Source: Tuwongella immobilis
GTDB lineage: Bacteria; Planctomycetota; Planctomycetia; Gemmatales; Gemmataceae
Reading direction: 5' to 3'
DNA length: 64,000 nt
Assembly: GCF_901538355.1 (NCBI RefSeq)
Contig: NZ_LR593887.1
Location: forward strand, 5,742,920-5,806,919
In this document: positions 1-64,000 of the stretch, piece by piece
Layout: each line of letters starts with the position of its first letter
Position numbering within the stretch: position 1 is the first letter of the stretch
Notes under the pieces: model-generated
Told to the model about the DNA's origin: nothing
What the model saw: the letters and a program-made list of their open reading frames with translations, nothing else
Database searches by the model: none
Made by a program: the position numbers and the translations under genes

Positions 1-1
1 C

Positions 2-472
2 CGTGTGGATGGGAAACGGATCGGAGCAGTTGGCCATTCGTTAGGTGGACACAATTCAATTTTTCTCGGTGTATTTGATGAACGCATTCAATGTGTGATT
101 TCCAGTTGTGGATTTTGTAGCTTTCCGAAATATATGAAGGGTAATCTCGCTGGTTGGGGCCATGACGGCTATATGCCCAAGATTCGCAACGAACTTGAAT
201 CCAACCCCGCCAAGATGCCGTTCGATTTTACGGAAGTGATTGCCGCCCTTGCACCTCGGCCGTTTTTAGCAAGTGCCCCAGTTGGTGATGATAATTTTGA
301 TGTCGAGGGCGTCAAGGACTGTATTCGTGCAGCGCGTCCGGTCTATCGGCTATTCGGTGCAGAATCGTCATTAATTGGTGACTATCCGGCTGGTGGACAC
401 ACATTTGGTGGCCCTGCCCGCGCGATTGCTTATCCTTTTCTTGACAAATCACTCGCTCATCAGCCGCAGTAA
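2..472 (+). CDS. alpha/beta hydrolase (dienelactone hydrolase / acetyl-xylan esterase type), 5' truncated by window
   Basis: This is the C-terminal ~156 residues of an alpha/beta-hydrolase; the frame is open to the window edge, so the true start lies upstream. The nucleophile elbow GHSLGG is at the beginning of the visible part, a candidate acid lies in GDDNFDVEG, and the catalytic histidine is probably in PAGGHTF near the end, giving a complete Ser-Asp-His set in the expected order. Known relatives hydrolyse esters or lactones, and many planctomycete copies are exported, but the N-terminus that would show a signal peptide is missing. The substrate cannot be inferred. It is followed by a 133-bp gap and glgX, and no operon link is evident. 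Confidence 0.75.
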
Positions 473-481
473 TGGTCACGA

Positions 482-535
482 ACCAGGCCAATCATGGAAC
501 GAAACAGATATTTTTGAAGTTCGTATTGGCCTGGT
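482..535. terminator. inverted repeat between esterase and glgX, possible terminator
   Basis: An 11-bp perfect inverted repeat (ACCAGGCCAAT at 482-492 and ATTGGCCTGGT at 525-535) encloses a 32-nt loop containing a short T run. It starts 10 bp after the esterase stop codon. No T tract follows the right arm, so it could be a weak terminator or a regulatory structure for glgX. Confidence 0.35.
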
Positions 536-605
536 AGCGACTCATTTCCTATCTTCAACATACGGCTCTCGAATCTTTTTTCATTTCACTCGATCGGAGT
601 CAAAT

Positions 606-2768
606 ATGTTACGAGCTTGGCCGGGCAAGCCCTACCCTTTGGGTGCGACATGGGACGGGACCGGGGTCAACTTTGCTATTTTCTCGGCACATGCCACTTC
701 GATTGAGTTGTGTTTATTTGAATCCGAAGATTCTCCAACCGAATCGACCAAAATTCCGTTAGTCGAAACTACGCATCAGGTTTGGCATGCATACCTTCCG
801 GATGTCAAACCTGGTCAACTCTACGGTTATCGGGTCCATGGTCCTTGGGAACCTGAAAATGGACATCGATTTAATCCGAACAAAATCATATTAGATCCCT
901 ACGCCAAGGCGATCGGTCGAACCACGCGCTGGGACGACTCCATGTTTGCGTATCAGGTTGGGAATGAAGCAGCTGATCTCTCGTTTGATGAGCGAGATAA
1001 TGCCGCATTCGCACCGTTGGCCGTCGTGGTGGATCCGGCGTACATCTGGGGTGACGACCGTCGGCCGAATATCCCATGGCATGAGACATTGATTTATGAG
1101 ACTCATGTCAAAGGTTTCACCAAATTAAATCAACTCATCCCCGAAGAATTACGGGGAACCTATGCTGGGTTAGCTACGGAGCCGGTAATTCGGTATCTAA
1201 AAGAATTGGGCGTGACCACAGTTGAGTTGTTACCAGTCCATCATCATTTAGAAGATCGCCATTTGGTAACCAAAGGTTTGGCGAATTATTGGGGCTATAA
1301 TACACTTGGCTTTTTCGCGCCCGAGCCAGACTACGCCGCGAATCCAAAGGGATACGAAGCTGTTCGTGAATTCAAAATGATGGTCCGAACCCTGCATGAA
1401 GCAGGTTTAGAAGTGCTCCTTGATGTTGTGTATAATCACACAGCCGAGGGGAATCACATGGGCCCAATGCTCTCCTTACGTGGAGCAGATAACGCGAGTT
1501 ATTATCGGCTTGTGAATGATGACCGTCGGTTTTACATGGATTATACCGGGTGTGGAAACACACTGAACATGTTAAGTCCCTTTGTATTGCAACTCATCAT
1601 GGATAGTTTGCGATACTGGGTTGTCGAAATGCACGTCGATGGCTTCCGATTTGATTTGGCGAGTGCATTGGCGCGGGAACTTCATGAAGTGGATAAGCTG
1701 GGATCATTCTTCGATATTATTCACCAAGATCCCATTTTATCTCGTGTCAAACTGATCGCAGAGCCATGGGATTTGGGTGAAGGTGGCTATCAAGTGGGGA
1801 ATTTCCCGTCGTTGTGGACAGAATGGAACGGGAAATATCGTGATTGTGTGCGAAGTTTCTGGAAAGGTGACGGCGGCACCTATGCAGAATTTGCGACCCG
1901 TCTCTGCGGATCGAGCGACTTATATGGTCATGGCGGTCGGGCTCCGACGGCCAGCATTAATTTTATCACCGCACACGATGGGTTCACATTGCATGATTTG
2001 GTATCATACAATGAGAAACATAATAATGCCAACGGTGAAGACAATCGCGATGGTGAGTCGCATAACCGCAGTTGGAATTGTGGCGCGGAAGGTCCAACGG
2101 ATGATCCCACGATTCTCGAACTTCGCGAACGTCAGAAACGGAACCTGTTAGCCACCTTGTTGTTATCGCAAGGGGTGCCGATGCTGTTGCAAGGGGACGA
2201 AGTTGGCCGCACGCAACAGGGCAATAATAATGTCTATTGCCAAGACAATGAACTGAGCTGGCAGAATTGGGAATTTTCGGAACTCCAACAAAAACAACTC
2301 GAATTTTCGCAGCAACTCATTGCATTCTGGAAAAAGAATCCCGTTTTGCACCGTCGAAAATTCTTTAAGGGCGATGTGATTCCCAAAGCTGGGGAAAAAG
2401 ATCTCGTCTTTTTAGATCCCAGCGGCCAAGAAATGACCGAGCAAGCGTGGTCGGTAGGCTATGTGCAATGCATGGGGGTCTTGTTAGCCGGGAATGCGAT
2501 CACCGAATTGGATCCGAAAGGCCAACGCATTATTGGTGATACGCTCTGTATTTTATTGAATGCCTATCACGATCGCTTGGATTTTACGCTGCCTGAGGCC
2601 GCCGAGGGACAGGCTTGGTCTTTGGCCTTCGACACGGCCAAACCGGAAGCTGGTGAATTTGGGTCGAATGGCAAATCGGAATCGGCGGAATCATCTCTGG
2701 AATCGCCATATCCCTTGGCGGGGAGGAGCGTCGCGGTGTTCGTCGCCAAATCGTTGCCGACAAATTGA
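606..2768 (+). CDS. glgX: glycogen debranching enzyme GlgX (isoamylase type, GH13)
   Basis: This 720-residue enzyme hydrolyses alpha-1,6 branch linkages of glycogen in the cytoplasm. An N-terminal CBM48-like domain ([19 protein letters not shown]) is followed by the GH13 barrel. The four conserved regions are visible: DVVYNHT (~273), GFRFDLA with nucleophile Asp ~350, AEPWD with acid/base Glu ~386, and TAHDGFT (~458). Length matches the GlgX/TreX family. The ATG at 606 is chosen because it begins the conserved domain directly; the frame stays open upstream into the previous gene, but that extension resembles nothing. The branching-enzyme gene follows 76 bp downstream on the same strand, so the pair forms a glycogen-remodelling unit. 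No synthase or ADP-glucose pyrophosphorylase gene is in the window. Confidence 0.93.
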
Positions 2769-2795
2769 TTCCGATTTCATATGACAACGGTACCC

Positions 2796-2823
2796 TCTGC
2801 GAGCTGGCTGTCCGGCTCGCAGA
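2796..2823. terminator. hairpin between glgX and glgB
   Basis: A 9-bp inverted repeat, TCTGCGAGC / GCTCGCAGA with a 10-nt loop, is followed by a short TCTTTCCC stretch, immediately upstream of the glgB ribosome-binding site GAGGGGAGA. It may attenuate read-through from glgX or stabilise the message. Confidence 0.35.
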
Positions 2824-2844
2824 TCTTTCCCGAGGGGAGATGCT

Positions 2845-4767
2845 ATGAACGCCTCGACGCCGATTCGTTATGACTGCTCGTTGATTACCTCCGATGATCG
2901 TTATCTCTTCAATGAAGGGAATCACTTTCATTTATACGAAAAACTCGGAGCGCATCCTGGGATTGTAGACGGCGTTGCGGGTACGTTCTTTGGCGTATGG
3001 GCACCCAACGCGGAATCTGTCACCGTGATGGGTGATTTTAATGGTTGGAATCGTGATAGTCATCCATTAACGTGGCGGGAACATTCGGGGATTTGGGAGG
3101 CGTTCCTACCCGGTATTGGTGTTGGTGAGCATTATAAATATTTTGTCCGTTCCCGATATCACGGATTTACAGCGGAAAAGAGCGATCCATTTGCCTTCCG
3201 CACCGAAGTGCCCCCCAAGACCGCATCGGTGGTTACGGATTTGCATTACGATTGGAATGATGCCGAGTGGATGAAAACTCGCGGGGAGCGTCACCGAGCG
3301 GAATCGCCGATCTCGATATATGAATTGCATTTAGGGTCGTGGCGACGTGCGCCGGGAGATTACAATCGGCCGTTGGATTATCGGGAAACGGCGAAGTGGC
3401 TGATTGAGCATGTGAAACGCTGCGGGTTTACCCATGTTGAATTTCTGCCGTTAATGGAGCATCCGTTTTACGGCTCGTGGGGCTATCAGACAACCGGATA
3501 TTTCGCCCCCACGGCTCGTTATGGTGCCCCGCAAGACCTCAAATATCTCATTGACCAATTGCACCAACATGGAATTGGTGTCATTCTGGATTGGGTTCCC
3601 TCACATTTTCCGTGTGATGGTCACGGTTTAGCCTATTTTGATGGCACGCACCTGTTTGAACACTCGAATCCAAAAGAAGGATTCCATCCGGATTGGCAAT
3701 CGGCAATCTTTAATTATGGCCGAAATGAGGTTCGGAGTTTTCTGATTTCGAGTGCCATGTTTTGGATGAATGAATATCACGTGGATGGCTTACGGGTGGA
3801 CGCGGTTGCGTCGATGCTGTATCGGGATTATTCGCGGAAAGAGGGCGAATGGATTCCGAATGTCTACGGTGGGCGTGAGAATTTAGAAGCGATTCACTTT
3901 TTGCGTCGGTTGAATGAGGCGATTTACGCCGCCCATCCGGATGCCACGATGATTGCCGAGGAATCGACCGCGTGGGGCGGTGTTTCGCGGCCAACGTATA
4001 CCGGCGGTCTGGGTTTTGGCGCAAAATGGGATATGGGTTGGATGCATGACACGTTAAAGTATTTTGCCCAAGATCCCGTGCATCGAAAATATCATCATAG
4101 CCAACTCACGTTCCGGATGATTTATGCGTTTAGTGAGAATTTCGTGCTCTCGCTTTCGCATGATGAGGTCGTTCATGGCAAGGGATCCTTGCTGAATAAG
4201 ATGCCGGGCGACCCCTGGCAAAAATTCGCCAATTTGCGTCTCTTATATGCGTATATGACGGCGATGCCGGGCAAGAAATTATTATTCATGGGCAGTGAGT
4301 TTGCCCAGTGGGAAGAATGGAAGCATGAATCGAGCCTGGATTGGCACCTCACCGAATCGGGGCCGCATGCGGGTATGATGCAGTTGGTGGGCGATTTAAA
4401 TCGGCTTTACGTTAACGAATCCACGCTGCATGAGTGGGACTGGAAACCGGAAGGTTTTCGATATGTTGAAGCCAATGATGGCGATAACAGCGTGTTAGCG
4501 TTTTTGCGATTTGGATCGTGGGGGAAACCGATCATTCTGTGTGTGTTTAATTTCACCCCCGTTCCGCGACCGAGTTATCGAGTGGGTGTGCCGTGTGCGG
4601 GGTATTGGTCGGAAGTCGTCAATACGGATGCAACCATTTACGGCGGAACGGGTTCGGGCAACTTGGGCGGCGTCTCATCCGCCCCGATTCCGAGCCAAAG
4701 CTATGGGGATTCCATTCAAGTGAATGTCCCGCCATTAGCTTGTGTGATGTTTAAGTGGGAAGCCTAA
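2845..4767 (+). CDS. glgB: 1,4-alpha-glucan branching enzyme GlgB
   Basis: Transfers alpha-1,4 chains to form alpha-1,6 branches in glycogen (EC 2.4.1.18). The 640-residue protein has an N-terminal CBM48 (FFGVWAPNAESVTVMGDFNGWN), the GH13 barrel and a C-terminal beta domain. Active-site regions are DWVPSHFPCDG, GLRVDAVASMLY (nucleophile Asp ~319), IAEEST (acid/base Glu ~372) and LSLSHDEVVHGKGS (~439). E. coli GlgB is ~728 residues; the shorter length here fits the class lacking the extra N1 domain. The start ATG has a good Shine-Dalgarno (GAGGGGAGATGCT). It is downstream of glgX and convergent with panD. Confidence 0.95.
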   Translation: MNASTPIRYDCSLITSDDRYLFNEGNHFHLYEKLGAHPGIVDGVAGTFFGVWAPNAESVTVMGDFNGWNRDSHPLTWREHSGIWEAFLPGIGVGEHYKYFVRSRYHGFTAEKSDPFAFRTEVPPKTASVVTDLHYDWNDAEWMKTRGERHRAESPISIYELHLGSWRRAPGDYNRPLDYRETAKWLIEHVKRCGFTHVEFLPLMEHPFYGSWGYQTTGYFAPTARYGAPQDLKYLIDQLHQHGIGVILDWVPSHFPCDGHGLAYFDGTHLFEHSNPKEGFHPDWQSAIFNYGRNEVRSFLISSAMFWMNEYHVDGLRVDAVASMLYRDYSRKEGEWIPNVYGGRENLEAIHFLRRLNEAIYAAHPDATMIAEESTAWGGVSRPTYTGGLGFGAKWDMGWMHDTLKYFAQDPVHRKYHHSQLTFRMIYAFSENFVLSLSHDEVVHGKGSLLNKMPGDPWQKFANLRLLYAYMTAMPGKKLLFMGSEFAQWEEWKHESSLDWHLTESGPHAGMMQLVGDLNRLYVNESTLHEWDWKPEGFRYVEANDGDNSVLAFLRFGSWGKPIILCVFNFTPVPRPSYRVGVPCAGYWSEVVNTDATIYGGTGSGNLGGVSSAPIPSQSYGDSIQVNVPPLACVMFKWEA

Positions 4768-4777
4768 TCCCCAAGTC

Positions 4778-4812
4778 TTGCGAGTTGGGGTGAGAATCGC
4801 TCCAACTCGCAA
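4778..4812. terminator. inverted repeat between convergent glgB and panD
   Basis: An 11-bp perfect stem, TTGCGAGTTGG / CCAACTCGCAA, with a 13-nt loop fills the 52-bp gap between two convergent genes. Neither side has a T tract. The position suggests a shared bidirectional terminator, though the structure alone does not prove it. Confidence 0.45.
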
Positions 4813-4819
4813 CCGGGAA

Positions 4820-5176
4820 TTACAGACTCTGCTTCATTCGGTTGTGATCGTCTAACAACACGACCGTTGGCTGAAAGTGGCGAGCTTCGCTCTCGTCCAC
4901 TTCGGCGTAAGTGGCGATAATCACGCGATCCCCCGGTCGGACGAGATGCGCGCCGGCACCGTTCACGCAAATGGTGCCACTTCCCGGCTCACCACGCAGG
5001 GCATAGGTGACCAATCTGGCGCCATTGGTCACATCCCACACATGCACCTGTTCATGGGGCAGGATTCGTGCGGCTTCCATGAGATCCGCATCAATGGTGA
5101 TACTGCCTTCATATTCCAAATTCGCATCGGTTACAATTGCCCGGTGGAGTTTGGATTTAAACATATGTAATCGCAT
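4820..5176 (-). CDS. panD: aspartate 1-decarboxylase PanD
   Basis: Converts L-aspartate to beta-alanine for pantothenate and CoA synthesis; the family is a pyruvoyl enzyme made by self-cleavage of a proenzyme. The 118-residue product carries [20 protein letters not shown], whose Gly-Ser in YEGSITID is the cleavage point that generates the pyruvoyl group. Conserved [16 protein letters not shown] and a C-terminal ATYAEVDE segment are also present. Although the frame is open further upstream, the ATG at 5176 has a GAGGAGG ribosome-binding site 6-8 nt upstream and gives the usual N-terminus. A co-directional lipoprotein gene ends about 100 bp upstream, so they may share a transcript. Confidence 0.95.
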
Positions 5177-5275
5177 CCGTCGCCTCCTCGCATCCTGGGC
5201 GTTCGACGACTTCGCCGCTCCGCACATGGGTTGAGACAGAAGTATTCTAGGGACCAGGCGGGCAAATGGTTAGCG

Positions 5276-5968
5276 TCACTGTGCCCCGCGAAGTGCCGGA
5301 TCGGCTCCGGTGAGTTGTTTTTCGACTTGTGATTGGCCTTGGGCCGCTCGGTAGATTCCTTCGACTTTCTCAATGGTGTCGGGATGCACGGTCGTCTTCG
5401 CTAAGTATGTGCGGGCCAAGACGTTGGGTTCCAATTCCCCGCGTCGCGACCGGGTCAATCGAGGATTGCGTTTCTCGAATTTTGCCAGTTCAGCCACGTC
5501 GGTTTGGTCGGCGGAGCGACTGGAATTGGCCACATCTCGACTCAATGGCACTTGCACGGGGGGCACCCGTTCGGAATACGGACGCAGTTCTTCATTTTCG
5601 ATGGCCATTCGGGCGACTTCCAGACTGAGCAGTGCCATGAGTTGCGAGTCATCCTTGCACTGTTGCACCATCGCCTCAGTAATATAAATTCGGCCATCGG
5701 CGAGATGGAACAGGGCTTTTTCCGAGACACCGATTGTCAAAAAAATCGGCGTAAACCCAAGTCCCGGATTGGCTTGCAGGAATTTCTGACTGACCACTTG
5801 AACGCGGGTCGCCGCTTTTTCGGAGGCTGCCGCGAGCTTCGGCACATCGGGCATTCGGCTCGGTGGGATGTTGCGAATCCCCCCGCGACTCCCGAAACAT
5901 CCGCTGGAGAGCACCACCAGAGCACTTGCCAGCCCCAGTCCGAGCAATCGCCGTTCGACCTGGATCAT
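5276..5968 (-). CDS. exported lipoprotein resembling a catalytically dead M48 peptidase domain
   Basis: A 230-residue protein with a lipoprotein signal: basic MIQVERR, hydrophobic stretch, and lipobox LSSGC with the modified cysteine at residue ~23. The middle portion (FHLADGRIYITEAMVQQ then DDSQLMALLSLEVARM) follows the pattern of M48 zinc metallopeptidases, in which a gly-rich turn and helix precede HExxH; here the corresponding motif reads LEVAR, so both zinc histidines are absent. This resemblance is from reading only. The start at 5968 is chosen because GGAGGAT lies 7 nt upstream and it begins the signal peptide; the longer frame is unlikely. The C-terminal ~80 residues are charged and low in hydrophobicity. 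It is divergent from the BBP7 barrel gene. Confidence 0.7.
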   Translation of the reverse strand: MIQVERRLLGLGLASALVVLSSGCFGSRGGIRNIPPSRMPDVPKLAAASEKAATRVQVVSQKFLQANPGLGFTPIFLTIGVSEKALFHLADGRIYITEAMVQQCKDDSQLMALLSLEVARMAIENEELRPYSERVPPVQVPLSRDVANSSRSADQTDVAELAKFEKRNPRLTRSRRGELEPNVLARTYLAKTTVHPDTIEKVEGIYRAAQGQSQVEKQLTGADPALRGAQ

Positions 5969-6162
5969 CGTCCCATCCTCCGAACTATCACCGACCATGT
6001 GCCGCTCATAGCCACCGGTTTGGGTGCTGTCCAGCGAAGTCTTGCGGCACCTGTCGGCATTTCTGGCCGTCAAGACGAGTTTCGGCTTGACTTTTTGCCA
6101 CAAAAAAGCGATCGCACGCCCTCTAAGCCCATCTCGATCGTCCCAGGTCAAGGAGAGCGTCG

Positions 6163-7599
6163 ATGATCTATCGGGGTATTGCAAGCGTCTGGATGGGGCT
6201 GTTGATCGCATCGATTGGTCTGGCCCAAGTTCCTGGTAGCAGCCGAGTTACGGATCTGCCGGTGGGTTCGGATCTGGTCCCGTTGCCGACTCAACCTGCC
6301 ATTCCGATTCCGCCTCCGCAGGCCATGCCGATGGCCTCTCAGGCTCCCCCGCGTGTGTCAACGCCCGCTCCGCGTTCGCCTGAGCCGATCGGCTTGGATC
6401 GGTCGCCGGTGTCGCCGCTCGAACCACTGCCCAATAGTCCGGCTGGGAATCCGATGCCGTTGACGACGACGCCATTTGGTGCGCCGCCGACTGCGTTTGA
6501 AACGCAATCACAACCATCGATGCCCAGTTTGCCGTTATTCTCGTATTGTCCACCGGGGATGCCCCAATTTTGGAGCAGCCTGGACTATCTGCTGTGGTGG
6601 ACGCAGCAGACGGATTTGCCGCCGATTGCACAAGTGATTCCGGATGCGTTGGCCAATGCCCCGGCGTTTCGTGCGGGTCAAGCGATGACCTTGTATCCGA
6701 CCGATTCCACCGGGACGGAAGCGATGTCCGGCATTCGTACCGTCGTTGGCGGGTGGTTCTCGCCGGCCCAGACGTTGGCTGCCGAAGTGGTTTATTTCCA
6801 ACTCTTTGAGCAAGGCGACCGATTCCAGGTGGAATCGAATGGCAGCCCGGTGATTGGTCGGTATTACGTCGATTCGCAAACGAATTTACCCACGCTGTTG
6901 ACATTTTCCAATCCCACAACCGGGACGCGCGGCTCGATTTCTGCGGATTTCGCGCAATCGGTTCACAATGCCGAAGCCAATCTGATGGGGTCGATTCGGC
7001 CCTATGTTGGCGATCGCATGATGGTGATTGCGGGATTTCGCTACATGGATGTGCAGCAGCGCATGAATATCACCGATCGCATGGTGAATGCCAATGGTTC
7101 AGCATTCATCCAGGGTCAAGAATCGTTCGATGTCAAAAACCGCTTCTACGGCGGCCAAGTGGGGACCAAATGGGTTTGGCAAGGCAAACACTGGTCGCTG
7201 GATACGACCGTGAAACTGGCGGTCGGGGCGATGTCACAGAATAGCGAAATTCAAGGCATGACGATGGTGCATACCCCGGCCAACACCGCGACGTATGCGG
7301 GCGATATTCTCGCCCAGAGCAGTAACATTGGCAATCGCACGCAGACCACCACGGCGTTAATTCCCGAATTGAATCTGAAACTCGGATATAAAATTAATTC
7401 GTGGGCGCAATTTCATGCCGGTTATGATTTTGTGTTCATTAGCGATATGATGAACCTGGGCAATCTCATGGATACCACGGTGAATGCGAATCTGATTCCG
7501 CCGGGAAATCCGGGTGGCCCGATGCGACCGGGATTCCCGAATGAAAGCGATACCTTTTGGCTGCAAGGGCTGACGTTGGGTGTGAGCATCCAATATTAA
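6163..7599 (+). CDS. BBP7-family outer-membrane beta-barrel protein
   Basis: A 478-residue exported protein. The signal peptide MIYRGIASVWMGLLIASIGLAQ precedes a ~100-residue Pro-rich linker (many PPP, PMP and SPEP turns), then a barrel region starting at FWSSLDYLLWWTQQ, which is characteristic of BBP7 proteins known mainly from planctomycetes. Alternating polar/aromatic strands, an RPYVGDRMMVIAGFRYMDVQ strand pair and a terminal aromatic strand (LQGLTLGVSIQY) fit an outer-membrane barrel. Ribosome-binding site AGGAGAG lies just upstream. Function is unknown for the family; it is presumed structural or a porin. The Pro-rich linker might span the periplasm or cell wall (inference). Confidence 0.85.
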   Translation: MIYRGIASVWMGLLIASIGLAQVPGSSRVTDLPVGSDLVPLPTQPAIPIPPPQAMPMASQAPPRVSTPAPRSPEPIGLDRSPVSPLEPLPNSPAGNPMPLTTTPFGAPPTAFETQSQPSMPSLPLFSYCPPGMPQFWSSLDYLLWWTQQTDLPPIAQVIPDALANAPAFRAGQAMTLYPTDSTGTEAMSGIRTVVGGWFSPAQTLAAEVVYFQLFEQGDRFQVESNGSPVIGRYYVDSQTNLPTLLTFSNPTTGTRGSISADFAQSVHNAEANLMGSIRPYVGDRMMVIAGFRYMDVQQRMNITDRMVNANGSAFIQGQESFDVKNRFYGGQVGTKWVWQGKHWSLDTTVKLAVGAMSQNSEIQGMTMVHTPANTATYAGDILAQSSNIGNRTQTTTALIPELNLKLGYKINSWAQFHAGYDFVFISDMMNLGNLMDTTVNANLIPPGNPGGPMRPGFPNESDTFWLQGLTLGVSIQY

Positions 7600-7622
7600 C
7601 CCTGCCGGATTCAACGGCATCT

Positions 7623-7660
7623 GGGGCGTGGGCCAACTGATTCCCGTCTGGCCCAGCCCC
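7623..7660. terminator. inverted repeat between convergent BBP7 and hydrolase genes
   Basis: GGGGC-(G)-TGGGCCA pairs with TGGCCCA-GCCCC, giving a 12-bp GC-rich stem with one bulged base, located in the 116-bp space between convergent genes. No clear T run follows. Probably a transcription end signal. Confidence 0.45.
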
Positions 7661-7715
7661 TGGATTGACCCATGCAATCCTCAGCGTTCCAATTTCATCA
7701 CAAATCCCATCTCCA

Positions 7716-9164
7716 TCATTTTGGTTGAATCAATTTCTGGAAAGCGGCCAACACATCGGGCAATGCTTCACGAACAATCACGATATGTTCGATTTTAGGA
7801 TACTCTTTGAATTCAACCGATTTCACATTGGCCTGCTGCAATTGCTTGCGAAGCGAACGGGACGAATTGAGTGCGAAATCGTCGGTTCCGACACCGATGA
7901 AAAACGGCAATTGGGCGATCGCCGCCGCCGAATCTTTGCGAATCGAACCACCACCGCCAAGAGCTGCAACCATGGCAAAACGATCGGGCAATCGTTGTGC
8001 AAACGCAATCGATTGCGCCGCCCCCATGGAGTGCCCGACAAGCAAAATCTTGCTGCGATCCACCGGATAGCGTTCGACCAATTGATCCAGCATCCCGGCC
8101 AGCGGTGCGGTTCCCACCAGTCCTGGCCCGCGTGGCGCCAGGCAGATCCAACCGCGTTCCTCGCACTGTTTCACGATGTATCCATCGCCATAGCCGTCGA
8201 AGAACATATTTTCGCTCCCCCCTGCCCCGTGGAGCGCGACGACCATGGGCACGGTCTTTCCGGGCTTGAGTCCTTTGGGAATGAAAATCCGCCCGACTCC
8301 CGGCCCATCTGCGGTGGGAATGGTCAGCCAGAATTGCCCATCTCGTTGTGGGGTATAGGTTTGCTGTTTCGTGGCGAGATTCTTGGCCAGGGTCTCGGCT
8401 TCCGCCATCAGTCGTGCGGCGGGATAGTCCGTTTCCATCACGTTGCGATCGGCCAACAAGGCCAGCACTTCTGTCAAATGCTTGAGTGTCGATTCTTCAA
8501 TCTGGGTGCGGGGCTTCGGGAGTTGGGCAACGGCGGCTTGCAGCAAGCGAATGCGGCCATCGCGATTCTCGACTCGGGAGAGGATTTGTTCGCAGGGAAC
8601 GCGAATAGTTCGACCCACGCGAATTTCCGTCTTCAGCAACAGATCGACATTCTTCTCTTTGCTGGCCCCTTGGAGATCCACCTTGACGATGCACGGAAAT
8701 CGATCCAGCGGATATTCGACTTCCGGCGCATCGCCCACCATGACGGCGAATCGGACATTGGCAGGGATCGGCCATTTGCCGTACATCGGTCGCAAGACCA
8801 CGAGAACGCTTGACGATTCGGCATCGATCAGCCGGGATTCGGGTTGGACGGCAAGCGAGTTGGCCCAAAGCAGATCGGTGCGTTCCAGATCGGCCCCTTG
8901 GAGCATCAGCCGCGCGCGATCCATGCCTTCGGCGGCCTGATCCAGCCGCAGCGAAAAGAAGGCGTTCATGGCCGTTTTCAGAGGCGAAACCACCGCTTGT
9001 CGTTTGGCGGCATCGGGTTGCGCATCCCAGGCCCGTTCGAAGGCCCGCAATCGCAGGCCCAAATCGTAGCGTTCGGGTTGGGCGGCGAGTGGCGCTGGGG
9101 CGAAGAGGCCCACGGCGATTGCCCCGCAGCACAACGCCAGGAGCCATCGGTGTCGTCGTTCCAT
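7716..9164 (-). CDS. exported alpha/beta-hydrolase, PHB-depolymerase/esterase-like
   Basis: A 482-residue protein with signal peptide MERRHRWLLALCCGAIAVGLFAPAPLAAQ. The first ~250 residues after it form an unrecognised domain; the C-terminal ~220 residues are an alpha/beta-hydrolase with oxyanion segment VVALHGAGGSEN, nucleophile motif LLVGHSMGAAQ, acid in VGTDDFAL and histidine in KIEHIVIV. Family members hydrolyse esters such as polyhydroxyalkanoates or feruloyl esters; the substrate here is unknown. AAAGGA sits 7 nt before the ATG. It starts 23 bp after the FHA gene stop on the same strand, suggesting a two-gene operon. Confidence 0.82.
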   Translation of the reverse strand: MERRHRWLLALCCGAIAVGLFAPAPLAAQPERYDLGLRLRAFERAWDAQPDAAKRQAVVSPLKTAMNAFFSLRLDQAAEGMDRARLMLQGADLERTDLLWANSLAVQPESRLIDAESSSVLVVLRPMYGKWPIPANVRFAVMVGDAPEVEYPLDRFPCIVKVDLQGASKEKNVDLLLKTEIRVGRTIRVPCEQILSRVENRDGRIRLLQAAVAQLPKPRTQIEESTLKHLTEVLALLADRNVMETDYPAARLMAEAETLAKNLATKQQTYTPQRDGQFWLTIPTADGPGVGRIFIPKGLKPGKTVPMVVALHGAGGSENMFFDGYGDGYIVKQCEERGWICLAPRGPGLVGTAPLAGMLDQLVERYPVDRSKILLVGHSMGAAQSIAFAQRLPDRFAMVAALGGGGSIRKDSAAAIAQLPFFIGVGTDDFALNSSRSLRKQLQQANVKSVEFKEYPKIEHIVIVREALPDVLAAFQKLIQPK

Positions 9165-9187
9165 GACGAATCCTTTGCGAAGAAAAA

Positions 9188-9835
9188 TCAGGAGATTTTG
9201 GAAGAGTCTTTCGGCGGCAGCAATGTCAGATGTTCGGGCAAAAGAATCGATTGCTGCTCGGTGCCATCGTCTGCCGGCGGCGGATCGTTGGATTCGGTTA
9301 GCGGTTTGGGCATTCGGGCACCCGAACGCGGATCGACCGGCTGAGCAGGAAGCAATTTCCCGTTGGCAGGCGCGGGCAGCGGAATTGGCTCATCGGAATC
9401 TTCGAGCATCGAATCTTCATCGATCACGGGTGCGCTGGCCTTCGGATCGGCACTCGGCAAATGGGCTGCTGGTTGCGCTCCAGGTGAAGCGGCGGACGGG
9501 GAACCAACGAGTCCTTTGGGGAGTTTTCGACGATCGGAGGGGGGACCATCTGGCCCATCCCACACCACTTGGTAGCGAAAGTTACCGATGGTGAGTTCAT
9601 CGCCGGCGTGGACTTTGCCTTCGACAACTCGGACGCCGTTGATGCGGACGCCGTTGGTGCTGCCCAGGTCTCTAACAACCAGATAATCATGCACTTGTGC
9701 CAGACAGCAATGAATGCGGGAAACTTTGCGAGAATTGAGTTGAATATCGCATTCTGGGTGCCGCCCCAACAACAGGATCGGCTTATCCAGAAGGATGTTA
9801 CTGCCCTCGGATAGTGCCAGCAGTTGAGCAGGCAT
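9188..9835 (-). CDS. FHA-domain protein
   Basis: A 215-residue protein whose first ~80 residues are a forkhead-associated domain: GRHPECDIQL, SRIHC, VRDLGSTNGVRINGVRV. These are the conserved Gly-Arg, Ser-x-x-His and Thr-Asn positions used to bind phosphothreonine. The remainder is Pro/Ala/Ser-rich and probably disordered (APVIDEDSMLEDSDEPIPLP). The start is set at MPAQLLALSEG because the domain begins there; upstream codons in the same frame look non-coding. It precedes the exported hydrolase in the same direction. FHA proteins usually act in Ser/Thr kinase signalling; a kinase is 24 kb away, and no link is shown. Confidence 0.85.
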   Translation of the reverse strand: MPAQLLALSEGSNILLDKPILLLGRHPECDIQLNSRKVSRIHCCLAQVHDYLVVRDLGSTNGVRINGVRVVEGKVHAGDELTIGNFRYQVVWDGPDGPPSDRRKLPKGLVGSPSAASPGAQPAAHLPSADPKASAPVIDEDSMLEDSDEPIPLPAPANGKLLPAQPVDPRSGARMPKPLTESNDPPPADDGTEQQSILLPEHLTLLPPKDSSKIS

Positions 9836-10148
9836 AGCGTCCGACCCCTGATGTTCCGACTGGCAACCTGGAGAGGGAAACCACGCCCCCTGCGAGGGTT
9901 CGCACTCCTCCTTGATAGTATAGCCGATGCGAGGTCGGCACCGGACACCAAAGCGAGGAAATGCTGACATAATGTGTGCAATTTTGCTCGCCGCTGTCAA
10001 CGGAGATTCCCGAAGTTTTCGCATGGTGAGAATTCTGCCGAAAATCCCAAGACGACACTCGGTCAAGCCATAGGCTAATGACTTGCGAGTTGGTAGAATC
10101 AACGAGACAGTCTGGTGCTAGGGCACCGATTCAACGGTTGAGCGTGTC

Positions 10149-10700
10149 ATGAAAATTGTCCCCTATCCGCACCCGGCGTTACGCACCAAAGCAGAGCCGG
10201 TGAAGGCGATTGATAAAGACTTGCACCTGCTGGTCGGCCGCATGTTCGAGCTGATGTACGAACACGAAGGCTTGGGGTTGGCCGCGCCCCAAGTCGCGCA
10301 GGGCGTGCAAGTTCTGGTGATGAATTTCACCGGCAGCTCGAAGAATCCCGACACCGAATGCGTCGCCATCAACCCGGTGATTCTCGAAAGCAAAGGCTCG
10401 GTCGAAGACCGCGAAGGCTGTCTGAGTTTCCCCGGATTATTTCAACGGGTCCGACGCGCCAAGCAGGTCAAAGTGCAAGCCTACAATCTGAAGGGCGAAC
10501 TGTACGAAATGACGTGCAGCGATTTGATTGCCCGGATTTGGCAGCACGAAATCGATCACCTCAACGGAATGCTGTTCATCGATAAAATGAGCATGCTCGC
10601 GAAACTGGCGGCCAAGCCGGAAATCGAAGCGTTCAAAGCCGATTTCGACAAAGCCCTTCGCAAGGGCGACTATCCGCCCGGAATCGCCCCCAAATTCTGA
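10149..10700 (+). CDS. def: peptide deformylase Def
   Basis: Removes the formyl group from the N-terminal methionine of nascent proteins; a cytoplasmic metal enzyme. The three family motifs are all present in 183 residues: GLGLAAPQV (motif 1), EGCLSFP with the metal-binding Cys (motif 2), and QHEIDHLNG with both metal His and the catalytic Glu (motif 3). Length is normal for type I/II bacterial deformylases. It leads a same-strand run def-fmt-rsmB-miaB, so the formylation and deformylation enzymes are neighbours, a common bacterial arrangement. Confidence 0.96.
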   Translation: MKIVPYPHPALRTKAEPVKAIDKDLHLLVGRMFELMYEHEGLGLAAPQVAQGVQVLVMNFTGSSKNPDTECVAINPVILESKGSVEDREGCLSFPGLFQRVRRAKQVKVQAYNLKGELYEMTCSDLIARIWQHEIDHLNGMLFIDKMSMLAKLAAKPEIEAFKADFDKALRKGDYPPGIAPKF

Positions 10701-10821
10701 TCGGCGTTCACAAGCCATGCCGACCGACAATCCGGCCCTGCCCGGTTGTCCCGTGACCCGATTGGCAACCCGAAGCACCTTGATTGACCCGTAGCACCTT
10801 GTCAGCGGAGTATTGGCGATC

Positions 10822-11817
10822 GTGAGCGAATTGCGTTTAGTCATGATGGGCACTGGCACCTTTGCCGAGCCGACCCTAGAAGCGATTCTGGCCGGGCCGC
10901 ATCCCGTGGTGGGGCTGGTGACGCAGCCGGATCGCAGCGGATCGGTCGTGCGCGGCACCACTCGACAGACCGGCAAAGGGATGCGGACCATTGCCGAGGC
11001 CGCGAATGTCCCCGTCTATCAGCCCGAAAATATCAACACGCCCGAAGGCATTGCCGCCCTCGCCGCTTGGAAGCCCGATCTGCTCGTAGTGGCGGCCTAT
11101 GGCCAAATTCTGGCGGATGCCGTGATCGAAACCGCGAGATTGGGGGCGATCAACGTCCATGCGTCGCTGCTGCCGAAATATCGCGGCGCGGCACCAATCG
11201 CCTGGGCAATCGAGCGCGGCGAGTCCGATAGCGGCATCACCATCATTCGCATCACCACCGGACTCGATGCCGGAGAGATGCTCGCACAACAGGCCGTATC
11301 GATTCTGCCCGACGAAACCTCCGGCGAACTCGAAGCCCGACTCGCCCCCATTGGCGGGGCCATGGCCTGCGAGGTGATTCAGCAAATCGTGGCGGGCACC
11401 GTCCGTGGCATTGCCCAAGATGCCAGTCTGGTGACTCGAGCACCGAAGATTCGCAAGGAACAGGGACTCATTGATTGGAGCATGCCCGCCGAGCGCATCG
11501 CGCGACGGGTGCGAGCATTCCAACCCTGGCCCAGCGCGTACACCTTTCTGCATCGGCAGGGGAAACCACCGATGCGCCTGATTTTGAATCGCACTCAGGC
11601 GACGGAAGCGGCTCCAGCGTCGCTCCCCGACGAACCGGGGCGATTGGCCAGCGAAGCCGGTCTGCTGCATGTTCGGTGCGGCAGCGGCGTGCTGACCCTT
11701 CACGAACTGCAACCAGCGGGAAAAAAACGCATGTCTGCGGCTGAATTTTTGCGGGGGTACACCGTCCAACCCACCGACTTGGTCGGTCCCGAGTCTCTGT
11801 CGGGAGGCCCGGCATGA
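10822..11817 (+). CDS. fmt: methionyl-tRNA formyltransferase Fmt
   Basis: Formylates initiator Met-tRNA using 10-formyl-THF. The 331-residue protein has the N-terminal formyltransferase fold (LRLVMMGTGTFAEPTL, NVHASLLPKYRGAAPI with catalytic Asn/His, and GITIIRITTGLDAGEML with the catalytic Asp) and a C-terminal OB-like tRNA domain (ARRVRAFQPWPSAYTF). The GTG start at 10822 is preferred because GGAG lies 11 nt upstream; a TTG 9 nt earlier sits too close to that sequence. The stop overlaps the next ATG as ATGA, implying translational coupling with rsmB. Confidence 0.95.
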   Translation: MSELRLVMMGTGTFAEPTLEAILAGPHPVVGLVTQPDRSGSVVRGTTRQTGKGMRTIAEAANVPVYQPENINTPEGIAALAAWKPDLLVVAAYGQILADAVIETARLGAINVHASLLPKYRGAAPIAWAIERGESDSGITIIRITTGLDAGEMLAQQAVSILPDETSGELEARLAPIGGAMACEVIQQIVAGTVRGIAQDASLVTRAPKIRKEQGLIDWSMPAERIARRVRAFQPWPSAYTFLHRQGKPPMRLILNRTQATEAAPASLPDEPGRLASEAGLLHVRCGSGVLTLHELQPAGKKRMSAAEFLRGYTVQPTDLVGPESLSGGPA

Positions 11818-13163
11818 CTCCGCGCCACTTGGTGCTGCAAATGCTCGCCCGCAGCCGGAAAAAGGAATCCTTCTCCGGGGCGATCCTCGATGATGCCTTA
11901 ACGCAAGCTGTCGGCATGTCCCCCGTGGATAAGCGGCTGGCCACCCACCTGTTTTTGGGCATGATCCGCCGCGAGGCCACGCTCGATGCGATGATGAAAC
12001 CATTCTCGCATCGCCCGCTCATCGAGATTCAAAGCGAAGTGCGAGACTTGGTCCGCATGGGCATTTATCAGATTGCCTGCATGACACAGATTCCGCCTCA
12101 TGCGGCAGTGTACGAAACCGTCGAAATTGCCCGCGCGGTCAATCCCCGGTCGCTGGGATTCGTCAACGGCGTGTTGCGGCGGATTACCGAACTGGTCACC
12201 GATCGCAAAGTCTATGCGCCATCGGAAGATGCGCTGCCGATGGATGATGGACACTATCGACAATTATCGCGGAATTTGTTCCCCGATCCGCGTCGGATGC
12301 CCGCGGAATATCTCGCCGAAGCCTTTGGCTGGCCGTTCTGGTTGAGTCGGCGGCGAATTGCCCAACTCGGCTGGGATTCCTGCCTGCGCCAGGGATTTTG
12401 GTTTCTGACGCATCCGCCGTTGTATCTGCGGGTGAATCGGCTGAAAACGACTCGCGAAGCCTACATGGAGATGCTGACGGCGGCGAATATCGCCCACGAA
12501 CCGGCGACGCATCCGCAGGCGATTCGCATGATTGGCGGGCACAACATTCGCGCGCTGCCCGGCTATGCCGAGGGGCTGTTTGCCGTGCAGGATGAATCGT
12601 CCATTCGCGTGGGCAGTGCCCTGTCGCCGAAGCCGGGGATGCGAGTGCTGGATCTGTGTGCGGCACCGGGTGGCAAGACAACGCATCTGGCAGAACTGAT
12701 GGATAACCAAGGCGAAATCATCGCCTGCGACATCGAAGCCGATCGATTGAAGAGTGTCTCATCGTTGGCCGAACGCCTGGGGTTAGCCTGCATTCAAACG
12801 CAGGCCATTGCGAAGGATGGCACCCCGCCGGATGGCCCGTTCGATATGGCACTGGTGGATGTTCCGTGCAGCAACACGGGGGTGATGGGCCGCCGACCGG
12901 AATTACGCAACCGCTTGAAGCCAAACGAGTTGCCGCACTTGGTCCAATTGCAAACCCGCTTGCTGGAACAAGCCGCCGATCGGGTCAAACCGGGTGGCGT
13001 GCTGGTCTATTCCACCTGCAGCATTGAGCCGGAAGAAGATGGCCTGCTCGCCCGGGCCTTCCCGAAATTGCGTCCCGAATGGGTGATCGAAGCCGATGAA
13101 CTGACGTTGCCCGGCCGCCCCAGCGATGGTGGCTACTGGGCCCGATTCCGACGCCAAGGATGA
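11814..13163 (+). CDS. rsmB: 16S rRNA m5C967 methyltransferase RsmB
   Basis: Methylates a cytosine of 16S rRNA using SAM. The 449-residue protein has an N-terminal NusB-like helical domain (~1-150) and a C-terminal Rossmann methyltransferase: LDLCAAPGGKTTHLAEL (SAM loop), ALVDVPCSNTGVMGRRPE (motif IV with Cys) and VYSTCSIEPEEDG (motif VI catalytic Cys). Length and order match RsmB/Sun. The start overlaps the fmt stop by 4 bp and its own stop touches the miaB region, so the genes are probably one transcript. Confidence 0.93.
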   Translation: MTPRHLVLQMLARSRKKESFSGAILDDALTQAVGMSPVDKRLATHLFLGMIRREATLDAMMKPFSHRPLIEIQSEVRDLVRMGIYQIACMTQIPPHAAVYETVEIARAVNPRSLGFVNGVLRRITELVTDRKVYAPSEDALPMDDGHYRQLSRNLFPDPRRMPAEYLAEAFGWPFWLSRRRIAQLGWDSCLRQGFWFLTHPPLYLRVNRLKTTREAYMEMLTAANIAHEPATHPQAIRMIGGHNIRALPGYAEGLFAVQDESSIRVGSALSPKPGMRVLDLCAAPGGKTTHLAELMDNQGEIIACDIEADRLKSVSSLAERLGLACIQTQAIAKDGTPPDGPFDMALVDVPCSNTGVMGRRPELRNRLKPNELPHLVQLQTRLLEQAADRVKPGGVLVYSTCSIEPEEDGLLARAFPKLRPEWVIEADELTLPGRPSDGGYWARFRRQG

Positions 13164-13171
13164 TTCGCACC

Positions 13172-14842
13172 ATGGCCCAGAAAGTTTACATCGAAACCGT
13201 CGGCTGCCAGATGAACGTCTTGGACAGCGAACTGGTTGTTGGCAGTCTGCGTCGCCAGGGGTATGAACTCACCTCGGTGCCCACGGAAGCGGATGTGATT
13301 CTGTTCAACACCTGCTCCGTGCGAGCCCATGCCGAAGAGAAAATCTACTCGGCACTGGGCCGAATCGCCGCCCACAAGCGGGAGAACCCGGAAAAAGTCA
13401 TCGGCGTATTGGGCTGCATGGCGCAGAAGGATCAGGAATTGGTCCGCAAGCGTGCCCCGTATGTGGATCTCGTCGTTGGCACCGGGCAATTGTCGCAAGT
13501 TCCGAAGCTGATTGATGTTGTGCGCGAAACTCGCGTGCCGCAATACGCGCTCAGTCTGGGTCGCAAAGACGGCGACCGCGCCGAGGTCGAAGCCAGCTTT
13601 GAAAGTTACGATCCCGCACGCGATCCATCGATGCGTCCCACGCCATTCCAGGCGTATGTTCGCATTCAAATCGGCTGCGACAAATTTTGCACCTATTGCA
13701 TTGTGCCCAGCACGCGCGGCCCCGAGCAGAGTCGGCACCCGGATGCCATTGTCCGCGAAGTGCAGCAACTCGCCGCCGAGGGGTGCAAAGAAGTCACGCT
13801 GCTGGGGCAGACCGTCAACAGCTACCGCTATCGCCACGGGGATGGCCGCACCACCCGACTCAGCGACCTGCTGTTGAGCATGCACGATACGACCGGAATC
13901 GAGCGCATCAAATTTGTGACGAATTTCCCCCGCGACATGGGCGACGATCTCTTGGATGCCGTGCGGGATCTGCCGAAAGTCTCGAAATATCTGCACGTTC
14001 CGGTGCAATCGGGCTGCAACGAGATGCTCAAGCGGATGAAGCGTACCTACACCGTCGAGCAATACTGGGAGATGCTTCACCGCAGCCGCGAGCGCATCCC
14101 CGGCGTCGCCATTTCCAGCGACTTTATCGTCGGCTTCTGCGGCGAGACGGAAGAATCGTTCCAGAAAACCTGCGACTTAGTCCGCGAGGCGAAATTCAAG
14201 AATAGCTTCATCTTCAAATACAGCACCCGCCCCGGCACGAAGGCGGATGAACTGTATGCGGATGATATTTCCGAGGAAGTCAAACGGCGACGCAATCAGG
14301 AATTGCTGGCCATTCAGAACGTCAACTGCCTGGCGGATCATCGCTCGCGCATCGGGGCGATTGAAACCGTTCTGGTGGAAGGCCCCAGCAAAGCCGCCCA
14401 GCGTCAGCGTCCCGAACATGCCCACGCCCCCGAAGGCGGCGAACATGCCCCGAATCCCGGCCATGACCATCGCCATTCGCATGATTCGGACGGCGAACCG
14501 ATGTCGGTCGTCCACGGGGCGGCAACTGGGCCGATTCAGCTCACCGGACGCACGAACACCGATCATATCGTGGTGTTCCAAGGGAATCCGCGATTGATTG
14601 GTCGCATGGTGCAAATCGCCGTCCATGAAGCGTCACCGTTCACGCTGTATGGCACGATTCTGACCGGCGAACAGATCGGCGTGTCGGAATTGGCCATCGT
14701 GGAATCGAGCGATTCGACCGCAAGTACCGACTGCGGCGACGATTGCGGCCATTCCCACACGGGCGATCACACGGGCGATCACGCGGGCGCGCATTCCGAA
14801 TCTGGCGAGAATGGCTCGCGGATTGGTCTGCCGATTATTTAA
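13172..14842 (+). CDS. miaB: tRNA 2-methylthio-N6-isopentenyladenosine-37 synthase MiaB with histidine-rich insertions
   Basis: A radical-SAM methylthiotransferase acting on i6A37 of tRNAs. UPF0004 cysteines are in ETVGCQMN, NTCSVR and GCMAQ; the radical-SAM cluster motif CDKFCTYC is at ~169-176; the TRAM domain is C-terminal. At 556 residues it is ~100 longer than usual. Two His-rich segments explain much of the excess: one inside the TRAM domain (~413-450; EHAHAPEGGEHAP, GHDHRHSHDSD) and one at the C-terminus (~520-550; CGDDCGHSHTGDHTGDHAGAH). The start at MAQKVYIETVGC matches the family; an in-frame ATG four codons earlier overlaps the rsmB stop. The insertions are discussed in the findings. 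Confidence 0.92.
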   Translation: MAQKVYIETVGCQMNVLDSELVVGSLRRQGYELTSVPTEADVILFNTCSVRAHAEEKIYSALGRIAAHKRENPEKVIGVLGCMAQKDQELVRKRAPYVDLVVGTGQLSQVPKLIDVVRETRVPQYALSLGRKDGDRAEVEASFESYDPARDPSMRPTPFQAYVRIQIGCDKFCTYCIVPSTRGPEQSRHPDAIVREVQQLAAEGCKEVTLLGQTVNSYRYRHGDGRTTRLSDLLLSMHDTTGIERIKFVTNFPRDMGDDLLDAVRDLPKVSKYLHVPVQSGCNEMLKRMKRTYTVEQYWEMLHRSRERIPGVAISSDFIVGFCGETEESFQKTCDLVREAKFKNSFIFKYSTRPGTKADELYADDISEEVKRRRNQELLAIQNVNCLADHRSRIGAIETVLVEGPSKAAQRQRPEHAHAPEGGEHAPNPGHDHRHSHDSDGEPMSVVHGAATGPIQLTGRTNTDHIVVFQGNPRLIGRMVQIAVHEASPFTLYGTILTGEQIGVSELAIVESSDSTASTDCGDDCGHSHTGDHTGDHAGAHSESGENGSRIGLPII

Positions 14843-14878
14843 GCGCATGGCACCGCTATTCCGCCACACAAAATGAAG

Positions 14879-14918
14879 GCGAGGCATGCACTCTCCCAGT
14901 CGAGAGCGCATGCCCCGC
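14879..14918. terminator. inverted repeat between convergent miaB and hypothetical gene
   Basis: Arms GCGAGGCATGCACTCTC and GAGAGCGCATGCCCCGC pair with two mismatches around a 6-nt loop. It occupies the space between convergent genes and probably ends one or both transcripts; no T run is visible. Confidence 0.5.
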
Positions 14919-14936
14919 GGTATTTCGGGCCGGCGA

Positions 14937-15398
14937 TCAATATTCTTGCAACAGCAAATTTCCGTCGGCGTCGAAGAAGCCTTTGGAATCAATCTGATAG
15001 ATGCCTTCGAGCTTCGCTGCCAGGAACCGCATCAGTGTTTCGCAAACGCGATCGAGCGTCACCTCATCGGCATGATCGATCGGCCTGCGGATGGTGAAAA
15101 GCTGCTGGGTTTGGATCACCCGCTCCATCAGCATGCCATGATTGGGGCTGAAATCCTGCGTTTCCAGGAAGGCGGCCCAACTGTTGAGATCATCCCGAAT
15201 GTCATCTTCCTTGGTGAGATACCGATCCAAGGGAATCGGTGCCTGCTCATTGCCGGGCAAAATGAGCTGACAGCCGGTCCACCCCAGGTCATCGCCCCGG
15301 AAATGGCCCTGAACCGTCAGCCCCTGCTCGGCCAAATGCTCCAACAAACGAACGGGAGCGATCATCTCAGGGCTGGCAGCGAACACGCGATACCACAT
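14937..15398 (-). CDS. conserved-looking hypothetical protein
   Basis: A 153-residue soluble protein, not recognised. It begins MWYRVFAASPEMIAPVRLLEHL, has no signal peptide or membrane segment, and alternates predicted strands and helices (GLTVQGHFRGDDLGWTGCQLIL, ETLMRFLAAKLEGIYQID). The C-terminal DADGNLLLQEY reads like a short EF-hand-like loop but is too small to call. It lies 23 bp downstream of the MoxR ATPase gene on the same strand and may be co-transcribed with it. Codon use matches its neighbours. I infer it is a real gene from coding quality and position. Confidence 0.65.
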   Translation of the reverse strand: MWYRVFAASPEMIAPVRLLEHLAEQGLTVQGHFRGDDLGWTGCQLILPGNEQAPIPLDRYLTKEDDIRDDLNSWAAFLETQDFSPNHGMLMERVIQTQQLFTIRRPIDHADEVTLDRVCETLMRFLAAKLEGIYQIDSKGFFDADGNLLLQEY

Positions 15399-15421
15399 AC
15401 AACATCATTCCGATCGAGAGA

Positions 15422-16450
<1,029 letters not shown>

Positions 16451-16611
16451 GCGACAGTCCTTCCTGCTCATCCACTCGCCGGGATACCGGGCCACGCTCC
16501 GCGGAGGTTTGCCCTTATTGTAGAGATCCCCCCCCGATGCGTGCAAAGAGATCCCGACCGATTTCCCAGATGGTCGGGAGTTCGCCGCTGGTCGGGAGTC
16601 CGCCGAGGGAT

Positions 16612-17529
16612 TCACCCCTCGCGCGGGTCGGTCAGCCAGTTGGCCAGTTCGCCACGCTCGCGTTCCTGCCGCAACCAGTTCACCAACCGTTGAAATCGCT
16701 TCGTCTGAAACCGCATCGTGTTCCAGCCCATGCCGACGCTGCGCTTGGGTGGCTCATCGCCCAAGGTGCGGTAGATCCGCCCAGGATGCGAATCGAGCGT
16801 CGCGGCCATCTGCGGAATCAGCGAAATTCCCACCCCCAGCCGCACCAATTCCTGCACGGTCAGCAGTTGATGAATCTCGGCGGTCACCAAGGGCATCCAC
16901 TGATGCCGCGCACAAAAGGTCAGCGCATTATCCGTGAGACAATGCGTTTCGTTGAGCAGAATGAATGGCTCATTCTGAATCATCTCCAACCGCAGCCGTG
17001 AATGCACGGCCAGCCGATGGGTTGCGGGCAGCACCACTTGCAATTCCTCGTCAAAGAGCGATTCGCAAAAGAACTGCTCCGCTTGCACGGGGACGGCCAG
17101 AATTGCCAAATCGACACTGCCATCCGCAATTCGCTTGAGCAGATTCGCCGTGGTTTCTTCCACCACTTCGATCTGCAACCCGGGCATGGCTTGTGCCACA
17201 CGGACCAACAATCGCGGCAGCCAATACGGCGCAATGGTGGGAATCGCCCCGACGACGATCTTCCCCTGATCCGGCGAATCCACCAGTTGCGCTTTGGTGT
17301 CATCGAGCAGTCGCAGAATTTGCACGGCCCGCGTTTGGAATTGTCGGCCCGCCTCGGTGAGTTGGACACTGCGGCCCAATCGCTCGAACAGCGGTTGCCC
17401 CAATTCGCGTTCGAGTTTCGCAATTTGTTGACTCAGCGAGGGTTGCGCGACGTGGCACATTTCCGCCGCTCGGGTGAAATTCCCCAGCTCGGCCAACCGG
17501 ACAAAGTAGCGCAGTTGATGAATTTCCAT
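16612..17529 (-). CDS. oxyR: LysR-family regulator, OxyR-like peroxide sensor
   Basis: A 305-residue LysR-type regulator. The N-terminal HTH (LAELGNFTRAAEMCHVAQPS, then LSQQIAKLERELGQPLFER) is followed by a substrate-binding fold. Within it, ETHCLTDNALTFC places Cys197 and Cys206 nine residues apart, the same spacing and sequence context as the redox pair Cys199/Cys208 of E. coli OxyR. It is transcribed divergently from a catalase gene, the classic OxyR target. The start MEIHQLRYFV is the family N-terminus; the longer open frame would run into katA. A palindrome fitting an OxyR operator lies in the 214-bp intergenic space. Function as a peroxide sensor is inferred from the cysteine pair and context. 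Confidence 0.85.
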   Translation of the reverse strand: MEIHQLRYFVRLAELGNFTRAAEMCHVAQPSLSQQIAKLERELGQPLFERLGRSVQLTEAGRQFQTRAVQILRLLDDTKAQLVDSPDQGKIVVGAIPTIAPYWLPRLLVRVAQAMPGLQIEVVEETTANLLKRIADGSVDLAILAVPVQAEQFFCESLFDEELQVVLPATHRLAVHSRLRLEMIQNEPFILLNETHCLTDNALTFCARHQWMPLVTAEIHQLLTVQELVRLGVGISLIPQMAATLDSHPGRIYRTLGDEPPKRSVGMGWNTMRFQTKRFQRLVNWLRQERERGELANWLTDPREG

Positions 17530-17615
17530 CACAAGCCCCGGTTCGTTGGGAATTCGTCGCCCCGCTCCCGTTACCCATAGCCGCCCCATCCCCGCCGGAC
17601 CAGCCGCCATCCCAT

Positions 17616-17632
17616 CATAGGCGCTGCCTATG
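17616..17632. promoter_or_regulatory. putative OxyR/LysR operator between oxyR and katA
   Basis: CATAGGCGCTGCCTATG is a 7-bp perfect inverted repeat with a 3-nt spacer and contains ATAG-N7-CTAT, the OxyR half-site pattern. It is 87 bp from the regulator start and 112 bp from the catalase start. A second, correctly phased ATAG-N7-CTAT was not found. Confidence 0.55.
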
Positions 17633-17743
17633 GCAGCCAGAGGTAGCACGTCTTCGACCAAATCGATTCTCGGCGTTACCATTCTGACATACCAAACGCC
17701 CCACATCACACGGATGACGGGCGACTTTCCCGGAGGAACGACG

Positions 17744-19321
17744 ATGAATCTGAAGCGATCGGTTCTGTCGGCGGTGGCAGCCCTGGCGACCACTTCGGCG
17801 TTTGCTCAAGAGTCGGTGACGCCTCCCGTGACCGCCCCACGCGTGCCGTTGACCGAAGATGGCGGCCAGCCGGTGGGCAATAATCAGCATAGCCGCACCG
17901 CGGGCGAACGTGGCCCCGTGCTGCTGGATAACTTCCATCTCATTCAAAAACTCGCCCGATTTGACCGCGAACGCATCCCGGAACGGGTCGTGCATGCTCG
18001 CGGAGTTGGTGCCCATGGCGAATTCGTCAGCTATGGCAATTTCTCGGAATTCACCAAAGCCAAACTGCTGTCCGAAAAAGGGAAGAAGACCGCGGCATTC
18101 GTGCGATTCAGCACCGTGATCCACCCCAACGGCTCGCCCGAACAGCTTCGCGATCCCCGTGGATTTGCCGTGAAACTCTACACCGAAGAAGGCAACTGGG
18201 ACATTGTCGGCAATAATCTGCCCGTGTTCTTCATCCGCGATGCCATGAAGTTCCCGGACATGGTGCATAGCCTGAAGCCCAGCCCCGTGACCAATCAGCA
18301 AGATCCGAATCGATTCTTCGATTTCTTCAGTCATGTGCCCGAAGCCACGCACATGCTCACCTTTGTCTTCAGCGACCAAGGAACCCCGAAGAATCTGCGG
18401 CAAATGGATGGCTTTGGTGTGCATGCCTTCAAATGGGTCAACGCCCAGGGCGACGTGCATTATGTGAAATTCACCTGGCACAGCCTGCAAGGACACGCGA
18501 CCGACACCGCTGCCGAAGCCGCGACTGCTTCTGCGGCCAATCATAGCGGTCACTCGGCGGATCTGTACGACGCCATTCGCAAGGGTGAATTCCCGTCTTG
18601 GGAACTCCGCGTACAACTGCTCAAGCCCAGCGATCTGGAAAAGTTTGAGTTCGACCCACTTGATGCGACCAAAGTGTGGCCCAATGTGCCGGAAATCAAA
18701 GTCGGTAAACTCACGCTCAACCGGGTGCCGGATAATTTCTTCCAGTTCACGGAACAAGCGGCGTTCAGCCCCGGGATGGTGGTTCCGGGTGTCGAGCCGA
18801 GTGAGGATCGTCTGCTGCAAGGTCGGCTGTTTAGCTATGCGGATACGCAACGCTACCGGATGGGTGCCAATTACCTGATGCTGCCGGTGAATCGCCCGTA
18901 CGCGGCAGTCCACAGCAACAATCAAGATGGCAGCATGAATTTCGGGCAAACCGCCTCCGATGTCAACTACGAACCGAGCCGCACCAACGGCAGCCGACGC
19001 GATGATGCGGAAGCCGAATATTCCAAAGCACCGCTCACCGGTGGAATCCAACAGCAACGCATCCGCAAGACGGACAATTTCCGGCAAGCGGGCGACCGAT
19101 TGCGAGCCATGAGCAAGAGCGAACACGCGAATTTCCTGGCGAATTTGGCCGGCGATTTGGGCAAAGTTCGCGATGTTCAAACGCGGATCATCATGGTGTC
19201 GTACTTCTTCCAAGCTGATCCGGCAACGGGCGAAGCACTCGCCAAGGCGGTGGATGTCTCCATGGAAGCGGTGCATGCCGCCGTCGTCGCTCAGGCCATG
19301 CAACCCACCTCGCGGCGATAA
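17744..19321 (+). CDS. katA: exported heme catalase
   Basis: Dismutates hydrogen peroxide. The 525-residue protein starts with the signal peptide MNLKRSVLSAVAALATTSAFAQ, so it is probably periplasmic. Catalytic His is in RVVHARGVGAHGEF, the distal Asn in NNLPVFFIRDAMKFPD, and the heme-ligand Tyr in RLFSYADTQRYRMG. GGAGGAACGACG precedes the ATG. The size fits small-subunit, clade 1 or 3 catalases. The upstream divergent OxyR-like gene and the downstream ankyrin gene form a peroxide-defence cassette similar to the catalase-ankyrin pairs known in other bacteria. The symbol katA is used by analogy. Confidence 0.94.
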   Translation: MNLKRSVLSAVAALATTSAFAQESVTPPVTAPRVPLTEDGGQPVGNNQHSRTAGERGPVLLDNFHLIQKLARFDRERIPERVVHARGVGAHGEFVSYGNFSEFTKAKLLSEKGKKTAAFVRFSTVIHPNGSPEQLRDPRGFAVKLYTEEGNWDIVGNNLPVFFIRDAMKFPDMVHSLKPSPVTNQQDPNRFFDFFSHVPEATHMLTFVFSDQGTPKNLRQMDGFGVHAFKWVNAQGDVHYVKFTWHSLQGHATDTAAEAATASAANHSGHSADLYDAIRKGEFPSWELRVQLLKPSDLEKFEFDPLDATKVWPNVPEIKVGKLTLNRVPDNFFQFTEQAAFSPGMVVPGVEPSEDRLLQGRLFSYADTQRYRMGANYLMLPVNRPYAAVHSNNQDGSMNFGQTASDVNYEPSRTNGSRRDDAEAEYSKAPLTGGIQQQRIRKTDNFRQAGDRLRAMSKSEHANFLANLAGDLGKVRDVQTRIIMVSYFFQADPATGEALAKAVDVSMEAVHAAVVAQAMQPTSRR

Positions 19322-19343
19322 GTCGTTGCCAGGCAACCACATT

Positions 19344-19373
19344 CCGCAGTCGCCGAACTCGCAGCGACTGCGG
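19344..19373 (+). terminator. first of two tandem hairpins after katA
   Basis: CCGCAGTCGC and GCGACTGCGG form a 10-bp perfect stem with a 10-nt loop, 23 bp after the catalase stop. There is no T tract. Confidence 0.4.
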
Positions 19374-19415
19374 CCCGGAATCGGCTCGCCTCACCCGCAA
19401 ATGCCGATTCCGGGC
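19373..19415 (+). terminator. second tandem hairpin between katA and ankyrin gene
   Basis: GCCCGGAATCGGC and GCCGATTCCGGGC form a 13-bp perfect stem with a 17-nt loop. Lacking a T tract, it may reduce read-through or protect the 3' end of the katA message instead of ending it completely. Confidence 0.4.
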
Positions 19416-19459
19416 GGGGCTCCCCGCATCACGGAAATCTTCGCGGAAGGAATGACGTC

Positions 19460-20038
19460 ATGAAATCGCTCGCGTTCTGGACGATGTGCCTATTGGGAAG
19501 CGGCTCCTGGGTTGTGGCGGCAGAGCCAATCGCGTTGACCGCCGAAACCCGCGTCAAACTGCAAACCATCGCCTTTCAAGCAGCCCGCGAAGGGGATGTC
19601 GCCACCCTGCGAGAGTATCTCGCCGTCAAAATGCCGTTGAACGAAACCAACAGTCGGGGCGATACCTTGCTGATCGTCGCCGCGTATCAAGGCCAAGCCT
19701 CGGCCGTGGAATGGCTGTTGAAACAACCCGGAATCGAAATCGATCGCCGCAATCGCATGGGACTGACCGCCTTAACCGCCGCCACGTTCAAGGGCGAAGT
19801 TGGCATCGCCAAGCAACTGCTGGCCGCCAAAGCCGACGTCAATTTAGCCAACGGCACCGGCCAAACCGCGCTGATGTTCGCCGCCCTCGCCGGTCGCACC
19901 GAAATGGTCAAACTACTACTCGATTCCGGTGCCCAAGCAGGTGCCCGCGATCGACTGGGGAATACGCCGTTGACGCTCGCACAATCGCAGGGAGCGACGG
20001 AAATTGTCGCCCTGCTCCAAGCCCATCTCACTCGGTAA
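19460..20038 (+). CDS. exported ankyrin-repeat protein (AnkB-like, catalase-associated)
   Basis: A 192-residue protein with signal peptide MKSLAFWTMCLLGSGSWVVAAE followed by about four to five ankyrin repeats (DTLLIVAAYQGQASAVEWLL, GLTALTAATFKGEVGIAKQLL, TALMFAALAGRTEMVKLLLDSG, NTPLTLAQSQGATEIVALL). GGAAGGA precedes the ATG. In several proteobacteria a periplasmic ankyrin protein encoded next to a catalase is needed for full catalase activity or stability, so the same role is likely here (inference). Two hairpins separate it from katA, which could lower its expression relative to catalase. Confidence 0.87.
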   Translation: MKSLAFWTMCLLGSGSWVVAAEPIALTAETRVKLQTIAFQAAREGDVATLREYLAVKMPLNETNSRGDTLLIVAAYQGQASAVEWLLKQPGIEIDRRNRMGLTALTAATFKGEVGIAKQLLAAKADVNLANGTGQTALMFAALAGRTEMVKLLLDSGAQAGARDRLGNTPLTLAQSQGATEIVALLQAHLTR

Positions 20039-20057
20039 GCCGCGGAAGTGAGATCGG

Positions 20058-20118
20058 CCCCTGGGGTGGACCACTTGCCTGCGTTCCTATCATGGAATGG
20101 AAGGTCCAACCCCAGGGG
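20058..20118 (+). promoter_or_regulatory. hairpin overlapping the ribosome-binding site of the HEAT-repeat gene
   Basis: CCCCTGGGGTGGACC (20058-20072) pairs with GGTCCAACCCCAGGGG (20103-20118). The right arm contains most of the GGGGGA Shine-Dalgarno of the next gene. It may be a terminator for the ankyrin gene, or a structure that hides the ribosome-binding site. Confidence 0.4.
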
Positions 20119-20128
20119 GATTGTTCGC

Positions 20129-21952
20129 ATGCGGATGTTATCCACGATCGACGAAAAACTGGTGCAGTACGCCCATCTGTTCGGCGCGAATCGACTCGAT
20201 CCGCGCGAACGCTATCGTCGATTGGGTCTGGTCTTTTTCGGGCTATACCTGCTGGTGATGGTGCCGATTCCCGGCTTCTCGCTGCTGCCACTCACGGCGG
20301 CTTACCTGGGTGTGATCGCCATCGGGCGAGCCTGGGTGAAGAACGAGAAGACCCGCACGGAAATTGCCCGGAAATATGTCGATGGCGATCCCGATTCCAT
20401 GCCCGATCTGCGTGGCACCGCGCTCGTCGCCGCCTCGCAATTGCTGCTGATCTTCCCGCTGTTGTTCGCCGAAGTGCGCCGCGATTTCGGCTGGTTCGCC
20501 GCCCCCGATGACATTCGCTTTGTCAACTGGCTGTGGTTCACCTTCGACAAAACCTATCTCAAAGCCCTGCCGGATGTGACATTGTTATACGGCATCTCGC
20601 TGCACGACGATCGCATCGAATTCGCCTCCTCCATGGGCAAGCATTTGGTGCTGTTCTCGCGTCTGACCTTTGACTACATGCTCATTCAAGGCATTCTGCG
20701 AGTGTTCAGCATTCGCAGCACCGTGGCGGAGACGATTCGGGCACTGCCGCGCGACCGGGAAATGATTTTGCGATTGGGCAAGCGCGCGTTGCACCCGTTG
20801 ATTTGGGCACTGCAAGAAGGCGAGTATTCCGTTCGAGTCGCGGCAGCGCGGACACTCGGGGAATTGGGCGATCCTCGTGCGTTGGAGCCACTTCTGGAAG
20901 CACTCAACGATTCCAAGAGCACCGTCCGCCAGGCCGCACTGGAATCGCTGGCCAAACTCGGCTGTCTCACCAGTGTCACACCATTGATGCCGCTGGTTCA
21001 CGATGCCGATGATGATGTCCGCATTGCCGTGGTAGCGTTATTGTCGCAGATGAATCGCCCCGCCAGCGCCCGAGTGCTGCTGGGTGCGCTCAACGACCGC
21101 AATCCGGAAGTGCGCTCGCTGGCCGTTCAAGGGCTCATCCATCAGGGCGATCGCGGCTCGATGGAATCGCTGCTGCCGATGCTCAACGACGAATCGCTCG
21201 AGGTTCGCGCCGCCGTCGCCGAGGCCATTGGGCGGTTGGGCGATGCATTGATCGTCGAACGGGCCACGCCGCAACTCCTGGCTGCACTTGCGGATCCGAT
21301 CGAACCGGAACTGCTGCGAGTCGCCGCTGCTCAGACCTTGGGCCAACTGCGCATCGCCGCCGCCGTCGATCCGCTGATGGCAACCCTCGCCGAAGAATCA
21401 GTCGCACTGCGGCTGGCCAGCTTATCCGCATTGGGACAATTGGGCGATCGCAAGGCCGTGCCCGCTTTGCTGAAATTAACCCATCGGGAAGATGATGCGG
21501 AAATCGTTGCCAAAGCGCTGCAAGCACTCGGACAATTGGCCGATGATCGGGCATTGCCCGCATTCCTGACCGGACTGCAAGCCCTGGAAGCCGAAGTCCG
21601 GCTGGCAGCAGTCCTGGGCGCGGCCCAACTCGGCTCCCCGAAAGCCGTGCCCGATTTGCTCGAACTCCTGGCAGATCCAGAGTTTGTGGTGCGGCTGGAA
21701 GTCATTCGCTGCCTGCCCCAATTCGCCAGCGATCGCGTCGTGGAAGCCCTGCAAGAACGATTGCCCGAAGAAACCACCCCCGAAATTCAACAAGCGATCA
21801 TCACGGCATTGGAGCAAATCGCTCAAGCCAACGCCGAAGAATCGCCCCCAACGGAATCCCCCGGTGAAGCCAACGGTGCAACCAGTGTTCAACCGTCGGC
21901 CAAAGTCGCGCCACCCGCACCGGAATCGGCCCGCGAATCGGGAACGGTCTGA
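20129..21952 (+). CDS. membrane-anchored HEAT-repeat protein
   Basis: A 607-residue protein. The N-terminal ~130 residues hold two or three hydrophobic segments (LGLVFFGLYLLVMVPIPGFS with LLPLTAAYLGVIAIG, and LVAASQLLLIFPLLF). From ~215 to ~590 it consists of about a dozen PBS-lyase-type HEAT repeats (VRVAAARTLGELGDPRALEP, VRQAALESLAKLGCL, LRLASLSALGQLGDRKAVPA). The tail is Pro/Glu/Ser-rich. No enzymatic motif is present; such arrays are protein-binding scaffolds. The start ATG follows a GGGGGA Shine-Dalgarno; the frame remains open upstream but would overlap the hairpin. Co-directional with the ankyrin gene, no defined partner. Confidence 0.82.
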   Translation: MRMLSTIDEKLVQYAHLFGANRLDPRERYRRLGLVFFGLYLLVMVPIPGFSLLPLTAAYLGVIAIGRAWVKNEKTRTEIARKYVDGDPDSMPDLRGTALVAASQLLLIFPLLFAEVRRDFGWFAAPDDIRFVNWLWFTFDKTYLKALPDVTLLYGISLHDDRIEFASSMGKHLVLFSRLTFDYMLIQGILRVFSIRSTVAETIRALPRDREMILRLGKRALHPLIWALQEGEYSVRVAAARTLGELGDPRALEPLLEALNDSKSTVRQAALESLAKLGCLTSVTPLMPLVHDADDDVRIAVVALLSQMNRPASARVLLGALNDRNPEVRSLAVQGLIHQGDRGSMESLLPMLNDESLEVRAAVAEAIGRLGDALIVERATPQLLAALADPIEPELLRVAAAQTLGQLRIAAAVDPLMATLAEESVALRLASLSALGQLGDRKAVPALLKLTHREDDAEIVAKALQALGQLADDRALPAFLTGLQALEAEVRLAAVLGAAQLGSPKAVPDLLELLADPEFVVRLEVIRCLPQFASDRVVEALQERLPEETTPEIQQAIITALEQIAQANAEESPPTESPGEANGATSVQPSAKVAPPAPESARESGTV

Positions 21953-25534
<3,582 letters not shown>

Positions 25535-25947
25535 CCGTCTCTCCTCGATTGAGCGAATCCCATCGAATTCCCAAGGGAACCGATCTGTCCCGAAGTGTAG
25601 GACTCCGAACCGAATTGACTAGTGACTTGGATGCACCACCCATCGACGAGGTTTCGCCCATTCGCCGAACGGTTCGAATTTCGACAATCGAACTTGTTCC
25701 ATCGTCCCTCGTGTGGTATGCCAGTCGCAAATCCCAAACGCATGAACCATCCAATCGGAACACCCCCATGGCCAATTGTTCCACCAATGCCATTGTGCAT
25801 TCCGACGCCTGCCATGATTCCCATTCATTCCCGCCGGAATCCGAAGGCAATGGATGTGGAGAAGTCTTCAACAAATCGAGAGCCGACTGATTTATCAACT
25901 CGCAAGTCGGCAACAGAGTCGGCGACGCCGCTTTTCGGAGATATGCG
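25535..25947. other. 413-bp intergenic region without a supported gene
   Basis: Divergent spacer between the propeller gene and the capsule-type gene. Open frames on both strands (up to ~130 codons) have compositions unlike the neighbouring genes and no recognisable motif. It must contain both promoters, but no convincing -35/-10 pair stands out. Confidence 0.5.
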
Positions 25948-27303
25948 ATGCAAGTTCTGCTTTACGAAGATCCACTCACGGATAAAAACGACCTGACTTG
26001 GCGCTTCGGCCACCTCCGATTGGATGCGGCAATCTATCATTCCCTGGTGAATTCCGGCCATCGATGCCAAATGCTCACCAATGAATTCGGTGCCGAAGTC
26101 GCGGCAGAGGCTCAGATTGCCCCCGAAGATTGCATCGCGATTCCCGAACAAGAACTCATCGACGCACTGCCCCACCCGCAAGAGCGAATCCACCATCTGT
26201 TCCACGAACGCCATTACTACGATTTCAACCCATCGCAATCACGCGATGAGTCGCTCGCGGCCCGCATCAAACGCAGCATCCGCCGAGCAATCGCCCCGCC
26301 AACACCCCAACAAGCCAAACGTGCCTATGCCGATGCGACATTAACCCAACTCGCCGAGGTATTCCGTCGCCATCTCGCCGGCACTGCCCCCGATTGGATC
26401 GTGACGTGGTACCCGATCCCGTATCTTCGGCAGCTCTTTCCGCACTCCAAAATCCTCTACAAAGAGGCCGGCTTCTTCGGCACCGCCCCATTCCCCTGGT
26501 CGCATTATTTCGACCCATGCGGCTTCCACGCGCATTCCTGGATGCGTCGATTCCCCGAACGGGCCATCGCCCCGGAAGGCATTCCATTCGTCCAGCAACT
26601 CCGCGATTATTTCTTGCCGATCATTCGCCAAGCGTCCCCATTCCGCGCATCAGTCGACGCATTGCGAAGCCGCTACGCCAGATTGGTACTCGTCGCGCTA
26701 CAAGCCAATCAATACTATTTGTTCGACCAATCATGCCCGTATCGATCGCAAGCGCATGTGCTCCTGGATATTCTCCGCCAATTGCCCCCCGACACCGCCG
26801 TGATACCGACCCTGCACCCCGGGCACGGCACCCTCACCGCCGATGAGTTGGCAACCATTCGCCGACAATACCCCAATTGCGAATATCTCCCCGAAACCGA
26901 GCGGTTTATGGCCCCATCGCAATATCTGTTACCCGATGTCGATGCCGTCATCACACTCGGTTCCGCCGTCGGTTGGCACGCCCTGTTCCATCAAAAACCG
27001 CTGCTGATTATCGCGGATTGTCACCTGTCGCGTGCTGCGACCTATTCCAGCATCGCTCAATTGTGCCACGCCTGGAACCATGCCACACCACCCCCCATCG
27101 ACGATGCGCACCTCGCCTGGATTATGTTTCATTACTCAATTCCGCAATCGTTGTATCAACGCCCTGATTTCGCCGCATCGATCTTGCAACCTGCGCTCAC
27201 CGCCAATCTCCCGAATTACTTCAACGCGCCGATCCGCCCCTATGCCGAGATCACGCAGGAGATTCTCGCCACGAGTAACTCACAACTCCCGATACCAAAA
27301 TAA
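25948..27303 (+). CDS. capsular polysaccharide synthesis/export (KpsS-like) protein, tentative
   Basis: A 451-residue cytoplasmic protein without signal peptide. The C-terminal half resembles GT-B-type capsule proteins: YYLFDQSCPYRSQAHVLLDI, then VIPTLHPGHGT (the conserved His-Pro), and DAVITLGSAVGWHALFHQKPLLII, equivalent to the donor-side Ser/Gly-x-x-x-E/H-A motif in KpsC/KpsS and related surface-glycan proteins. The N-terminal half (MQVLLYEDPLTDKNDLTWRF) is not recognised. The start has GGAG 7 nt upstream. It stands alone with rRNA genes downstream on the opposite strand; no capsule operon is nearby. Assignment to this family is by pattern only. Confidence 0.55.
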   Translation: MQVLLYEDPLTDKNDLTWRFGHLRLDAAIYHSLVNSGHRCQMLTNEFGAEVAAEAQIAPEDCIAIPEQELIDALPHPQERIHHLFHERHYYDFNPSQSRDESLAARIKRSIRRAIAPPTPQQAKRAYADATLTQLAEVFRRHLAGTAPDWIVTWYPIPYLRQLFPHSKILYKEAGFFGTAPFPWSHYFDPCGFHAHSWMRRFPERAIAPEGIPFVQQLRDYFLPIIRQASPFRASVDALRSRYARLVLVALQANQYYLFDQSCPYRSQAHVLLDILRQLPPDTAVIPTLHPGHGTLTADELATIRRQYPNCEYLPETERFMAPSQYLLPDVDAVITLGSAVGWHALFHQKPLLIIADCHLSRAATYSSIAQLCHAWNHATPPPIDDAHLAWIMFHYSIPQSLYQRPDFAASILQPALTANLPNYFNAPIRPYAEITQEILATSNSQLPIPK

Positions 27304-27834
27304 CTTGCGGCAATCGCTGAGGTGAAACGATTCCCATCGAACTGCCCATCCCGAAGCGAATCGCCCCCTTCGTCGAAAAGCCATCACTGCATTCAATCAA
27401 TGTGGGGAGTCACTGTGGGGATTCACTTCACCCCCAGAGGGGTCGCGGAAGGCACACATTCCCGGAAACCGCAGCGATGAGTCCGAACCGATTGCGGGAT
27501 ATTGCATGAATCTCAGATTGCCTCGCCGAGCTTGATTCGAAATCAGATTGCCGTAAGTCGTTATCTGCAAATGACTTCGTTCGCTCTCGCTAAGGAGAAT
27601 CTGCGCAATTCCGCTGCGGGTTCGCCCAGCCATTCGCACTGCTGGAATCACCCAGCCTACAATTTACACTTTGATTAAATCACTAAATTTGCAAACACAT
27701 GACATAGCAGAATTGAGAGTGATCAGGGATGGAAGTGGGGTAAATCCCGGTCAGCCAGCTTCGATTCGATTCAGCAAGGGAGGTTCGATTCGGACAGGGC
27801 GATTTGCAGTGAATGTGGGGATCGATGTGAATCG
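27304..27834. other. 531-bp intergenic region without a supported gene
   Basis: Spacer between the capsule-type gene and the rRNA terminator. An 84-codon open frame on the minus strand has no ribosome-binding site or recognisable features. The region is more AT-rich than the coding sequence and holds no tRNA-like cloverleaf that I could find. Confidence 0.5.
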
Positions 27835-27876
27835 CAGAAAACGCAACAAGCCTCCTGGCTTTTGGCCAGGAGGCTT
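27835..27876 (-). terminator. intrinsic terminator after 5S rRNA
   Basis: A 12-bp perfect stem (arms 27848-27859 and 27865-27876, loop of 5 nt) lies a few bases downstream of the 5S gene. On the transcribed strand it is followed by CTTGTTGCGTTTTC, a T-rich tail. Good match to a rho-independent terminator ending the 23S-5S transcript. Confidence 0.8.
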
Positions 27877-27879
27877 GGT

Positions 27880-27992
27880 AGTGCCGGCAATAACCTACTT
27901 TCGCGCTGGAAGCACTATCATCGGCTCTGGATGCTTAACGGCCGTGTTCGGAATGGGAACGGGTGGGTCCATCCAGATATCGTCACCGGCGA
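27880..27992 (-). rRNA. rrf: 5S ribosomal RNA
   Basis: Read on the minus strand, the segment begins GCCGGTGACGATATCTGG, contains the conserved CCCATTCCGAACACGG and CCGATGATAGTGC-type loops, and ends AAAGTAGGTTATTGCCGGC; its ends pair to form helix I (GCCGG/CCGGC). The length of ~112 nt is normal. Ends are estimated to within a few bases. It follows 23S at ~115 nt. Confidence 0.93.
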
Positions 27993-28032
27993 GTATTGGC
28001 GGGTCTGGGATTAGCAGACCCGATATTCTCAA

Positions 28033-28064
28033 CAACTTGGTTGATGGTTGAAAGAAAGTTGCAT
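28033..28064 (-). other. 3' arm of the predicted 23S rRNA processing stalk
   Basis: In the transcript this segment (ATGCAACTTTCTTTCAACC then AACCAAGTTG) is complementary to a segment ahead of 23S (31129-31156), apart from a small bulge. Pairing would enclose the whole 23S rRNA in the double-stranded stalk usually cut by RNase III. Confidence 0.7.
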
Positions 28065-28107
28065 GCCTTTGTGTCTTCGATCGCTGGGAAGCGAGAAGAG
28101 GAAAAGT

Positions 28108-30892
<2,785 letters not shown>

Positions 30893-31128
30893 CTTTTCCC
30901 GTCCTCCACATCCCAGCCATCGGGTGATCGTGATTGCTCACAACACCAGACTTGTGGTCCGTATCAGCAGAAAAGCACAGTTGCCGCCGATCCTCTTCGG
31001 AAGACACAGATCATGAGTTGAGTTCTTGCGAACTCGCATCATAAGCTGTTTTTTCTAAGGCTCGTTTGCAACATCAGTTCGAGTGAGTTTGCTTTGCAGC
31101 ATTCCGACTCATCCTGAAGTCGCATGAG

Positions 31129-31156
31129 ATGCAACTTTCTTTCTCAACCAAGTTGT
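31129..31156 (-). other. 5' arm of the predicted 23S rRNA processing stalk
   Basis: The transcript reads ACAACTTGGTTGAGAAAG then AAAGTTGCAT, complementary to 28033-28064 beyond the 3' end of 23S. The arm begins inside the boxA-like sequence. Confidence 0.7.
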
Positions 31157-31164
31157 CAAAGATC
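31149..31164 (-). promoter_or_regulatory. boxA-like antitermination element ahead of 23S
   Basis: GATCTTTGACAACTTG on the minus strand resembles rRNA boxA (consensus TGCTCTTTAACA). The same sequence occurs ahead of 16S. In other bacteria boxA recruits NusB/NusE for rRNA antitermination. Confidence 0.55.
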
Positions 31165-31266
31165 GTCTTGTCGAATCGACTCGTGATAAGCTCGATAACC
31201 GTTTGGCTCTCGCGTTACCACTCATTTCTTCGTTTCATTCGCGTCGCATTTGCTTGCGACTCCCTT

Positions 31267-31294
31267 AACTTAACGCCTCCAAGCGATCTGTCAA
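31267..31294 (-). promoter_or_regulatory. putative promoter for the 23S-5S unit
   Basis: Minus-strand TTGACA (perfect -35) is followed after 16 bp by TAAGTT (weak -10). It aligns with the candidate promoter of the 16S unit inside the duplicated leader. The start of 23S is ~375 bp downstream. Confidence 0.5.
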
Positions 31295-32010
31295 TCCCCG
31301 CAATCGAATGCTTTTGAAATCTCGTCGCCACTCCATGGAGAGTCCGTGATTGCGGACTGGGGTTGTTCGTTGTCCCCGCGCACGCTGCACGCGTTCTTGG
31401 AGAGATTCGGTCAGCACATCGCTCGACATCGGCATCGCGATAACGCTTGATCTACCAGTAACTTACGACAACTTCTTCTGGACTCACGGACTCCCCTTCC
31501 CTCGGTCCAGGCGGCAGGCAAGAGGAAGAATTGGTCGCTGGAAGCGGCGGTGGGCGAGGGTGAAATCGGTGCTGAAAATCGTGTCGGAGCGATGAAAAAT
31601 TCGCGGAGACATGGTGAGCAATCGAGGAAGTGTCGTGGATTTTTTTGCGGCAGTCGCCGGATTCCACTCCCGTTCGGATTCACCTCTTGCGGCGAGAGCC
31701 GATGGTCTCGGCAAATCAGAGAATCTGCATAACCTAACGAATTTCGATCACCATTAACGAATTTCCGAGCAAATGGAGTCCGAGATCTCACATGATTTCA
31801 TTCGGAGAAATCACACGATTATCATGGATGGTCGCATCGAAAATTCTGTGAGAATCACCATGATTGGAGTCGATCATCTGTGATCAAAATGACCGGCAGG
31901 CGGGTGGAAATCATGTCTGGGTTGCGATTGGGCGAGAACAGCAGCACACAATGCGGCATTGAGGCAATCGAATGTGAGATTCGAGAGATGCGATCGTCGA
32001 TGTGGCCGAG

Positions 32011-32049
32011 AAACAAAAACACCCCACCGAGGATGAACTCGGTGGGGTG
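32011..32049 (-). terminator. intrinsic terminator between 16S and 23S
   Basis: On the minus strand CACCCCACCGAG and CTCGGTGGGGTG form a 12-bp perfect stem with a 6-nt loop, directly followed by TTTTTGTTT. It lies ~120 nt after the 16S 3' end, just past the stalk arm. This is the strongest intrinsic terminator in the window. Confidence 0.85.
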
Positions 32050-32060
32050 GGTATATCTAA

Positions 32061-32095
32061 GCAACTTGGTGATGACAGCCTGGATACTGGGCGAG
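32061..32095 (-). other. 3' arm of the predicted 16S rRNA processing stalk
   Basis: The transcript reads CTCGCCCAGTATCCA, then GGCTGTCATCACCAAGTTGC, complementary with few mismatches to the 16S leader at 33821-33862. Confidence 0.65.
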
Positions 32096-32167
32096 GACAT
32101 GATCGAGAGCGGATATGAGTTGATTCGTGAGAATCAGGATCCGATCTCGTGGTTCAACATCCTTAGA

Positions 32168-33666
<1,499 letters not shown>

Positions 33667-33820
33667 TTGTATCGTGATCGCTGCAAGCAGCGGATCGTTC
33701 AATCTGAAAGCTTTGAGTCGCTATGAATCACTCAAAGAACGGTTAGCCAACGATTCCGGGTTGTCTTGCGACCGCCCAGTCTCGTTTCCAAGCATTCTTG
33801 GGTGAGTGCTTCACAGCTAG

Positions 33821-33862
33821 CTCACCCAGTTATCCATTAGGGCTATCTTCACCAAGTTGTCA
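33821..33862 (-). other. 5' arm of the predicted 16S rRNA processing stalk
   Basis: The transcript reads ACAACTTGGTGAAGATAGCC, then a spacer and TGGATAACTGGGTGAG; these blocks pair with 32061-32095 past the 3' end of 16S. The arm starts at boxA, as in the 23S leader. Confidence 0.65.
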
Positions 33863-33869
33863 AAGATCG
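33853..33869 (-). promoter_or_regulatory. boxA-like antitermination element ahead of 16S
   Basis: GATCTTTGACAACTTGG on the minus strand, identical over the core to the element ahead of 23S. Confidence 0.55.
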
Positions 33870-33970
33870 ATCGTGCGATTTGACTTGCGATTCGTTCGAT
33901 CACCTTGCGGCTCTCTCGATATCACTCATCATTTCGTTTCGTTCGCGTCGCATTTGCTTGCGACTCCCTT

Positions 33971-33998
33971 ACAATAACAGCCCAACGCGATCGCACAA
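33971..33998 (-). promoter_or_regulatory. putative 16S rRNA promoter
   Basis: Minus-strand TTGTGC and TATTGT are separated by 16 bp and followed by the conserved GGGAGTCGCAAGC leader. The boxes correspond in position to TTGACA/TAAGTT ahead of 23S. Confidence 0.5.
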
Positions 33999-34081
33999 CC
34001 CCCTCCCCCGGATTTTTTTCGGGATGCCCCGAACCGCCCTCGCGAGTCGTCGTCTTCTGCGACAACCTTCAGATTATCTAA

Positions 34082-36100
34082 TCATCGTCGGCGATGCAGC
34101 CACGGGAGCCAGCGCATTTGGCGATCGGACATTACTTCGAAGTCCGCTTTGGCTTGGAGGTGGGATTGGATTGCTTTCCGCAATGCGGGCACCATCACAC
34201 GGAGTTCTGATTGACAGCTCGGCAACAACGACTCCAGACGTTGCAGGTGTGTGGCCATGCCTGCGAGCAGTTGTTGCTGTCGGGATCGAAATGGCAGATT
34301 GAGTTTGCGTTTCTCGGCAGGAGCCAGTGCCGCGTTGGGATCGAATTGAAATTGGCGTTCGACCCAAGTTCGCCATTCGAGGAGCTGGGCAGTCAAAACC
34401 TCGCCGAATCCTTTGATATTCTGAATCCGCACGACATCGATATCGACTGCCGACACGATGCGATGGGATGCCAGGACTTGTTTGCGGCCTGCCCCGATTC
34501 TTGGAATGTCGGCATCGGCGAGCAGATAGAGTCGCAGATGGCGTTGGAATGCGAGTTGGTGCGCGTGACTGACAAGCTGATGACGTTCGTGTTGATATTG
34601 CGCCGCGAGGTCGCGACAGGTTCGGAGATCGTGGACGAGTTGATTCGTTGTCTGGGCGTGAGTTGTTTGGTACGATTGCACCACTTCCTGCCAACGCTTT
34701 TCCGTATGTCGGAGAATCCGCTCCTGTTCGGCCAGCACGCGCATTCGCTGGCGATATTCCTGATGCCACGGCGATTGGAGCAAATGTACGGTCAGCCAAC
34801 TTCCGAAGAGGATGCCGGCGAAGAGTGCGATGATTGCAAAGGCTGGGTGAATCACGCCGAACGGAAAGGCGACGAGGCAGATTCCCAGCGTGGCCGTCAG
34901 AATGATTGCGGTAAGTTGATGCTCATCGAGTTCATCGGGAATGGGCTTACCGATTGGGGGTGTTCGAGGAGCGTGCGTTTTTCGGTCGATCGGGAAATCG
35001 AACGGGCCTGCGTCGCGCAGTCGTTGTTCGATGACTTGCAGTTGGGCCTCATCAACGGCGAATTCTGCGGAGTCGGTACCGACTCCGAAATAGTATTCCG
35101 GGCCGCCTTTCTGTGCAATTTCGCACCAGACACACGATTTGGCCCCGTTCCAATAGGTGTGCCCTGGATCCACGGTGCAATCGGTCGTGGTGGCTTCGAG
35201 TTGTCCCAGCACGTGGAGCCATTGTTGAGTGGTGGCTCGGGTGCCGGCTTCGCTTCCGCGTTCGAATGCCGACCGGAACATCCGTCCCACATTATCGGGG
35301 ATGGATGCGAACGTCGGTGTGTGCGGCGGGGGTTGCATGTTCCACGATTGCGCGGCTGGCCCTTGGGAAAAGCGATACTCGGCGATGAGTTGCTCAAACG
35401 ATGGATCGCCAGTTCCGAGATAGATTCCGGCATACGGGTGTCGGCCGACAAACAGCAGTTGATAGATGAGAACCGCGAGTCCGAATAAGTCGTGATTGCG
35501 GGTTCGTTGAACGCCCCGGAATGATCGCCCTTGCAATTCGGGCGGAGTGTAATGGGGCACACCCACTTCGCAGAGAAACTGCTGGCCGTTCCAGGGGATT
35601 TGGAATGAATCGCAATCAATCAGATGCACCAACGCTTGATTCGAGACCATCACGTTACTCTGATTGACATCGCCGACGATGCATCCGGTTTGGTGGACTT
35701 CATCGAAGGCGGCGACCAGATTTTTTGCCACTCGAAGCTGAAACTTCCAGCCAGCATTGGGGAAGGTGCGAATGCGTTGAATGGGATTATACAGACATTG
35801 AATTGACTGAGATTCGAGCACCCGCGGCATGAGAAACCCGACAGGCCGACGCGATTCTGGGGAGAACAGCAATTGCGTGGGCCAAGCGGTACACGTCAGA
35901 ATCTTCGGATTCGCCAGTTGCGTCATTGCCGCGACTTTTTGAACAGTCTGCGGCGAGGGTGGCTGGTGGTAGATTTTCGCCACCAGATTCGGGGAGTGCT
36001 CCAGGGAATGGACCGCCCCTTCGCCTCCAGAGGCCAATTGACGATCGAGTCGGATTCGATTTCCCGAGGCGTCGATCAGTTCGGATCCGAGTTTGGTCAT
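34082..36100 (-). CDS. YegI/TerY-P-type protein kinase with membrane segments, coiled coil and HhH domain
   Basis: A 672-residue protein kinase-like protein. Kinase features: G-loop SGGEGAVH (24-31), VAKIY with Lys42, catalytic loop GDVNQSN (Asp144, Asn149; HRD replaced by VGD), IDCDSF for DFG (161-166), and TPPELQG. A metal-ribbon-like C/H...CVWC block follows (308-326), two hydrophobic segments (~397-440), a coiled coil (~445-515), and a helix-hairpin-helix region (IPRIGAGRKQVLASHRI, IKGFGEVLTAQLLEWR; 532-576). This order matches E. coli YegI and the kinase of TerY-P triads. It overlaps the phosphatase gene by 4 bp (ATGA), and the vWA gene precedes that. Substrate unknown; nucleic-acid-linked signalling is suggested by the HhH (inference). 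Confidence 0.85.
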   Translation of the reverse strand: MTKLGSELIDASGNRIRLDRQLASGGEGAVHSLEHSPNLVAKIYHQPPSPQTVQKVAAMTQLANPKILTCTAWPTQLLFSPESRRPVGFLMPRVLESQSIQCLYNPIQRIRTFPNAGWKFQLRVAKNLVAAFDEVHQTGCIVGDVNQSNVMVSNQALVHLIDCDSFQIPWNGQQFLCEVGVPHYTPPELQGRSFRGVQRTRNHDLFGLAVLIYQLLFVGRHPYAGIYLGTGDPSFEQLIAEYRFSQGPAAQSWNMQPPPHTPTFASIPDNVGRMFRSAFERGSEAGTRATTQQWLHVLGQLEATTTDCTVDPGHTYWNGAKSCVWCEIAQKGGPEYYFGVGTDSAEFAVDEAQLQVIEQRLRDAGPFDFPIDRKTHAPRTPPIGKPIPDELDEHQLTAIILTATLGICLVAFPFGVIHPAFAIIALFAGILFGSWLTVHLLQSPWHQEYRQRMRVLAEQERILRHTEKRWQEVVQSYQTTHAQTTNQLVHDLRTCRDLAAQYQHERHQLVSHAHQLAFQRHLRLYLLADADIPRIGAGRKQVLASHRIVSAVDIDVVRIQNIKGFGEVLTAQLLEWRTWVERQFQFDPNAALAPAEKRKLNLPFRSRQQQLLAGMATHLQRLESLLPSCQSELRVMVPALRKAIQSHLQAKADFEVMSDRQMRWLPWLHRRR

Positions 36101-36840
36101 GGTCGCGTCGCCAGCACAAGAGTCTTATCGTCATCCGTTCGCGCATTCACTCGAGCGGAATCGAGAAACGCCCGCAACGGGGCCAAAAGATCGTCCGCAC
36201 ACGCCGCTTGTCGCAACGTCTGGAACATGGGATCAAAAAACGGAGCATGTACGGAATGCGTATCCCATTGCAAGGCAAGGCGTTGCAATCCATCGGTGAA
36301 TAGGGCGATCGCGTGAATCGGTTCGGATTCGATTCGCAGGTTCAAGCGATTTTCCCAGTGGTCATCGATCAGGAAATCGGTTTCATTGGCGTAGGCGGAT
36401 TCGCTTGGCCAAAACACGGTGCGATAGTCGCCGTGCTGCTCGATCACGATTGCGCCATCGCCGATCTGCGCGAAACTGGCATGCGTTGGCCCAATCACGG
36501 CGAGCAATAGTGTGCAGGCCCAATCGCGTGGAGGCGATTGACGCACACTCGCGACGGCGGCGAGTTGATTGCGAACCGTCCCAATCATATGACGGATCGC
36601 CGATTCATCGCCGAGTTGGTCGGGGTGCGCGGATTGAATCGCCTCCACGAACGCATCACAAACGAACGTGGCGGCGTCTGCGGCGTGTGCGGCGGTCCCT
36701 GCCCCATCCGCCACAATGATGCTCAGCCAATCCGCATGCGGGCCATGGAGTTGGAATCGAAACGCATCTTGGCAGGCTTGATCGGCGGCGTGATGGCGAG
36801 TCCCAGCGACCGAATCTCCAATGATTTTCCAGGTCATCAT
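36097..36840 (-). CDS. PP2C-type protein phosphatase (YegK/PphC-like)
   Basis: A 247-residue PP2C-family Ser/Thr phosphatase. Metal-binding motifs: SIIVADGAGTAAHA (DGxG), FAQIGDGAIVI, ALFTDGLQRL and DDDKTLVLA at the C-terminus. The N-terminal GDSVAGTRHHAADQACQDAF is typical of the family group that pairs with YegI-type kinases. Two adjacent ATG codons at 36840/36837 follow GAGG; one is the start. It sits between the vWA gene (gap ~4 bp) and the kinase gene (4-bp overlap), so all three are translationally coupled. Likely reverses phosphorylation by the kinase, perhaps of the vWA protein (inference). Confidence 0.88.
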   Translation of the reverse strand: MMTWKIIGDSVAGTRHHAADQACQDAFRFQLHGPHADWLSIIVADGAGTAAHAADAATFVCDAFVEAIQSAHPDQLGDESAIRHMIGTVRNQLAAVASVRQSPPRDWACTLLLAVIGPTHASFAQIGDGAIVIEQHGDYRTVFWPSESAYANETDFLIDDHWENRLNLRIESEPIHAIALFTDGLQRLALQWDTHSVHAPFFDPMFQTLRQAACADDLLAPLRAFLDSARVNARTDDDKTLVLATRP

Positions 36841-36844
36841 TACC

Positions 36845-37594
36845 TCACAGGCTTGCCCACCCGGCCGGGGAATCGAGTTTGACCTGATGTTCCTGGCCCG
36901 GATTGGAATGCGAGACACTCCGCTGCGACTGGGAAAGCCAGACGAACATCTCTCGGAAACTCATGCCTTTCAGTTGGAGAGGCTGCCGCACCGAAATCTG
37001 CCGCAGAACATCCAGATTGGCTTGATCGACCCCAACTGCGAAGAATGCAAACGAGCGATTTCGTTCACCCTCTTTCACCAATTCCGCAGAGACTTGCCAG
37101 ACATCCGTTGGCTCGCCATCGGTAATCAGAAAGATCCACGGACGATAGAAATGCAGGCCATGTTGGCGATACTGCTGCTTGCGTTCCGAAATTGCGTCGA
37201 TCGCCTTGCGAATGGCTTCTCCCATGGGGGTATTCCCCTCGGCCTTCAATTTCGGAGGAAGGAATTCCCCCGCCGTCACAAACGGTGTGACCGTCCGCAC
37301 ACCGCCACCGAAGGTCATAATGCTCACTTCAACCCGTTGCGCCGCCAGCGGATCGGCCAACAACTCAGCGTGATAGGCTTGCAAGCCGTCGTTCAAGAGG
37401 TCCATCTTGGTGGTGCCGCCGGAGACAACTCGGTACGATTTTCCGTCTTGCTGAACGGTGCGGCCGGTGTCTTCTCCGCGATTGGCCACCACCTCGGCCA
37501 TGGAGCCGGAGACATCCAACAGCAGGATGCACGGGCATCGCGGCTCGGGATTCATGGCCAGTCCGACATCGCCAAAGGGAATTTGCTCTGCCAT
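36845..37594 (-). CDS. von Willebrand factor A domain protein (TerY/YegL-like)
   Basis: A 249-residue cytoplasmic vWA protein. The MIDAS metal site is complete: DVSGS near residue 27, Thr in AEGNTPMGEAI, and Asp in ITDGEPTD. An intervening TFGGGVRTV strand and terminal FREMFVWLSQSQ helix fit TerY/YegL. AGGAG lies 7-9 nt before the ATG. It is the first gene of the vWA-phosphatase-kinase operon and is divergent from tilS-purH. In the family, vWA domains bind partner proteins through metal; the partner here is unknown. Confidence 0.88.
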   Translation of the reverse strand: MAEQIPFGDVGLAMNPEPRCPCILLLDVSGSMAEVVANRGEDTGRTVQQDGKSYRVVSGGTTKMDLLNDGLQAYHAELLADPLAAQRVEVSIMTFGGGVRTVTPFVTAGEFLPPKLKAEGNTPMGEAIRKAIDAISERKQQYRQHGLHFYRPWIFLITDGEPTDVWQVSAELVKEGERNRSFAFFAVGVDQANLDVLRQISVRQPLQLKGMSFREMFVWLSQSQRSVSHSNPGQEHQVKLDSPAGWASL

Positions 37595-37770
37595 TGCACG
37601 GGTCTCCTGCGGATAATCCAGACTCCCAGCGTCGCGTGTTGGATACTATACTTCGGATCATCCTTCGACACAATCGAGTTACTGCTGCTTGAGCATTGGT
37701 CCAAATTCGCGGGGGATGACTTCGAGATGCGCGGATGCCCCGCAACATCCGGCACAAAGGGGTCGATGTC

Positions 37771-40425
37771 ATGGCCGATTGGCTGGAACAGGTGGATCGA
37801 TGGTGGCGGCGGACGATGGGTGAGGCATCGCCGGATTCCGTGGGGCGGGGAGTTCTGGCGGTATCCGGTGGGCCGGATTCGATCGCGCTAACGGTGGCAA
37901 TGTCGCGGTTGAATCGCGGGCCGATGCTGCTGGCGCACCTGGACCATCAATTGCGGTTGGAATCCGCCGACGATGCGGAGTTTGTCCGCGCGTGGGGGCA
38001 GCAGTTGGGGTGGCCGACCGTCATTGAGCGACGCGATATTGCGGCGATTGCGGCAAATCGGCAGCGCGGAATCGAAGAGACGGCCCGCGCGGAGCGGTAT
38101 GCCTTTCTGCGCGCGGTGGCGGACCAGCACGATGCGCGGTGGATTGCCACGGGGCACACGGCCGACGATCAAGCCGAGACAGTGCTGAATCGCGTCATTC
38201 GAGGCACGGGATTGCGTGGCCTGCGTGGAATCCATCCAACGGAATGGCTGACCGATCGGATTCGGCTGATTCGGCCACTCATTGAGGTGCGACGCCCGGA
38301 ACTGCATGCCTGGCTGGATGCTGCGGGGGTGGCCTACCGCATTGATGCCAGCAATGCCGATCCGCAATACACGCGGAATTTCCTTCGCCATCGAGTGTTT
38401 CCCGAACTCACTGCCGTGCATCCGGAGGCGACCGCGGCGTTGGCCCGTCTCGCGGATCAGGCCGGCGAGTGGTGCGAATTGCTGGAACAACTGACGGAAT
38501 CGGCACTTGCGGAATGTCGCTGGGCGAGCGAAATCGGCAGCGTCGCCTTGCGATGCGATCGACTGCGGCAGCATCCGCCGGCATTGGTGCGCGAATGTCT
38601 GCGGGCCGTGTGGCGGGAACAATCGTGGCCGGAACGTCAGATGGATGCCGCCCATTGGCACAGTCTGGCGGAGGTGGTGACGGGGGAACGACCGAGTGTG
38701 GATTTGCCGGGCGGCGTGCGGGGCTGGCGGGTTGGGGTGATGCTGCGGCTGGCGAGTCGGGCAACCGGGCGGACAATGTCAACGAAAATCCCTAAGATCA
38801 CTGCGACATTGCAGCGATCTATCGAGGACATTCCTTCCATGCAGCGGACGATTCGACGAGCATTATTGAGCGTTTCCGACAAGACCGGCCTGATTGAACT
38901 GGCCACCGCGCTGGCCAGTCACGGCGTGGAGTTAATCTCTACCGGGGGCACCCGCACGACCTTGGCCGCGGCGGGGCTGAGCGTCCGCGACATCAGCGAA
39001 GTCACCGGATTTCCGGAAATGCTCGATGGCCGTGTCAAGACACTGCATCCGATTGTCTACGCGGGCATTCTGGCCAAGCGAGACGATGCCGCCCACATGC
39101 AAACCATTGCCGCCCATGAGATTGCGCCGATTGACCTGGTGGTGTGCAATCTGTATCCGTTCGAGAAAGTCGTGGGCAATCCGGCCAGCAGCGCCGAAGA
39201 AATCATCGAAAATATCGACATCGGCGGGCCGACCATGGTGCGTGCCACGGCCAAGAATTATCACGATGTCGCGATTATCACTGCTGCCGAACAATATCCT
39301 GCGATCATCGAAGAATTAACCGCCAATTCGGGTGCGCTGAGTTTGGCGACGCGGGAGAAATTGGCCGGGGCCGCGTATGCTCGCACGGCAGCGTATGATG
39401 CGATGATCGCCGAATATTTCCAAAAGCGATTCGAAGCCAACGACGCGAAAGCGGCCTTCCCCAAGTCGCTGTCGCTGACTTACCACCGCAAGGGCGAGGT
39501 GCTTCGCTACGGGGAAAATCCGCATCAACCGGCGGCGTTCTATGTCGAGCCGAACCTACGTCATGCCTGCATTGCCACGGCGGAAACCCTACACGGCAAA
39601 GAACTTTCGTACAACAACATTCTCGACCTCGATTCGGCATTCAATCTCGTGCGCGAATTCGCCGAACCCGCCGCGGTCGTCATCAAGCATAACAATCCCT
39701 GCGGTGCGGCGACGGCCCCCGCGCTGGTCGATGCCTTTCGGCTGGCATATGCAGGCGATCCGCTGAGTGCCTTCGGCGGCGTGCTGGCGTTCAATCGGCC
39801 GGTGGATGAGGCCACCGCACTGGCGCTGGCGGAGCCGAATCGCTTCATCGAATGCATCATCGCACCCGAATTTGAACCTGCCGCATTCGAGATTCTGACC
39901 ACGAAACCATCGTGGCGGAAGAATGTGCGATTGCTGCGAACCGGCCCAATTGCCGATCGCCCCAGCCAATTGTGGGACACCCGGCGCGTTGATGGCGGGC
40001 TGTTGGTGCAGGCCCGCGATACACTGGTGCAAGATCCTGCGACCTGGAAAGCGGTGACGCAGCGGCACCCCACGGCGGAAGAATTCGCCGCGCTCGCCTT
40101 CGCCTGGAAGGTGTGCAAGCACGTCAAGAGCAACGCGATTGTCTACGCTCAAGGGACGCAGATTGTTGGAGTGGGCGCGGGACAGATGAGCCGCGTCGAT
40201 TCGACGATGATTGCCGGAATGAAAGCGGGCGAGCGCAGCCGAGGCGCGGTGCTGGCCAGCGATGCGTTCTTCCCGTTCCGGGATAATGTCGATCGCGCGG
40301 CGGCGGCCGGAATCACCGCAGTGGTGCAGCCGGGCGGCTCGCAGCGCGACGAAGAATCGATCCAAGCCTGTAACGAACATGGCATGGCGATGCTGTTCAC
40401 TGGGCATCGCCACTTCCGCCATTGA
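37771..40425 (+). CDS. continuous TilS-PurH reading frame: tRNA(Ile)-lysidine synthetase fused to bifunctional AICAR transformylase/IMP cyclohydrolase
   Basis: One open frame of 884 residues. Residues ~1-335 are TilS, which modifies the wobble cytidine of the AUA-reading tRNA: PP-loop [15 protein letters not shown], and [16 protein letters not shown]. Residues ~357-884 are a full-length PurH, which performs the last two purine-synthesis steps: MGS-like [24 protein letters not shown], the transformylase catalytic segment [13 protein letters not shown], and [10 protein letters not shown] ~20-residue linker joins them without any stop codon. An internal ATG at 38839 has GAGGA 10 nt upstream and could also start free PurH. 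The first start has AAAGGGG upstream. A sequencing indel is the main alternative explanation. See findings. Confidence 0.88.
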
Positions 40426-40458
40426 TTCCAAATCGCGGAATGACTGGATCGCGCCGAA

Positions 40459-41649
40459 TTACTTCGGCAGCCACGCGGCGAGCTTCTCGAGTCCCTTCTC
40501 GAGTTGCTCGCGGCTGCTGGCATACGACATCCGGGCAAAGCCTTCCGCCCCGAATGCGACACCGGCCACCAAGTTGACGTGGGCCTGTTCCAAAGCCGCG
40601 GTGCAGAACGTCAGCGAATCCGTGATCGTGATATTGCCCACCGTCTTGCCGTAAAACGCGGTAATATCGAAGAACACGTAGAAAGCGCCATCGGGCTTCG
40701 GGAAGGTGATGCCGGGCATGGCGGCGAGTTTGGCGCAGACCAAATCGCGGCGGGCTTCAAATTCCACGCGCATCTCTTCGACGCATTCTTGTTGCCCTTC
40801 CAGCGCGGCCAGCGCGGCATATTGGCTAATGCTGCACGGGCAACCCGCTTGCTGGCTTTGGATGTTCCCCATCGCCTTGATGACCGGCTCGGTGGCCACC
40901 GTCCAGCCCATGCGCCAGCCCGTCATGGCGTAGCCTTTGCTCGCGCCGCTGATGGTGATGACGCGATCGCGGATTTCCGGTCGCAGTGTTGCCACGCAAG
41001 TCGGAGTCACTCCGCCGAACGTCAGATGCTCGTAAATTTCGTCGCTCAGAATCGCCACGTTCGTCGGCACCAGCACATCGACCAGGGCTTCCAGTTCGGC
41101 CTTGGTGTAGACCGTGCCGGTGGGGTTGCTGGGCGAGTTGAGCATCAGCAGCTTCGTCTTGGGCGTAATGGCGGCTTGCAGTTGGGCCGGAGTCATCTTA
41201 AAGCCCGATGCCGCCGTGGTTTCCACCAGCACCACCTTGGCCCCGGTCATCGCCACGAGATCGGAATAGCTCACCCAATACGGCGTGGGGATAATCACTT
41301 CATCGCCGGGGTTGCAAACCGCCGCCAGCGCGTTGTGAATGGAGTGCTTCGCGCCATTGGAGATGAGCACCTGCTCCGCCGTGCAGGTCAGCCCATACTT
41401 CTGGCCATAGTATTTCGCCACGGCCTTGCGCAATTCGGGAATGCCATTGGCGGCGGTGTAGTGCGTGTGCCCGGCCTTCATCGCGGCTTCGGCAGCCGCA
41501 CAGATGTGCGCCGGGGTCGTGTAATCCGGTTCGCCCAGGCTGTAATCATACACCGTAATACCGGAAGCCTTCAATGCCCGCGCCTTGGCCCCGGCGGCCA
41601 AGGTTGCGGACGGCTTGACCGCATTGGCGAGATCAGAAATCGCAATCAT
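40459..41649 (-). CDS. class I pyridoxal-phosphate aminotransferase (aspartate aminotransferase type)
   Basis: A 396-residue fold-type I aminotransferase. PLP-binding Lys is in [16 protein letters not shown]; other conserved positions are [22 protein letters not shown] (Asn/Pro-Gly), LSDEIYEHL (Asp and Tyr contacting PLP), and the C-terminal FARMSYASS with the substrate-carboxylate Arg. This is the pattern of the Ib aspartate aminotransferases that use aspartate and 2-oxoglutarate, though prephenate or other specificities cannot be excluded. The ATG at 41649 is preferred to a TTG two codons earlier. Convergent with tilS-purH, 33 bp apart. Confidence 0.92.
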
Positions 41650-41779
41650 GTTCAATATCTCAGCGAGAGAGTCGGTTCACCTGTCATCGGGCCGCGCCCG
41701 CAAATCGTTCTGCCGCTATCATATGTTCCAACCGGCGGCGTGGAAGGACTTGCGCGGCAACTGTTGAGGATCATCGTCG

Positions 41780-43018
41780 ATGCAACTGGCACATTTTCTG
41801 CAACGCTACCCACCGGCGATGGGCGGATCCGAGGCCTACTTTGCCCGATTGTCCCGCTGGATGGTTGAGCGCGGGCATTCTGTGGAGGTCTTCACCAGCA
41901 CCGCCATCGACCTGCCCGCCATGTGGTATCCGCAGGGGCAACGATTGCCCGCGGGGTCGGAATCGATCGACGGCGTGCAGGTTCATCGATTCGATCCGGC
42001 ATTCTGGCCATTGCGCCGCTACATGCTCAAAGCCTTGTCGCTGACACCGGTTGCGCTGCTTCAGGCGGTGTCGTTGCCGTGCAATCCGTTGGCGTTGCGG
42101 ATGTTGTCGGCCGTGCGACAGACTGCAACCGCGTTCGACGCCGTTCACGCCTCCGCATTCCCGTATGCCTGGCCGATCGTCTGTGCGTGGCATCTGGCGC
42201 GACGCCAACGGATTCCCTTTCTGCTCACGCCGTTCCTGCATTTGGGCGATCCGGAGTCGGCCCGCGATCGCACCCGCCGCCGCTATCTCGCCCGGCCATT
42301 TCGGTGGCTGTTGGAACGAGCCGACGCCATTTTTGTGCAGACACCCAGCGAAGCGGAGGCGGTTCGCGCGGTGGGCATCCCCGAAACGCGCATCATGCTG
42401 CAAGGATTGGGCGTCGAGCCGAGCGAATGCACCGGCGGCCATCGCGCCCGCTATCGGCAGCAATGGCAAGCCACCGACACCGATTTTGTCATCGGACACT
42501 TGGCGAATCAGAGTGTCGAAAAAGGCTCCGTCGATCTCCTTCAAGCGATGGCACGAGCGTGGCAAGCCGGGAGTCGGGCCAAAGTCGTCCTCGCCGGACC
42601 GGAGATGCCGAACTTCCAACAATTCTGGGGATCGTTCCCGCATCAAAATCAGGTGATTCGGCTGGGGGTGTTGACGGAAGCCGAGAAACGCGATTACTTT
42701 GCGGCAATTGACGCCTTTGCGCTGCCGTCGCGGTCGGACTCCTTCGGGCTGGTGCTGCTGGAAGCCTGGGCCAATCGATTGCCGAACGTGGCGTATCGGG
42801 CTGGTGGGGTGGCCGATGTCATCCGCGATGGTGTCGATGGCCGATTGGTACCGTGCGGAGATGTGGCCCAACTCGCAGAAGTGATTCGAGAATGGGAATC
42901 GCAACCCGAATTGCGACAACGACTTGCCACCGCCGGCCACGCTCGATTGCCCCACGATTACTGCTGGGCAGACAAGCTCGGATTGGTCGAATCGACCATC
43001 AACCGCTTGCGATTATGA
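41780..43018 (+). CDS. family 4 glycosyltransferase
   Basis: A 412-residue GT-B glycosyltransferase. The N-terminal domain opens with HFLQRYPPAMGGSEAYFARL, the usual GT4 glycine-rich acceptor loop, and the C-terminal donor domain holds VSVEKGSVDL-like and ALPSRSDSFGLVLLEAWA with the conserved Glu. No signal peptide or membrane segment, so it acts at the cytoplasmic side. Substrates cannot be assigned; no other glycan gene is adjacent. It is divergent from the aminotransferase gene and convergent with the HtrA gene. Confidence 0.87.
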   Translation: MQLAHFLQRYPPAMGGSEAYFARLSRWMVERGHSVEVFTSTAIDLPAMWYPQGQRLPAGSESIDGVQVHRFDPAFWPLRRYMLKALSLTPVALLQAVSLPCNPLALRMLSAVRQTATAFDAVHASAFPYAWPIVCAWHLARRQRIPFLLTPFLHLGDPESARDRTRRRYLARPFRWLLERADAIFVQTPSEAEAVRAVGIPETRIMLQGLGVEPSECTGGHRARYRQQWQATDTDFVIGHLANQSVEKGSVDLLQAMARAWQAGSRAKVVLAGPEMPNFQQFWGSFPHQNQVIRLGVLTEAEKRDYFAAIDAFALPSRSDSFGLVLLEAWANRLPNVAYRAGGVADVIRDGVDGRLVPCGDVAQLAEVIREWESQPELRQRLATAGHARLPHDYCWADKLGLVESTINRLRL

Positions 43019-43022
43019 GCAA

Positions 43023-43048
43023 GAGCGACTCGGTTGCCCAAGTCGCTC
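43023..43048. terminator. inverted repeat between convergent GT4 and HtrA genes
   Basis: GAGCGACT and AGTCGCTC form an 8-bp stem with a 10-nt loop, five bases after the glycosyltransferase stop; a second copy of the right arm follows at 43053. Probable transcription end site. Confidence 0.4.
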
Positions 43049-43109
43049 CCTGAGTCGCTCCTGGATGAGGATCATTCTGACAGTCGGAACGCATCACGCG
43101 TCGGGGAGA

Positions 43110-44585
43110 TTATTCGGCTCGTGGCTTGAGCACCAGGAAATCGACGCCCCCTTGCGGCAATCGAACTTCCAACAGCGCCCCCTTCTCCGTCGAGGCTTTG
43201 CTAAGGGCGGCTTGGAATTCTTCCGGCGTCGTCACCGATTGCTTATCCACTTGCGTGACCACCATGCCGCGGCTGACACCGGCTTCCTCGGCGACCGAAC
43301 CGGGAGCCACCCGCACCACCGCAACCCCGCGAAGTTCCGACGTGTAGCCCCAATTCTTCGCCAATTCGGGAGTTAACGCCGAGACGCTCATTCCCATCGG
43401 TCCAATCGTGACGGCGTTATCCGCCCGACGCGGCACCGCATTGGCCGGGACATTCAGACCGAATTCTTCCGGTTGTTCTTCGATGGTCAGCGACAGTTCG
43501 ATTGTTTGCCCATCGCGTTGCACAATCGCCTTCGACGGCTGATTCAGCTTGAGCGTGGCGACGGTGCGCTGCAAATCTCGACCATCGCGGATCGGTTTAC
43601 CGGCAATGCTCATGAGAACGTCGCCGTTTTGCAAGCCGCCCTTGGCCGCCGGGCCACCTTCCAGCACGCGGGCAATCAGCACGCCGTTGCCGTTGACGCC
43701 AAGCCGATCGGCCAGTTCCGGGGTGAGATCCTTCACCTGCACACCCAAATAGCCCCGCTTGACGGTACCATTTTGCAGCAGTTGATCCTTCACCGTCTTG
43801 GCGAGATTCGAGGCAATCGCCAGCCCAATCCCTTGGAATCCGCCCGAGCGACTCTTGATCGCCGAGTTGATGCCGATGACTCGCCCTTCCAGACTAATCA
43901 ACGGCCCGCCGGAATTCCCCGGATTGATGGCGGCATCGGTCTGCAAAAAGTCTTCGTATTGATTCATCCGCAGGTCACGACTCTTGGCGCTGATGATGCC
44001 ATGGGTCACCGAGCCGGTCAGCCCGAACGGTGCCCCCACCGCCAGCACGCGATCGCCAACTTCCATCTGGTCGCTGTCGCCCATTTCCAGGAACGGCAGC
44101 GCGTCTTTGCTGGAAATCTTGACGATTGCCAGGTCGGTCTTGCGGTCGGTTTTAATTTCTGTGGACACAAACTTGCGGCCATCCGCCAACGTCACTTCGA
44201 CCGATTCCGCCCCTTCCACCACGTGGTTGTTGGTCAGAATCACGCCGGACGGATCGATCAGGAACCCCGAACCAAACCCGCTCGAGGGCACCGCTTCCGG
44301 CATGCCCCGCGGAATCGTCCCACCGAAGAACCGGCGGAATTCTTCGGGCACGCCATCGGGCAGCGCATCCGCACGATCGTCCATGCGCACCGCTTTGGCA
44401 CGCGATTCAATGCTGACCACCGCCGGGACGACTCGCTTGACCACATCGCGATACGAGGTCAACTCGGCGGGCAACACCACCGCCGGGGGAGCCTGGCCAA
44501 TCACGCGGTCATGCAGCACCACGCCCCCAACCACGCCCACCGCCAGGCACGACACAGCAACCGGAATCCAATTTCGTCGAATCAC
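43110..44585 (-). CDS. Do-family (HtrA/DegP) serine protease
   Basis: A periplasmic quality-control protease of 491 residues. An N-terminal membrane anchor or signal (WIPVAVSCLAVGVVGGVVLH) precedes a trypsin-like domain with triad His121 (ILTNNHVVEG), Asp151 (KTDLAIVKI) and Ser225 (INPGNSGGPL), and two PDZ domains (GYLGVQVKDLTPELADRLG and GMSVSALTPELAKNWG). The GTG at 44585 has AAAGGAGA at optimal spacing; the earlier in-frame GTG overlaps that sequence. Full-length and intact for the DegP/DegS class. An upstream gap of ~280 bp separates it from the cation exporter gene on the same strand. Confidence 0.94.
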   Translation of the reverse strand: MIRRNWIPVAVSCLAVGVVGGVVLHDRVIGQAPPAVVLPAELTSYRDVVKRVVPAVVSIESRAKAVRMDDRADALPDGVPEEFRRFFGGTIPRGMPEAVPSSGFGSGFLIDPSGVILTNNHVVEGAESVEVTLADGRKFVSTEIKTDRKTDLAIVKISSKDALPFLEMGDSDQMEVGDRVLAVGAPFGLTGSVTHGIISAKSRDLRMNQYEDFLQTDAAINPGNSGGPLISLEGRVIGINSAIKSRSGGFQGIGLAIASNLAKTVKDQLLQNGTVKRGYLGVQVKDLTPELADRLGVNGNGVLIARVLEGGPAAKGGLQNGDVLMSIAGKPIRDGRDLQRTVATLKLNQPSKAIVQRDGQTIELSLTIEEQPEEFGLNVPANAVPRRADNAVTIGPMGMSVSALTPELAKNWGYTSELRGVAVVRVAPGSVAEEAGVSRGMVVTQVDKQSVTTPEEFQAALSKASTEKGALLEVRLPQGGVDFLVLKPRAE

Positions 44586-44868
44586 AGTGTCTCCTTTCAC
44601 AAAGAGTCACAGGTTATGCCGATGAGGACGAGAACGCCCCGCTCGGTCATTCTTGCGCATTATATGTCGGGAACTAGGTGTCGGTGAAGATCAACCCAAG
44701 AGACGACCGACAATCCCGACCGAGACTCGCGTCCCTACCTTGTGATGCAATTCGACGCAGATTTCTGGACATTTTTTGCCAATCGAGCAATCGCCCCCTC
44801 CCCGCCGCCGCTCCCGAATCGAGCCGCCAGCGGGATCGGTTCACACTCGCACTCCAACTTGTCGCCAA

Positions 44869-46026
44869 CTATCCATGCGAATGCTTGTGCGAGTGGCTGT
44901 AGCCATGATCGTGCCCATCTCCATGATCGTGATTGTGGCCGTCATGCGATTCGGGCCGCTGCCATTCGCAGTGATCGGTTGCCGCCGCGCAGGTGGCATC
45001 GGTTTCGATTTGGATCGTGGAATGGCCAATGTGGAATCGCTGCTGAAGCATCTGAGCCACCGCTTGCTGAATCCGTTGGCCGTCGCTGATGAGTTGATCG
45101 TCGATCCGCAAATGACAACTGCACGCGATCATTCCCGACGAAATGGTCCAGACATGCAGATCATGCACGCCGCGCACACCGGGAATTTGTTCGACCGACT
45201 GCACCAGTTCGGCCCGATTCAGATTCGCGGGCACCGCTTCCAGCAGTACATCGACGGCCTCGATCAGAATGGCACGCGATGACCACAGAATCATCCCCGC
45301 AATCACCAGCGAAATCGCCGGATCGACCCAATACCAATCGGTGATGGCAATGATGATCCCCGAAATCACCACCCCCACCGCCGCCAGCGCATCGCCCACC
45401 TGATGCAGAAACGCGGCCCGGATATTCAGATCGTCCTTGGCCCCGGCATGCAGCCAAAAGCCGATGAGCAGATTCACCCCCACCGCCGCCAGCGCCACGG
45501 CAATCATCCACGTCGTCTGAATCGGTTCCGGCGCTTGCAGCCGATGCAGCGCTTCCCAGCCAATCCAAACGGCCATCATCACCAACGCCACCGCATTCGC
45601 CAGCGCGGATAAAATCGTGGCCCGATGATAGCCAAAGGTCTTGCGATCATTCGCTGGCCGACGACTAATCCGCGCGGCATACCACGCCAGCAACAGCGCC
45701 AACGCATCGGTAAAATTGTGGGCCGCGTCCGAAACCAGCGCCAAACTGTTGGCCATCAGCCCAATGAAAAATTCCGCCGTGACAAACACCAGCGTCACGA
45801 CAATCGACGGCCCCAACCGCCCCCCCGCCGCCCCGCCATGATGATGATGCGCCACGGCTCGCCCTCCGCAATCGCCCCCGCCGGTCGATTCGCCTGCCGA
45901 ATCATCCGCCGAATGGGCTTGCTTCAGTGTACCGAGCCGCGTGCGCAACAAACCATCCTGATTTGCAGGAAGTCGTGCGCCATTCAGAACTTCCGTCATA
46001 CGCAGTTGCACGGCGAAATACCGCAT
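44869..46026 (-). CDS. cation diffusion facilitator (zinc-type efflux) transporter with His-rich ends
   Basis: A ~385-residue CDF antiporter exporting Zn2+ or related metals across the inner membrane. Six predicted membrane helices include the metal-site motifs SDAAHNFTDALALLLAW (helix II) and HQVGDALAAVGVVISG (helix V), followed by a cytoplasmic C-terminal domain (VRGVHDLHVWTISSG). Unusually both ends are metal-binding-like: an AHHHHGG stretch before helix I and ~30 residues rich in His/Asp/Gly at the C-terminus (HNHDHGDGHDHG). The start is uncertain; in-frame ATG codons at 46026 and 45999 are both plausible. It follows the TIGR03067-like gene on the same strand. Confidence 0.9.
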   Translation of the reverse strand: MRYFAVQLRMTEVLNGARLPANQDGLLRTRLGTLKQAHSADDSAGESTGGGDCGGRAVAHHHHGGAAGGRLGPSIVVTLVFVTAEFFIGLMANSLALVSDAAHNFTDALALLLAWYAARISRRPANDRKTFGYHRATILSALANAVALVMMAVWIGWEALHRLQAPEPIQTTWMIAVALAAVGVNLLIGFWLHAGAKDDLNIRAAFLHQVGDALAAVGVVISGIIIAITDWYWVDPAISLVIAGMILWSSRAILIEAVDVLLEAVPANLNRAELVQSVEQIPGVRGVHDLHVWTISSGMIACSCHLRIDDQLISDGQRIQQAVAQMLQQRFHIGHSTIQIETDATCAAATDHCEWQRPESHDGHNHDHGDGHDHGYSHSHKHSHG

Positions 46027-46073
46027 TCCAGTCGTTCGCCGCCGTCGCAATTCCCGGCGTGTGTCCCGGCAGA

Positions 46074-46598
46074 TTACTCCGGCGTGGCCGATTTCGGTTC
46101 GGCTGTCTTCGGCGTGGCCGAGGGTCGGGTGAGTTGTTGCCGTTGGTAGATGACCACCTGCCGCCCTTCGCCCGGTGCGCAGTCGGTCGGTTTGAGTTTG
46201 TCATCGGCGGCCAAGCAGAGCGTCAGCAGATCGCCGTCGATTTTGAAGGAATAGTTCAATTTTGAACGGATGGGACCATGTTCCAGATCCCACGGCTGAC
46301 GATCCACGAAGTGCAGCCGCAGCAGCCCGGATTCAATCGAGAATGTTCCACTGGCGACTGTCCGTTTTCCTTCGGTGCGAATGACCGTGTCTCGCTCAAA
46401 GATCAACGCCCGCCCGCTGAGCGGGTACGCTCCCACTCCCGGCTTGGTTACCAGCCATTGCGGAATCCACACGCCCTGCAATCGCTTTTGGGCCAGCTCC
46501 GATTCCACCCGAGTCACGACATCCGGCGTCTGAGCGACAGCCCACGAAGTCGGAGTCAGCACCAGCGCCGCCACGAGCAACCCGATCGTCGAACGCAT
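46074..46598 (-). CDS. exported small protein of the planctomycete TIGR03067 type
   Basis: A 174-residue protein with signal peptide MRSTIGLLVAALVLTPTSWAVAQ. The body matches the TIGR03067 pattern in outline: LQGVWIPQW at the start, an IFERDTVIRT strand, and YSFKIDGDLLTLCLA then KPTDCAPGEGRQVVIYQR at the end. The family is lipocalin-like, common in Gemmata-type planctomycetes, and of unknown function. GGAGGGA lies 7 nt before the chosen ATG. Its upstream region carries one copy of a 34-bp exact repeat shared with the next gene upstream. Pro/Thr/Ala-rich C-terminal tail. Confidence 0.75.
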   Translation of the reverse strand: MRSTIGLLVAALVLTPTSWAVAQTPDVVTRVESELAQKRLQGVWIPQWLVTKPGVGAYPLSGRALIFERDTVIRTEGKRTVASGTFSIESGLLRLHFVDRQPWDLEHGPIRSKLNYSFKIDGDLLTLCLAADDKLKPTDCAPGEGRQVVIYQRQQLTRPSATPKTAEPKSATPE

Positions 46599-46650
46599 TG
46601 AAATCCCTCCCATCGTTGCCGCAACCGTTGCCTGGGAACGGAACGAGAAT

Positions 46651-46684
46651 CCGGCATCTCCGTTGGCGGAATCTCATCGCGGTG
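46651..46684 (-). repeat. 34-bp direct repeat, copy A, upstream of TIGR03067-like gene
   Basis: Identical over 34 bp to 47186-47219; the core on the plus strand contains ATCTCCGTTGGCGGAATC, with a TCCG/CGGA mini-palindrome. Its near edge is 52 bp upstream of the gene start on the minus strand. Confidence 0.9.
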
Positions 46685-46737
46685 AGCAATCGACGATGGA
46701 ATCTGGTCAATGCGTCACGTTGTTTGGCGAGAAGCAA

Positions 46738-47124
46738 TCAATCCGAATTGAAATCGAGAATCGCTCCGTTCCAGCCGAGAAAGAGGAATCCACCAGTGGA
46801 CTTGACCAGACATTCTTGGAGGAGAAATAACGTGTGATATTCCATCATGATCGCGTTCCAATCGTCGATGTGAACTTCAAAGCGCGCATCGCATGGGAGA
46901 AATGCTTGGGCCACAGAATCTCCCCCTGCAATCTCCGCGTTTTCCTCAGCGACGTAGCGATCTTGATTCAGCGAAATCGCCAATTCCGCTCCATTTGAGG
47001 CGATTACGACCAAATGATCATCGAACCGCCGTGTGAGCACCTTGGCCTGTTCGAGCGTCGCTCGGATCTGATCCAGGTCACATCGCCCGGATTGAAAGCA
47101 AACGAAGAAAAAATCGCTCGACAT
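46738..47124 (-). CDS. hypothetical protein
   Basis: A 128-residue soluble acidic protein, not recognised. It begins MSSDFFFVCFQSGRCDLDQI, has no signal peptide, and alternates short strands and helices (HLVVIASNGAELAISL, FEVHIDDWNAIMMEYHTLFL, KSTGGFLFLGWNGAIL). GAG-rich sequence before the ATG could act as a ribosome-binding site. It is flanked by the two copies of the 34-bp repeat. The composition looks coding, and the small size with a single domain resembles immunity-type or SMI1-like proteins, but no motif supports that. Confidence 0.6.
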   Translation of the reverse strand: MSSDFFFVCFQSGRCDLDQIRATLEQAKVLTRRFDDHLVVIASNGAELAISLNQDRYVAEENAEIAGGDSVAQAFLPCDARFEVHIDDWNAIMMEYHTLFLLQECLVKSTGGFLFLGWNGAILDFNSD

Positions 47125-47185
47125 GATGTTCTCCCAGGCGCATCGTCGACTCGTTCCGACGCGGCCCTATCCGTCGATCGCACAA

Positions 47186-47219
47186 CCGGCATCTCCGTTG
47201 GCGGAATCTCATCGCGGTG
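47186..47219 (-). repeat. 34-bp direct repeat, copy B, upstream of hypothetical gene
   Basis: Exact second copy of 46651-46684, in the same orientation, 535 bp away. Its near edge is 61 bp upstream of the start of the 128-residue hypothetical gene. Confidence 0.9.
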
Positions 47220-47302
47220 CAAACCAGTCTTCGCCAGAAACGGGCGTCGCGGTCCGGTCCCCGATCCACAACGCCCCACCGGCCTCAACCCCAATCCCGA
47301 AC

Positions 47303-47797
47303 TCACTTGGGCCCACATCCGTAGATTTCAAAGTATTTTGCGACGCGAAACGGCAGTTTCTCGGGTTCGACCACCACCCCAAACCAATCACGATCTCCAA
47401 AGAACGGTTCTCGCCGACTAAACTCGATACATGGATGGCTATCCGACAAACTAACAACCAAGTCATCAAAGATCGTTCCATCATCAAAAATAAGCGATGC
47501 ACGATTTTGGAAGCCGCCACCTAAATAATTCGTTTCCAAATCAGCCATGATTTCAAACGAACACTTACTATGCCGGAAGACGTGATCGAAAAATGCCACA
47601 TCCACCGCATCATCCAACAAGAACCAGCCATCGAGTTTGATGGCGACCAATTGACGAGGTGATTTTCCTTCCCGGTAATCGAGAAATTCTCGATATTCCG
47701 CATCGCCAATTTGCGTGTAGGCGATCAGCGATTGAACCGCACCAAAAACAAGTGACAAGATGAGCACGAACGGTTTAACACCCCAGTGAATCTTCAT
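47303..47797 (-). CDS. membrane-anchored hypothetical protein
   Basis: A 164-residue protein, not recognised. One N-terminal hydrophobic segment (GVKPFVLILSLVFGAVQSLIAY) works as a signal anchor; the rest is a soluble domain (VAIKLDGWFLLDDAVDVAFF, SFEIMADLETNYLGGGFQN, RASLIFDDGTIFDDLVVSL). The ATG at 47797 has GGAGGA 5-6 nt upstream, which decides the start over a much longer open frame. The gene ends ~80 bp before repeat copy B. It sits in a string of small unknown minus-strand genes. Confidence 0.6.
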   Translation of the reverse strand: MKIHWGVKPFVLILSLVFGAVQSLIAYTQIGDAEYREFLDYREGKSPRQLVAIKLDGWFLLDDAVDVAFFDHVFRHSKCSFEIMADLETNYLGGGFQNRASLIFDDGTIFDDLVVSLSDSHPCIEFSRREPFFGDRDWFGVVVEPEKLPFRVAKYFEIYGCGPK

Positions 47798-48039
47798 CAG
47801 TTCCTCCATGAGTGGGTGTGGGCCAAATCCCCGCAAGGATCGAACCAATCGACGATCAGTTCGGTCTCCTTGGACAAACCCATCGAGCGCGAACCGCCCC
47901 CGACGAACCGCAAAGTCTACTCGGAACCCGATGGTTGTTGCAAACACAACAGCCTTGCGAATTCTAACCAATGGAATGCGCATCCCCCCCTCAATTCGCG
48001 CTCGGCGGCGTGGCGATGGCGTTCGCATCGCGAATCGAA

Positions 48040-48615
48040 TCATTCGGATGCAGCAGTCGCATCCGGTGCGATCGATTCGGCGAGCTTGATTCGGCGGAAT
48101 GTGAGACTGATTCGCCCCGCCGATACGCCCTCCGCCCGCAACACCGCATGCCGCCACGCGGATTGCATCTGGGCAGTCATGTGCAGCAGCGAACCACTCG
48201 ACAGCGGCAACTCATAGACTTCGGAACGCGATCGTTCCCGCCGAAAGGTGATCGCGCGAGTTGCTCCGAGCGATACGATGCTAATCCCGGTCCCTGGCTC
48301 CAATTCCGACACCGAATCCGCGTGATACCCCATCGTCGAATCGCCAGTCGGATAATAATTGGCCAAACAATTATTCGGCGCATACCCCACGACATCCGTG
48401 AGCGCGGCGAGCATCGGCATGAGAATTGTGGGAATCGGAGCCGCGGGCCAAACAGTGCCCGAGTAGTTGTACGGCACCCCAAAACTCGCCACCCGACGCG
48501 CCCGGATTCGATCATCCCAGGCGACCTCGGCGACCAGTTGAGAAAACAGCGCATCGCACTCGATCCAGAAATCCGGTCGAAACAACGCGACTCCTTCCTC
48601 AATCGGTGACGGCAT
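48040..48615 (-). CDS. alkB: AlkB-family 2-oxoglutarate/Fe(II) dioxygenase
   Basis: A 191-residue oxidative demethylase of the AlkB family, which repairs alkylated bases such as 1-methyladenine and 3-methylcytosine. The iron site HxD is in NYYPTGDSTMGYHADS, the second His in WRHAVL, and the 2-oxoglutarate Arg pair in RISLTFRR. FGVPYNYSG corresponds to the nucleotide-recognition lid. AAGGA lies 7 nt upstream of the ATG at MPSPIEEG. Short N-terminus is usual for bacterial relatives of the ABH2/ABH3 group. No other repair gene adjoins it. Confidence 0.88.
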   Translation of the reverse strand: MPSPIEEGVALFRPDFWIECDALFSQLVAEVAWDDRIRARRVASFGVPYNYSGTVWPAAPIPTILMPMLAALTDVVGYAPNNCLANYYPTGDSTMGYHADSVSELEPGTGISIVSLGATRAITFRRERSRSEVYELPLSSGSLLHMTAQMQSAWRHAVLRAEGVSAGRISLTFRRIKLAESIAPDATAASE

Positions 48616-48841
48616 CGTGTTTCCTTCTTCGCCGGGGATGGGTCGCAGACTCACATTTTGATGGAACTTTCGCAACGATATTTTCACAACGAGTCGTTGT
48701 CAAATGAAATTCTGACAGAATCCTTTCGAAGATCGTTTGTCTTATCGTTGGCGATCCCGAATGGATGAGCACGGATTCCGCCGCGCGGCGGTGGGGATCA
48801 CCGGCGGCGGGAACGCATTTCGAGACAAACCGGAGTGGAGA

Positions 48842-49168
48842 TCAGGCGTTGTGGGGGTCGAAGTCGCCGGTGATGATGCGGAGTTGGAAGTCGTCGGCGT
48901 CTGTGATCGATTCCAGATCGCTGAGGTGGAATCGGCCCAGGCAGACGGTGGGGCGAGCGGCTTCGGCGACGCACAGGCAGCGGCCCAGTTTCAACGAGGA
49001 TTCGGCCCACCAGGTTAATGCCCGATTGAAATAGGCGTTTTGGAACCAGTCGCGGCGGGCGGCCAAGAGTTCGATTTCCTCGCGAGATAAACTGCTGTCA
49101 TATTCCGATGACTGGGTTGCGACACAGGCCACCGATGCGGTTTGAGCAGTAGAAGCGACATGCTCCAT
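48842..49168 (-). CDS. small hypothetical protein
   Basis: A 108-residue protein, not recognised. The first ~25 residues are Ser/Thr/Ala-rich; then SLSREEIELLAARRDWFQNA with FNRALTWWAESSLKLGRCLC suggests an amphipathic helical region. No signal peptide. Its codon pattern resembles its neighbours, but the region has several competing open frames, so this call is tentative. It is upstream of alkB on the same strand with a ~225-bp gap. Confidence 0.45.
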   Translation of the reverse strand: MEHVASTAQTASVACVATQSSEYDSSLSREEIELLAARRDWFQNAYFNRALTWWAESSLKLGRCLCVAEAARPTVCLGRFHLSDLESITDADDFQLRIITGDFDPHNA

Positions 49169-49475
49169 GGCGGATTCCCCGATTTGCGAAGCCCCGGCGA
49201 GTGCGCAGATTCCTCATCTCTCCCAATGCCCCCATTTCCCGGGCGACATTCCGCAATTGGAAGATGCACAGACGCGAGCGCATCTTCCGGGTCGGGAAAA
49301 TGGCTCGCAGAGGAGTTCGACGCTCGCGTTGTGCTATTCGTAGTCGGCAAATCGACTCGACCGCGAAAAAAATCGGGCGAATTCTCAGAATCGCCGCTTC
49401 GATGTTCGTCAGAATCCGAACAATTCGCCGGGGTTGCCGAATGCACACGCCAGCCTTGCCGATCTCGCCCCGAAA
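49169..49475. other. 307-bp region without a supported gene
   Basis: Spacer between the small hypothetical gene and the creatininase-family gene. Both strands have open frames, but all are Arg/Ser-rich and typical of shadow frames. Confidence 0.45.
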
Positions 49476-50231
49476 TCAGTCGCGGGCGATCGGCAGTTGG
49501 GTGGCTTGCAGGGCGTGGACCACTTCGCAGGTGCGGGTGATGGCGGCATCCAGGAAGCGCCGCCCCTTCTCTGCGCTGGCCAATTCCGGGTAGCCGACTG
49601 CCCCTTGGTGGGTCATTTGCTGCATATCTTCGGAGACGTAGACGCCACGCAGCACGGGTCGCTCGGCGTTGGGGTCGTTGCGAATCTGATCGACGCGGAC
49701 CAATTCCGGTCGCAGGGCCATGACCATCGACGTTTCAAATTCGCAGGCGTGCCCCATAGTTTTTCGCGGTCCCTCGGCAAGGGCGGCGAGTTCGGCTTCG
49801 GCCAAATCCCAGTACGATGAGGCGGTCACCAGACGATCCCGAAATTGCGGCTGAATGGAGCGCAGGGCCATTTTCATGGTGTCGATGTTGCCGCCGTGCC
49901 CGTTGAGGACCAACACGCGCTGAAATCCTTCGTTGAGCATTTCGACCAGCAATTCGCGCAAGATCGCCACGTGCAGTTCGACGCTGGCGGAGAGCGTCGC
50001 CCCGAACGGCAGATGGTGGTGGCTGGCCCCCAACCACAAGGTCGGCAGCAGCAGCACCTCGTTGGGCAAGCGTTGCTCCACGCCCTCGGCAACGCCGGTG
50101 ACCAGAATCGTATCGGTAAACGTCGGCAGGTGCAGCGAATGTTGTTCGCAAGCGGCAATCGGCAGGATAACAACCGTGGAGGAGCGATCGACCGCCTTGA
50201 GCAGCGGCCAGGTGAGTTCGTGGAAGCGCAT
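49476..50231 (-). CDS. creatininase-family metallohydrolase
   Basis: A 251-residue creatininase-fold protein. Metal ligands are in ILPIAACEQHSLHLP, FTDTIL, VLNGHGGN and MGHACEFETSM. Relatives include creatinine amidohydrolase, MftE peptidase and formamide hydrolases, so the substrate is open; no mycofactocin or creatine genes are nearby. Length is typical and all metal residues appear present. Divergent from the BON-domain lipoprotein gene, with ~100 bp between. Confidence 0.87.
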   Translation of the reverse strand: MRFHELTWPLLKAVDRSSTVVILPIAACEQHSLHLPTFTDTILVTGVAEGVEQRLPNEVLLLPTLWLGASHHHLPFGATLSASVELHVAILRELLVEMLNEGFQRVLVLNGHGGNIDTMKMALRSIQPQFRDRLVTASSYWDLAEAELAALAEGPRKTMGHACEFETSMVMALRPELVRVDQIRNDPNAERPVLRGVYVSEDMQQMTHQGAVGYPELASAEKGRRFLDAAITRTCEVVHALQATQLPIARD

Positions 50232-50334
50232 GGACCCCGTTCCGAATTGAACTTGACGAAATTAACCCTGCCGGGCATCGTCCCCCGATTCGAGGACGCC
50301 GTCAAGAGGCGACCGGAAAGCGGAGAGAACTTCC

Positions 50335-50760
50335 ATGTGGATTCGGAATCGGAATCGTCGCAACCGCTTGACTGGATTGCTGTTGGGACTGCCCATACTG
50401 AGCGTTCCCCTCTTGGGAATCGGCTGTCAGCGGGAGGACACGGAGCGCATTGGTCGGCTGGGTCGCAAACTCACCGCCCATGTGACGGCGGTTGCCCCGT
50501 CGATGCCGCCGGGATTGGCAGCGGCGTGGGACACGCTGGCCACCCCCGCAATGTCCCCCGTGGAACGGCACGTCCGCGATCGACTCATCAACGATCAAGG
50601 CTTGGGCAACTGCGTGCTGGAAATCTCGCAGGTGGCTCCGGGTGTCATCAAACTGAGCGGCACCGTCGAGCAGCCGGGCCAAAAAGTCCGCGCCGCCGAA
50701 CTGACCAAATTGACCATCGGCGTGCAAGAAGTCATTGATGAATTGACCGTTGCGCGATGA
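50335..50760 (+). CDS. BON-domain lipoprotein
   Basis: A 141-residue lipoprotein. The very basic N-terminus MWIRNRNRRNR and hydrophobic stretch end in lipobox LGIGC. The C-terminal ~65 residues form one BON domain (VRDRLINDQGLGNCVLEISQ, GVIKLSGTVEQPGQKVRAAEL, VQEVIDELTV). BON domains bind phospholipid or other surfaces and help keep envelope integrity. Its stop is 4 bp from the end of convergent hisH. Confidence 0.83.
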   Translation: MWIRNRNRRNRLTGLLLGLPILSVPLLGIGCQREDTERIGRLGRKLTAHVTAVAPSMPPGLAAAWDTLATPAMSPVERHVRDRLINDQGLGNCVLEISQVAPGVIKLSGTVEQPGQKVRAAELTKLTIGVQEVIDELTVAR

Positions 50761-50764
50761 TGGC

Positions 50765-51379
50765 TCAGCCCATGACTGCGAAGTTGGCCAGCATCCGCAG
50801 GCCGATTTGCTGGCTTTTCTCGGGGTGAAATTGCGTCGCCACCAGATTGCCACGATGCACCGCCGCACAGAACGGCGTGGGGTAATCCGCCTCCGCCGCA
50901 ATCACACTGGCATCACGGGGCACCGGGTAATACGAATGCACGAAATAGACCGATGGCGCTTCGGGCAGACCGGCAAACAGCGAGCAGGCATGCGGGAATC
51001 GCAGGCTATTCCACCCCATATGCGGCACCTTCAGGCCGGGCATCGCCGGGAAGCGCACCACGTCTCCCGCCAACACCCCCAGCCCGCGATGCTCGCCCTC
51101 TTCAAAGCCACGCTCGAATAGCAGTTGCAGCCCTAAACAGATGCCCAGAAACGGCTTATCGGCGGCGATATGCTCGATGATCGGCTGATCCAGCCCTTCG
51201 GATCGCAGCTTGGCGATGGCATCGCGAAACGCCCCCACGCCGGGCAGCACGATGCGATCGGCGTGCCGCAAATCCTCGGGCTTGCCGCTGATCGTCGCCG
51301 CAACTCCCACCGATTCAAAGGCTTTTTGCACACTGCGAAGATTCGCCATGCCGTAATCGACAATCACCAGCCCGCTCAT
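50765..51379 (-). CDS. hisH: imidazole glycerol phosphate synthase glutaminase subunit HisH
   Basis: Supplies ammonia from glutamine to HisF in histidine biosynthesis. The 204-residue class I glutamine amidotransferase has VIVDYGMANLRSV, PGVGAF, the nucleophile Cys81 in FLGICLGLQLLFE, and the His-Glu dyad in TQFHPEKS. The start at MSGLVIVDYG has GGGGAAG upstream. It lies 51 bp downstream of the prepilin peptidase gene on the same strand. hisF and hisA, its usual neighbours, are not in the window. Confidence 0.95.
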   Translation of the reverse strand: MSGLVIVDYGMANLRSVQKAFESVGVAATISGKPEDLRHADRIVLPGVGAFRDAIAKLRSEGLDQPIIEHIAADKPFLGICLGLQLLFERGFEEGEHRGLGVLAGDVVRFPAMPGLKVPHMGWNSLRFPHACSLFAGLPEAPSVYFVHSYYPVPRDASVIAAEADYPTPFCAAVHRGNLVATQFHPEKSQQIGLRMLANFAVMG

Positions 51380-51430
51380 ACCGCTTCCCCGTTCCTGTTG
51401 GCGAAATCGCAATCGGTGTCTGGGCCAGAG

Positions 51431-52549
51431 TCACGCAGTGGGCGCGGGTGGCTCATCAACGCCGTGCCGCAATCGCAAGAGCACCGCCGCCACAAACAGC
51501 CCAATCAGCAGAATGCCCATCGCCAAAGTCATTTGCAGCCAATCGAAGAAGACCAACTGCACACTTCGGCCAATCACGCTCCACATCAGCCACGTGACCA
51601 CCACTCCCAACCCCAATGCGGGGCCAAACGGCAAGCTGTTATCGCCTTTGAACAGCAGCATGGGAATGGCCAAAAAGAGCGCGAAAAATGCTCCCAGAAA
51701 GAACGCCACCAACACCACTTGCCAGCCGACGAATGCCCCGGCCATCATCATCAGGTCGGCATCGCCCAGCCCCAGCGCCTCGCGGCCAAATCCACGGGTG
51801 AAGACGAAGCGCACCGCCCGCAGCAAGAGCATGCCCATCATCGCCCCGGCTAGCCCGTTGAACAGCCCGCCTTGCCAGGTGCCCGGCGGTGCCCAACTCG
51901 GCAACGGCCCCCACATCGGCCACGGCATCACGCCGATGGGCAATTTCCCCATCGCACGTTCCAGATACCACGGCGAATCGGCCAAAATCGGGGCCAACCG
52001 ATCGACACTCGTCGGCCACGGCCAGGGAAACATCGTCGAAAACAGCAGTCCCGCCAGGGTGCCGGTGATGGTCAGCACCAGCGGAATTTCGCGTCGGGCC
52101 AAGTCGCAAAACGCGGCGATAATCAGGAAACTCACCAGCGTGGCATGCTGAATCCACATCGCCCAGGCTTGCCAGGGGATGACACCCCATTTCCACATTT
52201 CGTTCGCGCGCAGCGTAAACAGCGGAATGTCGTGGATATTTCGCAGGATTTCCAGGTAGAACAGCCCAAAAAAACAGATGGCGGTGAAGCATTCCACCAC
52301 CAGCGAGCGCAGGCCAATTTTCGCCCCGCACGTGCGACATTTCCCCCGCAGGCGAATGTAGCCAAAGATGGGGATATTGTCATACCAGCGAATGGGCGTG
52401 AAGCAATTTTCGCAGCGGGAACTGGGCCAAATGACGCCCTTTTCCAACGGCAGGCGATCGACGCAGAGGTTCAGCCAGGAGCCGACGAACGCCCCCACGG
52501 CCAACACCCAGATGATCCAAACCACCACCAGCGGGATTATTGGTTCCAT
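51431..52549 (-). CDS. prepilin peptidase (A24 family)
   Basis: A 372-residue polytopic membrane aspartic protease that cleaves and methylates type IV pilin or type II secretion pseudopilins. The N-terminal methylase domain has the CENC/CRTC zinc motif (Cys46, 49, 71, 74). The aspartates are Asp149 in AAFCDLARREIP and Asp263 in the GLGDADLMM motif. The stretch between them is ~50 residues longer than typical and rich in Trp/Pro (FPWPWPTSVDRL, MPWPMWGPLPSW). It begins 13 bp inside the aroK 3' end, so it is coupled to shikimate genes and not to pilus genes. Confidence 0.9.
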   Translation of the reverse strand: MEPIIPLVVVWIIWVLAVGAFVGSWLNLCVDRLPLEKGVIWPSSRCENCFTPIRWYDNIPIFGYIRLRGKCRTCGAKIGLRSLVVECFTAICFFGLFYLEILRNIHDIPLFTLRANEMWKWGVIPWQAWAMWIQHATLVSFLIIAAFCDLARREIPLVLTITGTLAGLLFSTMFPWPWPTSVDRLAPILADSPWYLERAMGKLPIGVMPWPMWGPLPSWAPPGTWQGGLFNGLAGAMMGMLLLRAVRFVFTRGFGREALGLGDADLMMMAGAFVGWQVVLVAFFLGAFFALFLAIPMLLFKGDNSLPFGPALGLGVVVTWLMWSVIGRSVQLVFFDWLQMTLAMGILLIGLFVAAVLLRLRHGVDEPPAPTA

Positions 52550-53109
52550 GATGTTCGGATCGTCTGGACGAGGGTTTCGGGTGTGGCATCGTTGGTATCC
52601 ACCACCAGATCGGCACATGCCCGATACAGCGGCTCACGCTGGGCGAGCAGCGTTTGAATTTCGGTCAATCCGCCGGTTGCGGTCAGATTCGGGCGGCGCG
52701 TCTGCGTCGTGGGGTCGAGTTCGAGTCGATCGGCGATGCGCTCCGCGGATGCGGTCAGCCAGACGACGAATCCACGCCGCAATCGCTCCCGATTTTCGGG
52801 CCGCAGAATCACTCCGCCCCCGGTGGCGATGACGCAATGATCGCGTTCGGACAATTCGCGCAATACGGCCGATTCCAAATCGCGGAATGCCGGTTCGCCT
52901 TCCGTTTGGAAGATGGCTTGGATGGTTCGGCCGGCTTTCGTTTCCAGGTAGACATCGGCGTCGATCATCTCCCAGCCCAGTGCCGTCGCCAGTCCGCGGG
53001 CCAAGGTCGATTTGCCGGTGCCGCGATAGCCGATCAGGAACACCCGCGAGGCTGGCACGGGAAGTCGGGATTCGGCACCGGGTTGCGACGAAGATTCTGC
53101 GGCGGTCAT
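52537..53109 (-). CDS. aroK: shikimate kinase
   Basis: Phosphorylates shikimate in aromatic amino-acid synthesis. The 190-residue P-loop kinase has Walker A GYRGTGKST (~27-35), shikimate-binding IDADVYLETKAGRTI and FRDLES, VIATGGGVIL, and the lid segment TRRPNLTATGG. The N-terminal ~20 residues are an extra Ser/Pro-rich stretch. It overlaps the fused aroDE gene by 4 bp (ATGA) upstream and the prepilin peptidase by 13 bp downstream, so three genes form one tight operon. Confidence 0.94.
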   Translation of the reverse strand: MTAAESSSQPGAESRLPVPASRVFLIGYRGTGKSTLARGLATALGWEMIDADVYLETKAGRTIQAIFQTEGEPAFRDLESAVLRELSERDHCVIATGGGVILRPENRERLRRGFVVWLTASAERIADRLELDPTTQTRRPNLTATGGLTEIQTLLAQREPLYRACADLVVDTNDATPETLVQTIRTSWNQ

Positions 53110-54686
53110 TCGTCGCCTTCCGTGGGTTCCGACTCGCCCTCGCCCTCGCCCTCGCCCTCGGCTTGGGTCGCGGCGTGATGCGTCACGGGCGAAATCGCCC
53201 GGCGAAGCAGTTGCCGCAGTTCTTCCAACGGTGGCTCTTGTCCGGTAAAGGCTTGGAATTGCAATCCGGCCTGGCGTACGAACATTTCCAATCCGGAAAC
53301 CACGATGCAGCCGCGCTCCCGGGCCGTCTTCAAAAACAGCGTATTTTCGGGGTTGTACACCGTGTCAAACACGATGGTATTCTCTCGGAAATAGCTCGGA
53401 TGCGTGGGCGAATCGTTCATATTCGGGAACATGCCAATTGGCGTACAATTGACAAGAATATCGTAGCTGCCGTTGTGCCGGACTTGCCAATCGATCGCCT
53501 TGGCGCCGACTTCCTCGGCCAACTTCAGCGCGGCGGCATGATTCCGGGCGGCGATAGTCAGATTCACGCCTTCGCGCTTCAGCGCGTGCGCAATCGCACG
53601 GGCCACCCCACCGGAACCGAGCAGCACGACGGCTTTGCCCTGGAATTCATAGGCGGTCCCATCGGCCTGCTTGGGAGCCACCGACCGAATCGATTCCACC
53701 GCCGCCGGGGCATCGGTATTATCGGCGAAGAAACCATTGTCTCGACGCACAAGCGTATTCGCGGCAGCGGTTTGCGCCACCATCGGCGAGACTTCCTGGG
53801 CCAATGTCGCTACCGTTTCCTTATGCGGAATCGTCACACTGTAGCCATGAATCGGCAGCGATTCCATCGCGTTCAGCGTGGCTTGCAGTTGCGCACGTGG
53901 CACCCGCATCGGCACATAGACGGCGTCCATGTTCAATTTCTGGAACAGCGCGTTGTGCAATTGCGGCGAATAGCTTTGGGCAATCGGATCGCCCAACACG
54001 GCATAGACTTTCGTCTCGCGGTTGATGCGATCGATGGGGTAAATGGCCCGCAAATCTTCCATCGAGGGCAGCCCCGGCGCAATGCCACGATCCTTGTTGA
54101 ACGCTGCATAGATAAACGGCGCTCCATATTTCAGCGCCAAAATGCGACTGGGGAATCCCAGATCGCCCATGCAGTGCGCGACGGTCGGCTTCGGGGCACG
54201 TTCCAACAATTTCAAAATGCGGAGGTTATCGATGGGGCTTTGGGCCATGACCGCAATCTTGACGACGTCCGCATCTTGATTGCACATCTTCTCGTAGATT
54301 TCGCCCAAATCTTCAGGGACTTCTTGGAAGTTGTGGTAGCTGACGATGCGCTTGACTTTCCCGAATCGGCGGATGGTGTCGGCGACATCCGTTTCGAGAT
54401 CGACCCACTCGAAGTAGCCGGAGACAATCGCCTGGCGGATGACCATTTGGCGTTGTTCTTCGGTCCCTGGCCAGCGCCCCCCATCGGCGGTGCGGCGCAC
54501 CGTGGCCACCAGCGGGCAGGCTTTGTGGGCCATCAGCCGCTTGTAATCCACCGCTCGGGCGAGAAAATCGAGCCGCAGTTCAATGAACTTGGCCCCGCGC
54601 TTGACGGCCTCTTGGAGTTCGATCGCCACCATCTTGTGGCGGGTTCGCCCGACAACCACGCAAATTCGATCGACATCCAACGACAT
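53106..54686 (-). CDS. aroDE: bifunctional 3-dehydroquinate dehydratase / shikimate dehydrogenase AroDE
   Basis: Performs two successive shikimate-pathway steps. Residues ~1-220 are type I dehydroquinase: FIELRLDFL, catalytic His118 in VSYHNF and Schiff-base Lys143 in VVKIAVMAQ. Residues ~225-500 are shikimate dehydrogenase: VLGDPIAQSYSPQLHN, catalytic Lys in VTIPHKET, FADNTDAP, and NADP loop LLGSGGVARAI. Such fusions occur in plants, chlamydiae and planctomycetes. The C-terminus has an EG-repeat tail from a hexanucleotide repeat. The start MSLDVDRICVVV is the family N-terminus. First gene of an aroDE-aroK-peptidase operon. Confidence 0.94.
   Translation of the reverse strand: MSLDVDRICVVVGRTRHKMVAIELQEAVKRGAKFIELRLDFLARAVDYKRLMAHKACPLVATVRRTADGGRWPGTEEQRQMVIRQAIVSGYFEWVDLETDVADTIRRFGKVKRIVSYHNFQEVPEDLGEIYEKMCNQDADVVKIAVMAQSPIDNLRILKLLERAPKPTVAHCMGDLGFPSRILALKYGAPFIYAAFNKDRGIAPGLPSMEDLRAIYPIDRINRETKVYAVLGDPIAQSYSPQLHNALFQKLNMDAVYVPMRVPRAQLQATLNAMESLPIHGYSVTIPHKETVATLAQEVSPMVAQTAAANTLVRRDNGFFADNTDAPAAVESIRSVAPKQADGTAYEFQGKAVVLLGSGGVARAIAHALKREGVNLTIAARNHAAALKLAEEVGAKAIDWQVRHNGSYDILVNCTPIGMFPNMNDSPTHPSYFRENTIVFDTVYNPENTLFLKTARERGCIVVSGLEMFVRQAGLQFQAFTGQEPPLEELRQLLRRAISPVTHHAATQAEGEGEGEGESEPTEGDE
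53133..53160. repeat. hexanucleotide tandem repeat in the 3' end of aroDE
   Basis: CTCGCC is repeated 4.7 times (plus strand), encoding a run of alternating Glu-Gly near the C-terminus of AroDE. In-frame copy-number change would alter only the tail length. Confidence 0.9.
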
Positions 54687-54978
54687 GATCGCGCCCCGCA
54701 AAGAATCCCAGTCACCCGTTCTGTCACTGTACCGCCCCAATGGCCACAAGGAAAGCCCCCAACTGACATCCCCCCCTGCATCCCCCGACATCCCCGGTTC
54801 TCCGCGAGTTGGTCGCATGCCCGGTTCCGTGGCGATTTTCGGGCCGATGCGATGGATCAGTCGCATTCGCATCCTTGTCAGAAATTTCGCCGGAATGGGA
54901 ATTCGCTTGACGCATCGGCGGCCGAGTCATTCAACGACTGTTCGATTTCGTCGCAATCTCGAAGCGGGGGACACCAGG

Positions 54979-56475
54979 ATGGTCCGACTGCTGATGCTAC
55001 TGCTGTGCCTGCTGGGAATCGGCCCATCGGCTAGTTTTGCCCAAGAGAAACCGCTGCTGCGGTGGGGTGCGGATAAGACCGGGGGCATTCCGTATCTGTT
55101 CGATAATCCCGCGAATCCTCGGCAACTCATCGGCTTCGAGGTCGATCTGGCCGACTATTTGGCCAAGGAATTGGGCCGCAAGGCGGAGTATGTGCAGGGC
55201 GATTGGTCGAAATTGCCCGAACTCCTCGCCAAGGGCAACGCCATTGATGTGGTGATGAACGGGTACGAATTCTCGTGGACTACCGAAGAACAGTATCCCT
55301 CCACGATTCCGTACTTTATCTACACGCTGCGATTGGTCGCGCACCCCGATGACGATTCGATTCAATCATGGGACGATCTTCGCGCAAAACCGGGACGTCC
55401 GAAAAAGCGCGTGGGGGTGCTCACCGGATCGCTGGCACATCGGTATCTCGAGCGGGAATTCAAAGACGATGTCGAAATCCTCGCCAATGACGATGTCGCC
55501 AATGTCTACGATCTGGTCAGCCGCAAGCAGCAACTCGATGCCACTGTGCAAGATTCGCCCAGCGCAGTCTACTTTCTGAATCACGATTATCGTGGCAAAC
55601 TCAAACTCGTGGGCGATGCTCGGGAGCCGAATTTCTACGTGATTCTGACTCGGTCCCAAGACCGCGAATTGCGGGAAGCGCTGAACGCCGCCCTCCGCAA
55701 GGGGCTGCAAGATGGCACGCTCGAACGCATCTACAAAAAATACGGCCTGTGGACGCCCGAACAATTGCAGCTGACCGAGGCCCACAAAGCGAATTGGCCG
55801 CCCGAACGTACCGAAATCCGCGTCATCGATTGGGGGCTGATCTGGGAGAAATTGCTCTCCGCCGCTTGGACGACCGTGAAACTGACCTTTCTGGCCATGC
55901 CGTTGGCGATTCTGATGGGGCTGATGATCGCCATTGGGCGGTTGTACGGCCCGTGGTTGCTGCGCGTGGTGCTGTCGGTGTATGTCGAGGTGATTCGCGG
56001 CACGCCGTTGTTGCTGCAACTGTATGTGCTGTTTTACCTTCTGCCGCGGGTGGTGTCGCTGGATTACCCGCCGTTTGTGTTCGCCGTCATCGGGCTTGCC
56101 ATCAATTATTCCGCATACGAGGCGGAAGTCTACCGGGCGGGGTTGCTGTCGATTCCGCGTGGGCAAATGGAGGCGGCGTTGGCCATGGGGCTGACGCAAC
56201 GGCAGGCACTGGGCCTGGTGATCGTTCCGCAGGCGGTTCGCGTGGTGATTCCGCCCGTGACCAACGACTTTATCGCCCTGTTCAAGGATACCTCCGTCTG
56301 TTCGGTCATTCTCGTCACCGAACTCACGCGGGAATATAACGTACTGTACAACGGCAACCGCGATTTGGTGATTGAGTTGGCGGCACTGACGGCGATGCTC
56401 TATCTATTCATGAGTTATCCGCTGTCGCTGCTGGCCCGCCAACTGGAACATCAGCACCCGCAAGCGAGGGTCTAA
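54979..56475 (+). CDS. polar amino-acid ABC transporter, fused substrate-binding protein and permease
   Basis: A 498-residue fusion. Signal peptide MVRLLMLLLCLLGIGPSASFAQ; residues ~25-260 form a family 3 periplasmic binding domain (FEVDLADYLAKELGRKAEYV, DVVMNGYEF, RVGVLTGSLAHRYLE); residues ~285-495 form a HisM/GlnP-type permease with the EAA loop MEAALAMGLTQRQALGLVIVPQA. Together with the ATPase gene 3 bp downstream this makes a complete importer for glutamine, arginine or similar. The start is set at the signal peptide; the frame is open far upstream, antisense to aroDE. Divergent from aroDE. Confidence 0.91.
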   Translation: MVRLLMLLLCLLGIGPSASFAQEKPLLRWGADKTGGIPYLFDNPANPRQLIGFEVDLADYLAKELGRKAEYVQGDWSKLPELLAKGNAIDVVMNGYEFSWTTEEQYPSTIPYFIYTLRLVAHPDDDSIQSWDDLRAKPGRPKKRVGVLTGSLAHRYLEREFKDDVEILANDDVANVYDLVSRKQQLDATVQDSPSAVYFLNHDYRGKLKLVGDAREPNFYVILTRSQDRELREALNAALRKGLQDGTLERIYKKYGLWTPEQLQLTEAHKANWPPERTEIRVIDWGLIWEKLLSAAWTTVKLTFLAMPLAILMGLMIAIGRLYGPWLLRVVLSVYVEVIRGTPLLLQLYVLFYLLPRVVSLDYPPFVFAVIGLAINYSAYEAEVYRAGLLSIPRGQMEAALAMGLTQRQALGLVIVPQAVRVVIPPVTNDFIALFKDTSVCSVILVTELTREYNVLYNGNRDLVIELAALTAMLYLFMSYPLSLLARQLEHQHPQARV

Positions 56476-56478
56476 GCC

Positions 56479-57249
56479 ATGACGACACCCCAACCGACTG
56501 CGGTCGCCGCCCCGACTTCGCCCAGCGCTGGAACGAGCCGCAGCGAGGTCATGATCGAAATTACCGGCTTGGTCAAGCAGCATGGCACGCAGATCATTCT
56601 CAACGGCATCCAAATGGCCGTCACCACCGGCGAGGTGGCGGTGCTGGTGGGGCCATCCGGCGGCGGCAAAAGCACGCTGATGCGCTGCATCAACGGCCTG
56701 GAGACGTTTCAAGGCGGGCTGATCCGAGTCGGCTCGCACCTGCTCAAGCCCGGCACGGATAGCACCGATCGCAGTCTGGTCCCCCTGCGAAAACAGGTGG
56801 GCATGGTGTTCCAACAATTTCATTTGTTTCCGCATCTGAGCGTGTTGGACAATGTCTGCATCGGGCCGATTCATGTGCTGGGCATGCGCCGCGAAGAAGC
56901 GATTCTGCAAGCCAGCGAACTGCTGCGGCGCGTCGGACTCAGCGAGAAGGCCAGCGCCAAGCCCGGCCAACTGTCCGGTGGCCAACAGCAACGCGTCGCC
57001 ATCGCCCGCACTCTGGCCGTGCGACCGGCCGTGATTCTGTTCGATGAGCCAACCAGCGCATTGGATCCGCAAATGGCGCTGGAAGTCGAAGGCGTGATTG
57101 CCGATCTCGCCAAAGACGGGCAAACCATGTTGGTGGTGACGCATAGCATGGATTTTGCCCGGCGCGTGGCCACCACCGTTCACCGCATGAAAGCGGGCCA
57201 GATTGTGCAATCCGGCCCACCCGCCGACGTGTTAAGCCCCACCGCGTGA
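56479..57249 (+). CDS. amino-acid ABC transporter ATP-binding protein (GlnQ/HisP type)
   Basis: A 256-residue ABC ATPase. Walker A VGPSGGGKST, Q-loop MVFQQFHLFPHLSV, signature LSGGQQQRVAIARTLA, Walker B VILFDEPTSALDP and H-loop VVTHSMDFA are intact. FQQFHLFPH and the overall length fit the polar amino-acid subfamily. The first ~25 residues are an extra Thr/Ser/Pro-rich leader; translation could instead start at MIEITGLVKQHG. It begins 3 bp after the permease stop and energises that protein. Confidence 0.93.
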   Translation: MTTPQPTAVAAPTSPSAGTSRSEVMIEITGLVKQHGTQIILNGIQMAVTTGEVAVLVGPSGGGKSTLMRCINGLETFQGGLIRVGSHLLKPGTDSTDRSLVPLRKQVGMVFQQFHLFPHLSVLDNVCIGPIHVLGMRREEAILQASELLRRVGLSEKASAKPGQLSGGQQQRVAIARTLAVRPAVILFDEPTSALDPQMALEVEGVIADLAKDGQTMLVVTHSMDFARRVATTVHRMKAGQIVQSGPPADVLSPTA

Positions 57250-57298
57250 ATGCGGTTTCAACCTTAGAAATGTTCGAGTTCTCCCGAGGATACTGCCC

Positions 57299-58150
57299 AT
57301 GAGCGCAACCACCGTTGAACCCCGTCTTATCACCGTCGGCCACTCCCCCGACCCGGATGATGCGTTCATGTTTTACGCGCTGGCCAAGGACAAGCTCGAT
57401 ACCGGCAATCTGCGATTTCGCCATGAATTGCAGGACATCGAGACGCTCAACCGGCGGGCACTCAAGGGCGAACTCGAAGTCTCGGCCGTCAGCATTCACG
57501 CCTATGCCCACCTGCTCGATCAGTATGCCCTGCTCCCCACCGGCTGCTCGATGGGGGACAACTACGGGCCGATGGTCGTGGCCAATGACAAATATGATTT
57601 GGAACATCTCAAAAAGACCACGATCGCCGTGCCGGGCACGATGACGACGGCGTTTCTGTCGTTGAAATTGCTGCTGGGCGAATTCGATTACGAAGTCGTG
57701 CCGTTCGATCAAATTCTGCAAGCCGTGGAAGATCGCAAGTTCGATGCCGGCCTGATTATTCACGAAGGCCAACTGACCTTCCAAAATCAAGGTCTGCATC
57801 TGATCGTCGATTTGGGCGTGTGGTGGCAGCAAAAGACCGGCCTGCCGTTGCCGCTGGGCGGGAATGTCGTCCGCAAAGACTTGGGCGATGCGACCATCCG
57901 CGAAGTCAGCCGCCTGATTCGGGCCAGCATCCAATATTCGCTGGATCATCGGCAGCCAGCGTTGGAATATGCGTTGAATTATGCCCGCGATATGGATGTC
58001 TCGCTGGCCGATAAGTTCGTTGGCATGTACGTCAACAATTGGACGTTGGATTACGGCGAACGCGGTCGCGCGGCCGTCCGCAAGTTGCTCGAAGAAGCCC
58101 ACAAAGCGGGGATTATTCCGGCACCCGTTGCTGTTGAGTTTGTGGACTGA
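57299..58150 (+). CDS. mqnD: 1,4-dihydroxy-6-naphthoate synthase MqnD
   Basis: Catalyses the cyclic dehypoxanthine futalosine to dihydroxynaphthoate step of the futalosine route to menaquinone. The 283-residue protein has the diagnostic GHSPDPDDAFMFYAL N-terminus, AVSIHAYAHLLDQYALLPTG, and GLIIHEGQLTF with the catalytic His, then LPLPLGGNVVRKDL. The family has the periplasmic-binding-protein fold but is cytoplasmic and has no signal peptide here. It implies the organism makes menaquinone by the futalosine pathway; other mqn genes are not in this window. Confidence 0.94.
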   Translation: MSATTVEPRLITVGHSPDPDDAFMFYALAKDKLDTGNLRFRHELQDIETLNRRALKGELEVSAVSIHAYAHLLDQYALLPTGCSMGDNYGPMVVANDKYDLEHLKKTTIAVPGTMTTAFLSLKLLLGEFDYEVVPFDQILQAVEDRKFDAGLIIHEGQLTFQNQGLHLIVDLGVWWQQKTGLPLPLGGNVVRKDLGDATIREVSRLIRASIQYSLDHRQPALEYALNYARDMDVSLADKFVGMYVNNWTLDYGERGRAAVRKLLEEAHKAGIIPAPVAVEFVD

Positions 58151-58206
58151 TACAATTGTGAGATGGGTGATCGACGGCCGTTCCCTTCCCGGCATGGACT
58201 GCGCCG

Positions 58207-58941
58207 ATGGAATCGATGTTTCACTTTGTCTCACCGCCGAGTCAATGTACCTATCTCCCGGATGAAGAATGGGAGATGGAATACCACATCGTCGCCAACA
58301 TGACTGCCGCGGAATATGCCGCGAAGATGCAGCAAGGTTGGCGGCGATTCGGGCATGCGCTGTTTCAGCCGCGCTGTTCGCATTGTCAAGCCTGCCAATC
58401 CCTTCGGATCAGCGTCCCGAAATATGAACCGAATCGTTCCCAACGCCGGGCCTGGAAAGCGAACCAACATGTTCGCCTGATGATTGGTGCCCCATCCGCC
58501 ACGCGCGCGAAGCTGGAACTCTACGATCGCTATCACGCCTTCCAGAGCGATTTCAAAGGCTGGCCCGGTCACGATCCCAAATCGCTGGCGGACTACGTGG
58601 AATCGTTCGTGGCCAACCCCTTCCCAACCGAGGAATGGTGCTACTACGAAGGCGATAAACTCGTGGGCGTGGGCTATGTGGATGCCCTGCCGGTGGGACT
58701 TTCGGCAATCTATTTCTATTACGATCCTGACACCCGCGACCGCTCCCCAGGTACGTTCAACGTCATGCGGATCCTCCACGAAGCCGCCCGACGCAAACTC
58801 CCCTGGGTCTATCTGGGCTACTACGTCGAAAACTGCCGATCATTAGCCTACAAATCGAAGTTTCTGCCCAATCAAGTCTACCGTCAACGCCAAGGGTGGA
58901 TTGACTATCGGACCATGGAATCCCCCGGCGAATCCCACTAA
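58207..58941 (+). CDS. bpt: aspartate/glutamate leucyltransferase (Bpt/ATE family)
   Basis: Adds leucine (or arginine in eukaryotes) from tRNA to N-terminal acidic residues, marking proteins for N-degron degradation by ClpS-ClpAP. The 244-residue protein has the N-terminal ATE motif region (TYLPDEEWEMEY, RCSHCQACQSLRISVPKY with the cysteine cluster) and the C-terminal GNAT-like domain (KLVGVGYVDALPVGLSAIYF, LPWVYLGYYVENCRSLAYKS). Length is typical. ClpS is not in the window. It is 57 bp downstream of mqnD and followed by a terminator. Confidence 0.92.
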   Translation: MESMFHFVSPPSQCTYLPDEEWEMEYHIVANMTAAEYAAKMQQGWRRFGHALFQPRCSHCQACQSLRISVPKYEPNRSQRRAWKANQHVRLMIGAPSATRAKLELYDRYHAFQSDFKGWPGHDPKSLADYVESFVANPFPTEEWCYYEGDKLVGVGYVDALPVGLSAIYFYYDPDTRDRSPGTFNVMRILHEAARRKLPWVYLGYYVENCRSLAYKSKFLPNQVYRQRQGWIDYRTMESPGESH

Positions 58942-58992
58942 GCCCGATTCCCACCCGCGGATTTCTCGTGCAATCAATTCGAACTCAATCTC

Positions 58993-59031
58993 CATAACCT
59001 CTGACAAAATCAGGGGTTATGCTCCTTTTCT
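58993..59031 (+). terminator. intrinsic terminator after bpt
   Basis: CATAACCTCTGA and TCAGGGGTTATG form a 12-bp stem with one G-T pair and a 5-nt loop, followed by CTCCTTTTCTGG. It lies 52 bp after the bpt stop. Confidence 0.7.
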
Positions 59032-59158
59032 GGCTCGCGATTGGTCGGCATTCGGGTGACGATTGGGCAGGCTGGAAAATTTGCGCGAACGACTCCCGAA
59101 GTCGCTGCGTATCAACGGATAGTCGATCCTTCTGTCACCGAGACGAGGCTGGGCGAGC

Positions 59159-60085
59159 ATGGCTCAGGATCTGGTTGTTGAGACACGCAGTCTCACCAAA
59201 GTCTATCGCGATTTCTGGGGTCGCCGGAAGAAAACCGCGCTCAACGCTCTGGATCTGAAGATCGAGCGGGGCGAAATCTTCGGGCTGCTGGGGCCAAACG
59301 GTTCCGGCAAAACCACCACAATCAAGCTACTGCTGGGGCTTTTATTCCCCACCAGCGGCGATGCGTTGGTCTTCGGCGAGCCGGCATTGCAGGTGCGCAA
59401 AAACGAGAAAATCGGCTATCTGCCGGAAGAATCGTACCTGTACCGCTTCCTGAATGCGGAAGAAACCCTGGATTTCTACGGGCGTCTGTTCAACATTCCG
59501 ACGGATGTCCGGGAAGAACGCGCTCGCAAACTCATCGACATGGTCGGTCTGACCAACGACCGCAAGCGAATCCTTCGCGAATACTCCAAGGGGATGCGGC
59601 AGCGCATTGGCTTGGCCCAAGCGCTCATCAACGATCCCGAATTGGTCATCCTCGACGAACCCACCTCGGGCCTCGACCCGCTGGGGACTCGTTGGATGAA
59701 GGATCTCATCAAGGATCTTCGCAACCAAGGCAAAACGGTGCTGATGTGCTCGCACCGCTTGGACGATGTGCAAGACGTCTGCGATCGCGTGGCGATTCTG
59801 TACAACGGCGACCTGCAAGAACAGGGCGGCGTGAAGGAATTGCTGCAAGACGAAATCCGCCTGGAAGTGCAAGCCCGAGGCGTGCGCGAAAGCGATGAGT
59901 TGAAGAAGGAACTCGCCGCGCTGATGACCAAATACGGTGGCGAACTGGAATTTGTCGGCCACCCGACCACCACGCTGGAAGAACTGTTCCTGCGGATTGT
60001 CGAAGAATCCAAGGCGCGACCGGGTCGTCGGTTCTTGCCGCGTGAGGAATCGGCTGCCCCGGCGAATCCCCCGGCGAAATCCTAA
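59159..60085 (+). CDS. ABC-2-type transporter ATP-binding protein
   Basis: A 308-residue ABC ATPase. Walker [10 protein letters not shown], signature [16 protein letters not shown], Walker [14 protein letters not shown] and H-loop CSHRLDDVQ are present. The C-terminal ~80 residues extend beyond the nucleotide-binding domain, ending in a Pro/Ala-rich tail. The YSKGM signature and LDDVQ switch are typical of the ABC-2/Nat-type exporters, gliding or multidrug-type. It partners the large permease encoded 51 bp downstream. Confidence 0.92.
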
Positions 60086-60136
60086 GCGATACCCGATCTT
60101 CCCAGACGATAACCGCACACCACAAGGGACGCTGAG

Positions 60137-62113
60137 ATGCTCGGTTCGATGACACTTTTGGGGATCTTAGTCCAAGAGCGATCCCCGATTGGATACAAGG
60201 ATCTGGCTGGCCAGGTCCAGACATTCTTGCAAGACGCGGGGGGCTTCGCAGCGGTCGGGCTAGTGCTGTGGATCGTCGCCTCGTTATTCGCCTCTTCGCC
60301 CATTGATCCCACCGAGCCGTCTCGCAAACGAGTCAGCTCGCTGATGTACGCGATGGTCGGATTGGCACTGCTGCTGTACTTGTCCGCCGGCGTGAACATG
60401 TTTCTGGAATCGGTCCGCGCCAGTTCCGATGAATCGGTCCGCCTCGAACTTCAGCAGCGAGAAATCATCGCTGCTCAAAATCCAAGCATGTTCCGTGGGG
60501 ACACCACCTCGATTCTGCTGATGGTGGCGGGGATCTTCGCCCTCATTGGCCTCTGCGATCCCTTCGTCCGCGATCTAACCAAGCTCAGCATGCGGCGCAT
60601 CTGGGCACTGGCCACCATCGCCTTCAAAGAAGCGTATCGCCGGCGCATCGTCTGGGTCTTTTGCGTCTTCCTGCTGATTTTTCTGTTCCCGCCGAAATGG
60701 TTCTTCAACATCAAGGCGGAAGATGAACTGAAAACCAACGTCAGTGCCATCTATTGGAGCATGACGCCGCTGTTGCTGCTCACCGCCGGTCTGCTGGCGG
60801 CCTTCAGCATTCCAACCGATGTGCGATCGCAAACGATTCACACGATTGTCACCAAGCCCGTGCAGCGCTTCGAGATTGTTCTGGGACGTTTCCTGGGCTT
60901 CTCCATGCTGATGTCGGTGGTGCTGTTCACGCTGACCGGCTTCAGTCTGTTGCTGATTCAAACGAGCAACGTCGATGAAGCCGCCGCCGAAGAATCGCAA
61001 AAAGCCCGCCAACCGCTCTACGGCCTCATCTCCTTCCAGGGCAACAACAAAGATGCCAACTGGTACGGTGAATCCGTGGGTCGGGAGTGGGAGTATCGCC
61101 GCTACATCGCCGGTGGACCGACTTCGTCCCAGCGCGCGGTCTGGAATTTCATGTCGCTGCCGTCGGATCTCATCGCCGGTCGAGCGGCCGTGCCGTTGGA
61201 ATTCGCCTTCGACATCTTCCGCACCACCAAGGGCGAAGAAAATCGTGGCGTGCTCACCTCGCTGCAAATCGTGACCTGGCAATGGGATAACGTCGCCAAG
61301 CAGAAAGAATACGAGCAAGCCGCACGCGATGCGGGCGTCTATCAGCAAAACGTCGATCCGAGCGATTCCCGCTGGGCCAAAGTCAATGAGTTGGCCCGCA
61401 AGTACGGCATCTTCGAGTTCCGCAACAAGCAGGTGGTTGACTACCACACGCAAGCGATTCAAGTGCCCACCGGATTGTTCGAAAATGCCCTTGATGGCAC
61501 ACCGCCGAGCAATCCCAACGCACCGCCCCAACCGCTGGTCCGCGTGCTGGTCAAGTGCGAAAGCCCGACACAGTTTTTGGGGATGGCCCCGTATGACCTG
61601 TACTTCCTGGAAGGCGAAGGCAGCTTCACGCTGAACTTCTTCAAGGGGGCCGTCGGGCTGTGGTGTCGGTTGCTCATCATCATCGGCATCGCCGTCGCGG
61701 TGAGTACCTACCTCAACGGGATCATCAGCTTGCTCGTCTCGGTGTTCCTCATCCTGGCGGGATTCTTCCAAGACTTTATTGCCGACCTGGCCCGTGGCAC
61801 CAACTACGGTGGTGGTCCACTGGAATCGTTCAATCGGCTGGTTCGCGGCGACAACATCACCATCGAACTCGACCGCACCCCAGCGATTCAATTCGCCCAG
61901 GGGGTCGATGAAGGGTTCCGTTGGCTGGTGCGACGGTTGTTGAACATCATTCCGGACATCGAACGATTCAACTGGACGCCGTATGTGGCGGAAGGCTTCA
62001 ACATTAGCGGCGAGTTCCTCATCATGAACGTGCTGTTCCTGGTGGCCTACTTGCTGCCCTGGGCAATCCTGTCGTATTACCTGATGCGGTCCCGTGAGAT
62101 TGCCACCTGGTGA
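60137..62113 (+). CDS. large ABC transporter permease
   Basis: A 658-residue integral membrane protein. Two hydrophobic segments near the N-terminus (~40-90), one at ~120-140, then helices around 175-270 (RRRIVWVFCVFLLIFLFPP, MTPLLLLTAGLLAAF, FLGFSMLMSVVLFTLTGF), a ~220-residue extracytoplasmic region (~290-510), and C-terminal helices (LLIIIGIAVAVSTYLNGI, FLIMNVLFLVAYLLPWAI). TIHTIVTKPVQRFEIVLGRFLG is the ABC-2 permease coupling region. The large soluble insertion is longer than in simple ABC-2 permeases. Works with the ATPase upstream. Substrate unknown. Confidence 0.85.
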   Translation: MLGSMTLLGILVQERSPIGYKDLAGQVQTFLQDAGGFAAVGLVLWIVASLFASSPIDPTEPSRKRVSSLMYAMVGLALLLYLSAGVNMFLESVRASSDESVRLELQQREIIAAQNPSMFRGDTTSILLMVAGIFALIGLCDPFVRDLTKLSMRRIWALATIAFKEAYRRRIVWVFCVFLLIFLFPPKWFFNIKAEDELKTNVSAIYWSMTPLLLLTAGLLAAFSIPTDVRSQTIHTIVTKPVQRFEIVLGRFLGFSMLMSVVLFTLTGFSLLLIQTSNVDEAAAEESQKARQPLYGLISFQGNNKDANWYGESVGREWEYRRYIAGGPTSSQRAVWNFMSLPSDLIAGRAAVPLEFAFDIFRTTKGEENRGVLTSLQIVTWQWDNVAKQKEYEQAARDAGVYQQNVDPSDSRWAKVNELARKYGIFEFRNKQVVDYHTQAIQVPTGLFENALDGTPPSNPNAPPQPLVRVLVKCESPTQFLGMAPYDLYFLEGEGSFTLNFFKGAVGLWCRLLIIIGIAVAVSTYLNGIISLLVSVFLILAGFFQDFIADLARGTNYGGGPLESFNRLVRGDNITIELDRTPAIQFAQGVDEGFRWLVRRLLNIIPDIERFNWTPYVAEGFNISGEFLIMNVLFLVAYLLPWAILSYYLMRSREIATW

Positions 62114-62171
62114 GAACCGATCCCGCGCGGTGTTCGCATCGCGCGGCTGTTTCGGGTGAGGAGTTTCGATC

Positions 62172-64000
62172 ATGAGCGCAACCTACGAACGCCGCTCCGC
62201 CCAGCGCAAGCTCGCGTACTTTGGCATCATCCTGGTACTGCTGACGCTGACGATTCTGTGGCGCGGAATCATTAGTCTGCCGAATCTGTTTGCCGAGAAG
62301 ACCATTCTCGCCCAAGCCGAACGCTTGGAAATGCGCGAGATTGACCAAGGCGAAACCGAACTCAGCGGCTCCGCCATCCGCCTGCTGCTGACCGGCTCGC
62401 GCGGCTTGGCCGTCTGCTCGCTCTGGGTCGCCGCCCAGGAAAAGCAAAAACGCCACGAATGGAACGAACTGGAACTGCTGGTGAAATCGATCACCAAGCT
62501 GCAACCCCACTTCGTCACCCCGTGGTTGTTCCAATCTTGGAATATTTCGTATAACGTGTCGGTCGAATCCGATCGACTCAACGACATGTATTTCTACATT
62601 GGTCGCGGCATCGAACTGCTCGCCGAGGGCGAACGGGTCAACCGCAACAACCCCGACTTGCGATACTGGGTCGCCTTCACCTACCAGAACAAGTTCGGCG
62701 TCTCCGACAAAGTGGACACACTGCGCTGCCTGTATCAGCTCAGTTGCATTCCGCCGGATGAACGCGATCCCAAGAAACTGGTCGATGAAAAGGGCGAAAT
62801 CAACCTGCGTGCCTTCGAGCAATTCTGCCAGAAGAATCCGCAGTTGGTCCGCCGACTCCGCGAAAGCAAAGTCGCTTGCCTGACCCCGGAAGAAGTCATC
62901 GAGTTCCTGCGGGACAACCGCAAGGTGCCGTCGCGGTATCAAGATGCGACCACGCTGGCCAAGACTGGGGATCAATTCCCGGTGCTGCCGCCCGCGTTCG
63001 TGCCCGGTGGCGAAGACGAACAGAAGCCCAACGAGCCGATCTCCGATTCCGGTAGCGATGCGTTCTTGGCCGCTCGGGCATGGTATCGCTACTCGCTGTT
63101 GCCGCTGCCCGACCCCGATCCGGAACCCTCGGCCACCCCGGAACGCGCCCCACCCGGCAAGCGCATTCCCCGCAAGCCGATGCTGATTCTGTTCCGTCAA
63201 GGGGCCGCTCGGACACAATCGTATTATGCCGAACGTCTGCAAGCGGAAGGCTGGTTCGACGAAACTGGTTGGATCGTCGATGATCGCATCATTGGCCGAA
63301 ATCGCTGGTTCCCCGATTCCACCGTCATTCTGGGCAGCGGAACCAAGTGGTCGAAGGTCGCCTGGGAACGGGCCCACGAAATGTGGTATCAGCACGGTCG
63401 CTCCAACGGTCTGCTGCTCACCCCGGAACAGGTCGAAAACTATCGCAATGATGCCCGCCTGCTTCTGGACATGGGGCTGGTGAAATCGATGGAAGAGAAC
63501 ACCCCGACGCTGACGGCCGATCAGTTGGCCGACCCGGCACTGGCTCGCGCGGCCGACAGCCACCGCAAGCTCATGTACCTGCGTCAGAATTTGGGTGTCA
63601 CCAACTTCACCTACTTCCTGTACAACGCCGAAGCGGAGAAGGACGACATCACCATTCGCGGTCGCAAATTGTTCTTCGATGCCGATCGACTCGCCAGTCG
63701 CTACGCGGACGAAGCCAAGGCGATTGCCTCGTACCGCGAAGCATTCGATCTGTGGAAACGGGTGTTCGTTACCTATCCGCAGTATCACCGCGATGAGCGT
63801 TCGGACCAATCGCAAGATTGGGTGTATGAACGTCAGTTGAAGTACGAAAAGCTGCTGAAATCGGAATACGGTAGCACCGCTCGCAACGCGGTAGCCTATG
63901 CCCGAAATCTGCTGCAACAAGCGACAGCAACGGTACTTCCGCTCAATGGGTTGACCTCGCCGTACCTGTTGGAAGCCCGCGATGCTCGCCTGCAAGAGCG
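62172..64000 (+). CDS. membrane-anchored hypothetical protein downstream of ABC genes, 3' truncated by window
   Basis: An open frame of at least 609 residues running off the window end. It starts MSATYERRSAQRK with one strong N-terminal membrane helix (LAYFGIILVLLTLTILWRGI) and then a long soluble region with TPR-like helices (LELLVKSITKLQPHFVTPWL, RGIELLAEGERVNRNNPDL). A Pro-rich linker (LPLPDPDPEPSATPERAPP) splits it near residue 310. GGTGAGGAG gives a Shine-Dalgarno 8 nt before the ATG. It is 58 bp after the permease and likely co-transcribed. Not recognised; inferred to be an accessory protein of the exporter. Confidence 0.75.
   Translation, partial: MSATYERRSAQRKLAYFGIILVLLTLTILWRGIISLPNLFAEKTILAQAERLEMREIDQGETELSGSAIRLLLTGSRGLAVCSLWVAAQEKQKRHEWNELELLVKSITKLQPHFVTPWLFQSWNISYNVSVESDRLNDMYFYIGRGIELLAEGERVNRNNPDLRYWVAFTYQNKFGVSDKVDTLRCLYQLSCIPPDERDPKKLVDEKGEINLRAFEQFCQKNPQLVRRLRESKVACLTPEEVIEFLRDNRKVPSRYQDATTLAKTGDQFPVLPPAFVPGGEDEQKPNEPISDSGSDAFLAARAWYRYSLLPLPDPDPEPSATPERAPPGKRIPRKPMLILFRQGAARTQSYYAERLQAEGWFDETGWIVDDRIIGRNRWFPDSTVILGSGTKWSKVAWERAHEMWYQHGRSNGLLLTPEQVENYRNDARLLLDMGLVKSMEENTPTLTADQLADPALARAADSHRKLMYLRQNLGVTNFTYFLYNAEAEKDDITIRGRKLFFDADRLASRYADEAKAIASYREAFDLWKRVFVTYPQYHRDERSDQSQDWVYERQLKYEKLLKSEYGSTARNAVAYARNLLQQATATVLPLNGLTSPYLLEARDARLQE

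What the first reader, a model, noticed from the sequence alone, without database searches (positions are those of the whole stretch)
34082..37594. Kinase / PP2C phosphatase / vWA operon of the TerY-P (YegI-YegK-YegL) type
Three overlapping genes encode a vWA protein with full MIDAS, a PP2C phosphatase and a kinase with a variant catalytic loop, CxxC ribbon, membrane segments, coiled coil and C-terminal HhH. This triad is recognised in comparative genomics (TerY-P triad in tellurium/stress systems; yeg genes in E. coli), but its signal, substrate and output are essentially uncharacterised. Here it is not beside ter genes but directly upstream of the 16S promoter, in the same direction.
Basis: partly seen in the sequence, partly recalled or inferred. 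Interest (0 to 1): 0.66.

Follow-up and report, generated by a model that had tools for sequence, protein, structure and literature searches.

The report
Planctomycete copy of YegL-PphC-YegI triad
Three adjacent genes encode a membrane-anchored protein kinase, the phosphatase that should reset it and a metal-binding partner; this is a planctomycete copy of a widespread, little-understood switch (yegL-pphC-yegI in E. coli), and its place next to a ribosomal RNA operon looks accidental.

Summary
On the minus strand lie a vWA protein (36845-37594), a PP2C phosphatase (36097 to about 36840) and a Hanks-type kinase (34082-36100). They are full-length homologues of E. coli YegL (52% identity), PphC/YegK (37%) and YegI (31%), in the same order. 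The order vWA-PP2C-kinase is kept in 80 of 80 complete loci from ten phyla, archaea included. The three trees are largely congruent and the active-site and metal residues are invariant or nearly so. So this is a new member of a known kind. In E. coli, YegI autophosphorylates and PphC dephosphorylates it; signal and output are unknown there too.

Corrections: the 'variant catalytic loop' (GDVN, DxDSF) is the family signature. vWA and PP2C probably do not overlap. TerY-P of ter operons is only a distant cousin, and no TerD gene was detected in this genome. 16S proximity occurs in none of the other loci examined.

Additions: the kinase tail is predicted as a membrane hairpin plus a coiled-coil stalk with an HhH tip, and tails are swapped for TPR or WD40 elsewhere. 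Some planctomycete vWA proteins carry a 27-residue insertion beside the MIDAS. Some triads sit beside phage-defence genes, a weak lead.

The parts
36845..37594 (-). vWA protein, YegL homologue, 249 aa, complete MIDAS
   Evidence: Pfam VWA 3e-8; 52% identity to YegL, E 2e-80; MIDAS residues in 83 of 83 relatives
37415..37495 (-). 27-residue insertion (vWA residues about 34-60) in the first MIDAS loop, right after DxSxSM
   Evidence: absent from YegL and most relatives; shared by L103, L105, L106, L056, L057, L058, all planctomycetes
36097..36840 (-). PP2C-type phosphatase, PphC/YegK homologue; ORF opens at 36918 but the likely start is the ATG at 36840 or 36837
   Evidence: PP2C_2 9e-46; 37% identity to PphC; GAGG before the ATG, 4-nt gap to the vWA stop
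34082..36100 (-). Membrane-anchored Ser/Thr-type kinase, YegI homologue, 672 aa; 4-nt ATGA overlap with the PP2C gene
   Evidence: 31% identity to YegI over the full length, E 8e-103; Pkinase 1.9e-8; AlphaFold2 mean pLDDT 90.3; overlap read
35186..36076 (-). kinase domain, residues about 9-305, with GGEG, AK42, GD144-V-N146, D162-C-D164-S-F
   Evidence: conservation; PknB/RAF-type kinase fold, Z about 20
35123..35179 (-). putative zinc site C308-x5-H314-x8-C323-x2-C326
   Evidence: 94 of 97 kinases; invariant in alignment A3
34775..34930 (-). two hydrophobic helices (residues 391-442), predicted membrane hairpin
   Evidence: hydropathy above 1.6; helices 391-417 and 419-442 in the model
34109..34771 (-). 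antiparallel coiled-coil stalk (helices 444-524 and 594-664) with a tandem HhH tip (residues about 525-582)
   Evidence: model of the tail alone, mean pLDDT 95.4; HhH motif alignment
33668..34060 (-). upstream region of the 16S gene, shared with other rRNA copies of the genome; not part of the triad
   Evidence: another copy identical from query position 141, i.e. window 34060, onward

Best explanation
A self-contained, membrane-anchored phospho-switch, homologous to and very probably equivalent to E. coli YegL-PphC-YegI. The kinase is held at the inner membrane by a helical hairpin, with both its catalytic domain and its HhH-tipped coiled-coil stalk in the cytoplasm. Binding of a ligand (nucleic acid or a protein) at the stalk tip, or a change at the zinc site, promotes autophosphorylation. 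The PP2C enzyme removes the phosphates and resets the switch. The vWA protein binds through its MIDAS Mg2+ to an acidic or phosphorylated surface and acts as adaptor or as the regulated output. Shown in E. coli by others: kinase autophosphorylation, its reversal by PphC, and inner-membrane location. Shown here: homology, operon structure, co-inheritance, conserved active sites, predicted tail architecture. Inferred: topology, sensing at the tip, the role of the vWA protein, and everything about signal and output.
For: Full-length homology and same order as yegL-pphC-yegI. Gene order kept in 80 of 80 complete loci, with small gaps or overlaps in most. Distance matrices of the three proteins correlate at 0.88-0.92 against a permutation maximum of about 0.14, and the window groups with L103, L105 and L106 in all three trees. 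Kinase K42, D144, N146, D162, D164, PP2C D71, D154, D209, D263, D264 and MIDAS D27, S29, S31, T122, D159 are present in 96-100% of sequences. Kinase fold and stalk model at high confidence. Biochemistry of YegI and PphC as reported in PMC13232886 and PMC12189002.
Against: No biochemistry exists for the planctomycete proteins. HhH hairpins are degenerate in some relatives (L029, L046, L048) and the whole tail is replaced in cyanobacteria, so nucleic-acid binding cannot be a general property of the family. Correlated distances partly reflect shared descent; no control gene was tested. A few loci hold a lone kinase or lack the PP2C gene. The vWA role rests on analogy.
Confidence: 0.72

Rival explanations
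1. The triad is an anti-phage defence module, as reported for TerY-P-like systems, in which infection triggers phosphorylation of a target that stops growth.
For: TerY-P-like triads with an OB-fold kinase defend against T7-like phages (PMC7699616, PMC11090510). Patchy occurrence: 16 of 79 close relatives, 7 of 294 phylum genomes (lower bounds), and on plasmids. Strong PADLOC matches beside some triads: Dpd/Druantia-like helicases in L106, Lamassu in L024, type I REase in L042, HEC-06/Orf5 in L038, methyltransferase in L047, PifA-like in L084, against 2 families in a size-matched control.
Against: The window neighbours are housekeeping (rRNA, TilS-PurH). Most neighbours of triads are metabolic or transport genes. 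The control is small and not matched by phylum. The phage-tested TerY-P kinases have a different C-terminus.
Confidence: 0.2
2. It is a bona fide ter-type TerY-P metal or tellurite stress module.
For: Same three domain types, and the ter-operon kinase also has a cysteine-rich segment after the kinase domain; profile matches TerY1 9e-36 and kinase 3.7e-20.
Against: Only 23% identity over part of the kinase; catalytic loop HSDLSYKN instead of GDVN; the ter-operon kinase is shorter (499 aa) and its sequence shows no counterpart of the stalk tail; no TerD family gene detected in the genome.
Confidence: 0.06
3. The triad is functionally tied to rRNA synthesis because it lies just upstream of a 16S gene in the same direction.
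For: Position and direction; no terminator-like site found between the kinase and the 16S gene.
Against: No rRNA gene was found by blastn in any of the other loci. The genome has four 16S copies with a common upstream region, and only this one adjoins the triad.
Confidence: 0.02

Closest known systems
E. coli YegL-PphC(YegK)-YegI
   Same: All three proteins full length, same gene order, GDVN/DxDSF motifs, CHCC site, membrane helices, HhH motifs in the tail
   Different: E. coli K-12 carries yegJ between pphC and yegI and the Hsp70 gene yegD next to yegI; the window vWA has a 27-residue insertion at the MIDAS loop
TerY-P triad of tellurium-resistance (ter) operons
   Same: vWA plus kinase with a cysteine-rich segment; significant profile matches for vWA and kinase
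   Different: HSDLSYKN catalytic loop, no stalk tail seen, linked to ter genes
TerY-P-like phage defence systems of Gao et al. 2020
   Same: vWA, PP2C and kinase combination (PMC7699616)
   Different: Kinase fused to an OB fold rather than to a stalk with HhH (PMC11090510)

Membership tests
YegL-PphC-YegI family | Full-length homology of all three proteins | tested here: met
   E 2e-80, 5e-47, 8e-103
YegL-PphC-YegI family | Gene order vWA-PP2C-kinase on one strand | tested here: met
   window and 79 other complete loci
YegL-PphC-YegI family | GDVN catalytic loop and DxDS motif | tested here: met
YegL-PphC-YegI family | Membrane anchor in the kinase | tested here: met
   prediction only, by hydropathy and model
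YegL-PphC-YegI family | Autophosphorylation reversed by the phosphatase | not testable with these tools
   shown by others for E. coli only
TerY-P of ter operons | Homology of vWA, PP2C and kinase to the ter-operon proteins | tested here: inconclusive
   vWA and kinase match distantly; in the reference used, the region between TerY3 and the kinase is disrupted by an IS5 element and no PP2C was identified
TerY-P of ter operons | Linkage to, or presence of, TerD-family genes | tested here: not met
   no TerD match in the genome; the search rang in 2 of 14 control genomes
TerY-P phage defence (PADLOC) | PADLOC TerY-P models | tested here: inconclusive
   TerY E 0.0038 only; the same library also misses ter-operon TerY proteins, so a miss says little
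TerY-P phage defence | OB fold at the kinase C-terminus | tested here: not met
   models show a helical stalk with HhH instead

The most novel reading that the evidence does not exclude
The YegI-type kinase is a membrane-anchored sensor whose HhH-tipped stalk detects nucleic acid (for example foreign or damaged DNA at the membrane) and the triad is a stand-alone defence or stress switch, with the tail swapped for other sensing modules (TPR, WD40) in other lineages and a planctomycete-specific MIDAS insertion that retunes vWA binding.
Probability: 0.18. Interest if true: 0.62.

Novelty: new member of a known kind. Interest (0 to 1): 0.32.

Why it matters
The family is found in at least ten phyla and in E. 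coli K-12, yet its signal, substrate and output are unknown. This survey shows that the three genes are inherited as one unit, that no fourth gene is shared across lineages, and that the variable part is the kinase tail, which points to the tail as the sensing end and makes it a clear target for experiments in E. coli.

Tried and rejected
rRNA linkage as a functional clue: no rRNA gene at any other locus. Ter linkage: no TerD. A conserved fourth gene: none across lineages; recurrent neighbours were confined to single clades such as Escherichia (yegD) or heterocystous cyanobacteria (sugar and LPS genes). PADLOC as a test of TerY-P membership: uninformative, since it misses ter-operon TerY too. 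PDB fold search of the tail alone: no match at E below 0.001, and only generic coiled coils or weak HhH pieces; this does not show that the fold is new. PDB sequence searches of the vWA and PP2C proteins: no match at E 0.01. The primary papers on YegI and PphC are not held, so their content is cited second-hand. Phage records: only partial kinase-domain matches.

Full report
What is there. Three ORFs on the minus strand at the stated coordinates match Pfam VWA, PP2C_2 and Pkinase. BLASTP against E. coli MG1655 proteins gives YegL 52% identity (2e-80), PphC/YegK 37% (5e-47) and YegI 31% over nearly the full length (8e-103), in the same order yegL-pphC-yegI. The kinase and PP2C genes overlap by four bases. 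The PP2C ORF can be opened upstream inside the vWA gene, but E. coli PphC starts at the equivalent of the ATG at 36840, which has a GAGG before it and lies four bases after the vWA stop. The genome has one such vWA and one such kinase gene.

How general it is. A scan of genome contigs with the kinase gave 80 loci, and whole-genome searches added more. Profile searches found 99 loci with a kinase; in 80 all three genes were found, and in all 80 the order is vWA-PP2C-kinase on one strand. They come from Pseudomonadota, Thermodesulfobacteriota, Acidobacteriota, Cyanobacteriota, Bacillota, Thermomicrobiota, Planctomycetota, Lentisphaerota, Latescibacterota and methanogenic archaea. Distances of the three proteins correlate at 0.88-0.92, and the window groups with the same three relatives (L103, L105, L106) in all three trees (the vWA tree is a quick one). 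Shared descent contributes to such correlations and no control gene was tested. In the order and family of the window the triad is patchy: 16 of 79 relatives, 7 of 294 genomes of the phylum at stricter thresholds, both lower bounds. Copies also occur on plasmids.

Active sites. In the kinases K42, D144, N146, D162, D164 are present in 96 or 97 of 97 sequences; the loop reads GDVN and the following motif DxDSF. The position of the usual HRDxKxxN asparagine (N149) varies (Ser in E. coli). The C308-H314-C323-C326 set is present in 94 of 97. PP2C aspartates D71, D154, D209, D263 and D264 are invariant in 80 of 80. The MIDAS is invariant in 83 of 83.

Tail of the kinase. AlphaFold2 on an alignment of 39 relatives gives mean pLDDT 90.3, and the tail alone 95.4: two hydrophobic helices, a helix from 444 to 524, a tandem HhH-like tip, and a return helix from 594 to 664. 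A short turn between the two hydrophobic helices suggests a hairpin with both ends in the cytoplasm (inference). No PDB entry matches the tail convincingly, which does not show novelty. Pfam calls HHH_5 in 4 of 39 relatives but not in the window protein. In cyanobacteria the tail is replaced by TPR repeats, in one Chthonomonas relative by WD40 repeats, and in several relatives TPRs are present as well. Some HhH tips have lost the GxG hairpins. The tail therefore looks like an exchangeable sensing or docking part.

Insertion in the vWA protein. Right after DxSxSM the window protein has 27 extra residues absent from YegL. Six other planctomycete proteins share them (L103, L105, L106, L056, L057, L058) while other planctomycete members lack them. 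It lies in the first MIDAS loop and could change what the domain binds (inference).

Relation to TerY-P. Family profiles match ter-operon TerY (9e-36) and the ter-operon kinase (3.7e-20), so the triads are kin. But the ter kinase has a different catalytic loop and no stalk is evident in its sequence, and no TerD was detected in this genome. The phage-defence TerY-P-like kinases carry an OB fold (PMC11090510). PADLOC models fail on ter-operon TerY as well, so its silence on the window proteins means little.

Surroundings. No rRNA gene was found near any other triad. The genome has four 16S copies with a shared upstream region that begins about 22 nt after the kinase stop, so the rRNA unit is complete in itself and the adjacency is best taken as accidental. 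No gene recurs beside the triad across lineages. Of 92 near neighbours, several match phage-defence families strongly (Lamassu in L024, type I REase in L042, HEC-06/Orf5 in L038, methyltransferase in L047, PifA-like in L084), and L106 has Dpd/Druantia-like helicases, while 92 ORFs from other regions gave two families. That control is small and drawn mostly from planctomycetes, and it was set up after the L106 case had been noticed, so this is a lead and not a result.

Mechanism. The best reading is a membrane-anchored phospho-switch: kinase autophosphorylation, reset by PP2C, vWA as MIDAS-dependent adaptor or output, sensing at the zinc site or the stalk tip. The first two steps are shown by others in E. 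coli; the rest is inferred. Verdict: a real and well-conserved system, a new member of a known kind, with an open biological question that belongs to the family rather than to this locus.

Noticed in passing
window 37735-40425 (+): One ORF encodes TilS (tRNA-Ile lysidine synthetase) followed by PurH (Pfam ATP_bind_3, MGS, AICARFT). In relatives G005 and G009 the two also lie in one open frame, in others they are separate or adjacent with a stop between: a probable TilS-PurH fusion in part of this family.
   Followed up: partly
window 28108-33667 (-) and G000 copies: Four 16S and four 23S copies; two linked pairs, one place where the 23S lies upstream of the 16S, and one 16S and one 23S apart. 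A segment of about 160 bp from upstream of the 16S recurs at 77-82% identity upstream of the 23S (window about 31139-31299), as if 16S and 23S each carried a copy of the same upstream element. No tRNA in the 16S-23S spacer.
   Followed up: partly
L106:3-12650: In a relative of the same order the triad lies beside genes matching DpdE (2e-266) and Druantia/Dpd-type helicases.
   Followed up: partly
L069-L102 (heterocystous cyanobacteria): The TPR-tailed triads sit upstream of a conserved set of sugar-nucleotide and LPS-type genes in 28 loci.
   Followed up: no
L104 (G032:C17), L041, L054: Kinase frames broken by a stop or frame change in one planctomycete and two Escherichia genomes, suggesting that the triad is sometimes lost.
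   Followed up: no
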